From: Chloroflexota bacterium
GTDB taxonomy: Bacteria; Chloroflexota; Anaerolineae; UBA4142; SHND01
Reading direction: 5' to 3'
NCBI GenBank assembly: GCA_016209205.1
Contig: JACQWQ010000097.1
Span: 1 to 47,132 of the forward strand
Length of the DNA: 47,132 nucleotides
Positions 1 to 47,132 of this stretch are shown piece after piece. Under the pieces are notes generated by a model. The model saw only the letters and a program-made list of their open reading frames with translations, was not told the DNA's origin and did not search any database. A program made the translations under genes and the position numbers. Position 1 is the stretch's first letter. Every line of letters begins with the position of its first letter.

Positions 1-11
1 GGGCTCAGGAC

Positions 12-57
12 TGTCATATCGAACGGAGTGAGATATCTCAGTCCCTTCGATATGACA
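12..57. repeat. TGTCATATCGA palindromic repeat
   Basis: The ends TGTCATATCGA (12-22) and TCGATATGACA (47-57) are perfect inverted repeats. Related ends (TGTCATNNCGAA) recur at 24256-24308 and 42454-42532. The stretch from 60 to 240 holds no convincing gene, only two copies of CGATGAACTGCATCG (near 92 and 152). Confidence 0.7.
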
Positions 58-242
58 AGTCCTGTGCAGCCGTTCCCTCAATGCTTCGTGCGATGAACTG
101 CATCGCCACAAGTTTTGCGAGAAATCTCTCTGGGCAAAACCTAGATTTCGCCGATGAACTGCATCGGACACTCTGTTCGAAATGACAATTGAGCGAAAGT
201 CCTACCTCGAACGGATCAGGAACTCACTCTACTTGCACACTC

Positions 243-337
243 TAGAGCGGATTCCTAATTCGTATGTGGGCAAAAGACCTTTCGGGTTTCCGAAAACCCG
301 AAAGGTCTGCCCACCAATCAGACTGGAATCCGCTCTA
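243..337. mobile_element. TA-flanked MITE, copy A (CCTTTCGGGTTT interior)
   Basis: A 95-bp element with inverted ends TAGAGCGGATTCC and GGAATCCGCTCTA, starting and ending in TA as expected for a TA-targeting transposon. The interior is a hairpin, ACCTTTCGGGTTT facing AAACCCGAAAGGT. It is identical to the copy at 5713-5807. No transposase is encoded. Confidence 0.85.
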
Positions 338-364
338 ATAGATGCATTTAGCTGCTTGTTTCTT

Positions 365-901
365 TCACCTGCGCGTTTCCTTTTTACGCACGAGATTCCC
401 ATCCAGTTCCAGCGGAATCAGGTGCTCGACCGATTTGCGCGCCAATTCATGCCGCTCCAGATAGCGCAAGAAAACGCGGACACGCGCCGTCGGCGTCAAA
501 CGCCGGTCAAAGACCGCGTCCAAATCTTGAAACGGCTCCTGCAAAATTTCGACGGGATCACCCGGCTCGAGCGGCGTCCCGGACTTGTCCCACATCTGCG
601 GTTTCGCCAATTGCGCGCGCACGCGCGCCACGTCTGCGTCCGCGACCACTGCCGGTTCTCCGCCAAACATCACCACCCCGCGCAGTCCGGGCGTGTACCT
701 GAGTTTCGAGACCCCTAACTGCTCAAGGTCATAACGCACAAACAAATAGCCGGGGAAAAATGGGCGATCCACAGGACGGTCGCGGCGCGGCTGCGCGACC
801 GGGATCATTGGCAGGTACACTTCGCCGCCCGCGTGCAGGAGGTGTGAGGCGACTTGACGCTCGGCGTGCAATTTCGTGGAAAGAACATACCATTTTTGCA
901 T
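365..901 (-). CDS. NusG/RfaH/LoaP-type specialised transcription antiterminator
   Basis: A 178-residue protein beginning MQKWYVLSTKLHAERQVASH, typical of an NGN domain. Residues about 48-58 (RPFFPGYLFVR) match the conserved PLFPGYLFV motif, followed by YTPGLRGVVMFGGEPAVV. Residues about 115-165 (LEPGDPVEI...GPF-like...RVRVFLRYLER) form the C-terminal KOW domain. Family knowledge: such NusG paralogs bind RNA polymerase at a leader signal and allow read-through of long operons, often for polysaccharides or secondary metabolites. I chose the ATG at 901 because the extension to 1033 lies in the hairpin-rich leader and is not NGN-like. The leader contains a signal also found upstream of the capD operon at 24 kb, which suggests a shared regulon. 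A remnant of a second KOW domain lies at 43592-43780. Confidence 0.9.
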   Translation of the reverse strand: MQKWYVLSTKLHAERQVASHLLHAGGEVYLPMIPVAQPRRDRPVDRPFFPGYLFVRYDLEQLGVSKLRYTPGLRGVVMFGGEPAVVADADVARVRAQLAKPQMWDKSGTPLEPGDPVEILQEPFQDLDAVFDRRLTPTARVRVFLRYLERHELARKSVEHLIPLELDGNLVRKKETRR

Positions 902-942
902 AAGCGAGAGAACCCGAGACCGACGAGCGTATTGCTCGCTCA

Positions 943-997
943 AGACCTGTGATGGTTTCTCGGAATCGCCCGCGATTCCACAAACCATCACAGGTCT
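943..997 (-). promoter_or_regulatory. Strong hairpin in antiterminator 5' leader
   Basis: AGACCTGTGATGGTTT (943-958) pairs perfectly with AAACCATCACAGGTCT (982-997), and an inner stem GGAATCGC/GCGATTCC (962-969/972-979) extends it. It lies 42 bases upstream of the NusG-like start codon. There is no clear U-tract after it, so terminator, pause site or inserted palindromic repeat are all possible. Confidence 0.7.
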
Positions 998-1063
998 GGC
1001 GCTATCTTGGCGCCTTGCAACACGCAGAGCCATTATAGCATACAGAGGATGGATGCGCCTTTT

Positions 1064-1160
1064 GGAGGCGCGCTCCGCCGGTTTGACAGACCGGATCTAA
1101 CACTGCCGTCAAACCATGGGCAAAACAAAGGACGGGTCGCTTGGCATGCCGACCAGTCCT
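1064..1160 (-). promoter_or_regulatory. Conserved leader segment with hairpin and ops-like motif
   Basis: On the minus strand this runs GGTCGGCATG, CGACCCGTCCTTTGTTTT, a GGTTTGAC/GTCAAACC stem (1108-1115 with 1080-1087), then GGCGGAGCGCGCC (1079-1067). The same blocks in the same order occur at 24098-24186 on the plus strand. GGCGGAGCGCG differs from the enterobacterial RfaH ops core GGCGGTAGCG by one missing T. Conservation of a non-coding leader between the antiterminator gene and the polysaccharide operon argues for a regulatory RNA or DNA signal. Confidence 0.65.
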
Positions 1161-1181
1161 TGAGTTCATTTTCCACCTGCT

Positions 1182-1243
1182 ATTATAGCAGAATTTGTCA
1201 CGGAAAAGGTTTTCAAATGGTTTAATGTTGGTAATGTTTTGGT
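1182..1243 (-). promoter_or_regulatory. Promoter with four 11-bp-phased ACC motifs
   Basis: On the minus strand, TATAAT occupies 1187-1182. Twenty bases upstream begins a ladder of four ACC trinucleotides at exact 11-bp steps (1208-1210, 1219-1221, 1230-1232, 1241-1243), each inside a WTWACC-like 11-mer. The proximal one covers the -35 position. This is the geometry of Pho-box-like direct repeats bound by OmpR/PhoB-family activators. The same ladder with the same spacing lies upstream of capD at 24006-24067. Confidence 0.7.
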
Positions 1244-1332
1244 AAAGAAATCCTCGTGCTGGCGCCCGAGTTAGTGTTGAGGCAAACGCATTTGGGGTCG
1301 CGCGCTCGCGTAAAACGCGCCGCATTCCAATC

Positions 1333-1408
1333 GCGTGTGATTGGATCAATCGCGTGTGATTGGATCAATCGCGTGTGATTGGATCAATCGCGTGTGATTG
1401 GATCAATC
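1333..1408. repeat. 19-bp tandem repeat, four units
   Basis: Four perfect units of GCGTGTGATTGGATCAATC. The last unit overlaps the transketolase stop codon, so the array forms the immediate 3' end of that gene. The gap 1250-1333 shows no gene. Confidence 0.9.
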
Positions 1409-3538
1409 GCTTGCGATTTCACCTTTTTTCAGACGGCGAATTCCATTCGCCATACCCCATTCGCCACACACCCGGCGCGCGTGTGCGGCGACATTTTTTG
1501 CCGTATATCCGAATTTCTCAAACAGTACCTGGTACGGCGCGGATGCGCCAAAACGTTCGATGCTCAACACCGCGCCCGCGTCGCCGACATATTTGTGCCA
1601 GCCCTGCGCGACACCCGCTTCGACCGCGAGACGCGCACGAACATGCGGCGGCAAAACACTGTCCCGATATTCTTGCGACTGCGCGTCGAACAAATCCCAG
1701 CTCGGCATGGAAACGACGCGCGCGCGGATATTTTCTTGCGCCAGTTCTTGCTGCGCGCCGAGAATGAGCGACACTTCAGAACCCGATGCAATCAAAATAA
1801 TATCGGGCTCTGTCCTGAGCGCAGTCGAAGGATCGCCGCCCGGCGCGTCGGCGAGAATGTACGCCCCGCGCCGCAATCCCTCCGCCGACGCCAAGTGCAT
1901 ACGGTCAAGCGTGGGCACATTTTGGCGCGTCAACACGAGCGCGACCGGTTTGTGCGTGGACTGCATTGCCACACGCCACGCTTCGGCGGTTTCATTCGCG
2001 TCGCACGGACGAATCACCGAGAGGTGCGGAATGGCGCGCAGCGCGGCGAGCTGTTCCACCGGCTGGTGCGTCGGACCGTCTTCGCCCAACGCGATGCTGT
2101 CGTGCGAGAAAACAAAAATGACGTGCTGCTCCATCAACGCGGCGAGACGAATGGACGGGCGCATGTAATCGGAAAACGTAAAGAACGTCGCAGTAAAGGG
2201 AATGATGCCGCCGTGCAGCGCCATGCCGTTCGCCGCCGCGCCCATCGCGTGCTCGCGCACGCCATAGTGCACGTTACGTCCCGCAAAGTTCCATCCGCCG
2301 CCGACCGCGCCTTGATGATCGCCCGACGCGCTGGCTGCCGGTTCAAAATCGCCCATGCCCTTGAGCGCGGTCATCGTCGAAGGATTCAAGTCCGCCGAAC
2401 CGCCGATGAGATTCGGCGCGTGTTTCGCAATCGCGTTGAGCACCTGGCCGCCCGCCACGCGCGTGGAAACACCTTTTGCATCCGCTTGGAATGTGGGAAT
2501 ATCCGCGTCCCACCCTTGCGGCAATTCCCCGCGCAAAAGCATTTGGAATTCGTTGGCGAGCTCGGGATGCGCTGTTGCGTACGCTTCCAGTTTCGTATTC
2601 CATTCATTTTCCAACGCGCTGCCTTTTTCCAGAGCCGCGCGAAAATGTTCCAACGCTGCGCCGGGAATGAAAAACGCGGGCTCTTCGGGAAAGCCCAGAT
2701 TCTTTTTCGTCAGTTTCACTTCGTCCGCGCCGAGCGGTGAGCCGTGCGCTTCGAAGGTATCCTGCTTGTGCGGTGAACCAAAACCGATGTGGGTGCGCAC
2801 AATGATCAGCGACGGACGTTCCGTTTCGCGCTGCGCATTTTCCAATGCCGCTTGAATTGCCGCGCGGTCGTTGCCATCCTCGACGCGCTGCACGTGCCAA
2901 TCGTACGCCTCAAACCGCGTGCCCACATCTTCGGTGAAGGTGAGATGCGTCGCGCCCGCCAGGGAAATTTTATTGTCGTCGTACAGGTAAATCAGTTTGC
3001 CGAGTTTGAGATGTCCTGCGAGCGATGCCGCTTCCGACGCGACGCCTTCCATCAAATCGCCGTCGGTGACAATGGCGTACGTGTGATGATTGACAATTTC
3101 GTGTCCGGGGCGATTATAACGCGCGGCGAGGTACGCTTCCGCAATCGCCATCCCGACGCCCATCGCGAATCCTTGACCGAGGGGCCCCGTCGTCGCTTCG
3201 ACCCCCGCCGCGAGACCGTGTTCGGGATGCCCCGGCGTGGGCGAATCCCACTGGCGAAAATTTTCGAGGTCGTCGAGCGATAGAGCATAACCCGTGAGGT
3301 GCAGCAGCGCATACAACAACATCGAGCCGTGCCCGCCCGACAAAATAAAACGGTCGCGGTCTGCCCACTGTGGATGCGCAGGATTGTGTCTGAGAAAACG
3401 CGTCCACAACACGTACGCCATCGGCGCGGCGCCGAGCGGCAAGCCAGGATGACCGCTGTTGGCTTTTTGCACCGCATCCATCGCCAGCGCGCGAATCGTA
3501 TTGACACACAGTTGATCGAGTTCAGAAGTCGTCATCAT
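1403..3538 (-). CDS. tkt: Transketolase
   Basis: A 711-residue thiamine-diphosphate enzyme that transfers two-carbon ketol units between sugar phosphates in the non-oxidative pentose phosphate pathway, in the cytosol. Visible landmarks: N-terminal [35 protein letters not shown], the ThDP/Mg motif [19 protein letters not shown], the middle-domain [12 protein letters not shown], and catalytic-region [17 protein letters not shown] with the Glu that activates ThDP. The ATG at 3538 is preceded by AAAGGG about 10 bases away; 45 extra in-frame residues upstream are not transketolase-like. One oddity is an in-frame insert, DPSTALRT (about 1811-1833), encoded by the dispersed CCTTCG...CTCAGG repeat, in a loop between ADAPGG and [10 protein letters not shown]. 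The last residues run into the 19-bp tandem array. Confidence 0.95.
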
Positions 3539-3630
3539 GAGAATATCACCCTTTCCAACGGAACAAGCATACGGGAACATCCAAGCTCTGGTGTCCAAAT
3601 CACAAGTATCTTTGGAAGTCTGATTCTCTG

Positions 3631-4014
3631 TCACCAGCGGATGTAAACTGCGCTGTCCGCATTTCGTTTCCAAATTCGCATCCCCTCGTACGAAACGCGT
3701 AAAACTGATCCCATCCGTTTTGCCTTGGTGTCCGTTGCCGTGTGGTGCAAGACGCGCCGTACAAATTCTGCAACGTCATTTCTTTTGATGGTCAAGAATA
3801 CCAAGCAGTAGCGCGGATGACAAAATTTGCGTTCGTCGAAATCACGGTCACGCGTGAAAAAGGATGAATCGCGTAGCGAATGCAGAAAGGGGATGAGCTC
3901 TTCATCCTTCATCCCCTTTCGTCCCACATCAAAACCGATTTGATGGATGGCGATGCCGCGCGTTTGCAGCGCGATACGCTGATCAATCATAATATTTTCA
4001 TCGAGGATGTTCAT
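3631..4014 (-). CDS. DUF5615-like PIN-fold protein, probable toxin
   Basis: About 127 residues starting [17 protein letters not shown], matching the DUF5615 N-terminus (LDEN followed by a helix), with a central [14 protein letters not shown] acidic segment typical of this Mut7-C/PIN-like family. Members are usually encoded downstream of a DUF433 antitoxin, and one lies upstream at 4155-4520. The start codon sits exactly at the edge of a roughly 120-bp interspersed repeat (4016-4137), so the native intergenic region, and perhaps the first codons, have been replaced. Nuclease activity is inferred from the family. Confidence 0.7.
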
Positions 4015-4015
4015 A

Positions 4016-4137
4016 GCGCGGCATCCAGCCGCAACCAAAATCTATCGGACGCGGATAAACGCGGATTTTCGCGGAAAGAAAAAAATCCGCGTTCATCCGC
4101 GTTTATCCGCGTCCAAAAAATCTTCGCGGTCGTGATG
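4016..4137. repeat. GCGGATAAACGCGGATTTT hairpin element, copy 1
   Basis: A hairpin element in which GGACGCGGATAAACGCGGAT pairs with ATCCGCGTTTATCCGCGTCC. A second copy, inverted, with the same flanks (GACCGCGAAGATTTTTTGG on one side, TTTTGGTTGCGGCTGG on the other), lies at 30485-30605. In both copies the right edge reads CCGCGCTATGAA, so the repeat ends in an ATG. Confidence 0.8.
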
Positions 4138-4154
4138 GTTTTTCGAGAGTAATA

Positions 4155-4520
4155 CTATAATGACGCTGAGTTAGAGTCGGGTTTGTCAACATACTTTCGA
4201 AATGCGGCATACGCCACCAGGATTGCCTCCGCGATTGCTTCTTTCGAAATGCTGCCATGCCATTGGCGAATGATTTCATCCCATGCCATTCCTTCTGCAA
4301 CCATCTCAATAACATCCGAGACGAAGATGCGCGTGCCAATAAAAGTCACCTTGCCGTGACAAATCTCCGGATCAGCGACGATGTATTTGCCCAGGATGCG
4401 CTTGGTGGGAGGTTTTGCTCGAGACGCAGAATGACGCTTCTGTAGACGCGCGCCATTGCTATTCGATGCACGAATGGTGTAGGACTCTTTTGTCTCTTTG
4501 ACCCTTTTCCTGTTTGTCAT
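4155..4520 (-). CDS. DUF433 family protein, probable antitoxin
   Basis: A 121-residue protein. Residues about 45-105 (IVADPEICHGKVTFIGTRIFVSDVIEMVAEGMAWDEIIRQW) carry the DUF433 core DPxIxxGxPxxxGTRIxVxxV with its winged-helix fold. The N-terminal 40 residues form a basic tail beginning MTNRKRVKETKESYTIR, shared with the paralog at 5877-6320 (KTKRVKETKGAYT). GAGGAGG lies 5 bases before the ATG. It is paired with the DUF5615-like gene downstream, as a likely type II toxin-antitoxin unit. Confidence 0.85.
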   Translation of the reverse strand: MTNRKRVKETKESYTIRASNSNGARLQKRHSASRAKPPTKRILGKYIVADPEICHGKVTFIGTRIFVSDVIEMVAEGMAWDEIIRQWHGSISKEAIAEAILVAYAAFRKYVDKPDSNSASL

Positions 4521-4564
4521 ACTGCCTCCTCACTTCCTGCCCTGCCTATTATATACTCACATCC

Positions 4565-4690
4565 TAGAGCGAATTCCTGATTCGTTTGTGGGATGGTAGG
4601 GGCAATCCCTTGTGGTTGCCCAACTGGAATGGGCGAGGACAAGCCGTCGCCCCTACGCTGACACCACCAATCAATTCGGAATCCGCTCTA
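4565..4690. mobile_element. TA-flanked MITE, copy C (GTAGGGGC interior)
   Basis: The ends are TAGAGCGAATTCC and GGAATCCGCTCTA. The interior differs from copy A: GTAGGGGCAATCCC facing GTCGCCCCTAC. A near-identical copy in the opposite orientation is at 31372-31496. It lies just upstream of the DUF433 gene, whose TATAAT (minus strand, about 4550) abuts the element. Confidence 0.85.
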
Positions 4691-4724
4691 ATCACACCGT
4701 CCCGGCTTTGGAACAGCGTCGCGT

Positions 4725-5636
4725 TCATACCGCATCCAACCATTCGCGAAACTGCGGCGCGTCCATCTTTTGCGTCGCGCGCCCCCAACGGTCAATCGCC
4801 CAACCCCAGAAATCATATTCGATGGTCGAAATTTTATGCTGAATCGCCGCCCACAACGTCCACCCTACATCGGACATGATCATGTTCAATTTCATGCGCG
4901 CGAGTTTATCCCAAGGCGTCCCGCCGAAATACGCGTCGCCGAAATAACCCGCACACAACTCGCGCTGGTGCGCGTCGTCAAACTGCTGCTCCTGCGCGGT
5001 GTTGCCCAATTCAAACGTCGGGTCGTTGTTGCCGCTATATTCAAAATCAATCAGCCAAAGTTTCGTCCCATCGCCAACGTAATTTTCTGCAAGCAAATCG
5101 TTGTGACACGGCACCGTCGGCAGCGGCTTTCGCACAAACGCGCTTTCGATTTCGTTTACGCGTGGCCTGTATTCGGGATAGCCGTCAGGAATTTTTACCT
5201 CGTGCTCGCGCGTCACTTGCAAGTAATATTCGGTGAGACGAAACATGTTGAAATCGCGGAGAAAGCGCGGACCGGCGTGCAGCTGCTTGCATGCGCGCGC
5301 CATGCGCGTCGCCAGGCCCGGTTCATTCAAGCGCGCAATGCTCGGCGTTTCGCCGCGAATAAATTCCAACACCATGACATTCACATCATCGAGGTAATGC
5401 ACAATGCGCGGCGCAACGCCCGCTGCACTCGCCGCCCGCGCGTTGTAATACTCATTCGCGCGGTCCACCGCGAGCAGTTCCGTTTGCGCGCCGGGAATCC
5501 GCACGACGTACGGTACGCCGTCCGCTTCGACCCGATAATTCGTGTTGGTAAGTCCGCCGCTCAACGGCGCGACCATGAGCGTTTCGTTTTGAAATGTCGT
5601 GAAACGCGGGAGGAGTTGTTCGATTGGAGTACTCAT
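4725..5636 (-). CDS. Choline/ethanolamine-kinase-like phosphotransferase (APH fold)
   Basis: A 303-residue cytosolic kinase-fold protein. LSGGLTNTNYRVEADGVPYVVRIPG (about residues 25-50) is the nucleotide-binding lobe; VMVLEFIRGETP is the hinge; VPCHNDLLAENYVGDGTKLWLIDFEYSGNNDP (about residues 176-207) contains the HND catalytic loop and the DFE metal-binding motif of choline kinase/LicA. The true substrate cannot be read from the sequence. A paralog lies at 11949-12857, and both sit beside dimethylglycine-dehydrogenase-like genes, which favours a choline-, ethanolamine- or amino-alcohol-type substrate. Confidence 0.85.
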   Translation of the reverse strand: MSTPIEQLLPRFTTFQNETLMVAPLSGGLTNTNYRVEADGVPYVVRIPGAQTELLAVDRANEYYNARAASAAGVAPRIVHYLDDVNVMVLEFIRGETPSIARLNEPGLATRMARACKQLHAGPRFLRDFNMFRLTEYYLQVTREHEVKIPDGYPEYRPRVNEIESAFVRKPLPTVPCHNDLLAENYVGDGTKLWLIDFEYSGNNDPTFELGNTAQEQQFDDAHQRELCAGYFGDAYFGGTPWDKLARMKLNMIMSDVGWTLWAAIQHKISTIEYDFWGWAIDRWGRATQKMDAPQFREWLDAV

Positions 5637-5712
5637 TCGGGTTCGACCACTGCTTCCTGCTCATCAAGTCCAGCGCGATTCGAAGCGCGCAATTGAGTGC
5701 GAGAATTTTCAT

Positions 5713-5807
5713 TAGAGCGGATTCCTAATTCGTATGTGGGCAAAAGACCTTTCGGGTTTCCGAAAACCCGAAAGGTCTGCCCACCAATCAGACTGGAATC
5801 CGCTCTA
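5713..5807. mobile_element. TA-flanked MITE, copy B (CCTTTCGGGTTT interior)
   Basis: 95 bp, identical to copy A at 243-337 and so probably a recent transposition. Just downstream (5816-5852) a separate small hairpin GACCCGAAA/TTTCGGGTC follows. It fills most of the gap between the kinase and the next DUF433 gene. Confidence 0.9.
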
Positions 5808-5876
5808 TACAAAAGACCCGAAACTTTTTCGGGTCCCTGGCAAAGGGCTGCTCTATGCGATACAGTTCACCGCGCT

Positions 5877-6320
5877 TCATGGAATAACCTGATATTTGAG
5901 AACGTCAAGCGCTTCTTTATTCAATTGCTCGGAATAGCGATTGTAAATTTCGGCGTCGTTTTGATCGGACGGAGATAACAAGACAGCCGTTTTGCTTTGC
6001 AATGCTCTTGCGGCGAGACGCACCGCTTCCGTAAGCGCTGCCTTGCTTACTGGACCGTGCAAACTCTTGATAATCGAATCCCATGACTCGCCAGTGGCAA
6101 CTTTTTCAAGCACCTCTTGCACCGTAATCTGCGTGCCAAGCATTGTTGGCTCGCCTCCACAGATTTTAGGATCCGTGACGATAAAAGTACTCGGCGCGCG
6201 CCGTTTGGGCAAGGCGGGTTTTGGCTGCGCGCGAGGTTTCACCACCCGAGTGCGCGGTTTGCGCGCATCGTTGGTCGTGTATGCACCTTTTGTTTCTTTA
6301 ACCCGTTTCGTTTTTGCCAT
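5877..6320 (-). CDS. DUF433 family protein without visible toxin partner
   Basis: 147 residues. The DUF433 core is FIVTDPKICGGEPTMLGTQITVQEVLEKVATGESWDSIIKSL (about residues 46-88), preceded by a basic, proline-rich N-terminal tail that matches the paralog at 4155-4520. The C-terminal 40 residues extend beyond the normal domain. No DUF5615 gene follows; downstream are only repeats and the kinase. Either the toxin was lost or this is a solitary regulator. GTGAGGTAAGC before the ATG is a plausible ribosome binding site. Confidence 0.8.
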   Translation of the reverse strand: MAKTKRVKETKGAYTTNDARKPRTRVVKPRAQPKPALPKRRAPSTFIVTDPKICGGEPTMLGTQITVQEVLEKVATGESWDSIIKSLHGPVSKAALTEAVRLAARALQSKTAVLLSPSDQNDAEIYNRYSEQLNKEALDVLKYQVIP

Positions 6321-6469
6321 CCGCTTACCTCACAATCTTTACAACGAGCTTGTGCAAAAACCAAAGATTGTCAAGGTACTTGCAATATTGTTCTCGGCAT
6401 GAGTCACCTCATATTTGCCGCGCTATTATAACCGTTTCGGCAGTGCGCGCTATTGCAGCCGCGCGTGTG

Positions 6470-6862
6470 TCATCCTTTGACGTATGAAAACTTTTTGGCA
6501 ATCAAACCATTTTCAATCCGGTACACAGCCACGCCTCGCACGTGTCCTTCCACTCCGGACGAATCCGTCCAACGATATGTCCAACGCATCACGCCGCGAT
6601 TGTTCGCCGCAAAGATTTCTTCAATTTCGATGCGGGCGTTGCGCGACCAAGCAAAGAAATTTTCCCAAAATGCGCGCACCGCGCTTTGCCCCACGTAGCG
6701 CGTGCCGTCGGGCGCGGGATACGTATGCTCGAACACACAGTCGCCCGTCATACGGCGCATCATGCCGTCCACATCGCGCGCGTTCAGCGCGTCGTTGAAC
6801 GCGCCGACGATATGAAATTTTCTATGTGCGAATGCGCTCCCCTTTCGGGTCGTACAACACAT
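6470..6862 (-). CDS. SnoaL-like / NTF2-fold protein
   Basis: About 130 residues. IVGAFNDALNARDVDGMMRRMTGDCVFEHTYPAPDGTRYVGQSAVRAFWENFF is the classic SnoaL_2 arrangement, followed by a beta-rich MRWTYRWTDSSGVEGHVRGVAVYRIENGLIAKKFSYVKG tail. NTF2-fold proteins of this type act as small-molecule isomerases or binding proteins; the ligand is unknown. The start is uncertain: no ATG lies between the upstream stop (6822) and the first conserved helix, so translation probably starts inside the end of the preceding gene (ATG at 6862), giving an overlap of about 40 bases and translational coupling. Confidence 0.75.
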   Translation of the reverse strand: MCCTTRKGSAFAHRKFHIVGAFNDALNARDVDGMMRRMTGDCVFEHTYPAPDGTRYVGQSAVRAFWENFFAWSRNARIEIEEIFAANNRGVMRWTYRWTDSSGVEGHVRGVAVYRIENGLIAKKFSYVKG

Positions 6863-9671
6863 CCGCGTCCACTTGCGCGGCAAAGCGTTCGCCAAAAACT
6901 TCAATCTCCAGCGGCGTTCCGCTCCGCACCATCTCGACGGGCAAATAGACCAAGCCGATGCTTTTGCCGACCGTATATCCGTAACCGCCGCTGCGCAAGC
7001 GTCCCATCAACGCGCCGTTGTGGTACACCGGCTCGCCGCCATACAAGCCGACCTCACCCCCAGCCCCTCTCCTACGAGGAGAGGGGAGCAACACCTCACC
7101 CCCAGCCCCTCTCCTACGAGGAGAGGGGAGCAACACCTCACCACCAACTCCTCTCCTATGAGGAGAGGGAGAAAACACCTCACCACCAACTCCTCTCCTG
7201 CGAGGAGAGGGGAACAACACCTCAGCCCCGGGGACCCTTCCTTCACCCTGTTCAGGACAGGCACTAAAAGGAGCGGGGAGTGGATCGAGCGTGATCGTCG
7301 CCAACTTTTTCTTGTTCCTTAGCTGTTTCCATTTCATCAATGCCGCGCGTCCGATGAAATCGCGAGGCACACCGTTTGCGTCATTTAACTTGACACAAAA
7401 GCCCAAACCCGCCTCGTATGGGTTTTCACTCGGCGTCATGTCCGTGCTCCAATAGCGATACCCTTTTTCAAGACGCAGCGAATCAATCGCTTTGTAGCCC
7501 GCCGGGCGAATGCCGAAATCTTGCCCAGCATTCATCAACGCATCCCACACACGCGGCGCATCCGCATTCGACGTGTAAAATTCCCAACCTAACTCACCGA
7601 CGTACGTCACGCGCTGCGCCCAAATTCGTACGTCATTCGTCAAGGCGTCAAACGTCAAATGCCTTCCCGTCATGTACGGAAAGCCCGCGTTCGACACATC
7701 GTCGCGCGTCACACGTTCCAACACCTTCCGCGCGAACGGTCCCCACATCCCGATCACTGCATACTCTTCCGTCACATCGCGAATTTCCACCTGTCTACTT
7801 GTTCCCTGTCTACTTGTTCCCTGTTTACCTATTTCCACCTGTCTACCCATTTCCCTCTGCATCGTCATCCACCCCAAATCGCTCGCGACAAAATTACTGC
7901 CGCAAATGACGCGGAAATGTTCCTCGTCCAAACGCGCGATCGTCACGTCACTTTCAATGCCGCCGCGCGGATTCAGGAACTGCGTATAAATCAAACTGCC
8001 GACCGGCTTGGTTAAATCATTGTCCGCGAGGAAATTCAAAAATTGCAGCGCGTCAGGACCGCGCACGTCGAGTTTGCCGAATGAGGTCATATCCCACAAT
8101 GCCACGCGTTCACGCGCCGCGCGATGTTCCTCACCTGCCTGTTCCAAAAATGGCGTGTTGAACCAACCTGTCGCGCGTTGGTCCGCGCCCGCGCGACGAC
8201 CGATTACTGATGACTGATTACTGATAACTGACTGCGCTGCATCGAAATAATTGACGCGCTCCCACCCATTCTTTTCGCCAAACACCGCGCCCAGGTCGAA
8301 CAATTTCGCGTCGAGCGGTGATTTTCTTTTCTCTCGCGCGCGTTCGTTTTCGTCGTGTGGAAAACGCAGCCAGTAATAATATTTGTACGCTTCCTTGGCG
8401 CGTTCCGACGCATACGCGCGGTCGCGATAGATTTCGCCGAACCTCCGCACATTCAACTCCGTCACATCGTACGGCGGTTCGCCGGTCACAATCCACTGCG
8501 AAAGAATGTCGCCAATCGCCGCGCCCGCGCCGAAACCGGTGTGCGACAAACCGCACGCTGCCCAAAAACCGGGAACGCCGGGCACGGGACCGAGCAGCGG
8601 TTTGCTGTCCGGTGTGAGCGCTTCAGGACCGTGAACGAGATGCTGTGCATCCGCGTGTTCGAGCATCGGCACGCGGCGGATTGCGCCTTCCATGATCGGC
8701 GCGAACAATTCCCAATCGGGCGGAAAAAGTTTTTGCGTAAAATCCCACGGCACGCCGTCAAGCGCCCATTCGCGCGGTTCGAGTTCAAAGCCGCCGATGA
8801 CGAGACCGCCCACTTCTTCGCGCAGGTACACCAAGTTTTCGGGATCGCGCAGGCACAGCGTATTTTTGGGAAAGGTAAAATTGGGCACGCGCGCGAGCAA
8901 GTGTTGATGCCCCAACGGCGTCATCGGCAAATTCACGCCGACCCCCTCGGCTCCGCTCGGGGCAAGCATCTCGCCGATTTGTCGTCCCCACATCCCGCCC
9001 GCGTTGACCACGCATTCCGTTTGAATCGCGCCGTGATCCGTGACGACGCCGCAAATCGCCCCACGCGCATCGCGTTGAATTTCGACGACGCGTACCTGGG
9101 TAAAAATTTGCGCGCCGTACAATTTGGCGCGCCGCGCAATTTCCATCGTGCCGCCGCTCGGATCAATCCACCCGTCGTTTGGCAAATACATTCCGCCGTA
9201 CAAATTTTCGTCCGTCATCCACGGAAAAATTTTTACACATTCGTCTGCAGAAATAATTTCCACATTCAGCCCAATCGCCTTGGCCATCCCGACCTGTCGT
9301 TTCAAAAATAGAAATTGGTCGGGACTCGACGCGACGCGCAGACTGCCCACCTCATGCCAATGCTGCGGCGCATCATCCACGTACGGAACGCTCGCAGCAG
9401 CGTTCCCCTCCGCGCGATCCGAACGCTGCGGCGAGCGTTCGCTGCCCAACGCGCGATACAAATCAATGCTGTACTGGCGCATTCGCATGAGCGTGGGCGA
9501 AGTGTGAAAATGTGTGACCATGCCCGCGGCGTGCCACGTCGAGCCGCTGGTGAGTTCGCCTTTGTCGAGCAAAACCACATCGCGCTCGCCCATTTTGGCG
9601 AGATGATACGCGATGCTCGTACCGGCAATACCGCCGCCGATGATGACGACGCGTGCGTGAGTGGGGAACAT
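6822..9671 (-). CDS. FAD-dependent DAO+GcvT fusion (dimethylglycine/sarcosine dehydrogenase-like), repeat-expanded
   Basis: 949 residues, about 85 longer than its paralog at 13292-15889. The N-terminus VVIIGGGIAGTSIAYHL is the FAD dinucleotide fold; SGSTWHAAGMVTHF carries the His that in dimethylglycine dehydrogenase binds FAD covalently. The DAO domain spans to about residue 420, followed by a GcvT-type folate-binding domain and a GcvT C-terminal barrel ending near VYLPVEMVRSGTPLEIEVFG. Expected reaction: oxidative N-demethylation with the one-carbon unit passed to tetrahydrofolate. Length is inflated by at least four in-frame repeats: a 20-bp inverted repeat (9386-9440), heptads (8203-8237), a 15-bp direct repeat (7790-7862) and four 42-bp units (7053-7220). 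The frame remains open, so it may still be functional. Confidence 0.85.
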   Translation of the reverse strand: MFPTHARVVIIGGGIAGTSIAYHLAKMGERDVVLLDKGELTSGSTWHAAGMVTHFHTSPTLMRMRQYSIDLYRALGSERSPQRSDRAEGNAAASVPYVDDAPQHWHEVGSLRVASSPDQFLFLKRQVGMAKAIGLNVEIISADECVKIFPWMTDENLYGGMYLPNDGWIDPSGGTMEIARRAKLYGAQIFTQVRVVEIQRDARGAICGVVTDHGAIQTECVVNAGGMWGRQIGEMLAPSGAEGVGVNLPMTPLGHQHLLARVPNFTFPKNTLCLRDPENLVYLREEVGGLVIGGFELEPREWALDGVPWDFTQKLFPPDWELFAPIMEGAIRRVPMLEHADAQHLVHGPEALTPDSKPLLGPVPGVPGFWAACGLSHTGFGAGAAIGDILSQWIVTGEPPYDVTELNVRRFGEIYRDRAYASERAKEAYKYYYWLRFPHDENERAREKRKSPLDAKLFDLGAVFGEKNGWERVNYFDAAQSVISNQSSVIGRRAGADQRATGWFNTPFLEQAGEEHRAARERVALWDMTSFGKLDVRGPDALQFLNFLADNDLTKPVGSLIYTQFLNPRGGIESDVTIARLDEEHFRVICGSNFVASDLGWMTMQREMGRQVEIGKQGTSRQGTSRQVEIRDVTEEYAVIGMWGPFARKVLERVTRDDVSNAGFPYMTGRHLTFDALTNDVRIWAQRVTYVGELGWEFYTSNADAPRVWDALMNAGQDFGIRPAGYKAIDSLRLEKGYRYWSTDMTPSENPYEAGLGFCVKLNDANGVPRDFIGRAALMKWKQLRNKKKLATITLDPLPAPFSACPEQGEGRVPGAEVLFPSPRRRGVGGEVFSPSPHRRGVGGEVLLPSPRRRGAGGEVLLPSPRRRGAGGEVGLYGGEPVYHNGALMGRLRSGGYGYTVGKSIGLVYLPVEMVRSGTPLEIEVFGERFAAQVDADVLYDPKGERIRT
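7053..7220. repeat. Four 42-bp tandem units inside the flavoprotein gene
   Basis: Four units beginning CTCACC(C/A)CC and containing the palindrome CCTCTCCTACGAGGAGAGG. At 42 bp (14 codons) per unit the array stays in frame and adds about 56 residues of PSPRRRGxGGEVL type to the GcvT C-terminal region. The paralog at 13292 lacks it. Confidence 0.9.
9386..9440. repeat. In-frame palindromic insert in flavoprotein gene
   Basis: GAACGCTCGCAGCAGCGTTC (9386-9405) faces GAACGCTGCGGCGAGCGTTC (9421-9440), a 20-bp inverted repeat with one mismatch. It adds about 20 residues between DLYRAL and WHEVGSLR compared with the paralog. Confidence 0.8.
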
Positions 9672-9682
9672 GAATCATGTGA

Positions 9683-9735
9683 GTTCCCTTAGTTCCACCA
9701 GTTCCATGTAAGGGAACGGAAGGAACTAAGGGAAC
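9683..9735. repeat. Inverted repeat between permease remnant and flavoprotein gene
   Basis: GTTCCCTTAGTTCC (9683-9696) pairs perfectly with GGAACTAAGGGAAC (9722-9735), with further GGAAC copies in the loop. It could terminate the permease transcript on the minus strand, but no U-tract follows, so an inserted repeat is equally likely. Confidence 0.6.
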
Positions 9736-9747
9736 AAAGGGAAATTT

Positions 9748-10337
9748 CTATTCGGGCGGAATCTCTTTGAACGCGTACTCGACGTTGAAACCCAGCGCGC
9801 GGGCGCGACGCTTGGCGGCGAGATAAATCACCACCGACACGACGATGACGCCGAGTAGCCCGCGCCCACGACATACAAAAATTCCGAACCCGCGACACGT
9901 TCGATGCCCACCGCGAGCAGCGCCAGCAAAATGCCCGTCACGACGAGCGAACCGACCATGATAAACACTTGCGACTGGAATGATTTCGCGTCTTTGATTT
10001 CGCCGTTCTGCTGCGCGGAATACGTTGCCCATTGCAATAAAGTCCACGCGATAGGCGCGATCAACAGCGTCGCCAACAAATTGAACGGCGGATTCAGGTC
10101 AACGCCTTGAGCTTGCGCGGCGGCTTTGGCGGTTTCGTAAAAATTGGGTGCGCCGCCCGACGCGACGGCGAACGCGTTCAAACGTTCCACGAAAGCAGTC
10201 GCGGGCGTCGTGAACAAAACAAAAAACATGACCGCGAACGCGAGCAGTGTGCCCCACCAAATCACGTGTTGAAAGCGCACGTAATTTTTGAAACCGCTCA
10301 CGAGCAGGACGAGCGAAATCAACGCGTTCGTCCGCAT
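9748..10337 (-). pseudogene. C-terminal half of an APC-type amino acid permease, frameshifted
   Basis: Hydrophobic segments FWGTLLAFAVMFFVLFT, FNLLATLLIAPIAWTLLQWA and VFIMVGSLVVTGILLALLAVG, with QNGEIKDAKSFQSQ between them, look like the second half of an APC-superfamily amino acid permease. At about 9855 the frame shifts, and the last helix (GVIVVSVVIYLAAKRRARALG) plus the tail NVEYAFKEIPPE are read in another frame. The N-terminal half is missing: the sequence joins abruptly to a NADAR-domain fragment. Next to catabolic flavoprotein genes it was probably the substrate importer. Confidence 0.75.
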
Positions 10338-10339
10338 CC

Positions 10340-10488
10340 AATGTTTTCGCCGCCTGGAACGCGTGCTCGACCGTCGGATAGCTTTCGCCTTCCCATTCCA
10401 CGTTCGCCGGGTAAAAATTGGAAAGAAAGAAATTCTCGCCGTGAAAGCTTGTAATCTCTGCCGTGTGTTTTGCGTGCGCTGCTTTCAC
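10340..10488 (-). pseudogene. NADAR (YbiA-like) domain fragment
   Basis: FHGENFFLSNFYPANVEWEGESYPTVEHAFQAAKTLDADER is the N-terminal signature of NADAR/YbiA N-glycosidases that act on riboflavin-pathway intermediates or ADP-ribose derivatives. The homology stops after about 47 residues, where permease sequence begins, so this is a deletion or recombination remnant. Its ATG overlaps the stop of the DeoR C-terminal half. Confidence 0.75.
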
Positions 10489-11530
10489 CCTTTTGGCCTG
10501 CCGTCTGCGCTTACTTCCGTACGAGCTTGGATCACTTGCACACCCCGCGCTTTCAACTCTTCGCGCGCTTGTTTCGCCGATCCGGCATCGCTGACCAATT
10601 TGTGAATCTTGGTCGGCGGCGTGATTTCAAAATTCGACACGACGCCCCACTTGCTGTGGTCGGCGACGAGAATGACGTCGCCTTGCGTCCGTTCAATCAT
10701 CAAGCGCGCGATTTCCGCCTCCAGCGAATTGGGCGTCGTGCAGCCGTGTTTCAAACTGATGCCGTCCACGCCGATAAAACATTTCGCCGCGTACATGCGC
10801 TGCAACATTTCGACGGCGAACGGCCCGGCAACCGAATTGGCGCGCGGGCGAAAATTGCCGCCGAGCAAAATCAACTGCAGCTTGTCCGATTGACCTTCGA
10901 GCGCCGCCAAGACATTGTTCGTAATTTGGCAATGTCACATTTGTCATTGCGAACCGCACTTGTGAAGCAATCTCGCTCGTCGGGCGTGGAGATTGCTTCG
11001 TTCCTGCTCAGAAACTTCCAACTGTCATTCTGAAGGGACTGAAGAATCTCTATGCCAAACCAGAGATGCTTCGTCCCTCAGCATGACAGTTTCTTCAGGT
11101 CACGCAGCCCGCGTGGGCTGGACATCTCGCAATGACATTTCGAATCTGACATTGCCAAAGTAATGACCGTCAGGTTTTCGATGCCGCGCAGGTGACGAAT
11201 CACTGCGGTCGCGGTCGTGCCGCTATTGATAAACAACGAATCGCCGGGCTGGACCAACGCCGCCGCAAATTCGCCGATGCAGCGCTTTTCTTCGGGATGG
11301 GCAATCGCGCTGCGCGCGTATTCCGGCTCGTCAGGTAAATGCTGCACGAGACGCGCGCCGCCGTGTGTGCGCTCGACGATGCCTGCGCGTTCCAGCCATT
11401 CCAAATCGCGGCGCACGGTCGCTTCGGACACGCGCAACCGTTGTGCGAGGGTATCCAGCGGCGCAATCTGGTGCTGCATCAAATAATCCGAAATGTTTTT
11501 GCGTCGCTGCGCGGGGATTAATGGTTTCAT
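10485..11530 (-). pseudogene. DeoR-family regulator split by a MITE
   Basis: The N-terminal part (11530-11165), starting MKPLIPAQRRKNISDYL, carries the DeoR helix-turn-helix (LAQRLRVSEATVRRDLEWLERAGIVERTHGGA) and the start of the sensor domain (LFINSGTTATAVIRHLRGIENLTVIT). The sensor continues at 10925-10485 (NNVLAALEGQ...LLGG...GVDGISLKHG...ADHSKWGVVSNFEI...LVSDAG), typical for sugar- or phosphosugar-sensing DeoR C-termini. Between them sits a 234-bp element flanked by a duplicated GTAAT; removing it restores LTVITNNVLAALEG in frame. The protein is therefore probably inactive, and genes it controlled may be constitutive. Confidence 0.9.
10926..11159. mobile_element. MITE-like insertion in deoR gene, 5-bp target duplication
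   Basis: The ends TTGGCAATGTCA and TGACATTGCCAAA are inverted repeats, flanked on both sides by GTAAT (10921-10925 and 11160-11164). The interior is composite, with nested TGTCATTGCGA and CTGTCATTCTGA...TCAGCATGACAG palindromes. No transposase is present. Confidence 0.85.
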
Positions 11531-11636
11531 TCCAAAGAAGGGGCGCGCAGGTTTTGCATCGGTTTCGGCAAGCGCATTGATCCAATCCTGCGCGCGTTTG
11601 CAAACTCTTGCACATTCGTGCAAATATAATGTTGCG

Positions 11637-11688
11637 ATTATAGGAAATTTTGCAATCTATTGCAAGGGGCTGCACCTTTTGATATAAT
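11637..11688. promoter_or_regulatory. Mirror-symmetric divergent promoters sharing one TTGCAA -35 box
   Basis: The palindromic hexamer TTGCAA (11660-11665) is followed on the plus strand by a 17-bp spacer and TATAAT (11683-11688), and on the minus strand by a 17-bp spacer and TATAAT (11642-11637). Both promoters thus have ideal spacing around the same -35. A second TTGCAA (11650-11655) and TTGCAC/GTGCAA/TTTGCAA motifs (11598-11621) look like regulator sites. The minus promoter serves the DeoR gene; the plus one serves the kinase gene and perhaps the genes beyond. Confidence 0.75.
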
Positions 11689-11711
11689 CGTATGCCCAAA
11701 CCGAATGGACA

Positions 11712-11771
11712 ATGATGAATGCACAATGCCGAATGCAGAATGCACAATGCACAATCGGCAATGAGCAATGT
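11712..11771. repeat. 7-bp tandem array (AATGCAC)
   Basis: Consecutive heptads AATGATG, AATGCAC, AATGCCG, AATGCAG, AATGCAC and so on fill the leader between the plus promoter and the kinase gene. The array resumes after the MITE at 11914. Confidence 0.8.
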
Positions 11772-11913
11772 CAGCAATTCCAAATCTGAAACTGAGCAAA
11801 CCCGTTTTTCGGTCATTTTTGACACAAGTTGCCAGTTTCCTAGCGAAGACCAGCGCAATTATCAGTGAAAACCCGCCTAAAACGACCTCGATTTTTTAGA
11901 TTTGGAATTGCTG
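11772..11913. mobile_element. 142-bp MITE-like element with 16-bp inverted ends
   Basis: CAGCAATTCCAAATCT (11772-11787) faces AGATTTGGAATTGCTG (11898-11913), a perfect 16-bp terminal inverted repeat. GAGCAATG lies on both sides, an apparent 8-bp target duplication within the heptad array. It sits in the 5' leader of the kinase gene. Confidence 0.8.
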
Positions 11914-11948
11914 GAGCAATGGGCAATGGCTTGGCAATGGACTTGCAG

Positions 11949-12857
11949 ATGATGAGCGTACTTGAACAAGCCCTCGCGCGGATTCCGGCTTGGCGGGACC
12001 GCAGCGATTTGCAAATCACGTTTCTTTCCGGCGGCATCACCAATCAGAACTATCGCATTGACGCGGAGGGGGAAGCGTTTGTCCTGCGTCTTGGCGGCGC
12101 GAAAAGCGAACTGCTCGGCATTGACCGCGCGAACGAGTACGCCGCAACCCGCGCGGCGGCAGAAATCGGCATCGCTCCCGCGGTGGTCGAATTCATTTTG
12201 CCCGAAGGGTATCTCGTCGCGCGTTTTATTCGCGGGCGTCCGATTCCGATAGACGCGATGCAAGAAACGCAAACGATTCATCAAGTCGCGCGCGCGCTGC
12301 AAAAAATCCACGCCCTGCCCGCCGTACGCGCGACGTTCTCGCCGTTCCAGGTGGCGCGCGATTACGACGCGCTCGCGCGTGCGCACGGCGTCACCGCGTT
12401 TCCCGAAAATTACGCGTGGCTGCGCGCGCAGCTGGCCGTGATCGAAACGGCGTTCGATCATTCCAAGACCACGCCCGTGTTTTGTCACAACGACCTGTTG
12501 AACGGTAATTTTTTGCGCGACGAACAGGGCAACCTGCGCATTCTCGATTGGGAATACGCAGGCATGGGCGACCCATTTTTCGACCTCGCCAATTTTGCCG
12601 CGCACCACGAATTCGACGATGTACACGTACAACAATTACTGGACGCGTATTTTGGCCAAGTCGAACCGCGTGCCTTTGCGCGGCTCAAGCTTGCGCAAGC
12701 CATGTCCGATTTCCGCGAAGGGATATGGGGTGTGCTGCAACAAGGCATCTCCGAACTCGATTTCGATTTTCGCGGCTACGCCAATCAATTTTTCGACAAG
12801 CTCACCGCGCGTTTAAATGACCCGCGTTATACAGAATGGCTTGCCGCGCTGGAATAA
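11949..12857 (+). CDS. Choline/ethanolamine-kinase-like phosphotransferase, second copy
   Basis: About 302 residues. LSGGITNQNYRIDAEGEAFVLRLGG (ATP-binding lobe), LLGIDRANEYAATRAAAEIGIAPAVVEF, then VFCHNDLLNGNFLRDEQGNLRILDWEYAGMGDP with the catalytic HND and the DWEY metal-binding motif. It aligns along its length with the paralog at 4725-5636. Several ATGs are possible (11865, 11937, 11949, 11952); the first conserved residues (VLEQALARIPAW) follow the later ones. No clear Shine-Dalgarno is seen, and the leader is interrupted by a heptad array and a MITE. It is followed by 430 bp of tandem repeats before the flavoprotein gene. Confidence 0.85.
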   Translation: MMSVLEQALARIPAWRDRSDLQITFLSGGITNQNYRIDAEGEAFVLRLGGAKSELLGIDRANEYAATRAAAEIGIAPAVVEFILPEGYLVARFIRGRPIPIDAMQETQTIHQVARALQKIHALPAVRATFSPFQVARDYDALARAHGVTAFPENYAWLRAQLAVIETAFDHSKTTPVFCHNDLLNGNFLRDEQGNLRILDWEYAGMGDPFFDLANFAAHHEFDDVHVQQLLDAYFGQVEPRAFARLKLAQAMSDFREGIWGVLQQGISELDFDFRGYANQFFDKLTARLNDPRYTEWLAALE

Positions 12858-12867
12858 GCTGACGCAT

Positions 12868-13291
12868 TAGTGTGATAGTGCAATAGTGCGATAGTGTGAT
12901 AGTGCAATAGTGCGATAGTGCGATAGTGCGATAGTGCGATAGTGCAGTAGTGCAATAGTGCAATAGTGTCTTGTGATTTGCGATACGCGATTTGCGATAC
13001 GCGATTTGCGATTTGCGATTTGCGATTCTTGAATTTCGAATTTCCAATTTCCAATTTCCAACTTCCAACATCCAACTTCCAACTTCCAACATCCAACTTC
13101 CAACTTCCAACTTCCAATTTCTAATTTCCAATTTCTAATTTCCAACTTCCAACTTCCAACTTCCAATTTCTAAATTCCAACTTCCAACTTCCAACTTCCA
13201 ACTTCCAACTTCCAACTTCCAACTTCCAATTTCCAATTTCCAATTTCCAACTTCCAACTTCCAACTTCCAACTTCCAACTTCCAATTTCCA
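12868..13291. repeat. Three abutting tandem arrays (8-bp, 7-bp, 7-bp)
   Basis: About 100 bp of octads (TAGTGCGA and variants), then about 55 bp of heptads (GCGATTT/GCGATAC), then about 260 bp of heptads (TTCCAAC/TTCCAAT). The last unit runs straight into the ATG of the next gene (13292). Nothing else lies in this gap: no gene, and no Shine-Dalgarno sequence for the downstream start. Confidence 0.95.
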
Positions 13292-15889
13292 ATGACCCAA
13301 TCATCCAAATTTCCCTCTCACGCCCGCGTCGTCATCATCGGCGGCGGGGTCGGCGGCGCAAGCATCGCGTATCATCTCACGTTGATGGGTTGGCGCGATG
13401 TTGTTGTGTTGGAACGCAGTGAATTGACCAGCGGCTCGACGTTTCATTCCGCCGGTCTGGTCGGACAACTGCGCACGTCGTCAAATCTCACCAAGATGAT
13501 TCGCTACAGCACCGATTTGTACCGCCGATTAAAAGACGAAACGGAAGTAGACCCCGGTTGGCGCGAAGTAGGCAGTTTGCGCCTCGCCTCGTCAAAAGCG
13601 CGGCTGGAAGAACTGAAATATCTCGTCGCCGTGTCGCGTTCGTTCGGTTTGCCGCTCGAACTCATCAGCGCGACAGAAGCACAAAAACTATTCCCATTGA
13701 TGACGACCGATGGCGTGGAAGGCGCGGTGTATTTGCCGACCGACGGTTACATTGACCCGACGGGTTTGACGATGGCGCTCGTCGCGGGCGCGAAAGCGCG
13801 CGGCGCACAATTTTGCACGCACACGCGCGTGCAAGACATTACCTTGAATGCTTCGACAAGCTCAGCACCGCGCGTATCTGCCGTCGTCACCGATCAGGGC
13901 ACAATCGAAACGGAAATTGTCGTGAACGCGGCGGGACAGTGGGCGGGAGAAATCGGCAGGATGGTTCGCGCGCCGAATGGCGAGCAACTGAATTTCCCGA
14001 TCATTTCGATGGCGCATTTGTATCTGATAACAAAGCCGATGGGGATTACGCAAACCTTGCCCCGAGGAATGAGGGGCTTGCCGACGCTGCGCGATCCCGA
14101 TTTGCTCGTGTATTTTCGCGAAGAGGTCGGCGGCTTGATTATGGGCGGCTATGAACGCGCACCCGCCGCGTGGGCGCTCGACGGCATCCCGCAAGATTTC
14201 AACGGAAAATTGTTGCCGCCCGATTGGGATCGTTTCGCGCCGTTGATGGAAAACGCGATTCGCCGCGTGCCCGAAATCGAAAACGCGCAAGTGAACATGC
14301 TGCTCAACGGTCCCGAAGGTTTCACGCCCGACGCGGAATACCTGCTGGGTCCGACGAGCGTGCGCGGGTTTTGGATTGCCGCCGCGTTTTGCGCGCACGG
14401 ACTCGCGGGCGCGGGCGGCATCGGCAAGGCGATGGCGGAATGGATTATCGAGGGGCATCCCGAATGGGATTTGTGGCGGCTCGATCATCGTCGTTTCGGC
14501 GCAAATTACGCGAGTCAAAAGTACACCCTCGCGCGCACGCTCGAAACGTACGCCAAGTACTATGACATTCATTATCCGAACGAAGAACGCGAGTCCGCGC
14601 GCCCGTTACGCCTTTCCCCCGCGTATCATCGTTTGAAAGAATTTGGCGCATCGTTCGGGGAAAAGACGGGATGGGAACGCCCCAACTGGTTCAATAGAGA
14701 TTGGAGACTAGAGACTAGAGCTTCCAGTCTCCAGTTACCAGTCTCCAGTGATCAGTCTCCAGTCTCCAGTGATCAGTCTCCAGTCCCCAGTCATCAGTCT
14801 CCGGTCTCCGATTATTCCCCGCGCGGCTGGGCGCGTCACAATTGGTCGCCCAATATCGGCGCGGAACATCTCGGCACGCGCGAACGCGCGGGCTTGTTTG
14901 ACGAAACCTCGTTCAGCAAAATTTCCGTGCGCGGTCCGGGCGCGTTGAAATTGCTGAATTATTTGTGCGACAACGAAATGGACAAGCCGATGGGCGCGGT
15001 GACTTATACACAAATGTTGAACCCGCGCGGCGGGATTGAATGTGATTTCACCGTGACGCGTCTCGCGCACGATGAATTTCAAATCATCACCGGCGCCGCG
15101 TTCGGCGCGCACGATTTGCAACATATTCAAACCCACGCGCCGGACGACGGCAGTGTGATCGTTGAAGATGTCACATCGCATTACGCATGTCTCGGTCTAT
15201 GGGGACCGCGGGCGCGCGATATTTTACAGCGCGTGACCAAATCGAATGTGTCGAACGACGCGTTTCCGTACATGACTGCGCAGCGCATTGCGGTTGGGGA
15301 TGTGCCGTGTTTGGCGTTGCGCGTGACGTATGTGGGCGAACTCGGTTGGGAGTTTTACTGTCCGATGGAGTATGGACAAAAATTGTGGGACACGTTGTGG
15401 GGCGCGGGGCAAGCATTTGGAATGGTGGCAGGCGGATATCGCGCGATTGATACGCTGCGCCTCGAAAAAGGATATCGCTACTGGAGCGCCGAAATCGGTC
15501 CCGATTACACGCCGTACGAAGCGGGCTTGGGCTTTTGCGTGAAATTGAATGGCGCGAACGGCGCGCCGAGAAATTTTGCTGGACGCGACGCGTTGGTGAA
15601 ACAAAAGGCGGAGGGTCTCGCACGCAAACTGTGTTGTCTCACACTGAATGACCCGACAGCAATCACCATCGGCAGCGAACCGCTTCGTTACAACGACCGC
15701 GTGATCGGTTGGGCGCAAGCCGGCGCGTACGGCTATTCCGTACAGAAAAGTATCGCGTATGCGTACTTGCCGATTGAACTTGCTGTGCTTGGCGCAACGC
15801 TCGACGTGGAACTGATCGGCGAACGCATCGGCGCAGTCGTCGCCCAAGACCCCCAGTGGGACCCAAAGGGCGAACGAATCCAATGCTGA
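13292..15889 (+). CDS. FAD-dependent DAO+GcvT fusion (dimethylglycine/sarcosine dehydrogenase-like), second copy
   Basis: 865 residues. HARVVIIGGGVGGASIAYHL (FAD fold), TSGSTFHSAGLV with the candidate FAD-linking His, GEIGRMVR and GFTPDAEYLLGPTSVRGFWIAAAF of the DAO domain, then a GcvT domain (RERAGLFDETSFSKISVRGPGALKLLNYLCDN...YTQMLNPRGGIECDFTVTRL) and barrel end (GYSVQKSIAYAYLPIE). Expected to oxidise an N-methyl amine and pass formaldehyde to tetrahydrofolate. The start is forced: homology to the paralog begins at residue 7 and no later ATG fits, yet the upstream sequence is pure TTCCAAC repeat without a ribosome binding site. In-frame repeat inserts occur at 13849-13868 (ASTSSAPR) and 14728-14816 (heptads CAGTCTC/CAGTGAT). 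Confidence 0.88.
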   Translation: MTQSSKFPSHARVVIIGGGVGGASIAYHLTLMGWRDVVVLERSELTSGSTFHSAGLVGQLRTSSNLTKMIRYSTDLYRRLKDETEVDPGWREVGSLRLASSKARLEELKYLVAVSRSFGLPLELISATEAQKLFPLMTTDGVEGAVYLPTDGYIDPTGLTMALVAGAKARGAQFCTHTRVQDITLNASTSSAPRVSAVVTDQGTIETEIVVNAAGQWAGEIGRMVRAPNGEQLNFPIISMAHLYLITKPMGITQTLPRGMRGLPTLRDPDLLVYFREEVGGLIMGGYERAPAAWALDGIPQDFNGKLLPPDWDRFAPLMENAIRRVPEIENAQVNMLLNGPEGFTPDAEYLLGPTSVRGFWIAAAFCAHGLAGAGGIGKAMAEWIIEGHPEWDLWRLDHRRFGANYASQKYTLARTLETYAKYYDIHYPNEERESARPLRLSPAYHRLKEFGASFGEKTGWERPNWFNRDWRLETRASSLQLPVSSDQSPVSSDQSPVPSHQSPVSDYSPRGWARHNWSPNIGAEHLGTRERAGLFDETSFSKISVRGPGALKLLNYLCDNEMDKPMGAVTYTQMLNPRGGIECDFTVTRLAHDEFQIITGAAFGAHDLQHIQTHAPDDGSVIVEDVTSHYACLGLWGPRARDILQRVTKSNVSNDAFPYMTAQRIAVGDVPCLALRVTYVGELGWEFYCPMEYGQKLWDTLWGAGQAFGMVAGGYRAIDTLRLEKGYRYWSAEIGPDYTPYEAGLGFCVKLNGANGAPRNFAGRDALVKQKAEGLARKLCCLTLNDPTAITIGSEPLRYNDRVIGWAQAGAYGYSVQKSIAYAYLPIELAVLGATLDVELIGERIGAVVAQDPQWDPKGERIQC
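14728..14816. repeat. In-frame CAGTCTC heptad array in flavoprotein linker
   Basis: Heptads CAGTCTC, CAGTGAT, CAGTCCC and CAGTCAT encode an SSDQSPVSSDQSPVPSHQ-like stretch between the DAO and GcvT domains. The paralog has a GATTACT/GATGACT heptad array (8203-8237) at the equivalent linker. Confidence 0.85.
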
Positions 15890-15952
15890 TCTTGTCCGCG
15901 CGCGCGTGAAACAAAAACCCAACTCGCGCGGGAAGAGCTGTAACAACTTGGC

Positions 15953-16094
15953 AACAATTCCTGGTGATTACCCACATCTTGTTCAAGCGCAGTTGGACTG
16001 CGCGTCGCCCTACGGCAGTATGCAATGCGCGCCGATGCAGTTCATCGGATGCATTGCCACTGCCTCTTAACATTTGTGGGGAATCACACCTTCG
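15953..16094. repeat. Possible MITE with GGTG(TG)ATTxCCCACA ends
   Basis: GGTGATTACCCACA near 15962 faces TGTGGGGAATCACACC near 16076-16091, an imperfect inverted repeat about 130 bp apart. A solo end (GGTGATTACCCAAATCTG) recurs at about 21465-21482. The gap 15890-16297 otherwise holds only a TGTCATTCC/GGAATGACA palindromic repeat (16140-16232). Confidence 0.45.
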
Positions 16095-16297
16095 CCTGAA
16101 TCGCCAGGACGCTGTCAAAGTCGTGGCGGGTGGGGAGGCATGTCATTCCAAGTCCTGAGTGTCGCGAAGGATTCTTCACTCCACTACGTTCCGTTCAGAA
16201 CTTGGCCTGAGCGTAGCCGAAGGAATGACAATCTGAGACTTGACGCCCTGGACGCGCTTGGAGATTTGCGTGCAACCGCGATTGGGGTTAGGATATG

Positions 16298-16330
16298 TTT
16301 CACATTATGATATTTGATTTCATATTATGA
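16298..16330 (+). promoter_or_regulatory. Direct repeat overlapping IclR start, candidate operator
   Basis: TTTCACATTATGA (16298-16310) and TTTCATATTATGA (16318-16330) are 13-bp direct repeats spaced exactly 20 bp apart, about two helical turns. The second contains the start codon (16327). Autorepression by the encoded IclR protein is the natural reading but unproven. Confidence 0.6.
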
Positions 16331-17220
16331 GACGACAAAAATCGGCGCCGCGGCGTCAAGCATACCCCGGCACCCAAGCCGTCCAGCGCGCGGTGGCGCT
16401 GCTCAAAGCATTTGACGAGGCGCGTCCCGAATTGGGCTTGACCGCGTTGACGCAAGCGGTGGGTTTGAACAAGGCAACGACGTACCGCTTGCTGACGGCG
16501 CTCGAAAGCGAAGGGTTGGTCATCAAAAGCGGTACGGGCGAAACTCTGCGGCACACTCGGGGCGGGCTTTATCGCCTGGGGCCCGAACTCATCGCGTTGG
16601 GCGTGCGGGCGCTGCGTTCCAGCGATTTGCGCGCGGCGGCGCGTCCCGAACTGGTCGCGTTGGCGAATGAGACGGGCGAAACGGTTACGCTCGAAGTATT
16701 GGCGGAAAGCGACGTGTTGATTCTCGACGAAGTGTTTGGCGCGCATCTTGTCGGCGCAACGCATTGGATCGGGACGCGCTGGCACGCCTACGCCACTTCG
16801 ACGGGCAAAGCGCTGCTCGCGTTTTTACCGGCGCAAGAGCGGCAGCGCATTTTGCCCGCGCGTTTAACGGCGCTTACCGCGCGCACGTTGACCTCGCGCA
16901 CGGCGCTGGAGGCGGAATTGGCGCAGATTCGTGAACAGGGTTATGCGCTGGCAAATCAGGAATTGGAAGCGGACTATAGCGCTATCGGCGCGCCGGTATT
17001 CAATCACGAAGCACGCGTGATTGCGGCAATCAGCGTCGGTGGACCACAAACGCGAATGACGCCGGAATGTATCAAACGGTTCATCCCGTTGGTGAAAAAA
17101 ACGGCGGCGCAGATTTCGCGGAATCTGGGATACGTTGACAAGTTGCCTTCGGAAGATCGAGTCTCACACAAAAGACGCCGCTTGCAAAGAACGCAAGCGG
17201 CGCAAAGGATCAAGAAATAA
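16327..17220 (+). CDS. IclR-family transcriptional regulator
   Basis: 297 residues. The N-terminal winged helix (VQRAVALLKAFDEARPELGLTALTQAVGLNKATTYRLLTALESEGLVI, about residues 17-65) is typical IclR; the C-terminal GAF-like effector domain shows LRAAARPELVALANETGETVTLEVL, HAYATSTGKALLAFLP and EQGYALANQELEADYSAIGAPVF...AAISVGGP. The gene ends 3 bases before the GcvT-like gene, so the two are co-transcribed and it probably controls that gene and the neighbouring demethylation genes in response to a small organic ligand. Confidence 0.95.
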   Translation: MRRQKSAPRRQAYPGTQAVQRAVALLKAFDEARPELGLTALTQAVGLNKATTYRLLTALESEGLVIKSGTGETLRHTRGGLYRLGPELIALGVRALRSSDLRAAARPELVALANETGETVTLEVLAESDVLILDEVFGAHLVGATHWIGTRWHAYATSTGKALLAFLPAQERQRILPARLTALTARTLTSRTALEAELAQIREQGYALANQELEADYSAIGAPVFNHEARVIAAISVGGPQTRMTPECIKRFIPLVKKTAAQISRNLGYVDKLPSEDRVSHKRRRLQRTQAAQRIKK

Positions 17221-17223
17221 TCT

Positions 17224-18321
17224 ATGCTGCAAGGCACACCATTTCATCCGCGCACGGCGGCGCTGTGTCAGGGGCGCAATTGGCGGCGCTGGAGCAAATA
17301 TGTCGTGGCGGGTTCGTACGAATTGTCTCCGGAACGCGAGTATTGGGCGATTCGCAATTCTGCCGCGCTGCTCGACGTGACGCCGCTGTACAAATATCTC
17401 TTTAGCGGACGCGACGCCGCGCGCGTCGTCAATCGCATCGTGACGCGTAATGTCGAAAAATGCGCGGTGCATCAAGTGATGTACACGCCGTGGTGCAATG
17501 AGCACGGCCAAGTGTTGGACGACGGCACGGTTGCACGACTCGACGAGAATGTGTTTCGCGTCACGTCTGCCGATCCGAACTATCGCTGGTTTTGTGAGAA
17601 CGCGTATGGGTTCGACGTGCATTTGCAGGACGTTTCGGACACAACCGCCGCGCTCGCGCTGCAAGGTCCGTTGTCGCGTGAAATCTTGAAACAAAGCGCG
17701 GACGCGAACTTGGACGCGCTCGGTTATTTTCGCCTCACTCCTGCGCGTTTGCGCAACATTCGCGTGACGATTTCGCGTACGGGCTATACCGGCGATTTAG
17801 GGTACGAGATTTGGTGTGAGGCGCAAGACGCGCTCGCGTTGTGGGACACGTTGATGGAGGTGGGCGACGCGTACGGCATTACGCCGACGGGAATCCTCGC
17901 GTTGGACATGGCGCGCATCGAAGCAGGTCTAATTTTGATTGATAAAGAAAATTTTGTCGGCAAACGCGCGTTGGTGCAAGAAAAACAGCGCGGCTTTGAG
18001 TGGCAGTTCATGGGCTTGGACGTGGAATGGGAATCGCTGGAAGAGATTTACGCGCGCAAAGGTCTGCATCCGCAATTGCCCATGACCGCGTGGCGCGCCA
18101 GCACACCGTTGTATGTCGAAAACAAACAGGTCGGTTACGCCTCGAGCGGCGTGTGGTCGCCGCTGTTGAAAAAATACATCGCGCTGGCGCACCTGCGCAA
18201 ACCGCATTTCGAGCCGGGGTATTGGGTGGACATGGAAGTGACAGTGGAGCACGAACGGCAGACGGCGCGGGCGCGGGTGGTGAAGCTGCCGTTTTTGGAG
18301 TTGGAGAGAAAGAGAAAGTAG
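17224..18321 (+). CDS. GcvT-like aminomethyltransferase / folate-dependent demethylase
   Basis: 365 residues. The folate-binding domain includes EYWAIRNSAALLDVTPLYKYLFSGRDAARVVNRIVTRNV, YTPWCNEHGQVLDDGTVARLDENVFRVTSADPNYRWF, and RTGYTGDLGYEIWCE, which match the T-protein/DmdA family. It likely transfers a methyl or methylene group from a substrate to tetrahydrofolate. It is separate from the fused GcvT domains of the two flavoproteins, so it may act on another substrate or on a product such as sarcosine. The ATG follows the IclR stop by 3 bases. The C-terminal KRK is followed at once by a heptad array. Confidence 0.88.
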   Translation: MLQGTPFHPRTAALCQGRNWRRWSKYVVAGSYELSPEREYWAIRNSAALLDVTPLYKYLFSGRDAARVVNRIVTRNVEKCAVHQVMYTPWCNEHGQVLDDGTVARLDENVFRVTSADPNYRWFCENAYGFDVHLQDVSDTTAALALQGPLSREILKQSADANLDALGYFRLTPARLRNIRVTISRTGYTGDLGYEIWCEAQDALALWDTLMEVGDAYGITPTGILALDMARIEAGLILIDKENFVGKRALVQEKQRGFEWQFMGLDVEWESLEEIYARKGLHPQLPMTAWRASTPLYVENKQVGYASSGVWSPLLKKYIALAHLRKPHFEPGYWVDMEVTVEHERQTARARVVKLPFLELERKRK

Positions 18322-18585
18322 AGAAACGAGAGACGAGAGACGAGAAGCGAGAGACGAGAAGCGAGAGGCGAGAGACGAGAGACGAGAGACGAGAAGCGAG
18401 AGACGAGAGACGAGAAGCGAGAGACGAGAGACGAGAAGCGAGAGACGAGAAGCGAGAAACGAGAGACGAGAGACGAGAGACGAGAGACGAGAAGCGAGAG
18501 ACGAGAGACGAGAAGCGAGAGACGAGAGACGAGAAGCGAGAGACGAGAGACGAGAAACGAGAAACGAGAGGCGAGAGAGGAGAGA
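18316..18585. repeat. 7-bp tandem array (GAGACGA/GAAGCGA)
   Basis: About 270 bp of heptads GAGACGA, GAAGCGA, GAAACGA and GAGGCGA directly after the GcvT-like stop codon. The purine-rich end of the array (AGAGAGGAC) supplies the apparent ribosome binding site for the next gene at 18590. Confidence 0.95.
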
Positions 18586-18589
18586 GGAC

Positions 18590-19102
18590 ATGATGGACTA
18601 TTCGCAATGGGAAAATACAGTCCCCGAAGCATTAAAGCGCGATTCGGTTTGGAAGATAGAAGCATATCGTTTGGCGGAGTTTGTTGCAGATGTGGCGTGG
18701 CCCGATGTGACAGTGTTGATGCGAGACCGTCGAACATTGGATTTATCGGGGCAGCTGTATGAGGCGTTAGGTTCGATTGGCGCAAATTTGGCAGAAGGTT
18801 ATTCACGCGGTTCGAACAAAGATCGAGTGCGCTTTTACGAATATTCTCTCGGCTCGACGCGTGAAAGCAAGAGCTGGTATTTCAAAGGACGACATGTTTT
18901 GGGACAGTCGGTTTTGGAGCATCGCTTGAAACTGCTCAATCAAATCACCTGGCTCTTGTTGAAAATGATTCCTGAACAACGCGGTTACGCGATTCGTGAG
19001 GAAGGTGCAGTTTACGAAACTGGCACGGCTGCGGACGAAGCGATCTTGCCGTTGCCCGCCGAAGAATTTGATGCCGTTCTCAAAAACATCCCGCTTCCAT
19101 AA
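18590..19102 (+). CDS. Four-helix bundle protein (23S rRNA intervening-sequence / S23 family)
   Basis: 170 residues (ATG at 18590 or 18593). WKIEAYRLAEFVADVAWPDV...DRRTLDLSGQLYEALGSIGANLAEGYSRGSNKDRVRFYEYSLGSTRESKSWYFKGRHVL matches the TIGR02436/S23 family, in which IxxNIAEGxxR and the ALGSxxE segment are conserved. Function is unknown; related genes are found inside 23S rRNA intervening sequences and next to mobile or repeat-rich regions. The C-terminal 45 residues (EEGAVYETGTAADEA...) extend past the usual domain. It lies between two heptad arrays, unrelated to the catabolic genes around it. Confidence 0.8.
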   Translation: MMDYSQWENTVPEALKRDSVWKIEAYRLAEFVADVAWPDVTVLMRDRRTLDLSGQLYEALGSIGANLAEGYSRGSNKDRVRFYEYSLGSTRESKSWYFKGRHVLGQSVLEHRLKLLNQITWLLLKMIPEQRGYAIREEGAVYETGTAADEAILPLPAEEFDAVLKNIPLP

Positions 19103-19104
19103 TT

Positions 19105-19155
19105 ATCTCGCATCTCGCATCTCGCGTCTCGCATCTCGCGTCTCGTTTTTCGTTT
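19105..19155. repeat. 7-bp tandem array (TCTCGCA/TCTCGCG)
   Basis: Seven heptads TCTCGCA/TCTCGCG/TCTCGTT. The motif is close to the reverse complement of the array at 18316-18585, so the two flank the S23-family gene in near-inverted orientation. Confidence 0.85.
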
Positions 19156-19175
19156 CTCACATCAGGTGAACGAAT

Positions 19176-20786
19176 ATGTCAAAATCATACGACGCTATCG
19201 TCATCGGCGGCGGACACAACGGGCTGATCAACGCCGCGTATCTCGCCCGCGCGGGGAAAAAAGTGTTGGTGCTCGAACGACGCCATCTCGTCGGCGGCGC
19301 GGCGGTGACGGAGGAAATTTTTCCCGGTTTCAAATTTTCGGAATTTTCGTACGTCGTCAGTTTGCTGCGTCCCGAAATTATCCGCGAGCTCGAACTGCCG
19401 AAACACGGTTTGGAAATTCTGCCGCTGCCCAGCACGTTCACGCCGTTGGAAAATGGCGATTACATCGCGTTTTGGGACGACCACGAAGAAACGCGCAAAG
19501 AAATTTATCGCCATTCGCCGCGCGACGCGGACGCGTACGACGAATACGGGCGCTTGATGTATCATATCGCCAAAGCGGTGCGTCCGATTCTCAGCATGAT
19601 TCCCGGCGACCCGACCTCGCTCAGTCCGCGCGATTTGAAATCCTTGTTGCAGCTCGGACGGCACATGCAAAATCTCGGCGAAGAACGATTTTACGATTTG
19701 TATAAACTGATGACGTCGAGTTCCGCCGATTATTTGGACGAGTGGTTCGAGACCGATGGATTGAAAGGGACGAAAGCGGCAAGCGGCATCATCGGCACGT
19801 TCTTGGGACCGCGTTCGCCCGGCACGGCGTACGTTTTGTTGCATCACTACATGGGCGAAATTGACGGCGCGTTTCGCGCGTGGGGTTTTGCCAAAGGCGG
19901 CACGGGCGGCATCAGCGAAGCGCTGGCGAATGCGGCGCGCGCGCAAGGCGCAGAGATTCGCTGCAACGCGCCCGTCGCACACATCCTCGTGAAAAATGGT
20001 CGCGCGGTCGGCGTGGCGTTGGACAATGGCGATGAATTGTATGCCAACACGATCGTGTCGTCGCTCGACCCCAAACGCACGTTCTTGAAATTGATCGCGG
20101 AGCAAGAACTGCCGTCCGATTTCGTTCACGACATTCGTCGCTACAAAACGCGCGGTTCGTCGGGCAAAGTCAATCTCGCGCTCGACGGTCTGCCAAAATT
20201 TACGGCAATGGCGGATGCGGTGCGCATGAGCGCGCTGCGCGGTGCGATTTCCATTTCACCGAGCGTCGAACATCTGGAACGCGCGTACGACGATGCCAAG
20301 TACGGAAATTTTTCGCGGCGTCCGTACATGGACATGATTATTCCGTCGCTAATTGATCCAGGCATGGCGCCGCCGGGCAAACATGTCGCGTCCATTTTCG
20401 TGCAATACGCGCCGTACACTCTCAACGGCGGCTGGAATCCCTCGACAAGCTCGGGACAGGCTTCACCGCGCGAAGCATTCGGCGACGCGGTCATCAACAC
20501 GCTCGCAGAATTTGCGCCCAACATCAAAGATATTATTTTGTATCGTCAAGTGCTGACGCCATGGGATGTGGAACAAATCACGGGCTTGACCGAAGGCAAC
20601 ATTTTCGCGGGCGAACTCGCGCTGCATCAACTCTTTTTCTTGCGCCCGTCGCCACAATGGGCAAATTATCGTACGCCGGTAAAGAATTTATATCAATGCG
20701 GTTCGGGCACCCATCCGGGGGGAGGGATTATGGGCGCGGGCGGACGACTCGCGGCGATGGAGATTCTAAAGCATGGCGCGGGTTAG
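19176..20786 (+). CDS. PYROXD2/phytoene-dehydrogenase-like FAD oxidoreductase
   Basis: 536 residues. The N-terminal YDAIVIGGGHNGLINAAYLARAGKKVLVLERRHLVGGAAVTEEIFPGFKFSEFSYVVSLLRPE is the CrtI/PYROXD2-type FAD-binding signature, and the C-terminus NLYQCGSGTHPGGGIMGAGGRLAAMEIL is the matching C-terminal FAD motif. Substrate unknown; family members oxidise amines or desaturate carbon-carbon bonds. A paralog (frameshifted) follows at 22416. An in-frame PSTSSGQASP insert (20437-20463), from the dispersed CCCTCGACAAGCTCGGGACAGG repeat, sits right after VQYAPYTLNGGW. Confidence 0.9.
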   Translation: MSKSYDAIVIGGGHNGLINAAYLARAGKKVLVLERRHLVGGAAVTEEIFPGFKFSEFSYVVSLLRPEIIRELELPKHGLEILPLPSTFTPLENGDYIAFWDDHEETRKEIYRHSPRDADAYDEYGRLMYHIAKAVRPILSMIPGDPTSLSPRDLKSLLQLGRHMQNLGEERFYDLYKLMTSSSADYLDEWFETDGLKGTKAASGIIGTFLGPRSPGTAYVLLHHYMGEIDGAFRAWGFAKGGTGGISEALANAARAQGAEIRCNAPVAHILVKNGRAVGVALDNGDELYANTIVSSLDPKRTFLKLIAEQELPSDFVHDIRRYKTRGSSGKVNLALDGLPKFTAMADAVRMSALRGAISISPSVEHLERAYDDAKYGNFSRRPYMDMIIPSLIDPGMAPPGKHVASIFVQYAPYTLNGGWNPSTSSGQASPREAFGDAVINTLAEFAPNIKDIILYRQVLTPWDVEQITGLTEGNIFAGELALHQLFFLRPSPQWANYRTPVKNLYQCGSGTHPGGGIMGAGGRLAAMEILKHGAG

Positions 20787-20797
20787 TGGATGACCAA

Positions 20798-21160
20798 TTA
20801 TTGCTTTTTCAATTTTCGAAAGCGATGTCTGCCGGGTTCTACGACAACAAACGATTGTCTCAATTCGTCTTCGGTGTGTTCGTCAAGAACGCGCTCCAAT
20901 TCGGCATGGACAGCGTTCTGCGTGGAGGGCAAAATTCGGAGAAAAATGACGCCTGCGCCTAAACCCTGAACAAAGATGAGATTGCCAAAGTCGTGGTCTC
21001 TGGAAACAAAAATGCGTTCTTGTGTGCGTGCGGTTTCAAGCAGCACAGTGTCATCTGCTTGCGCGAGTCCAAGTTCGGCAACGGGGACAACATCATGCCC
21101 GAGCGCGTTAAGAAAGCGCACGGTGACATTGTAAACATCTTGGTCAATCAAAAATCTCAT
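20798..21160 (-). CDS. DUF5615 PIN-like protein, probable toxin
   Basis: 120 residues. MRFLIDQDVYNVTVRFLNALGHDVVPVAELGLAQADDTVLLETARTQERIFVSRDHDFGNLIF shows the conserved early Asp, the ADDxxLLxxA helix and the TxDxDF-like acidic motif of DUF5615. Its start overlaps the stop of the upstream DUF433 gene by 4 bases (21157-21160), the usual arrangement for this toxin-antitoxin family. Both are on the strand opposite the surrounding catabolic genes, as expected for an inserted module. Confidence 0.88.
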   Translation of the reverse strand: MRFLIDQDVYNVTVRFLNALGHDVVPVAELGLAQADDTVLLETARTQERIFVSRDHDFGNLIFVQGLGAGVIFLRILPSTQNAVHAELERVLDEHTEDELRQSFVVVEPGRHRFRKLKKQ

Positions 21161-21390
21161 GCGGCTGTGGGCAAGATGTGAATTTCTTCGGCTGCCATCA
21201 GATCAATGGCGTATTGGATGCACGCTTGAACATCGTCAATTTCAAGCGCGGGATAATAGTCACGCACGATAATGTCAAAGGGGATATTCTCGCGCACTAA
21301 CTCCATAACATTTTGCACCGTGATACGCGTGCCTGCGATACACGGTTTTCCAAAATGAATATTTGGGTCAACTTGGATTCTTGTTTTCAT
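21157..21390 (-). CDS. DUF433 antitoxin
   Basis: 77 residues, the minimal family size: RIQVDPNIHFGKPCIAGTRITVQNVMELVRENIPFDIIVRDYYPALEIDDVQACIQYA contains the full DPxxxxGKPxIxGTRIxV core and the HTH. It partners with the DUF5615 gene at 20798. The two longer DUF433 proteins earlier in the window have basic N-terminal tails that this one lacks. Confidence 0.9.
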   Translation of the reverse strand: MKTRIQVDPNIHFGKPCIAGTRITVQNVMELVRENIPFDIIVRDYYPALEIDDVQACIQYAIDLMAAEEIHILPTAA

Positions 21391-21491
21391 TCACTGCCTC
21401 GTTCGAGCAACTCATTATTTACACAGCAAGTATATCACAAGCGCGCAACGCCCAGTTCAACTGGTGATTACCCAAATCTGTTTGGAGGCAG

Positions 21492-22397
21492 ATGACCACT
21501 CACCACTTTTTCCCAACTCACTATCACGTCACGCTCGGTTCGCATGCACCCGTCTTGTACATCGCCGACGGCGATACAGTGATTACGACGACGGTGGACG
21601 CGCACGGCAAAGACGCGACGGGGCAAAAAATTACCAGCGGTCCAAATCCGCAGACGGGACCGTTTTTTGTCAACGGCGCAATGCCGGGCGATACGCTCGC
21701 GGTGCATTTCGATTCCATTCTGCCGAATCGCACCTGGGGTTGGACGCGCGACACGTTGGCGACGAATGTAGTTGACCCCGATTATGTGCGCACATTCCCG
21801 CCGCGCGAAATTGCCGATTGGTATGTGGACGTGGAACGACAAATCGCGAAATTGGTTTCCCCGCCGCGCGGTTTGGAACAATTCTCTGTGCCCTTGTCGC
21901 CGATGCTCGGCTGCTTTGGCGTCGCGCCCGCGGAGGGGCAAGCGATTTCGACCATGACCTCTGCCGAACATGGCGGCAACATGGACTATAACGGTTTCGT
22001 GCAAGGCGTGACGGCATATTTTCCGGTGTTTGCGCCCGGCGCGTTGTTGTGTGTCGGCGATGGGCACGCGGTGCAGGGCGACGGCGAAATCATCGGCACA
22101 GGCATCGAGATTTCGATGGACGTACAGTTCACCGTGCGCGTCCGCAAAGGCAAAACGATTCATACGCCGCGCGGCGAGAACGCGGAATTTATTTTTACCG
22201 CCGGCAACGCGCGCCCGCTCGATCAGGCGCTGCAAATCGCGACGACCGAAATGCACCGGTGGTTGATGAGCGATTATGGTTTGGACACGACGGGCGCGAG
22301 TTTGTTGCTGGGACAGTGCGTGCGTTACGCGGTAGGCAACGTGTTCGACCCGGCATACACGATGGTGTGCAAAATGCCGAAACGATTTCTTCCCTAA
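21492..22397 (+). CDS. Acetamidase/formamidase family amidohydrolase
   Basis: 301 residues. PVLYIADGDTVITTTVDAHG, GPNPQTGPFFVNGAMPGDTLAVHFDSI, PLSPMLGCFGVAP, TSAEHGGNMDYNGFVQGVTAYFPVFAPGALLCVGDGHAVQGDGEIIGTGIEISMDVQFTVRV are hallmark FmdA_AmdA segments (metal-binding His and Asp in the GDGHAxQGDGE stretch). It hydrolyses short-chain amides to ammonia and the acid. It lies between the two PYROXD2-like genes and ends about 18 bases before the next start, suggesting that those oxidoreductases form an amide or that formamide arises from demethylation. Confidence 0.92.
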   Translation: MTTHHFFPTHYHVTLGSHAPVLYIADGDTVITTTVDAHGKDATGQKITSGPNPQTGPFFVNGAMPGDTLAVHFDSILPNRTWGWTRDTLATNVVDPDYVRTFPPREIADWYVDVERQIAKLVSPPRGLEQFSVPLSPMLGCFGVAPAEGQAISTMTSAEHGGNMDYNGFVQGVTAYFPVFAPGALLCVGDGHAVQGDGEIIGTGIEISMDVQFTVRVRKGKTIHTPRGENAEFIFTAGNARPLDQALQIATTEMHRWLMSDYGLDTTGASLLLGQCVRYAVGNVFDPAYTMVCKMPKRFLP

Positions 22398-22415
22398 CAT
22401 CATTTGGATTCGATT

Positions 22416-23998
22416 ATGAACAACGCATACGATACCCTCATCATCGGCGCGGGACTGAATGGTCTCACGACGGCGGCGTATCTGGCAAAAGCGGGACAGC
22501 GCGTTTTGATTTTGGAGCAGCGTGATGTCATCGGCGGCGCGGCGGCGACGGAAGAAATTTTTCCCGGATTCAAATTCGATACGGTGACGCACAACGTCGT
22601 CGGACTGCCGATGCAAGTTGCGTTGAATACAACGCCGCGCGAATTGAATTTGGCGCAGTACGGTTTACAGCTCATTGATGCCGACCCGAACATTTACGCG
22701 CCATTGCCGGACGGCGAAGGGATTACGCTGTGGCGCGACGACGACAAAACGGTGGAATCCCTTCGACGCTTTTCGCCACACGACGCGGCGCGGTGGGTCC
22801 CATTCAAAACGCGCGTGACCAAACTCGCGGCGGTGTTGGCGAAACTGCACGCCATCACCCCCCCCCGCGTCGGCGACCTCGACGCGGCGCAGTTGTGGAC
22901 GCTGGGCAGTTTGGGTTTGAAACTGCGCGGCTTGGGCAAACGCGACCTGCCCGCATTTTTGCGTGCGCTGGCGATGCCCGTCCAAGATTTGCTCGACGAT
23001 GAATTTGAAAACGATTTGCTAAAGGGCGCGCTGGGCAGCGTCGGCGTGCGCGGCATTCGGCTCGGGCCGCGCGGCACGGGCACAGCGTACAATTTTTTGC
23101 GCGGATGTACAAACAACGCGGTGGGCGCGACGATTTACGTACGCGGCGGCGTCGGCAATTTGGCAAACGCGTTGGCGCAATGTGCACAGGCGCACGGCGC
23201 GACGATTCGCACGAATGCGCCGGTGGTCCACATCCAGGCGCGCAAACAAAATGTAGGGGCGCACCTTTATGGTCGCCCCCTTTATGGTCGCCCCCCGCGC
23301 CGCGCGTGGTTTCCGCAATTGACCCGCGCCGCACCTTTTTGAATTTGATTGACCCGCTGCAGCTCGACCCGACGTTTGTTTCGCGCGTGCGCAACATTCG
23401 AATGCAGGGCGTGGTCGCCAAAGTGAATCTCGCGCTCGACGCGCTGCCCAGTTTTCGCGGCGCGTCGCCGGAGCAGTTACGCGGCGCCATCGTCATTGCG
23501 CCGAATTTGGATTACATCGAACGCGCGTATGATGCCGCAAAGTACGGCGCAATGTCGCCGCAGCCGCTGCTTGAAGTGACGATTCCTACATTGAGCGATC
23601 CGTCGCGCGTACCGCAAGGCAAACACGTCATGTCGGTGTGGGTGCAGTACGCGCCGTACAAATTGGAAATTGGAAATTGGAAATTAGAAAAGGAAAAGTT
23701 GGGGCATTGGGTGATTAGGGCATTGGAAGAGTATGCGCCGAATCTCCAATCTCTCGTTCTCCATTCTCAAATTCTCACCCCTTGTGATTTGGAGGAGACG
23801 TACGGCGTGACGGAGGGCGATTTGAATCACGGGCAAATTGCGCTCGACCAATTCTGGTTCATGCGCCCCGTGCCCGGTTTCGCGCAGTATCACGCGCCGC
23901 TGGATGGATTGTATTTATGCGGCGCGGGGGCGCATCCTGGCGGGTTGCCGTGCGCGGCGGGACGGAATGCGGCGCGGGAAATTTCAAAACGGAGCTGA
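22416..23998 (+). pseudogene. PYROXD2/phytoene-dehydrogenase-like oxidoreductase, frameshifted
   Basis: Paralog of the gene at 19176. The N-terminal YDTLIIGAGLNGLTTAAYLAKAGQRVLILEQRDVIGGAAATEEIFPGFKFD and C-terminal LYLCGAGAHPGGLPCAAGRNAAREI FAD motifs are intact. At about 23253-23300 a GTAGGGGCGCACC...GGTCGCCCC repeat with a duplicated CTTTATGGTCGCCCCC unit replaces roughly 25 residues and shifts the frame, so the first half stops at 23342 and the rest (VVSAIDPRRTFLNLIDPLQ) is in another frame. A second, in-frame heptad insert (TTGGAAA, 23661-23695) follows VQYAPYKL, the same place where the paralog carries its repeat. Confidence 0.85.
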
Positions 23999-24005
23999 AT
24001 TCTTT

Positions 24006-24067
24006 ACCAAAGTTATACCAAGATTAAACCTTTTCAAAACCTTTTCTTTGACAATGTCTGCTATAAT
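24006..24067 (+). promoter_or_regulatory. Promoter of capD operon with four 11-bp-phased ACC motifs
   Basis: ACC at 24006, 24017, 24028 and 24039, exactly 11 bp apart; then 20 bp; then TATAAT (24062-24067). Arrangement and flanking sequence (TTTACCAAA...ATTAAACC...AAAACCTTTTC) match the antiterminator promoter at 1182-1243. The last motif covers the -35 position, as for class II activation by an OmpR/PhoB-type regulator. Confidence 0.7.
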
Positions 24068-24097
24068 GGCAGACAGGAAGAGAACAATGGGACAGGT

Positions 24098-24186
24098 CGG
24101 CATGTCACACGACCCGTCCTTTGTTTTCCCCACGGTTTGACAGCAGTTTTGCATGGGAATCTGTCAAACCGGCGGAGCGCGCCTCC
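24098..24186 (+). promoter_or_regulatory. Conserved antitermination-type leader upstream of capD
   Basis: Contains GGTCGGCATG, CGACCCGTCCTTTGTTTT, a perfect 10-bp stem GGTTTGACAG/CTGTCAAACC (24134-24143/24161-24170) and GGCGGAGCGCGCCTCC (24171-24186), in the same order as the leader of the NusG-like gene. Two more hairpins lie downstream: TGTCATATCGAACCACTGC with its complement (24256-24308), and CTGCGAGAAATCTC/GAGATTTCTCGCAG (24356-24397). Confidence 0.65.
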
Positions 24187-24537
24187 AAGTCGTCACTGTG
24201 ATTCGCCGAACTCGTTGTTATACTGCGCGAGGTAACAAATTGCGCTTTTCTATGCTGTCATATCGAACCACTGCCACGCTTCGCTCGCAGCAGTGGTTCG
24301 ATATGACACCCCCCTGCCAAGTTCTGAGCAGCTCCTCAATTCTTCGGGGTAAACTCTGCGAGAAATCTCGGTTTGGCGCAAATGAGATTTCTCGCAGAAA
24401 CCGCTGCTCGGGAAATTCCGCCCATAATCCACGAATTATCGCGCGTAGTTCGCGCACCGAATTACACGAATAAAATTAGTGTTATTCGTCGCGCGGAGTT
24501 CGCGCAATTATTCGCGGAAGGAAAGGAGCTTACCCCG

Positions 24538-26478
24538 ATGCTGCGAAACGTCGTGACCCACCGCATGACCGAAACTGTTCTGCAATTGCGTAACCGTCAT
24601 TTTCTTTACCTCGACGTTATTTTGGTGCTGCTCATTCCGCTGGTCGCGCTGGCGCTGCGCACGGATAACGCGCTGGACGCCGACTGGGCGCCCTCGCTCC
24701 TCGTCTATACCCTCGTTAGCTTGCCGTTGTGGATCGCCACTTTTGTTTTGCTGCGCGTCTATGCGCTCAATTGGCAGTACGCCAGTGTGGAGGAACTCTT
24801 GGTACTGGTGCAGGCGGCGCTCCTCGGCACGCTGGTCAATGCGTTGGTCTTTTTTTTCCTCCTTCGCCCGCTGGGTTTGGTCGCCGAGGGCTTTCCGCGC
24901 TCGATGCCTTTTATCGTCGGTTTGTTGACCTTGAGCGCCATCGGCGCCACGCGCGGCGGGGTGCGTTGGCTGCACCGGCGGCAGCGGTATCACGGGGCGA
25001 CGGCTGCTCCCTCCAAGCGTGTGGCTGTGTACGGCGCGGGGGAGGCGGGGGTGCTGATCGTGCGGGAACTGTTGGCGAATCCGCAGCTGGGCATGACGCC
25101 GGTGGCACTTCTGGACGACGACGCGCGCAAGCACAAGACGATGATTCAAGGTGTTTGCGTGGCAGGGGGCCGCGACGCGCTGGCGCGAATGGCGCGTAAC
25201 GGCGAGATCGCGCAAGTGATTATCGCCATGCCCACCGCGCCGGGCAAGACGCTGCGCGACATTACCCAACAGTGCCTCCAGTCCAATGTGCGGGTGCAAA
25301 CCGTGCCCGGCATTTATGAGCTGTTGAACGGGACCGTCACGGTCAACAAACTGCGCGACGTGGAGATCGAAGATTTGCTGCGCCGCGCGCCGGTTCGGAC
25401 GGAAGGGGCAGACATTGAACGTTTCGTGCGCGGCAAGTGCGTTTTGGTGACCGGCGCGGGCGGTTCGATTGGCGGCGAATTGTGCCGACAGATTGCGCGC
25501 GGCGCGCCGGCGCAAATCATTTTGCTGGGGCACGGCGAGAACAGCATTTTCATGCAGAGCAACGCGCTCGCGCCCGCGTTTCCCCAAGTCCGGTTTCCCT
25601 CGGTCATCGCCGATGTGCGCTATGCGCCGCGTATGAATGCCGTGCTGGCGCGCTATCGTCCCGAATTGATTTTTCACGCGGCGGCGCACAAGCATGTGGC
25701 GTTGATGGAGAGCAATCTCGAAGAGGCCGTGACCAACAACGTGCTCGGCACGCGCGTCATGTTGGATGCGGCGGACGCGCACGGGGTTGAAACGTTCGTA
25801 ATGATTTCCAGCGACAAAGCGGTGAACCCCGCGAGCGTAATGGGCGCGACGAAACGCGTGGCGGAATTGTACGTGCACGCGCGCGCGTTGGAAACGGGGC
25901 GGCGTTATGTGGCGGTGCGCTTTGGCAACGTGCTCGGCTCGCGCGGCAGCGTCGTGCCGCTGTTCAAGCAGCAGATTGCAAACGGCGGGCCGGTGCAAGT
26001 GACGCATCCGGAAGTGCGCCGTTTTTTCATGACGATTCCCGAAGCGGTACACCTGGTTTTGCAGGCGGCGACGCTCGGACGCGGCGGCGAAATTTTCGCG
26101 CTGGATATGGGCGAACCGATCAAGATCGTGGATTTGGCGCGGGACTTGGTACGGCTGAGCGGGCTGCAGGTCGGGCGCGACATTGAGATCGAGTTTATCG
26201 GTCTGCGCCCCGGCGAGAAATTGTTTGAAGAATTGTTCGTGCCGGGGGAGTTGTACGAGCGGACGACGCGCGAAAAAATCTTTGTCTCGCGCAACGGGGT
26301 CACACCTTCCGCCGACGCGCACGCGCGTTTGTACGCGGAAATTGACGCCCTCGTAGCAGCCGCACGCGCCGGCGACGCGGACTGCGTGCGCGCACAATTG
26401 GCGGCGCTTGTGCCCGAGTTTCAGAATAGCGATCATCTGCCATCCGCCATCCGCCATCTGCCACCTGCTGACCCATGA
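24538..26478 (+). CDS. CapD/FlaA1/WbpM-type membrane nucleotide-sugar dehydratase
   Basis: 646 residues. Four hydrophobic segments in the first 150 residues (FLYLDVILVLLIPLVALAL; LLVYTLVSLPLWIATFVLL; LLVLVQAALLGTLVNALVFFFLL; MPFIVGLLTLSAIGA), a first nucleotide-binding domain (VAVYGAGEAGVLIVREL) and the catalytic SDR domain: VLVTGAGGSIGGELCRQI, FHAAAHKHVALMESN, MISSDKAVNPASVMGATKR. Members convert UDP-GlcNAc to 4-keto-6-deoxy sugars for capsule or glycan synthesis at the inner face of the membrane. The ATG at 24538 has AAGGAG nine bases upstream; an earlier in-frame start at 24373 lies in leader hairpins. The C-terminal tail (SDHLPSAIRHLPPADP) is encoded by a CGCCATC heptad array. Confidence 0.92.
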   Translation: MLRNVVTHRMTETVLQLRNRHFLYLDVILVLLIPLVALALRTDNALDADWAPSLLVYTLVSLPLWIATFVLLRVYALNWQYASVEELLVLVQAALLGTLVNALVFFFLLRPLGLVAEGFPRSMPFIVGLLTLSAIGATRGGVRWLHRRQRYHGATAAPSKRVAVYGAGEAGVLIVRELLANPQLGMTPVALLDDDARKHKTMIQGVCVAGGRDALARMARNGEIAQVIIAMPTAPGKTLRDITQQCLQSNVRVQTVPGIYELLNGTVTVNKLRDVEIEDLLRRAPVRTEGADIERFVRGKCVLVTGAGGSIGGELCRQIARGAPAQIILLGHGENSIFMQSNALAPAFPQVRFPSVIADVRYAPRMNAVLARYRPELIFHAAAHKHVALMESNLEEAVTNNVLGTRVMLDAADAHGVETFVMISSDKAVNPASVMGATKRVAELYVHARALETGRRYVAVRFGNVLGSRGSVVPLFKQQIANGGPVQVTHPEVRRFFMTIPEAVHLVLQAATLGRGGEIFALDMGEPIKIVDLARDLVRLSGLQVGRDIEIEFIGLRPGEKLFEELFVPGELYERTTREKIFVSRNGVTPSADAHARLYAEIDALVAAARAGDADCVRAQLAALVPEFQNSDHLPSAIRHLPPADP

Positions 26479-27164
26479 AGGTTTCGATTGTCATTCCTTG
26501 TTACAACGAGCGCGAGACCATCGAGCAAATCGTGCGCGCGGTGACGAATGCACCGGTCGCGGACAAGGAAATTATTGTGGTGGACGATTGTTCGACCGAC
26601 GGGACGCGTGAGGTGATCGAGACGCGGGTCAAGCCGCTGGTGAGCCAGGTGATTTATCACGAGCGCAATCAGGGCAAGGGCGCGGCGCTGCGGAGCGGTT
26701 TTGCAGCGGTGACCGGCGACGTGGTGATTATTCAGGACGCGGATTTGGAGTATGACCCCCAAGAATATCCGCGCCTGCTCCAACCGATTCTCGACGGCAA
26801 GGCGGACGTGGTGTACGGCTCGCGTTTTACCGGCGCGGCAGCGCACCGCGTGGTCTATTTTTGGCACATGGTCGGGAATAAACTGTTGACGCTCACCTCG
26901 AACATGTTCACCGATTTGAATCTGACCGACATGGAGACGTGTTTCAAAGTCATGCGCACGGAGCTGGTGCGGCAGATTCACATTCAAGAAAATCGTTTTG
27001 GGTTCGAGCCGGAGATTACGGCGAAACTGGCGAAACTCAAGCCGCGCATCTACGAAGTGGGGATTTCGTATTACGGGCGCACATATCAGGAAGGCAAAAA
27101 GATTGGTTGGAAAGATGGGGTGCGCGCGATTTATGCGATTGTGAAATATAACGTGTTTGGGTGA
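26475..27164 (+). CDS. Family 2 glycosyltransferase (dolichyl/polyprenyl-phosphate sugar synthase-like)
   Basis: 229 residues, GT-A fold: MKVSIVIPCYNERETIEQIV, IIVVDDCSTDGTREVIE, GKGAALRSGFAAVTGDVVIIQDADLEYDPQEYP (DAD metal-binding motif), VVYGSRF, MFTDLNLTDMETCFKVMR and FGFEPEITAKLAK. There is no membrane helix, as in the catalytic part of DPM1/polyprenyl-phosphate glycosyltransferases. The ATG overlaps the capD stop by 4 bases, so the two form an operon behind the antitermination-type leader. The stop is followed immediately by a GA-rich array (27165-27215). Confidence 0.92.
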   Translation: MKVSIVIPCYNERETIEQIVRAVTNAPVADKEIIVVDDCSTDGTREVIETRVKPLVSQVIYHERNQGKGAALRSGFAAVTGDVVIIQDADLEYDPQEYPRLLQPILDGKADVVYGSRFTGAAAHRVVYFWHMVGNKLLTLTSNMFTDLNLTDMETCFKVMRTELVRQIHIQENRFGFEPEITAKLAKLKPRIYEVGISYYGRTYQEGKKIGWKDGVRAIYAIVKYNVFG

Positions 27165-27877
27165 GGGGAGGGAGAGGGGAAGAGAAGGCGAGAGAGGGCG
27201 AGGGAGAGGGCAATCCGACGTCCCCCTCCTTCCACGAGCCCGGGACGCGCGCTGTGATACTCTTTTCCGTTCACGCGTTTTGTGACTGCGTAGCCGTATA
27301 GCGTGCGATGGAGCGCGCCCTTGGTCGCCGCATCGAGTCCCTGGGTGGAATACGTAATCAGGACCAGGGGTTCAGCCCGTGGCTGGGCGAGCGCTGCCAA
27401 GAGCAACGCCGGGTTTCCCCACAGCACAACGCCTTCCTTGGCCACCTGCCAGACAAAGTGGGGGTCGAGGTTCGGATCGCGCAGGTTGACATAGACGAAC
27501 GAGAAGGAATTTGCCAGATCGAACTTGTCCGCAATGAACGACGACACGCGCAGCGCCGTCTCTGCCTCGGGTCCGAGTTCGGGATCGTGATCCGTTTCAA
27601 ACGCCAGTAGAATGTCAATATCGCTCTTTTTGCGAAATTCTCCTGTTACCGTCGAACCGAACAACACGGCAAAGCGCAGATGGGGAATACTGCTGGCATA
27701 ATCCACGAAACAGCCGAGCGCGGGATAGAGCGCTTCGGGAATACCTAGCGCGAATTCCACTTTGATTGGTGGGCAGACCTTTCGGGTTTTCGGAAACCCG
27801 AAAGGTCTGCCCACATACGAATCAGGAATCCGCTCTAGGTTGACCAGTCCTCGATTTGCTTTAACAGTTTCAGACAT
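27131..27877 (-). CDS. MNT-type nucleotidyltransferase, N-terminus altered by a MITE
   Basis: Core: LRFAVLFGSTVTGEFRKKSDIDILLAFETDHDPE, the GS-x10-DxD signature of minimal nucleotidyltransferases (MNT antitoxins of HEPN/MNT pairs), followed by FSFVYVNLRDPNLDPHFVWQVAKEGVVLWG. The ATG at 27877 (MSETVKANRGLVN) overlaps the end of the HEPN-like gene. Between VN and GIPEALYP lies a TA-flanked MITE (27746-27838) translated in frame as about 30 extra residues (LERIPDSYVGRPFGFPKTR...). The last 25 or so residues come from a GA-rich repeat and run 34 bases into the end of the convergent GT2 gene, so the native C-terminus is lost as well. Confidence 0.75.
   Translation of the reverse strand: MSETVKANRGLVNLERIPDSYVGRPFGFPKTRKVCPPIKVEFALGIPEALYPALGCFVDYASSIPHLRFAVLFGSTVTGEFRKKSDIDILLAFETDHDPELGPEAETALRVSSFIADKFDLANSFSFVYVNLRDPNLDPHFVWQVAKEGVVLWGNPALLLAALAQPRAEPLVLITYSTQGLDAATKGALHRTLYGYAVTKRVNGKEYHSARPGLVEGGGRRIALSLALSRLLFPSPSPHPNTLYFTIA
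27746..27838. mobile_element. TA-flanked MITE, copy E, inside HEPN/MNT overlap
   Basis: One end is intact (GGAATCCGCTCTA, 27825-27837); the other is decayed (TAGCGCGAATTCCACTTTGATTGG). The interior is the CCTTTCGGGTTTT/GGAAACCCGAAAGG hairpin. Its TAG end supplies the stop of the HEPN-like frame, while the MNT frame reads straight through. Confidence 0.85.
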
Positions 27878-28242
27878 TCTTGCACCACGTTTCCGTTTCC
27901 CTTGGCGCCGTACCATCTTCCGACACGCAGTTGATCCAACCGTTCAAACGCTTCGGCAATCTCGGTGGCTTGGTTTTTCCGCAGCAGACGCGCAACGCCT
28001 TCGTGAGTATCAAGGTGTTGTCTGATCCTTCGCTTTGCTCAGAGTTTGTGAAAATATCCCCCTTCTTCGCCGCAATGGACTGCGTTACCGCAACATCTAG
28101 TAGGTCATTGGTTGTGTCCATACTAGATATGGGCGCAAGCCGTCTACGGAGGGGTTAGATTCACAAACTCTCAGGAGGGCAGAAGGCGCTCCAGACTTGC
28201 GCGAATTTCGTGCGCTTTTGCCAGATGTCCTTGTCGATTCAT
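27835..28242 (-). pseudogene. HEPN-like toxin gene split by a 127-bp element
   Basis: The first part (28242-28174) reads MNRQGHLAKAHEIRASLERLLPS, then stops in the inserted element. After the element and a CTGAGCAAAGCGAAGG repeat the reading resumes as QHLDTHEGVARLLRKNQATEIAEAFERLDQLRVGRWYGAKGNGNVVQECLKLLKQIEDWST, an all-helical segment resembling HEPN proteins with a basic RxxxY/RWYG patch. It lies upstream of and overlapping an MNT gene, the standard HEPN-MNT toxin-antitoxin order. HEPN assignment is by helix pattern and neighbour, not by a strong motif. Confidence 0.6.
28043..28169. mobile_element. 127-bp element, copy 1 (target CTCAG)
   Basis: The ends AGTTTGTGAA and TTCACAAACT are perfect inverted repeats, flanked by CTCAG on both sides (28038-28042 and 28170-28174). 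The left flank is the end of a CCTTCGCTTTGCTCAG dispersed repeat. Near-identical copies are at 40673-40799, 46192-46318 and (inverted) 43056-43182. Confidence 0.92.
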
Positions 28243-28357
28243 CGGATACCTCTGTGACAGGGTTACAGAAAAAGACCAATCGTGTGGATTCTGTAAACGC
28301 GATTCAAGAATAGTTTACTACGGTTGAGCTAGCGTTACAAATCGCGTATCGCCAAAA

Positions 28358-28489
28358 GCACTACACATTGCGTTGGAAACGAGCTGCGCGTGGAATCCGC
28401 CGCCGGAATATGTGGTTGAGGATGTGGCGCGGACGGCGGCGAAGATTGTGTTGGGGTATCAGCAGCCGGCTGCCGCGCGTGGCGCGTGA
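28358..28489 (+). pseudogene. 3' end of a UDP-GlcNAc 2-epimerase (wecB-like) gene
   Basis: ALHIALETSCAWNPPPEYVVEDVARTAAKIVLGYQQP matches the C-terminal helix region of non-hydrolysing UDP-GlcNAc 2-epimerases (NPxxYGxGxAAxRIV-like). The rest of the gene is not upstream; the middle part lies 2.2-2.7 kb downstream (30609-31188), whose end (EPEMILQ) would join in frame to this ALHIALE. The gap 28243-28357 shows no gene. Confidence 0.65.
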
Positions 28490-28513
28490 GCGTACGTAAA
28501 GATTCAAAAACCT

Positions 28514-28542
28514 TTGACAGGCGCGCGTGGGGCGACTATAAT
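28514..28542 (+). promoter_or_regulatory. Sigma-70-type promoter for the aspartyl-protease-like gene
   Basis: TTGACA (28514-28519), a 17-bp spacer, TATAAT (28537-28542): a consensus promoter, about 100 bases upstream of the start at 28645. Confidence 0.8.
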
Positions 28543-28644
28543 CGAGGCGCAAGCGCGATGGGGCGCAGTTTTTTGTTTGACCGCGACACGGTTGGCGTTA
28601 AGGAGTTGGAATGCGGGCGTGGAAAAAATTCCAGGAGGTTGGTT

Positions 28645-29058
28645 ATGGGCGAAGCACGGGTAAAGATCAAATTGACTAATGCGGTTGACCAGGCGTTAGT
28701 ACGCCGGGGCTTGATGAAACCAGAGCAGGTGCGCGTGTACGAAGCCGACGCGATGGTTGATACAGGCGCCGTGCGATGTGTGTTGCCTCCGCATGTCGTG
28801 GAACTCTTGGGACTAAACACGGTGGGCAATCGCACTGCCGAATACGCGGACGGGCGACTCGAATCCGTGGCGTTGACCGAGCCGTTTATCCTTGCCGTTC
28901 AGGGGCGCGAGGAAACAGAAGAGGCGCTCGTGTTGGGCGATGAGGTGCTGATCGGGCAGACCGCGCTCGAAAAACTCGATCTGCTGGTAGATTGTGTCAA
29001 TCAGCGACTCGTTGCCAATCCTGCTCATCCTGATCAGCCGGTGTCGAAGGTCAAATAG
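28645..29058 (+). CDS. Clan AA retropepsin-like aspartic protease
   Basis: 137 residues. EADAMVDTGAVRCVLPPHVVELLGL (about residues 33-57) contains the catalytic D-T-G of a single-lobe, retroviral-type aspartic protease, and VLGDEVLIGQTALEKLDLLVDCVNQRLV is the typical second half (LIGxxxLexldlxVD). Small clan AA proteins are common in Cyanobacteria and Chloroflexota, with unknown substrates, and probably act as dimers. The ATG is well supported by AGGAGG six bases upstream. Consensus promoter at 28514-28542. Confidence 0.85.
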   Translation: MGEARVKIKLTNAVDQALVRRGLMKPEQVRVYEADAMVDTGAVRCVLPPHVVELLGLNTVGNRTAEYADGRLESVALTEPFILAVQGREETEEALVLGDEVLIGQTALEKLDLLVDCVNQRLVANPAHPDQPVSKVK

Positions 29059-29234
29059 TCGCGTGGTCGGAGCCCTCAGTATGCGACCCGCCATCCGCGA
29101 TAGGCGATTCGCCATCTGCGATCTGCTGTTCGATAATTGGATGGTTGGGTAGTTAGCAATTTGCTATCTGCCGTTTGTTCAATGACGCCGTTTCCGATTT
29201 ACCATTGGGCAGAGAACCGGGAGAGAGAAAGGCA

Positions 29235-29444
29235 ATGCGATTCAGCGAACTGGTCAAACTACTCGAACGAAATGGGTTCCGGCTTGTGCGTGAAAAAGGA
29301 TCAGTCCGCTACTATGCAAAAGAGGGAGTGGACCGATTGATTCGTGTGGATTTTCATGGAAGCAAAGAAGTACCAACCGGAACGCGTAATGCAATTTTGA
29401 AAGCGGCTGGACTCAAAGGGAAGGGAGACGCGGACGATGCTTAG
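29235..29444 (+). CDS. hicA: HicA-family mRNA interferase toxin
   Basis: 69 residues: MRFSELVKLLERNGFRLVREKGSVRYYAKEG...IRVDFHGSKEVPTGTRNAILKAAGL. The dsRBD-like HicA fold is evident, with the catalytic His in DFHGSKEVPxGTxxxILK. It overlaps the following HicB antitoxin gene by 8 bases, the normal toxin-first order. GAAAGG lies before the start. Confidence 0.93.
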   Translation: MRFSELVKLLERNGFRLVREKGSVRYYAKEGVDRLIRVDFHGSKEVPTGTRNAILKAAGLKGKGDADDA

Positions 29445-29685
29445 ACTAAAATACTCTTTGGTTATCGAAGCGACCGATGACCCCAACTTTTTCGGGTTTT
29501 ACTCACCAGACCTGGAAGGCTTTACAGGAGTTGGCAATTCGATTGAGGACTGCATCTACAAAGCCACCTGGGGTATGGAAGAACACCTGGCGCTCTTGCG
29601 AGAGCAGAAGTTGAGCGTTCCACCACTCTCGCCCCATCCGAGTATCATCATTGAGAATGAGCAGCGTGCGCCACAGCCCGCATAG
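29437..29685 (+). CDS. hicB: HicB-family antitoxin
   Basis: 82 residues: LKYSLVIEATDDPNFFGFYSPDLEGFTGVGNSIEDCIYKATWGMEEHLALLREQKLSVPPLSPHPSIII. The partial RNase-H-like HicB fold is complete (YxxxxPDLxGFxxxGxxxEexxxxaxexxexhL). It neutralises HicA and lacks the extra C-terminal DNA-binding domain, so autoregulation may be weak. Confidence 0.92.
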   Translation: MLRLKYSLVIEATDDPNFFGFYSPDLEGFTGVGNSIEDCIYKATWGMEEHLALLREQKLSVPPLSPHPSIIIENEQRAPQPA

Positions 29686-29962
29686 TCATGTGGTTGGCAG
29701 TCAGCGGTCTGTTGACTCAGTCGTCACGCAAGAAGAGATTGAGAATCGAGCGTTGCGCTACTTGTTGATTCATTTGGGGGATACCGCTACCGTCAGGGTA
29801 GAGCGCGACAATAGCCACTGGCGCGTGCTTGTCTATAGTAGCCGTACGCCAGAACCGTTGGGGCAATTGGCCTACTCCGCCAGCGGCGAAATTCTGCTGG
29901 AACGATCTACTCCGGTGGAGGAGCTGCAACAGCAGATCCCGGGAGACGTCGCACGGTCATGA
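29657..29962 (+). CDS. Unrecognised small protein
   Basis: About 101 residues, overlapping the end of hicB by 29 bases in another frame. The plausible core is TQEEIENRALRYLLIHLGDTATVRVERDNSHWRVLVYSSRTPEPLGQLAYSASGEILLERSTPVEELQQQ, a beta-rich fold with a helical end. The first 25 residues are of low complexity and may not be translated. I do not recognise the family. It may belong to the hicAB transcript. Confidence 0.45.
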   Translation: MSSVRHSPHSHVVGSQRSVDSVVTQEEIENRALRYLLIHLGDTATVRVERDNSHWRVLVYSSRTPEPLGQLAYSASGEILLERSTPVEELQQQIPGDVARS

Positions 29963-29997
29963 GTCTGGCTGTCCCCCATTTCAGCCAAGAACACCCA

Positions 29998-30104
29998 AAG
30001 GTTGGCGACGCGCGTTGAGCGTGTGCGCCAACCGCGTGATCCACGAAGGACACCAAGGACACCAAGAAACCCTTCGTGTTCTTCGTGTCCTGCGTGGATC
30101 AACC
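29998..30104. repeat. GATCCACGAAGGACAC palindromic element, copy 1
   Basis: GTTGGCGACGCGCGTTGAGC, then GTGATCCACGAAGGACACCA facing TTCGTGTCCTGCGTGGATCA. An inverted copy with the same GTTGGCGACG shoulder is at 43489-43600. Its right end forms the 5' end of the C39-like reading frame. Confidence 0.8.
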
Positions 30105-30477
30105 CCATACCTGTCTGCCGGCATGTGTCCGCATGGTTCTCGCCTATCGAGGTAAAGCGCACCGTGAAGAAGAACTGGCGGAGCATTGTGGTTCTGTGCC
30201 ACCCTGGGGAACCCGTCCAGAGAATGTCGTGGCTGGGCTGGAGAATCTCGGCTACCACGCCCTGTGGTTTGAGAATGCCACGCTTGAGCGATTGCTGGAA
30301 TTGCTGGCAAGAGATTGGCCGGTCATTGTCTTTTTGCGAGCAGGCGATTTGCCACACGGTCGTGCTGGCTTGCACTCGGTTGTAATTGTCGGCATCGAAG
30401 GTGAGCAGGTCGTCTGTCTTGACCCTGTCCTTGACCGCGCATTGCGCTTGGGGCTCTCTCCATTTCTGAGGGCTTGA
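30076..30477 (+). CDS. C39-like cysteine peptidase domain protein
   Basis: About 133 residues. QPHTCLPACVRMVLAYRGKAHREEELAEHCG holds the oxyanion Gln and catalytic Cys, GLHSVVIVGIEG the catalytic His and VCLDP the Asp of a papain-like C39 domain. C39 peptidases cleave double-glycine leaders in peptide export; stand-alone ones are of unclear role. There is no export domain or precursor peptide nearby. The first ten residues (FFVSCVDQ) are encoded by a dispersed palindromic repeat ending exactly at the conserved Gln, so the original N-terminus is probably missing and the start codon is unsure. Confidence 0.7.
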   Translation: MFFVSCVDQPHTCLPACVRMVLAYRGKAHREEELAEHCGSVPPWGTRPENVVAGLENLGYHALWFENATLERLLELLARDWPVIVFLRAGDLPHGRAGLHSVVIVGIEGEQVVCLDPVLDRALRLGLSPFLRA

Positions 30478-30484
30478 AACTATC

Positions 30485-30605
30485 ACGACCGCGAAGATTT
30501 TTTGGACGCGGATAAACGCGGATTTTCGCGGAAAGAAAAAAATCCGCGTTCATCCGCGTTCATCCGCGTCCCATAGATTTTGGTTGCGGCTGGAAGCCGC
30601 GCTAT
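30485..30605. repeat. GCGGATAAACGCGGATTTT hairpin element, copy 2
   Basis: Inverted copy of 4016-4137 with the same shoulders. Its right edge (GCCGCGCTATGAA) joins directly to the wecB-like fragment. Confidence 0.85.
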
Positions 30606-30608
30606 GAA

Positions 30609-31188
30609 GTATTGAATGCGTATGCGGAACGAATTGAAGCGAGCGATGTGTTGACGCGGCTGAACGTAGCGCCAAGTAAATTTTTTCTCGTCACTTGCCA
30701 TCGCGCGGAAAATGTGGATAATCCCACCCGTTTGGAAAAATTATTGCGCGGGCTGGCGTTGGTCGCGGACACGTACTCCGAGCCGATGGTCGTAAGTCCA
30801 ATACGGTTTAGTTAAGGATCCTCGCAGAGACCTTTCGGGTTTGTGCGATGGTTACATCGCGAGAAACCCGAAAGGTCTTGGGTCACGGCTTATCTAAACC
30901 GTATTGGTCGTAAGTCTGCACCCGTGCACGGCGGATAAATTGGCGCGCTTTGGGCTTGACCCGCAATCGCCGCGCGTGCGTCTGCTTGCGCCGCTCGGCT
31001 TGTTCGACTTTGTGAAATTGGAAAAGCACGCGCACTGCGTTTTGAGCGACAGCGGGACGGTGCAAGAAGAGTGCAGTATTTTTGGCGCGCCGAATGTGAC
31101 GGTGCGTGATGTAACCGAGCGCGCCGAAACGATTGAAGTCGGCAGTAACATCTTGACCGGTGCGGAACCGGAGATGATTTTGCAGTAG
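30609..31188 (+). pseudogene. UDP-GlcNAc 2-epimerase (wecB-like), 5'-truncated and split by a MITE
   Basis: The first piece, NAYAERIEASDVLTRLNVAPSKFFLVTCHRAENVDNPTRLEKLLRGLALVADTYSEPMVVS, includes the diagnostic THRxEN-type motif of non-hydrolysing UDP-GlcNAc 2-epimerases. After a 108-bp element (30799-30906) it continues: LHPCTADKLARFGLDPQSPRVRLLAPLGLFDFVKLEKHAHCVLSDSGTVQEECSIFGAPNVTVRDVTERAETIEVGSN, with SDSGxxQEE and the R-x-TERxET motif. The N-terminal 180 or so residues are missing, and the C-terminal end is found upstream at 28358-28489. In bacteria this enzyme makes UDP-ManNAc for surface polysaccharides. Confidence 0.88.
30799..30906. mobile_element. 108-bp MITE in wecB remnant, 10-bp target duplication
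   Basis: The ends CAATACGGTTTAG and CTAAACCGTATTG are flanked by GTCGTAAGTC on both sides (30789-30798, 30907-30916). The interior carries ACCTTTCGGGTTT/AAACCCGAAAGGT, the same hairpin core as the TA-flanked elements A, B and E although the ends are unrelated. Confidence 0.9.
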
Positions 31189-31212
31189 GGAGAGAGAGGG
31201 AAAGAGCGAGAA

Positions 31213-31591
31213 ATGAAAGATACGCATACGGTTTTCGTGTCGGTGGTCATCGAACCAAACGAGGACGGTTATCTCGCATCCGTTCCGGGACTGCAAGGGG
31301 CATTTGCGGAAGGCGACACGATTGAGGACGCAATTTTCAATTGCATTGATGTCGTTAAATTGATCGCCAGCTAGAGCGGATTCCGAATTGATTGGTGGTG
31401 TCAGCGTAGGGTCGACGGCTTGTCCTCGCCCATTCCAGTTGGGCAACCACAAGGGATTGCCCCTACCATCCCACAAACGAATCAGGAATTCGCTCGATCG
31501 CGCCGAAAGGGGTGAACGGCTGGGCTTTAACCAAGTTGCGCTTACGTCCAAGACGCGCATGGCGGTTGCGATTCCCATTGGAATGAGTTGA
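31213..31591 (+). pseudogene. HicB-like antitoxin interrupted by a MITE
   Basis: MKDTHTVFVSVVIEPNEDGYLASVPGLQGAFAEGDTIEDAIFNCIDVVKLIAS is a HicB-like fold (VPGLxGxxxxGDTIEDAxxN). A TA-flanked MITE (31372-31496) brings in a TAG stop. After it, RGERLGFNQVALTSKTRMAVAIPIG looks like the missing C-terminus. No HicA partner is adjacent. Confidence 0.75.
31372..31496. mobile_element. TA-flanked MITE, copy D (GTAGGGGC interior)
   Basis: TAGAGCGGATTCCGAATTGA at the left and GGAATTCGCTC at the right; the interior matches copy C (4565-4690) in inverted orientation. Confidence 0.88.
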
Positions 31592-31607
31592 GAGGCCCGC
31601 CCTCTAT

Positions 31608-31672
31608 CGCGTATCGCGTATCGCGTATCGCACTACCGCACTACCGCACTACCGCACTACCGCACTGGTATA
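31608..31672. repeat. ATCGCGT heptads followed by ACTACCGC octads
   Basis: Four ATCGCGT/ATCGCAC heptads and about five ACTACCGC octads between the broken hicB-like gene and the MNT gene. Confidence 0.9.
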
Positions 31673-31727
31673 CTGAGAGTGGTAAAATCCATTGACGCGC
31701 CCGTGAAACGACACTCGAGCGGCGTGT

Positions 31728-31740
31728 TATAATTCGCGTA
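31728..31740 (+). promoter_or_regulatory. -10 box placing the transcription start at the MNT start codon
   Basis: TATAAT (31728-31733) is followed by six bases and then the ATG at 31740, exactly where transcription should begin. No Shine-Dalgarno is possible, so a leaderless transcript is likely if this ATG is used. No good -35 is seen 17 bp upstream. Confidence 0.5.
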
Positions 31741-32258
31741 TGGACAAAAAAATGTTTCGCGCTCCACACGCGCAGCCGCAAGAGCTCGCGTCCGCGGCGC
31801 AGGGAATTCCAACAACCAACCAGACGCTGCCAGCGCTTGGCGCGCCGACCATCCAGGCGAGCGCCGCCCCGGCGGGATCCGCCATGGCGCCGGTGATTCG
31901 CGAGCAGCTCCTTCGTGATTCGCGTTATCCAATTCACCGCATCGCCGACCGCTTGATTCCCTATCTGCGCGTATTGGTCGAGCAGTTTCACCCGCAACGC
32001 GTAATCCTCTTTGGGTCATACGCCTACGGTCAGCCCGACCAAGACAGCGATGTGGATTTGATCATCGTAACAGAGGTCGCGGAAAGCGCTCTCCAAGAAA
32101 AAATCAAGATCAGGAAAGCGTGGCGCAAGATGCCGCGCCGGGAGCCGCTGCTGCCCTTTGACCTCATTCTGGTTTCGCCGCAGCGACACCAAGAGCGCTT
32201 GGCGCGTGCGGCTGGCTTTTATGATGAAATCGTCCGCAAGGGGCTGGTGCTGGTATGA
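31740..32258 (+). CDS. MNT-type nucleotidyltransferase, probable antitoxin
   Basis: 172 residues. RVILFGSYAYGQPDQDSDVDLIIVTE carries GSY-x10-DVD of the minimal nucleotidyltransferase fold; related antitoxins block HEPN RNases by AMPylating or adding AMP to a Tyr near their active site. The first 50 residues are a proline/alanine-rich tail, and an internal ATG (31884, MAPVIREQLL) could be the real start. It overlaps the HEPN gene by 4 bases. Confidence 0.88.
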   Translation: MDKKMFRAPHAQPQELASAAQGIPTTNQTLPALGAPTIQASAAPAGSAMAPVIREQLLRDSRYPIHRIADRLIPYLRVLVEQFHPQRVILFGSYAYGQPDQDSDVDLIIVTEVAESALQEKIKIRKAWRKMPRREPLLPFDLILVSPQRHQERLARAAGFYDEIVRKGLVLV

Positions 32259-32695
32259 AGACCGACGAGAACAATCCGTATGACTGGTTTCTCTTGGCGG
32301 ACGAGCGCCTGCGCAGTGCCGATATTCTCGCCGCCCAGAGCGCGCCTTCGTACTCGGCGGTGGAACTCTTGCAGGAAGCGGTTGAACGATACCTCAAGGG
32401 TTATTTAGTCTTTCGCGGTTGGAAGTTGGAACGGATCCACGATTTGGGCCCTTTGGTGGAAGCCGCTGCAACATACGATGCGCGGTTTTCTGCCTTTGAT
32501 GATCTGGCTGCCTCGCTGACCGAACAGTTCTGGGCGCAACATTACCCCGGCGACGATCTCACCGATGTCGGCTCGGATTATGAAACCCTTCGCCGACAAG
32601 GGGGCGAAATGATTGCGCTCATCCAGTTGTCAGTTCCTACGCCGCCCTCCGCAGAACCGGCAAATGGCGGAGCGCCGATAGAGGATCGCCGATAG
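32255..32695 (+). CDS. HEPN-domain protein, probable toxin
   Basis: 146 residues: DWFLLADERLRSADILAAQSAPSYSAVELLQEAVERYLKGYLVFRGWKLERIHDLGPLVEAAATYDARFSAFDDLAASLTEQFWAQHYPGD is the classic HEPN four-helix layout, with the helix-2 QxAxExxLKGxL and the H-x-L segment. It pairs with the MNT gene. The last 12 residues (PANGGAPIEDRR) come from the heptad array that starts at the stop codon. Confidence 0.9.
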   Translation: MKTDENNPYDWFLLADERLRSADILAAQSAPSYSAVELLQEAVERYLKGYLVFRGWKLERIHDLGPLVEAAATYDARFSAFDDLAASLTEQFWAQHYPGDDLTDVGSDYETLRRQGGEMIALIQLSVPTPPSAEPANGGAPIEDRR

Positions 32696-32840
32696 CCGAT
32701 GGCGGATGGCGAATCGCGTATCGCACGATTGCTCGGATGCTCCGATGAAGCGGACGCAGTTCGTCCGATGCATCGGCGTTCATCCGCACGATTGCACTAC
32801 CGAACTACCGAACTATCGCACTATCGCACCAACACACTAT
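32687..32840. repeat. GATAGCC/GATGGCG heptads and ACTATCGC octads
   Basis: Heptads (GATCGCC, GATAGCC, GATGGCG, GATGGCG) at 32682-32716 and octads (ACTACCGA, ACTATCGC) at 32796-32845. Between them is unassigned sequence. The convergent DUF5647-like gene ends inside the octads. Confidence 0.8.
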
Positions 32841-33133
32841 CGCGATGAGACCAAAGGCGGATTCAGCAAATGTGGATGTTCAAGCCGCGAGCGCGCGGGG
32901 GCGAGACGTTCAAATGCAACATACACGACAGGGCGGTTCGGTTCATCGTCAAATCGTCGCGCGGATTCAGCCGTCTCGCGATTGATCCGCGCGAGGTCGG
33001 GATCGTCCCCGGGCAAAAGCACGATGCGGCTGTTTGGTGGAATCTGGCTGGCAAACTCGGGATGCTGCATGACATACAGACTGAACTCAAAACTATAGGT
33101 CAGATTTTTTTCGATTACTTCATCCGTTAGCAT
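32837..33133 (-). CDS. DUF5647-like small protein
   Basis: 98 residues: MLTDEVIEKNLTYSFEFSLYVMQHPEFASQIPPNSRIVLLPGDDPDLARINRETAESARRFDDEPNRPVVYVAFERLAP. This resembles DUF5647, a short family from Chloroflexota and relatives with unknown function (N-terminal helix, IPxxAxxVxLPxxDPEL segment, YVxxxxL end). The C-terminal 15 or so residues are encoded by repeat sequence. The first half is duplicated with its upstream region at 38923-39155. Confidence 0.7.
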   Translation of the reverse strand: MLTDEVIEKNLTYSFEFSLYVMQHPEFASQIPPNSRIVLLPGDDPDLARINRETAESARRFDDEPNRPVVYVAFERLAPARSRLEHPHLLNPPLVSSR

Positions 33134-33439
33134 GGGTTGGTCGTTTCGCTCATTGCATGTCCTCCAGCAGCGTGCCAAGATTATAACACTCACCTGGTAA
33201 GGGGTCAATGAATTTGAGTGATGCAGTAGGGCAGTGTCAAAGTCCGCAAGACTCCTAGGTGTTTGGCGATACAGAACTTCGCACCGCATTGCGCGGACTC
33301 GTGGAGCAAACTCCGCTCCTGCGACGTCGTTGAAAAACACTTGGGGTCTTGCGCGACGGCAGTACAACTGCCTTCCAACACTTGCGGAATGCGGGTTGAT
33401 GTGTAGATGGCGAATCAACTCATTGCGGGCTGAGGAAAA

Positions 33440-33702
33440 CGATCTTCAAAGGAGTTGCCCATTCGCCTTGCGGCGCACCCGCAGTGGGATGAAAATGGGC
33501 GCGGGGAGGAGCTGCCAGCGGATGGTAAAGCGGATGAGCGGATGAAACCCTCGTCACCCGTCCCCCGTCACATTTTCAAGGGAGTTCGTCATTCGCCTTG
33601 CGGCGCACCACCAGTCAATGAAAATGCGCGCGGCGTAGTGACGTGCGATGTAGGCGATGTGCGATGTATTCCATCGCCTACATCGCACATCGCCTACATC
33701 GT
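33440..33702. repeat. Duplicated ATTCGCCTTGCGGCGCACC block and GCGATGTAGGC hairpin
   Basis: CATTCGCCTTGCGGCGCACC occurs at about 33459 and 33590, each followed by GATGAAAATG or CAATGAAAATG. Then GTGCGATGTAGGCGATGTGC pairs with its complement across TATTCC (33644-33702). No gene is visible from 33170 to 33780. Confidence 0.7.
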
Positions 33703-33779
33703 TCCTGTCCGCCCTAAACGAATGAATTCGTTACTACGGCTTATTTTCAGAGGAGCAAGATTATTTTCAGAGGAGATTG

Positions 33780-34694
33780 ATGCGCGCTTTGGTTACCGGC
33801 GGCGCCGGGTTTATTGGCTCTAACATTGTCAGCCATTTGATTGGCGAAGGGCACACCGTTGTCGTGCTCGATAATCTGCTCTCGGGCTATCGGCAAAACC
33901 TCGATCCATTTCCGCAGGTTCAGTTTGTCCAGGGCGATGTCCGCGATGCGGCAGTGGTCGAACGCGCGACCAAAGGCGTAGAAGTGGTTTTTCATCTCGC
34001 GGCATCTGTGGGCAACAAGCGTTCGATTGAACATCCGATTGACGACGCCGAAATTAACGTATTGGGAACGCTGCGTGTGCTGGAAGCGGCGCGGCGCAAC
34101 GGGATTCGCAAGGTTGTCTTTTCCTCGTCGGCGGGAATCTTTGGTGAATTGAAAACAATTCCGATTCGCGAAGACCATCCGGTCGAGCCAGACTCGCCGT
34201 ATGGCGCAAGCAAACTCGGCGCAGAAAAATTGTGCCTCGCGTACGCGAAACTATATCCGCTTGAATGTGTTGGGCTGCGCTATTTCAACGTCTATGGCGT
34301 CAATCAGCGGTACGACGCGTACGGCAACGTGATTCCGATTTTCGCACACCTGATTCTGCGCGGCGCGCCGATCACGATCTTTGGCGATGGGGAGCAGACG
34401 CGCGACTTTGTGAACGTGCGCGATGTGGTGCAGGCAAATTACAAGGCGGCGATGACGCGCGGCGTTTCCGACGCGTTCAACATCGCCAGCGGCACGCGCA
34501 TCACGATTAACCAACTCGCCGCGTTGATGCGCGTGGCGAGTGGACTGCCGGTACAGATTGAATATAGCGCACCGCGCAAGGGGGACGTGCGGCACAGTCT
34601 CGCAGACATTTCCGCCGCCGCGAATGCGTTTGGCTACCCGCCGACGGTGGATTTGCACACAGGGCTGTGTGAGTATATGGCGTGGGTCAAGTGA
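33780..34694 (+). CDS. NAD-dependent nucleotide-sugar epimerase/dehydratase
   Basis: 304 residues, extended SDR: MRALVTGGAGFIGSNIVSHLIGEG (NAD fold), VVFHLAASVGNKRSIEHPIDD, VVFSSSAGIFGELKTIPIRED, catalytic SPYGASKLGAEKLCLAYAKLY (YxxxK), GLRYFNVYGVNQRYDAYGNVIPIF and GDGEQTRDFVNVRDVVQANYKA. It most resembles UDP-glucose/UDP-GlcNAc 4-epimerases for surface polysaccharide. AGAGGAG lies four bases before the ATG, within a 20-bp tandem duplication (TTATTTTCAGAGGAG twice), so a second ribosome binding site copy is present. Confidence 0.92.
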   Translation: MRALVTGGAGFIGSNIVSHLIGEGHTVVVLDNLLSGYRQNLDPFPQVQFVQGDVRDAAVVERATKGVEVVFHLAASVGNKRSIEHPIDDAEINVLGTLRVLEAARRNGIRKVVFSSSAGIFGELKTIPIREDHPVEPDSPYGASKLGAEKLCLAYAKLYPLECVGLRYFNVYGVNQRYDAYGNVIPIFAHLILRGAPITIFGDGEQTRDFVNVRDVVQANYKAAMTRGVSDAFNIASGTRITINQLAALMRVASGLPVQIEYSAPRKGDVRHSLADISAAANAFGYPPTVDLHTGLCEYMAWVK

Positions 34695-34744
34695 CAACTC
34701 ACGACCGCAGGGGAAGATATACTGCACACGGGCACATTTTGCGA

Positions 34745-34830
34745 TTTGTCATTCCGAGTCCTGAGTGCAACGAAGGAACTGAAGAATCCTTCGATTCCTC
34801 AGAGCCTGCCCTGAAGCATTGAAGGGCCAA
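34745..34830. repeat. GTCATTCCGAGTCCTGAG-type dispersed repeat
   Basis: Related to the element at 16140-16232 (GTCATTCC, AAGTCCTGAGTG, CGAAGGA). The rest of 34695-34986 has no gene; TATATAAT at 34881 is isolated. Confidence 0.6.
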
Positions 34831-34985
34831 GTTCTCTGGCGAGTCGGCTATTGAAAACCGCAGTTTGTGACCACGCGCAATATATAATTAGAATCGCTGT
34901 CCGATAAATCGGTCGAGTGTTTCCAGGAGCTGGCGGAGCGTTTCTGGCGTAACGGCGAGTGGTTTGGGGAGCAGTTGTGATTTGG

Positions 34986-35354
34986 TCACAGACTGCAGGT
35001 GATCGAAACGAACGATGGAGGGTTTTCGCCCGTAGGAAGCGCCTGTAAAGCTTGTAATGCTTCGGGCTGAATCATTCCAGAAGCAAAAGGCGCCGGGTCT
35101 GTGACGATCTCGCGGGCGCTGTCAAAAATGCGGTCGTAGCGGGGACGCTTGCGGATGGCACGCGCGGATGCTTTTGGGGAAATACTCTTGGCGCGCGCGG
35201 GCGCGGCGCCGGGAATAACAAGAATCAGCCCGGCTTCTTCGATCAATTGAATGATCAAGGATTGACCCGCGCGCAGTTCAAGCCGCTTGGCGAAATCTTT
35301 GGGAAGTGGCAGACTATTTCGCTTGGGGACTCTGACTCGTCGAGTGTACGTCAT
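34986..35354 (-). CDS. SpoVT/AbrB-type DNA-binding protein
   Basis: 122 residues. The N-terminal VRVPKRNSLPLPKDFAKRLELRAGQSLIIQLIEEAGLILVIP is a swapped-hairpin AbrB/MazE domain; the rest (RAIRKRPRYDRIFDSAREIVTDPAPFASGMIQPEAL) is an unassigned tail. It could be a type II antitoxin, but no PIN or MazF gene is adjacent, so it may be a stand-alone regulator. GAGGTAG sits before the start. Confidence 0.75.
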   Translation of the reverse strand: MTYTRRVRVPKRNSLPLPKDFAKRLELRAGQSLIIQLIEEAGLILVIPGAAPARAKSISPKASARAIRKRPRYDRIFDSAREIVTDPAPFASGMIQPEALQALQALPTGENPPSFVSITCSL

Positions 35355-35404
35355 TCTACCTCCTCACGATTAGTCGTAGTATAGTCATGCGTAAACAAGT
35401 TGTC

Positions 35405-35560
35405 AATGGCGCGATTTTCGTTACTTGCCATCGCGCGGAAAATGTGGATAATGCCGAACGCTTGGAAAAATTATTGCGTGGGCGTGCACGCGCCGGCGAC
35501 GCGGACTGTGTGCGCGCACAATTGGCGGCGCTTGTGCCCGAGTTGCACTGCCGCAACTCG
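35405..35560 (+). pseudogene. Chimeric remnant: wecB fragment joined to capD 3' end
   Basis: FVTCHRAENVDNAERLEKLLRG (wecB-like, as at 30690) is followed immediately by ARAGDADCVRAQLAALVPE, which is the C-terminus of the CapD protein at 24538-26478 with near-identical DNA (CGCCGGCGACGCGGACTG). Two gene ends have been fused by recombination. Confidence 0.8.
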
Positions 35561-35580
35561 GCTATCTCTTTGCCACGGTA

Positions 35581-36759
35581 TTAACGGAGGAACGTCCACC
35601 AGAGTGAGCGCGCGAATAGCCGGATGCCGTGCGCGAGACGCCGCACATAATAGTACGGCAAAAAAGTATCAGGTGCCAGGGCATAACGTTGCCGCATATA
35701 CGCGGCATTCGGAAAAAGAATGCCGAGAACATAGCGCAGTTTATTTCCAGCCTCGGGGATACTCAGGGTATCTGTCAGTACGGATGCCTCTTTGTGAACG
35801 GCTGTGGTGAGTAGAAAAGCCGCACGTTCCGACAAGTGAGATTCACGGGGGCGAAACAAGGCGAGGGTCTCTGGTGCCAGGGCGATTTTCCACGCGGCTT
35901 GTGTTTGTATCAGCACTTGATGTACCGGTCGAGCGAGTCCGGTATCCTGAACATAAGCAGCGGCGGTTCGCCAGTCCATCGCAGCTCCGTACTTGCAAAT
36001 GAGGAGCGCGAGATCGTAAAAGTGGATGAGCCGCGGGGCGTTCCCATGCTGCACGCCAAGATGGAGCGCCAAATGCACCAGTTGCGCCGTTGGGTCAAAC
36101 ATGCGCGCCATGACCGGACCAGAGACGAATAGCTGCGTGCGCCCCCAAAACCAGTCCAGCTTGACACGGCGGCGGTAAAAATTGGGGTTAAGGAGCTGCC
36201 AGTGAAGGTCCACGTTCAGGCGCGGCGGGGCAGCGCGGTGAAAGCCGAGCTCACAGGAAAACGCGGTATAAAATGCGGCGCCTAACCCGTCGGCTTCTTG
36301 ATAGCCGCACGTGTTCAAGAACACGCTTGCGGCAGAGCGGTCTGTCTGATGAATCAACAAGTCCAGGTCGCCGAATGGGCGCAAGCCCGGCAGCGGATAG
36401 AGCCATTTTGACAGGGCGGCGCCTTTCAGGACAACCACATCAATCTGTTGTGCTGTAAAGCGTGAGAGGAGTGTTTCCATCTCGCGGTGTGCAACTGCCG
36501 TGGCGAGCGCCGAGTTGCGATAAATGTCCTGAAGCGAGTCCACCACGAACGCTGGAACGTTGACAAAGCCGTGAGTTTCCAGGGCGGCATAGAGCAGCGG
36601 ACTCAAGCCCTGCACTTTAGCCCGCTCGAGCAATGCTTGCCATGTCGCATTATCGGTTGGTCCCGGCACGGGTTCCGCCGAACCCAATGGAAAAGCAGAA
36701 AGGACCCACGCGACGAGTTGGTGATCGAGAGGCGTCAAATTCTTGAGCGAGCTGTCCAT
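35581..36759 (-). CDS. NTP_transf_5-type nucleotidyltransferase family protein
   Basis: About 392 residues. DVVVLKGAALSKWLYPLPGLRPFGDLDLLIHQTDRSAASVFLNTCGY holds the LKGxxL...GxRxxGDLDLLV signature, then LGFHRAAPPRLNVDLHWQL. Proteins of this group occur in exopolysaccharide and peptide-modification clusters; the reaction is unknown. The start is uncertain: 36759 (MDSSLKNLTPLDHQLV) precedes the first conserved helix, 36804 is an alternative, and further upstream the frame is heptad repeat. It belongs to the decayed polysaccharide region. Confidence 0.82.
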   Translation of the reverse strand: MDSSLKNLTPLDHQLVAWVLSAFPLGSAEPVPGPTDNATWQALLERAKVQGLSPLLYAALETHGFVNVPAFVVDSLQDIYRNSALATAVAHREMETLLSRFTAQQIDVVVLKGAALSKWLYPLPGLRPFGDLDLLIHQTDRSAASVFLNTCGYQEADGLGAAFYTAFSCELGFHRAAPPRLNVDLHWQLLNPNFYRRRVKLDWFWGRTQLFVSGPVMARMFDPTAQLVHLALHLGVQHGNAPRLIHFYDLALLICKYGAAMDWRTAAAYVQDTGLARPVHQVLIQTQAAWKIALAPETLALFRPRESHLSERAAFLLTTAVHKEASVLTDTLSIPEAGNKLRYVLGILFPNAAYMRQRYALAPDTFLPYYYVRRLAHGIRLFARSLWWTFLR

Positions 36760-36829
36760 AGGCGCGTAGAGGGCACACGTTGAATGCCGATGCTGCCCAA
36801 GCATATATGAGTTTTGGATCTGTGGCAAA

Positions 36830-37070
36830 ATGAGTGGTAGTGCGATGGTGCGGTAGTGCGATGGTGATGGAGCGATAGAGAGAGGGAGAGAGGGAGAGAG
36901 GGAGAGTGTAGTGACGAATTCATTCGTTGACGGGCTGCCGATAGCAAATAGCCGATAGCCGATGGCGAATGGCAGATAGCCAATCGCGCATCGCGTATCG
37001 CGTATTGCCAACCGCACCATCGCACTATTGCACTACCGAACTACCGAACTATCGCGCTATCGCATTCTAA
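36830..37070. repeat. Mixed octad and heptad arrays
   Basis: GCGATGGTGCGGTAGT octads, a GAGAGAGG array, heptads AGCCGAT/GGCGAAT/CGCGTAT (36950-37008) and CACTACCGAACTATCGC octads (37018-37065). No gene is visible between 36760 and 37265. Confidence 0.85.
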
Positions 37071-37264
37071 CTCCACACCTTGGTGACCGTGTGCGGAACC
37101 TGGTGAGAGTCCAACCAGAGCAAGATGGGGTCGGCGGCTTTGGCGGGGATGAGCAATCAGACATTCCTCATTTCTTTTGCCTTTGCCTTGTGGGTTCATT
37201 GAGGAGCTCTGTCGTTGAGGACGCAGTTGAGAAGCGGTTGTGATGCCCGTGCAGGAGCGCAGCG

Positions 37265-38683
37265 TTGACCCCTGAACAGTTTGAACAACTCGTTGCCCAG
37301 CGGGAAGGGGAAACGTTAGAGTTCAAGCAGGCGATGCCCTCTTCCTCCGACTTGGCGAAGCTAGTCACCGCGTTCTACAACACGCGCGGCGGTACCATCG
37401 TCTTCGGCGTGGAGGATCAAACCCGGCGACTGGTCGGAGTAGCCAATCCGCAAGGGATTGAAGAGGGGCTGGTCAACATTTTGCGCGCCCGTTGCTCCCT
37501 GGACGAGATGCCGAGCATTGAGTTTGTCAACCACCAGGGTATGGAATTTATGGTCGTGAGGTGTGTTCAGGGAAATTGCAAGCCCTATCTCGTCAGTGGA
37601 GAGGCACGGCCCTACGTGCGGGTCGGGTCTAGCACTCGGCAAGCCCAGGATGAGGAGATCCGACGGCTGTACATCGAGGGGAGTGAAGGCGGCTTCGAGG
37701 CACTATCCTGTCAGAGTGCGACGCTGGCGGACCTGTCGGAGCGGTTGATCGCAGATTACGTCAGGAGACGCGAGGAGACGAGCAGCCAGTCCCTGGGTTT
37801 GTCGTGGGAGGAGATGCTGCGCGGTCTGGGCTGCATGGTGAAGGACCGGGGACAGTGGGTGCCGACCAACGCCGGGGTGATGCTCTTTGCCGAAGCTCCT
37901 CAACGCTTTATCGGTCAGGCCGAGGTGGCGTGTGTGCGCTTCAAGGGTACCGACGTGGTGAGCTACATTGATCGGCGAGATCTGCAGGGTCCTCTGTATC
38001 AACTGGTGGATGACGCGGAGCAGTTCATCTATCGGCACATGAAGGTGGGCCGGCGCATCGAGGGCTTTGTGGGAGTGGAGTACCGGGAGTATCCTCAGGC
38101 GGCTGTCCGGGAAGCCATCGTCAATGCCGTGGTGCACCGAGACTACAGCCGGCGGGGACAGCGCATCCGGGTCTTTATGTTTGACGACCGGATTGAAATC
38201 TATAGCCCAGGGACGTTGCCGCCGGGCGTTTCGCTGGAAAAGATGCGACGCCTGGAACCTCAGTCGGTATTGCGCAATCCCATCAGCGTGGGGGTGTTCC
38301 GGGACTTGGGGAGCCGCTACATCGAGCGGCTGGGCACAGGCATTCGCCGCATGTCCCTGGCAATGGAAGCACATGGGCTGCCCCGACCACATTTTGAGGA
38401 AGTGGGAAGCGAGTTCCGGGTGACGCTGACGGGGGCTGGCGCGCGTTTCATGGAAGAGATGGCGGTGCGGCCGGACTGGGCAGAGGGCTTGAATGAACGA
38501 CAGGTAGAGACAGTATTGTACGTGGGAGAACACGGGCGTATTTCGAACCGAGAGTACCGCGAGTTGTTCGGTGTGTCCAATTTTACAGCCATAATGGATC
38601 TAAGAGACCTTGTGGAAAAACAGATACTGGTCGCAGGGGGCATGGGGCGGGGGCGATATTATCGGTTGAGAGTACAGACCTAA
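37265..38683 (+). CDS. AlbA_2/Schlafen-type ATP-binding protein
   Basis: 472 residues. The N-terminal EGETLEFKQAMPSSSDLAKLVTAFYNTRGGTIVFGVEDQTRRLVGV is the AlbA_2 (divergent AAA-4/Schlafen) domain; YPQAAVREAIVNAVVHRDYSRRGQRIRVFMFDDRIEIYSPGTLPPG is a GHKL-type HATPase_c_4 domain with N- and G-box features; the C-terminus (LNERQVETVLYVGEHGRISNREYRELFGVSNFTAIMDLRDLVEKQIL) is a winged helix. Probably a DNA-binding regulator; some relatives act in phage defence. The start is TTG at 37265 with AGGAG about 7 bases upstream. Base composition is less CGCG-rich than its neighbours, which suggests transfer. Confidence 0.88.
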   Translation: MTPEQFEQLVAQREGETLEFKQAMPSSSDLAKLVTAFYNTRGGTIVFGVEDQTRRLVGVANPQGIEEGLVNILRARCSLDEMPSIEFVNHQGMEFMVVRCVQGNCKPYLVSGEARPYVRVGSSTRQAQDEEIRRLYIEGSEGGFEALSCQSATLADLSERLIADYVRRREETSSQSLGLSWEEMLRGLGCMVKDRGQWVPTNAGVMLFAEAPQRFIGQAEVACVRFKGTDVVSYIDRRDLQGPLYQLVDDAEQFIYRHMKVGRRIEGFVGVEYREYPQAAVREAIVNAVVHRDYSRRGQRIRVFMFDDRIEIYSPGTLPPGVSLEKMRRLEPQSVLRNPISVGVFRDLGSRYIERLGTGIRRMSLAMEAHGLPRPHFEEVGSEFRVTLTGAGARFMEEMAVRPDWAEGLNERQVETVLYVGEHGRISNREYRELFGVSNFTAIMDLRDLVEKQILVAGGMGRGRYYRLRVQT

Positions 38684-38922
38684 CGATTGTCTAATGATTT
38701 CTAACGGTTCTGATAATCTAGCTCGGATTCTCGTGAGGAGTAGTCGATGACCTCTCCCCTCACCCTAGCTCCCATGCACCTCAGCACCCACTGACAGATA
38801 GCCGATGGCTGGACTGATGAAAATTGGCTCCAAACGGGCAACTCTCTTGAGCAGCCGTGATGACATTTTTGTTCCTGATGGCGGTGACGGCTCGAGTTCC
38901 TGATGCAGGCATTGTTAGCCGT

Positions 38923-39108
38923 TTACAGTGCAATCTTGCGCGTGGTTATGGCAGATGGCAGATGGCAGATAGCAAATCGCGAATCGCATATCGCCAATCG
39001 CACTATCGCGCGCGGAATCTGGCTGGCAAACTCGGGATGCTGCATGACATACAAACTGAACTCAAAACTATATGTCAGATTTTTTTCGATTACTTCATCC
39101 GTTAGCAT
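38923..39108 (-). pseudogene. Truncated duplicate of the DUF5647-like gene
   Basis: MLTDEVIEKNLTYSFEFSLYVMQHPEFASQIP is identical to the gene at 32837-33133; after residue 32 the frame enters a heptad array (GATGGCAGATAGC). The upstream region is also duplicated, up to GGGGTCAA(T/G)(G/C)AATTTGAGTGA, but here it is split by MITE copy F. Confidence 0.85.
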
Positions 39109-39157
39109 GGGTTGGTCGTTTCGCTCATTGCATGTCCTCCAGCAGCGTGAAAGATTT

Positions 39158-39274
39158 TAGAGCGGATTCCGAATTGATTGGTGGGATGTAGCATAGCGCC
39201 TTGTGCGCGTTTGTGGCACAGTTCGACGCCCACAAGGGGCTATGCTACCGTAAACGAACATGGAATCCGCTCTA
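39158..39274. mobile_element. TA-flanked MITE, copy F (third interior)
   Basis: Ends TAGAGCGGATTCCGAATTGA and ATGGAATCCGCTCTA. The interior is a third, unrelated hairpin: GTAGCATAGCGCCTTGTG facing CACAAGGGGCTATGCTAC. It is inserted in duplicated sequence whose empty counterpart is near 33178. Confidence 0.9.
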
Positions 39275-39349
39275 GCACACGCCCAACAAGGGGTCAAGCA
39301 ATTTGAGTGACGAGTGTGCGTCACAATTTTGGGTGACAGGATCGGGCGA

Positions 39350-39781
39350 ATGGTAGCAATCGTTGTTTCGCGCTTTCACCTTACGCTGCTTGTGCTTGCC
39401 TTTGTCGGCGCAGTCGCTTTGAGTCTAGCCGCCAGCCGCATCGTGAGCGTGTCCGCGCCTGCGGCCCAAGTTTCTCAAGCGCGGCTGGCAAATGGCACGA
39501 AAGGATTGGTGCGGCAGACGGCTTTGCATTTATCCAAATTGGAGCGTGGACAGAGTATCGGCGGGTTTCCGGGCTTTGAGCCACCGGAGGACGATGAGGA
39601 GTACCGGCGCAAAATCAAAGAGCAAAATTACAGCGCGCAAGACCTCAATGGTTGGGTCAAGGAGATCAATAACTTTCTCACCCAGATTGTTAGAAAGAAT
39701 CCTGGCGTGTCGCTGGAAAAGATATTGCAAAAACGGGGGTTGACTCAAGCGCAAATTGACGAATTTGTCGAAGCACTTTAG
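39350..39781 (+). CDS. Unrecognised secreted or membrane-anchored protein
   Basis: 143 residues. The N-terminal MVAIVVSRFHLTLLVLAFVGAVALSLAASRIVSV is a signal peptide or single membrane anchor. The rest is polar and largely helical (FEPPEDDEEYRRKIKEQNYSAQDLNGWVKEINNFLTQIVRKNPGVSLEKILQKRGLTQAQIDEFVEAL). I do not recognise it. An earlier ATG at 39314 would add 12 residues. Confidence 0.6.
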   Translation: MVAIVVSRFHLTLLVLAFVGAVALSLAASRIVSVSAPAAQVSQARLANGTKGLVRQTALHLSKLERGQSIGGFPGFEPPEDDEEYRRKIKEQNYSAQDLNGWVKEINNFLTQIVRKNPGVSLEKILQKRGLTQAQIDEFVEAL

Positions 39782-39879
39782 CAGACCTATACTGTCGCCG
39801 AAAGTATGGAAGGTTTTGGTGTCAACGAGATGACGGTAGTAACGTTTAGATCGCTACTGGTTGTTTTGGGGGTTCCTTT

Positions 39880-40440
39880 ATGATGCGACCACCTAGTCCG
39901 CGCGCGGTCAAGCGGCGCGGCGATGAGTTGTTGATCTTCTTGCACCCGGACGAATGGGCAAACGATGTGCCGCTGCCTGAGGGAAGTGTGATTGTCGAAA
40001 TGGGTGAGAATGACGAGATTCCATTCTTTCCTCAATGGCACTTTGCGCTCCGGCCAAAAAAGACAATTGAAGTCCTTGTTGGCTGGTTTAAGATTCCCCT
40101 CGGCTTTGAGAAGGCGGTTTCGTGGTATGAAGCCGAGTTGGAGAGCTTGGGCTGGGTTCAGGATTTGGCAAGAGGTTACTCGCGCCGGAATGCGGCGCAC
40201 AAGCCCGAAGCGGTCGGTTTGCGGTTCCAACACCCTCAGACTGGGGTGCGGGTAGAGATCAGCGTGCAGCTCGGGTCAGAGAGGCGGGGGACCACTGCCA
40301 TGATCCGACGCATCGTCGAGCATCCCTGGTCGCCTCCCAGTAAGGGCAATGGCGCGGGCGCGCGAGCGAGTGCAAAGCCCGCCGCGCGTAGCAAAAAACG
40401 TCGCGCGCCGCGCAAGGCGCGCCGGCGCGTGATTGCCTAG
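39880..40440 (+). CDS. Unrecognised protein with basic C-terminal tail
   Basis: 186 residues. The core (IPFFPQWHFALRPKKTIEVLVGWFKIPLGFEKAVSWYEAELESLGWVQDLARGYSRR...VGLRFQHPQTGVRVEISVQLGSERRGTTAMIRRIVEHPW) has the periodic layout of small alpha/beta domains in which a helix WYxxELxxxGW precedes strands, as in prokaryotic lipoprotein- or anti-sigma-associated domains. The last 35 residues (SAKPAARSKKRRAPRKARRR) are strongly basic and may bind nucleic acid or the membrane. Function unknown. Confidence 0.6.
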   Translation: MMRPPSPRAVKRRGDELLIFLHPDEWANDVPLPEGSVIVEMGENDEIPFFPQWHFALRPKKTIEVLVGWFKIPLGFEKAVSWYEAELESLGWVQDLARGYSRRNAAHKPEAVGLRFQHPQTGVRVEISVQLGSERRGTTAMIRRIVEHPWSPPSKGNGAGARASAKPAARSKKRRAPRKARRRVIA

Positions 40441-40672
40441 TCGCGCAGTCGGCGCTTCGCGATAGGCGATTCGCCATGCACCACCTGCGCGCTGCTATTC
40501 GCTCAGCGCTCCTGGTCGCCTGTGCCTTGCAACCTGCTTAGTGCTCACTACCTTGATAATGTTAAATTCGAACGTTGGTTCTGAAGTTGTACTCCAGAAC
40601 CCGCGCGTTTCGGAGTTTAACTCTACCAATCACGTCAAAAATCCATGTCCTGAGCCCTTCGGCTTTGCTCAG

Positions 40673-40799
40673 AGTTTGTGAAAATATCCCCCTTCTTCGC
40701 CGCAACGGACTGCGTTACCGCAACATCTAGTAGGTCATTGGTTGTGTCCATACTAGATATGGGCGCAAGCCGTCTACGGAGGGGTTAGATTCACAAACT
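40673..40799. mobile_element. 127-bp element, copy 2 (target CTCAG)
   Basis: Flanked by CTCAG at 40668-40672 and 40800-40804; the left flank is a CCCTTCGGCTTTGCTCAG repeat. The interval 40441-40640 holds no recognisable gene. Confidence 0.92.
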
Positions 40800-41029
40800 C
40801 TCAGGGGAGACTCTGTCGAAGGGGACCGGCAAATGGCAGATAGCCGATGGGAGATAGCAGAACACAAATTTTCCAAAACCGTTTTTCCACCCGCAGCTGC
40901 GGGGAGGATGTGGTCCATCACCAGCGGAGCGCCGGTGATGGCGGTTGGCGTATGACAATAGGCGCAGCGCGCGTGGAATTCGTTATGCAGGCGTTGACGC
41001 CAAGCCGTGGGGATACGAGTGCGAGCCAT
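40727..41029 (-). pseudogene. HNH endonuclease, C-terminally truncated
   Basis: MARTRIPTAWRQRLHNEFHARCAYCHTPTAITGAPLVMDHILPAAAGGKTVLENLC (41029-40862) contains the CxxC zinc knuckle and DHILPxxxGG of a McrA-like HNH nuclease. After NLC, where the second CxxC and HNH helix should follow, the frame enters GATAGCC heptads and then the 127-bp element. It is probably inactive. Its ATG overlaps the stop of the upstream gene (TAATG). Confidence 0.8.
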
Positions 41030-41448
41030 TAGCGCGTTGGGAATGAATCCGGCGGGGACACGGGATCACCGCGCCATTTCAACAGCATTGCGGCGTGCGC
41101 TTTTTTCAATGTCAAAGTGCGGGCTTGCTCGCCCAATGTGCGCAGACGAACCTGCTCCGCGAGTGTGAGGAGTCCTTGACTATTCTTGCGCAGCAGGCGG
41201 CTATAGACACGTTGCTGGGCAGTGGGCAGGCGACTCTGGGCAATTCTCAAAAGCGCCTTGCTGCTTTGCCGTTCCATAGCGTGCAATTCTTGGCGTAGGG
41301 GCGAAGGCAGGTCATCTAGATGTGGCGGGGCGGTTTCTGCTAACCGTTCCACGACGAAATCTTCCAAACCTTTGCGGGCAGCGACGGCGCCGCGGCGATA
41401 GCGCTGCAGCATTTCAGCGGATAGTTCGAGCGTGATCGTTCGGGTCAT
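41029..41448 (-). CDS. Ribbon-helix-helix-like protein upstream of HNH gene
   Basis: 139 residues. The N-terminal ITLELSAEMLQRYRRGAVAARKGLEDFVVERL looks like a ribbon-helix-helix DNA-binding segment; the rest is helical and basic (RQSSKALLRIAQSRLPTAQQRVYSRLLRKNSQGLLTLAEQVRL). Proteins of this shape are often encoded directly upstream of small HNH nucleases and may act as their antitoxin; this is inference from arrangement and the TAATG overlap. Confidence 0.65.
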   Translation of the reverse strand: MTRTITLELSAEMLQRYRRGAVAARKGLEDFVVERLAETAPPHLDDLPSPLRQELHAMERQSSKALLRIAQSRLPTAQQRVYSRLLRKNSQGLLTLAEQVRLRTLGEQARTLTLKKAHAAMLLKWRGDPVSPPDSFPTR

Positions 41449-41514
41449 CTTGATTTACTCCATTTGCCTTTTGTCGTACGAGCGATTATAAAGTGCTTGG
41501 AGTTGTGCATCAAC

Positions 41515-41645
41515 AGCTGATGGCAGATAGCCAATCGCGAATCGCGTATCGCCATTCGCACTATCGCACGATGACACTATCGCACTATTGCACTACCGCA
41601 CCATCGCACTACCGCACTACCATACTATCGCACGATGACGGTGGT
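41515..41645. repeat. ACTATCGC octad array with flanking heptads
   Basis: Heptads (AATCGCG, TATCGCC) followed by about ten octads ACTATCGC, ACTATTGC, ACTACCGC, ACCATCGC. The gap 41449-41772 contains nothing else recognisable. Confidence 0.9.
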
Positions 41646-41771
41646 AAGGGTGACGGATAAGCGCGCAAGGAGGTGACAGCGGGTCTAGTAAGGATGCAGT
41701 TAGGATTCAGTTAGGATGAGGTTAGCACGGCAGCGGGCGACAACACTACACATTCTCACCAGGAGACCAAA

Positions 41772-42384
41772 ATGGCAAAAACAAAGTTGAATCCAATTTT
41801 GGAACAGATACGGGGTCAAGTGGGCGACCTGGTTTTCAAACGGTATCAAGGTGAAACGATTCTGGCGCGCAAGCCAGACCTGGAAGGCGTCGAGCCGACC
41901 GCAGCACAACTGGCGCACCGCGAGCGTTTTCGCCAAGCCGCCTTGTATGGCAAGCTGGTTTTGGCAGACCCGGAAACGAAAACGATTTATGAACAAGCGG
42001 CGCAGGAGCGGGGGCAGCCGGTGTTTAGTTTGACGTTGGCGGATTTTCCTTCGACAGGCTCAGGACATGTTTCAACGCGCCCGCGGTGGACGAAGTAGAC
42101 CCTTCGATGAACTCAGGGCAGGCTTGAGCGGCTATGCCGGACAGGTGAACGACGAGATCGCCATTCGCGCGAGCGACGATTTTGCAGTGATGGGCGTCGC
42201 GGTCGCGATTGCGAATGAGAGCGGTCAGGCGCTTGAGGAAGGGGCAGCGACGGAAACACCACCGAACAGCGGCTACTGGGTGTACAAGGCAACGCAAGCC
42301 GTACCGACCGGCACGGCAGTGCGCGTGACGGTGACGGCGACGGATCGCCCGGGTCACCAGGCGACGCGCCAGGAAACCCAGTAA
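41772..42384 (+). pseudogene. MAKxKxNP family protein, frameshifted by two 23-bp repeats
   Basis: The N-terminal MAKTKLNPILEQIRGQVGDLVFKRYQGETILARKPDLEG and C-terminal SGYAGQVNDEIAIRASDDFAVMGVAVAI...VTVTATDRPGH are homologous to the intact protein at 44408. Two 23-bp inserts (CCTTCGACAGGCTCAGGACA at about 42049 and CCTTCGATGAACTCAGGGCA at about 42103) flank the segment coding for FNAPAVDEVDL; their sum (46 bp) leaves the frame broken, with a TAG stop at 42098. CAGGAG lies before the start. Confidence 0.85.
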
Positions 42385-42427
42385 AAGTCACGGTTGAAAC
42401 TCGAGTTGAAATTGGATGGACCCAAGA

Positions 42428-42553
42428 CCTGACACAGTACATCACAGATTCAATGTCATTTCGAACGGAGTGAGAAATCTCCCTTGGTAAAACCGAGATT
42501 TCTCATTCCACTACGTTCCATTCGAAATGACAAATGTGATATACTGTGACAGG
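42428..42553. repeat. Nested palindromic elements
   Basis: Outer ends CCTGACACAGTACATCACA and its near-complement TGTGATATACTGTGACAGG (42428-42553) enclose an inner element TGTCATTTCGAA...TTCGAAATGACA (42454-42532) with an AGAAATCTC/GAGATTTCT hairpin. One repeat family has inserted into another. Confidence 0.75.
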
Positions 42554-42770
42554 TTTTTGCCAAGCCGTAGTTTGGCGAAACGTTCGTTTTATGTATCGCA
42601 GTTGTGATGTGCAGCGGGAATGGTACATGGGACGCGTACGCTTTTAAAACCTGTCAGGTCTGGCTGCTCCGAATTTTATTTGATTCATCCAGCCAAGTGG
42701 CGAGTGTGTCCGCGCTCACTGAACTTTTTCCCACTTTATATTCTCTGCTCTTGGCTGAAAGGATAATCGA

Positions 42771-43785
<1,015 letters not shown>

Positions 43786-43923
43786 TAGTGCGCTAGTCTC
43801 AATAGTAATTCGGTGGATTCCGACAATCGAGAGGTTGCTGGAAGGGCGGAGCGTGCCCAGTGGTCGCATCGTCGGATAGTCGTGTGGTCGTATAGTTGGG
43901 AACCTTATAGTGTGGAGGTCATC

Positions 43924-44229
43924 ATGGAAGCACGCGTGCAGTCGGTGAGCGAGTTAGCCGTTCGAATTGCCCAAGACCCAGCACTTGCGGCGAAAATCAA
44001 GGACAACCCGGCGGAGGCGATTGCCAGTCTGGCTGCCCCTCTGCAAAGCGATGTCTGGATTTATCGTATGGTCGTCGCCGCGCTGGGGCTGGCAGTGCTG
44101 ACGGGCGTGATCGGCGCGGTCGTGCTGGCGATGGCAGCCAAGCCAATCCCGGAAGTGCTGGTCGCGCTCGGGTCGGCAGCAGTGGGTGCACTGGCCGGAT
44201 TGCTCGCGCCGTCGCCGGCAGCCAGATGA
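43924..44229 (+). CDS. Small membrane protein of unknown function
   Basis: 101 residues. An amphipathic N-terminal helix (VSELAVRIAQDPALAAKIKDNPAEAIASLA, resembling the start of nitrile-hydratase-leader-like or Nif11-like segments), then two hydrophobic helices (MVVAALGLAVLTGVIGAVVLAMAA and VLVALGSAAVGALAGLLA). GGAGG six bases before the ATG makes it a convincing gene. I do not recognise the family. It precedes the intact MAKxKxNP-family gene and could be co-transcribed with it. Confidence 0.65.
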   Translation: MEARVQSVSELAVRIAQDPALAAKIKDNPAEAIASLAAPLQSDVWIYRMVVAALGLAVLTGVIGAVVLAMAAKPIPEVLVALGSAAVGALAGLLAPSPAAR

Positions 44230-44400
44230 GAGAGGGGTAGACAGGGAGACAAGGTAAGGGGGAGAGGGTAAGAAGGTTGTAAGAAGGATCCAAGAAGGAT
44301 GGAAGAAGGATGGAAGACTGGAGCAGAATCCAAAATCCCAACTCCCAACCTCCAACTCCCAACTTCCAATTTCCAAATCCCAAATTCCAAACACAAGGAG
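44230..44400. repeat. GA-rich array and CCCAACT/TCCAACT heptads
   Basis: GAGAGGGGTAGACAGGG-type sequence, AAGAAGGATGG repeats (11 bp), then heptads CCCAACT, CCCAACC, TCCAACT, TCCAATT up to 44395, just before AAGGAGG of the next gene. Confidence 0.9.
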
Positions 44401-44407
44401 GAAAACA

Positions 44408-44976
44408 TGGCAAAGGTAAAGATGAATCCGGTGATCGAACAGTTGCGCGGCAAGATCGGCGATCTCGTCTTCAAGCGCTACGGGGATGAGGTGGTGGTTG
44501 CGCGCAAACCAGACCTGACGGGACAGGCGCCGACCGAGGCGCAAGCGGCGGTGCGGGAGCAATTCCGCCAAGCCGCGCTGTACGGCAAGATGGTGATGGC
44601 AGACCCGGCGACCAAGACCATCTACGAGGAGGCGGCGAAAGCCAAAGGGCAGCCGGTCTTTAGTCTGACGATCGCGGACTTTTTCAATGCGCCGTCGGTG
44701 GGCGAGGTAGACCTCAGCGCGTACGCCGGTCGCGTCGGCGACACGATTGCGATCCGCGCGCACGACGACTTTGACGTGACGGCGGTGAAGGTCGCCATTG
44801 CCCAAGCCGACGGAACAGCGGTTGAAGAGGGCGCGGCAACCGAAACGCCGCCTGACAGCGGGCGTTGGACCTACAAGGCGACTGTTGCCGTGCCGACGGG
44901 CACCTCGGTGCGCATCACCGTAACGGCGACGGACCGCCCGGGCCACGCGGGAGCAAAAGAAGTGAGCAAGCCGTGA
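44408..44976 (+). CDS. MAKxKxNP family protein, intact copy (unknown function)
   Basis: 189 residues. N-terminal half: MAKVKMNPVIEQLRGKIGDLVFKRYGDEVVVARKPDLTGQAPTEAQAAVREQFRQAALYGKMVMADPATKTIYEEAAKAKGQPVFSLTIADFF, whose GxIGDLVFKRYGDExxxxRKPD pattern recalls small phage-structural-like DUFs. C-terminal half (GEVDLSAYAGRVGDTIAIRAHDDFDVTAVKVAIAQADGTAVEEGAA...TYKATVAVPTGTSVRITVTATDRPGH) is an Ig-like beta domain. No signal peptide. AAGGAGG five bases before the ATG. A frameshifted paralog (41772) and a fragment (46108-46180) flank it. Confidence 0.75.
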
Positions 44977-45050
44977 GCAGTGAACAGTAAGCAGTGAGCA
45001 GTGATCCTTCGACTGCACTCAGGATGTCCTTCGACTGTCGCTCAGGATGT
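44977..45050. repeat. GTGAGCA heptads and CCTTCGACTG...CTCAGGAT repeats
   Basis: Five heptads (GTGAGCA, GTGAACA, GTAAGCA) followed by two CCTTCGACTGCACTCAGGAT-like dispersed repeats in tandem. The interval 45051-45323 has no recognisable gene. Confidence 0.85.
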
Positions 45051-45323
45051 GGACAGCGGGCGGTCGCAGGTCTCAAACCCCAAGCCGCAGGTGTCACCTG
45101 TGCCGTGGGCGATGTTGGCTCACTGGGCATTGGCTCATTGGACGATTGGCAGTTGTGGGCAGAGGGTGAGAAGTGCTCTCTGCTCCAAGAGGGCGACACC
45201 TGCACTCCCTGGCACCGCCTGCCAAGGCAGGTGTGCCGTGCGGTGCAAGTGTAGTTGGATTGGCTAGTCGCGTGGTCGAATGGTCAGCCGAGCGATTGGG
45301 GCAAGATGAGGAAGGGTTAAAAA

Positions 45324-46055
45324 ATGGCGCCTCCAGTAACTGAACGACAAGTGAAAGCGATCATCCTGCGTGAACTCCCGGCGATTGTGGAGCGGGATCC
45401 GCAGGTGCGCGATCTGATTCTGCGTCTGTCGCAGGAGCAATTCGCTGACAAGCGGGAAACGGAGAGCCATTTCGACCGCGTGTTGGAAGAACTGCGCCGC
45501 GACCGCGAAGAGCAGGCGCGCAAGTGGGAGGAGCATCGTCTCGAAGATGCGCGCAAGTGGGACGAGAATCAAAAGACGATCAATGCGATGCTTGTGTCTA
45601 TTCGGGACCTGGCGCGCAAGCACGACAGCACGCTGGGTGCGCTGGGAGCGCGGTGGGGTTTGAATACCGAGCAATCGTTTCGCAGTGCGTTGAAGGGCAT
45701 CCTCGAGGAATCGTTTGGCGTCCAAGTTGTCAACGTGGTCGAATTCGACGATGCGGGCGAGGTGTTTGGGCGTCCCGAGCAAATCGAGTTGGACGTCATC
45801 ATCCGCAACGGGGTTTTGATTTTGGGCGAGATCAAATCCTCCCTGTCGCGCTCGGATCTGTACGCGTTTGACCGCAAGACGCGGCTCTACGAAAAGCGGC
45901 ATCAGCGGACGGCGAGCCGGCGCATCGTGATCTCGCCGATGGTGGAGGAGCGGGCGCGGGAGGTGGCGCGACAATTAGGGATCGAGGTGTACAGTTACGC
46001 GGAGGATGTTCCGCCGGAGCCGGTCGCCCATGAGGCTGTGAACAGTGGGTCGTGA
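45324..46055 (+). CDS. DUF3782-type PD-(D/E)XK nuclease-like protein
   Basis: 243 residues. The N-terminal third is a charged coiled coil (RETESHFDRVLEELRRDREEQARKWEEHRLEDARKWDENQKTI), followed by LGALGARWGLNTEQSFRSALKGILEESFGVQVVNVVEFDDAGEVFGRPEQIELDVIIRNGVLILGEIKSSLSRSDLYAFDRKTRLYEKR. The ELDVIIRNGVLILGEIKSS segment carries the D...ExK metal-binding motif of PD-(D/E)XK enzymes. Such genes are multicopy in Chloroflexota and cyanobacteria, possibly linked to mobile DNA; activity is not shown. The C-terminus ends in low-complexity PPEPVAHEAVNSGS. Confidence 0.82.
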   Translation: MAPPVTERQVKAIILRELPAIVERDPQVRDLILRLSQEQFADKRETESHFDRVLEELRRDREEQARKWEEHRLEDARKWDENQKTINAMLVSIRDLARKHDSTLGALGARWGLNTEQSFRSALKGILEESFGVQVVNVVEFDDAGEVFGRPEQIELDVIIRNGVLILGEIKSSLSRSDLYAFDRKTRLYEKRHQRTASRRIVISPMVEERAREVARQLGIEVYSYAEDVPPEPVAHEAVNSGS

Positions 46056-46107
46056 ATGAAAGTTGGGCAGCGCGATAATCTGGGCGAGGATGGAGCAGAA
46101 GCGCTCG

Positions 46108-46186
46108 CGGATTTTCCTTCGACACGCTTCGCGTCAGGACATGCTTCAACGCGCCGTCGGTGGACGAGGTGGACCCTTCGGCTGCG
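46108..46186 (+). pseudogene. Fragment of a third MAKxKxNP family gene
   Basis: GCGGATTTTCCTTCGACA...GGACATGCTTCAACGCGCC, then TCGGTGGACGAGGTGGACCC, matches 42043-42110 of the broken copy, including the repeat inserted at the same codon. It is cut off by the 127-bp element at 46192. Confidence 0.7.
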
Positions 46187-46191
46187 CTCAG

Positions 46192-46318
46192 AGTTTGTGA
46201 AAATATCCCCCTTCTTCGCCGCAACGGACTGCGTTACCGCAACATCTAGTAGGTCATTGGTTGTGTCCATACTAGATATGGGCGCAAGCCGTCTACGGAG
46301 GGGTTAGATTCACAAACT
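46192..46318. mobile_element. 127-bp element, copy 3 (target CTCAG)
   Basis: Flanks CTCAG at 46187-46191 and 46319-46323. The left flank is CCCTTCGGCTGCGCTCAG. It forms the boundary between the MAKxKxNP fragment and the truncated DUF3800 gene. Confidence 0.92.
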
Positions 46319-46322
46319 CTCA

Positions 46323-46907
46323 GGTGACGTCGCTCCCTTCGCTGGTAGTCGCCATCTTGTAGTCGCGGTTCTTATCACCAAGGATCCGAGGCCAATCGAA
46401 CTGCACGTCAAACGAGCCCGCAAAAGTTTAGGACGTAGAGCGAACCTAGACGAACTCAAAGCCGCAGATGTTCAGAGCGGTGTCATTGGACGGTTGCTCC
46501 AAGCCATTGTAGAAGAAGACGTCGAAATTGTGGCGGTCATTGTGGACAAGCGATCCATTCTGAAACCACCGGGCGATGCGGAAGATATTTATCGAGAAGC
46601 GGTGAAGAGAGCAGTCAGGCATTGCGTTGAGCGACACTCTCGCCTGGAGTTATGGCTCGACAAGCGCTACACCAAGCCAAGTTTGCGGAACCGACTCGAG
46701 AAAGCACTTCGTGAGGGGATTGCCGATTTGGCTGAGCAAATGGTATTGGTGCACCAAGAGGACTCGCGGAATCAAAAAGGGCTTCAGGCAGTAGATCACG
46801 TTGCCTGGGCACTCTACCAAAAGTACGAACGCGGTGACGAGCATCTGTATCAAATCCTCGAAGGCAGAGTAGTTGTCGAAGAGGTCGTCAGCCGTCAATT
46901 ATGGTGA
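46323..46907 (+). pseudogene. DUF3800 gene, 5'-truncated
   Basis: The reading frame GDVAPFAGSRHLVVAVLITKDPRPIELHVKRARKSLGRRANLDELKAADVQSGVIGRLLQAIVEEDVEIVAVIVDKRSIL...EDIYREAVKRAVRH...RYTKPSLRNRLEKALREGI...QEDSRNQKGLQAVDHVAWALYQKYERGDEHLYQIL matches DUF3800 (RNase-H-like fold; SRxFVVAxLxxxD, ELKAS, DKR, and the late Asp in LQAVDxxAWA). The N-terminal ExSG strand and start codon are missing: the frame opens directly at the CTCAG duplication of the 127-bp element. An internal start (for example near 46494) would lack most of the first domain. Confidence 0.8.
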
Positions 46908-46921
46908 AAACAAAAAAGCGG

Positions 46922-46995
46922 CTCCTCCTGAGCCCCGATTTCAGTCTGTCCCTCCAGAGTTTCACTGGAGGCTAGGTCCACCCTACGGGTGGCCC
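46922..46995. repeat. Three consecutive small hairpins
   Basis: GGCTCCTCCTGAGCC, CCTCCAGAGTTTCACTGGAGG-like (CCTCCAG/CTGGAGG) and CCACCCTACGGGTGG lie between the convergent DUF3800 and transposase-like ends; they may act as a bidirectional terminator or be the end of an insertion sequence. Confidence 0.5.
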
Positions 46996-47004
46996 AAGGC
47001 TTTC

Positions 47005-47132
47005 TCATAAAAAATCAACTTGCTCCAAGAAGCCCTTGAATAGCTTTGAGTTGTCAGCAAAATCATCCAGCGCCGCTCGAAAGTTTTTGATGTTGGCTTT
47101 GCGCAATAACCCCATCGCCAGTGTACGCAAAC
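47005..47132 (-). CDS. C-terminus of a probable transposase (runs off the window)
   Basis: The last 41 residues, LRTLAMGLLRKANIKNFRAALDDFADNSKLFKGFLEQVDFL, resemble transposase ends of DDE insertion sequences (RTLAMxLLRxxxxxNFxxxLxxFxD). Only this end is visible, so family and integrity cannot be judged. Confidence 0.5.
   Translation of the reverse strand, partial: LRTLAMGLLRKANIKNFRAALDDFADNSKLFKGFLEQVDFL

Follow-up and report, generated by a model that had tools for sequence, protein, structure and literature searches.

A candidate promoter and attenuator leader module shared by a NusG paralog gene and a capD-like operon in a Chloroflexota genome

Two genes that lie 23 kb apart in the window (the whole 47,132-nt stretch of DNA analysed here), one for a NusG paralog and the other, capD, for a UDP-sugar 4,6-dehydratase-like protein, are preceded by very similar DNA, and the question is what this shared DNA does. 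A sequence-only reading of the window had proposed an antitermination circuit in which the paralog acts on its own gene and on capD. The explanation that we favour, with moderate confidence, is a duplicated module made up of an activator-dependent promoter and an attenuator leader, which would co-regulate nusG and capD. The two copies of the shared block and the genes behind them are as follows.

365..901, minus strand: NusG paralog gene (RfaH-like), 178 amino acids from the likely start (Pfam, NCBIfam, homologue starts and a structure model)
1062..1249, minus strand: shared block, copy 1, upstream of the NusG paralog gene
24000..24188, plus strand: shared block, copy 2, upstream of capD
24541..26478, plus strand: capD-like UDP-sugar 4,6-dehydratase gene (Polysacc_synt_2)
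26475..27164, plus strand: family 2 glycosyltransferase gene, second gene of the capD operon

The shared block

When the nusG and capD blocks are aligned, 153 of 189 columns are identical (81%), and identity falls away on either side, to 48 of 150 columns downstream (32%) and 5 of 11 upstream. An assembly duplicate is excluded, because the copies share a contig and roughly a fifth of their positions differ. The claim that the two upstream regions match is thus borne out, and the alignment likewise upholds the statement that GGTTTGAC...GTCAAACC and GGCGGAGCGCGCC are common to both copies in the same order. In the source genome (6.38 Mb in 279 contigs, 94% complete), a blastn search with the 96-nt capD leader finds the nusG copy at E 1.9e-24, and the next match has an E-value of 0.285. 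The 18-mer CGACCCGTCCTTTGTTTT has exactly two exact copies there and three more at 3 mismatches, and its reversed-pattern control gives 8 matches at up to 3 mismatches. The blastn search, the 18-mer pattern and a covariance model of the leader (R1, discussed below) agree on two copies, and a many-copy repeat or transposable element, which the sequence-only reading had named as the finding that would undo its case, is ruled out for this genome at its 94% completeness.

Just upstream of the capD block (22404-23998), an amine-oxidase-like ORF (22404-23342) overlaps, in another frame, an ORF at 23105-23998 that has no Pfam match; the two are perhaps one frameshifted gene.

The promoter and its 11-bp repeats

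Each copy of the block opens with a promoter-like region:

1182..1249, minus strand: operator-like array and extended -10 (TGCTATAAT), TATAAT at 1187-1182; nusG copy
24000..24067, plus strand: operator-like array and extended -10 (TGCTATAAT), TATAAT at 24062-24067; capD copy

The phased repeats that had been noticed here are real and can be described more exactly as ACC triplets spaced at exactly 11 bp and phased to the -10: in both copies ACC stands 56, 45, 34 and 23 nt before the -10, and GAC stands at 12. No good -35 was seen upstream of the extended -10 in the block promoters. In a WWWACCW heptamer frame, which was chosen post hoc and in which the 3′ heptamer of these two copies holds GAC rather than ACC, the last heptamer ends 8 bp upstream of the -10.

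In the genus, the array is present at four of five capD-linked promoters, though weakly in the relative G003. Over the five, 11 of 14 AC[CT] triplets fall in one 11-bp phase; the capD promoter of the window contributes 4 of 4, and the remaining four sum to 7 of 10 (G003 1 of 2, G005 3 of 4 and G002 3 of 4, with no triplet in G004). The in-phase triplets lie at 34, 23 and 12 in G005 and at 34 only in G003, which has TCC at 23; in G002 the array (45, 34 and 12) precedes a sugar-transferase gene that itself precedes capD. At the capD loci of a sister family (7 of 8 viewed by eye), no array or leader was found upstream of the frame; at one locus of that family, L120, the capD frame begins in another gene.

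A pattern of three repeats plus the -10 was searched for in 20 genomes (this one and 19 of its genus and order), and it matched 27 sites, against 6 for the reversed-pattern control; a shifted pattern also gave 27 matches, a set that overlaps the first, against 9. In the source genome the first and shifted patterns match 5 and 7 sites, and their reversed forms match 0 and 0. Offset 12 was not part of the first pattern, and AC[CT] stands there in 15 of the 27 sites that this pattern matched; 16 other offsets average 0.44. These 27 sites are not all independent, since at least three (in G007, G018 and G011) are orthologous. Given the excess over the controls and the enrichment at offset 12, the 11-bp array looks like a real promoter class that recurs in the order.

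Two of the arrays lie near regulator-like genes. One, on contig C15 of the source genome, stands 433 nt ahead of a gene with a Pfam Response_reg match in the first 90 residues of its product, and the full translation of that gene looks like that of an OmpR-type protein. The other, in G012, is just before a receiver-like reading (by eye) that is cut off by the contig end. Separately, arrays of the TTTTTGACC type precede an apparently orthologous gene in three genomes of the sister family (L129, L130 and L132), and the first 90 residues of the protein behind a TTTTTGACC-type array in G007 have no Pfam match.

The leader RNA

Downstream of the promoter, three hairpins or possible hairpins lie in the order T1, H2, H3 in both leaders:

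1122..1161, minus strand: T1, early terminator-like hairpin with a loop of 10, and TTTGTTTT; nusG copy
24089..24127, plus strand: T1, early terminator-like hairpin with a loop of 10, and TTTGTTTT; capD copy
1080..1115, minus strand: H2, GGTTTGAC hairpin of 10 pairs; nusG copy
24134..24170, plus strand: H2, GGTTTGAC hairpin of 10 pairs; capD copy
1067..1079, minus strand: H3, GGCGGAGCGCGCC, possible 4-pair GC hairpin and the ops-like element of the earlier reading; nusG copy
24171..24183, plus strand: H3, GGCGGAGCGCGCC, 4-pair GC hairpin; capD copy

T1 begins about 20 nt after the -10, and CGACCCGTCC-TTTGTTTT forms its 3′ arm and U-tract. The presence of CGACCCGTCCTTTGTTTT in both copies had been recorded correctly, while the terminator-like hairpin of which it is the 3′ half had gone unseen; a consensus terminator scan also missed T1, because that scan allows loops of 3-8 and the T1 loop is 10. 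T1 folds in both copies, and its score in the terminator finder is reached by 0 of 100 mononucleotide shuffles of either. The folding energy of the 60-nt T1 piece is equalled by 1 of 200 dinucleotide shuffles for the capD copy and by 21 of 200 for the nusG copy, which is not exceptional, and the hairpin has its flaws: a 10-nt loop, an inner mismatch and a U-tract interrupted by a G. Both leaders nevertheless have what defines an intrinsic attenuator, a GC-rich hairpin and U-tract between promoter and gene, and attenuation at T1 is likely on this sequence evidence.

The differences between the copies fall mostly outside the proposed stems, with 2 of 48 paired columns changed and 16 of 58 others (Fisher p 0.0014), and both changed paired columns still form a standard pair. 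When the stems are slid circularly along the alignment, 4 of 107 slides have as few changed columns, so part of this p-value reflects plain clustering of conserved columns, and the two sequences give modest evidence for RNA structure. The longest identical run between the copies covers the right arm of H2 and H3; in the single-sequence fold of the nusG copy the H3 letters pair otherwise. A leader peptide was considered and rejected, the 17-codon frame of the capD leader (MGQVGMSHDPSFVFPTV) and the longer nusG frame being in different registers with no common start; a hand count of codon positions in these frames showed no clear bias.

The likeness of GGCGGAGCGCGCC to the RfaH ops core, to which the sequence-only reading had drawn attention, extends to a GGCGG..GCG core and is otherwise weak. 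The ops element itself, GGCGGTAGCG, has 0 occurrences in the window, and GGCGGAGCGCGCC stands in the leaders in its place, without the T that RfaH recognises according to the part of PMC7819879 consulted. The two leader copies are the only exact occurrences of GGCGGAGCGCGCC in the source genome. At up to 1 mismatch it has 67 matches (the 2 exact ones included) against 76 for its reversed control, so it is not enriched, and the core was rejected as a genome-wide recruitment motif. Because H2 and H3 lie downstream of T1, they are also an unlikely signal for its read-through.

The leader as a whole is hard to follow beyond this genome. Among 98 other genomes the best blastn match to it has an E-value of 0.011 over 28 query bases; in the relatives, short matches to its GC-rich 3′ end are common and none spans the leader. 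In model R1 the pairs of H2 and H3 are shifted by one column, so that its search of the source genome was driven by sequence and T1, and in 19 relatives this partly misregistered model gave weak matches only (E 0.03 or worse). A corrected model, R2, searched against 28 sources, recovers both copies and 15 weak matches, the best at E 0.0005 (L149, in G018), with E-values that are biased because seven of the loci had been chosen by R1; two of the weak matches were inspected and are T1-like hairpins without H2 or H3. R2 has no match at the capD leaders of G003, G004 and G005, and at gathering scores no Rfam family matches the leader. The exact 17-mer GACCCGTCCTTTGTTTT was dropped as a wider signal, since it occurs in 21 stretches from many unrelated groups among 84,980 species genomes, close to the chance expectation of about 30 (a hand estimate).

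Similarity of the capD leaders themselves is marginal by shuffling, with 52 of 3000 shuffles as good for this genome and G004, 99 of 3000 for G003 and G004, and 819 of 3000 for this genome and G003; homology across species by way of G004 and G003 was not accepted, and only a shared architecture is retained. A leader pattern search of 99 genomes had one match, in G004, which is no evidence because the pattern was built from that very site. A terminator-like hairpin follows the capD promoter in G003 and a weak one does so in G004; the finder detected none after the capD-linked promoters of G002 and G005. The distance from the weak hairpin to the capD start codon is only 47 nt in G004, where the promoter therefore probably serves capD.

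Terminator-like hairpins also follow other array promoters within 110 nt, 8 of the 27 in all and 3 of the 5 in the source genome (capD, nusG and a site on contig C201); for two of the eight, 5 and 9 of 100 shuffles are as good. The C201 site (G000:C201:565-615, L144) is an array promoter with a terminator hairpin of 16 pairs 24-58 nt downstream, and a similar site on C236 is without a terminator. Array promoters on C129 of the source genome (G000:C129:6445-6484, L170) and in G003 (G003:C76:11333-11383, L123) run towards a convergent gene that is apparently the same in the two species, and each ends in a terminator-like hairpin; at C129 this was read by eye as a hairpin with a T-run some 110 nt downstream. 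With no evident gene of their own, these two sites are possible conserved small-RNA genes.

Two other RNA or repeat elements were seen in the window. A dispersed element containing a hairpin, GACCTTTCGGGTTT...AAACCCGAAAGGTC, with ends like TAGAGCGGATTCC, is present at 241-340 and 27770-27840, and in G003 relatives of it occupy the interval from transketolase to nusG and the one from T1 to capD. A DUF3800-III RNA (Rfam, 50.5 bits) lies at 46915-47022 on the minus strand.

The NusG paralog and the candidate circuit

The nusG coding sequence probably starts at 901, where homologues start, and this start leaves room for a second promoter-like site between the block and the gene:

1032..1040, minus strand: P2, gene-proximal promoter-like site TGCTATAAT, TATAAT at 1037-1032; resembles sites in G003 and G001

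A long inverted repeat, AGACCTGTGATGGTTT...AAACCATCACAGGTCT (943-997), lies between P2 and the nusG start. In G003 and G001, too, a transketolase gene is followed by the nusG ortholog, there with a P2-like site in place and no block, so nusG does not generally need the block, and its copy looks secondary. Since arrays are found in the capD promoters of the genus and no block precedes nusG in G001 and G003, the block was probably that of capD and was later copied to nusG. The common regulatory signal that had been postulated stands as a real shared block and not a chance likeness; any general dependence of nusG on it does not.

The protein matches Pfam NusG at 63.6 bits, and a separate housekeeping NusG is encoded on contig C3 (two pieces with a combined score of 192 bits), so that the gene is, as supposed, that of a specialised NusG, a true paralog. 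Its best NCBIfam model is RfaH TIGR01955, at 76.4 bits and below the cut-off of 144.5, and a second RfaH model (66.1 bits) and NusG (44 bits) also score below cut-off. An AlphaFold model built from only 6 sequences (mean pLDDT 68.3, with residues 103-125 and 155-178 under 50) has a helical C-terminal segment at 137-155. With this low-pLDDT model, Foldseek returns autoinhibited RfaH as the best PDB match (TM 0.58 by query), and its first four PDB matches are all RfaH in the autoinhibited or DNA-bound form. Such a resemblance to autoinhibited RfaH would mean that the paralog depends on a recruitment signal; our confidence in this is modest, but it keeps the circuit idea alive. A truncated second nusG copy lies on contig C194 (L073, 7205-7516); it is 94% identical over residues 118-221 and sits behind an unrelated gene, directly before a nucleotide-sugar epimerase-like gene.

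With the same control DNA before both genes, nusG and capD are probably switched on together, and co-regulation by the shared operator is the best-supported part of the mechanism; the promoter array alone could explain it. We envisage that a regulator with an OmpR-type DNA-binding domain (a SARP or a response regulator) would bind the repeats and turn on capD and the RfaH-like paralog together, that many transcripts would end at T1 after about 50 nt, and that the downstream gene would be reached only by read-through of T1. At nusG the module would be an added layer over P2, so that the paralog would rise when the polysaccharide genes rise. Least certain is the last step, in which the paralog would aid T1 read-through or load at H2/H3 to act on the remaining operon and so make a feed-forward loop. 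The paralog may plausibly act on the leader; if it does, given the order of T1 and then H2/H3, it would have to load within T1 or act further downstream.

The circuit first proposed, in which the paralog is recruited in both leaders (through the ops-like H3 or through T1/H2 RNA), antiterminates and controls its own gene and capD, is a possible account that we consider unlikely. A true paralog closest to RfaH, whose apparently autoinhibited form would imply a recruitment signal, speaks for it, as do the presence of the paralog and capD on one contig in G002, G003 and G005 (they are not on one contig in G004, and G001 has no capD match) and the conservation of H2 and H3 beyond T1, by which the read-through RNA may matter; UpxY proteins, moreover, prevent termination in leaders (PMC7819879, in the part consulted). 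However, H2 and H3 come only after T1, the ops-like core is missing the T and shows no enrichment at 1 mismatch, the G001 and G003 orthologs have no such leader, and blastn, R1 and R2 did not find the full leader in relatives. The capD operon, furthermore, apparently has two genes only, to 27164, where the next listed ORF is on the other strand, and a purine-rich Shine-Dalgarno-like stretch precedes capD, unlike RfaH targets as the consulted part of PMC7819879 describes them.

A broader picture may be drawn, in which the order uses 11-bp ACC-array promoters of SARP-like geometry, 8 of 27 with a close terminator-like hairpin, the capD version was copied before an autoinhibited RfaH-like gene, and the activator starts the leader RNA while the induced paralog lets polymerase through the terminators in a feed-forward loop; we regard this whole as doubtful.

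It is improbable that the block is instead a small-RNA gene in two copies, an array promoter and terminator giving an RNA of ~50 nt, with nusG and capD on their own promoters further down. The C201, C129 and G003:C76 array promoters do run into terminator-like hairpins, and no convincing gene follows, the last two lying beside apparently the same convergent gene (antisense readings), and nusG does have P2, but H2 and H3 are conserved beyond T1 as well, and the closeness of the G004 hairpin to the capD start codon points to a promoter that serves the gene. A plain duplicated promoter, in which the operator alone has a role and the leader is a functionless passenger, is very improbable: the array is common to relatives and the leader sequence is not, but at 81% identity the differences avoid paired columns, and the longest identical run covers the right arm of H2 and H3.

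The duplicated promoter and attenuator module that we prefer has several partial counterparts. Very few NusG paralogs have a known recruitment signal, and the characterised cases are RfaH-ops and LoaP-dfn (PMC7819879, PMC7593976 and PMC12691694, each in the part consulted). A search of one literature collection on NusG paralogs in Chloroflexi found no paper. A two-site leader module near an RfaH-like gene would be a small, testable candidate outside those two groups, and the order-wide operator-like arrays offer a handle on a regulon for which no description was found in the literature consulted.

The block array has the geometry given for SARP operators in the consulted part of PMC10936776, direct repeats 11 bp apart, of which the 3′ one lies 8 bp from the -10, and the AfsR-type operators of Streptomyces, so far as that source describes them, are like it in both respects. 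The Streptomyces operators have two or three repeats, however, and the block arrays four to five. We know of no Streptomyces SARP consensus that equals the heptamer WWWACCW. The boxes of PhoB/OmpR-family response regulators consist of 11-bp direct-repeat units; the likeness to the block lies in those units, and the gene 433 nt behind the C15 array reads as OmpR-type. PhoP and AfsR share a common site at afsS, according to the part of PMC10972967 consulted.

Among the specialised NusG systems, RfaH and ops resemble this one in the best family model and best structural match of the paralog, the helical C-terminal segment of its model and the GGCGG..GCG leader core; they differ in that the paralog scores below the RfaH cut-off, the core is without the ops T and follows a terminator-like hairpin, and the operon is short. 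The UpxY proteins of Bacteroides capsule operons are likewise NusG paralogs linked to polysaccharide genes and to leader termination (PMC7819879, in the part consulted), but the nusG paralog gene here is outside the capD operon and its product scores 58.4 bits against the UpxY cut-off of 100. The NCBIfam score for LoaP is 23.6 bits against a cut-off of 125, and no UNCG-type hairpin was found before the terminator, the loops of T1, H2 and H3 being of other types (by eye). The dfn leader, as the consulted part of PMC12691694 presents it, has a hairpin and an intrinsic terminator before a biosynthetic operon, and the block leader also has a hairpin and an intrinsic-type terminator in such a position; in dfn the LoaP hairpin lies before the terminator, whereas in the block the terminator-like T1 comes first and H2 follows it.
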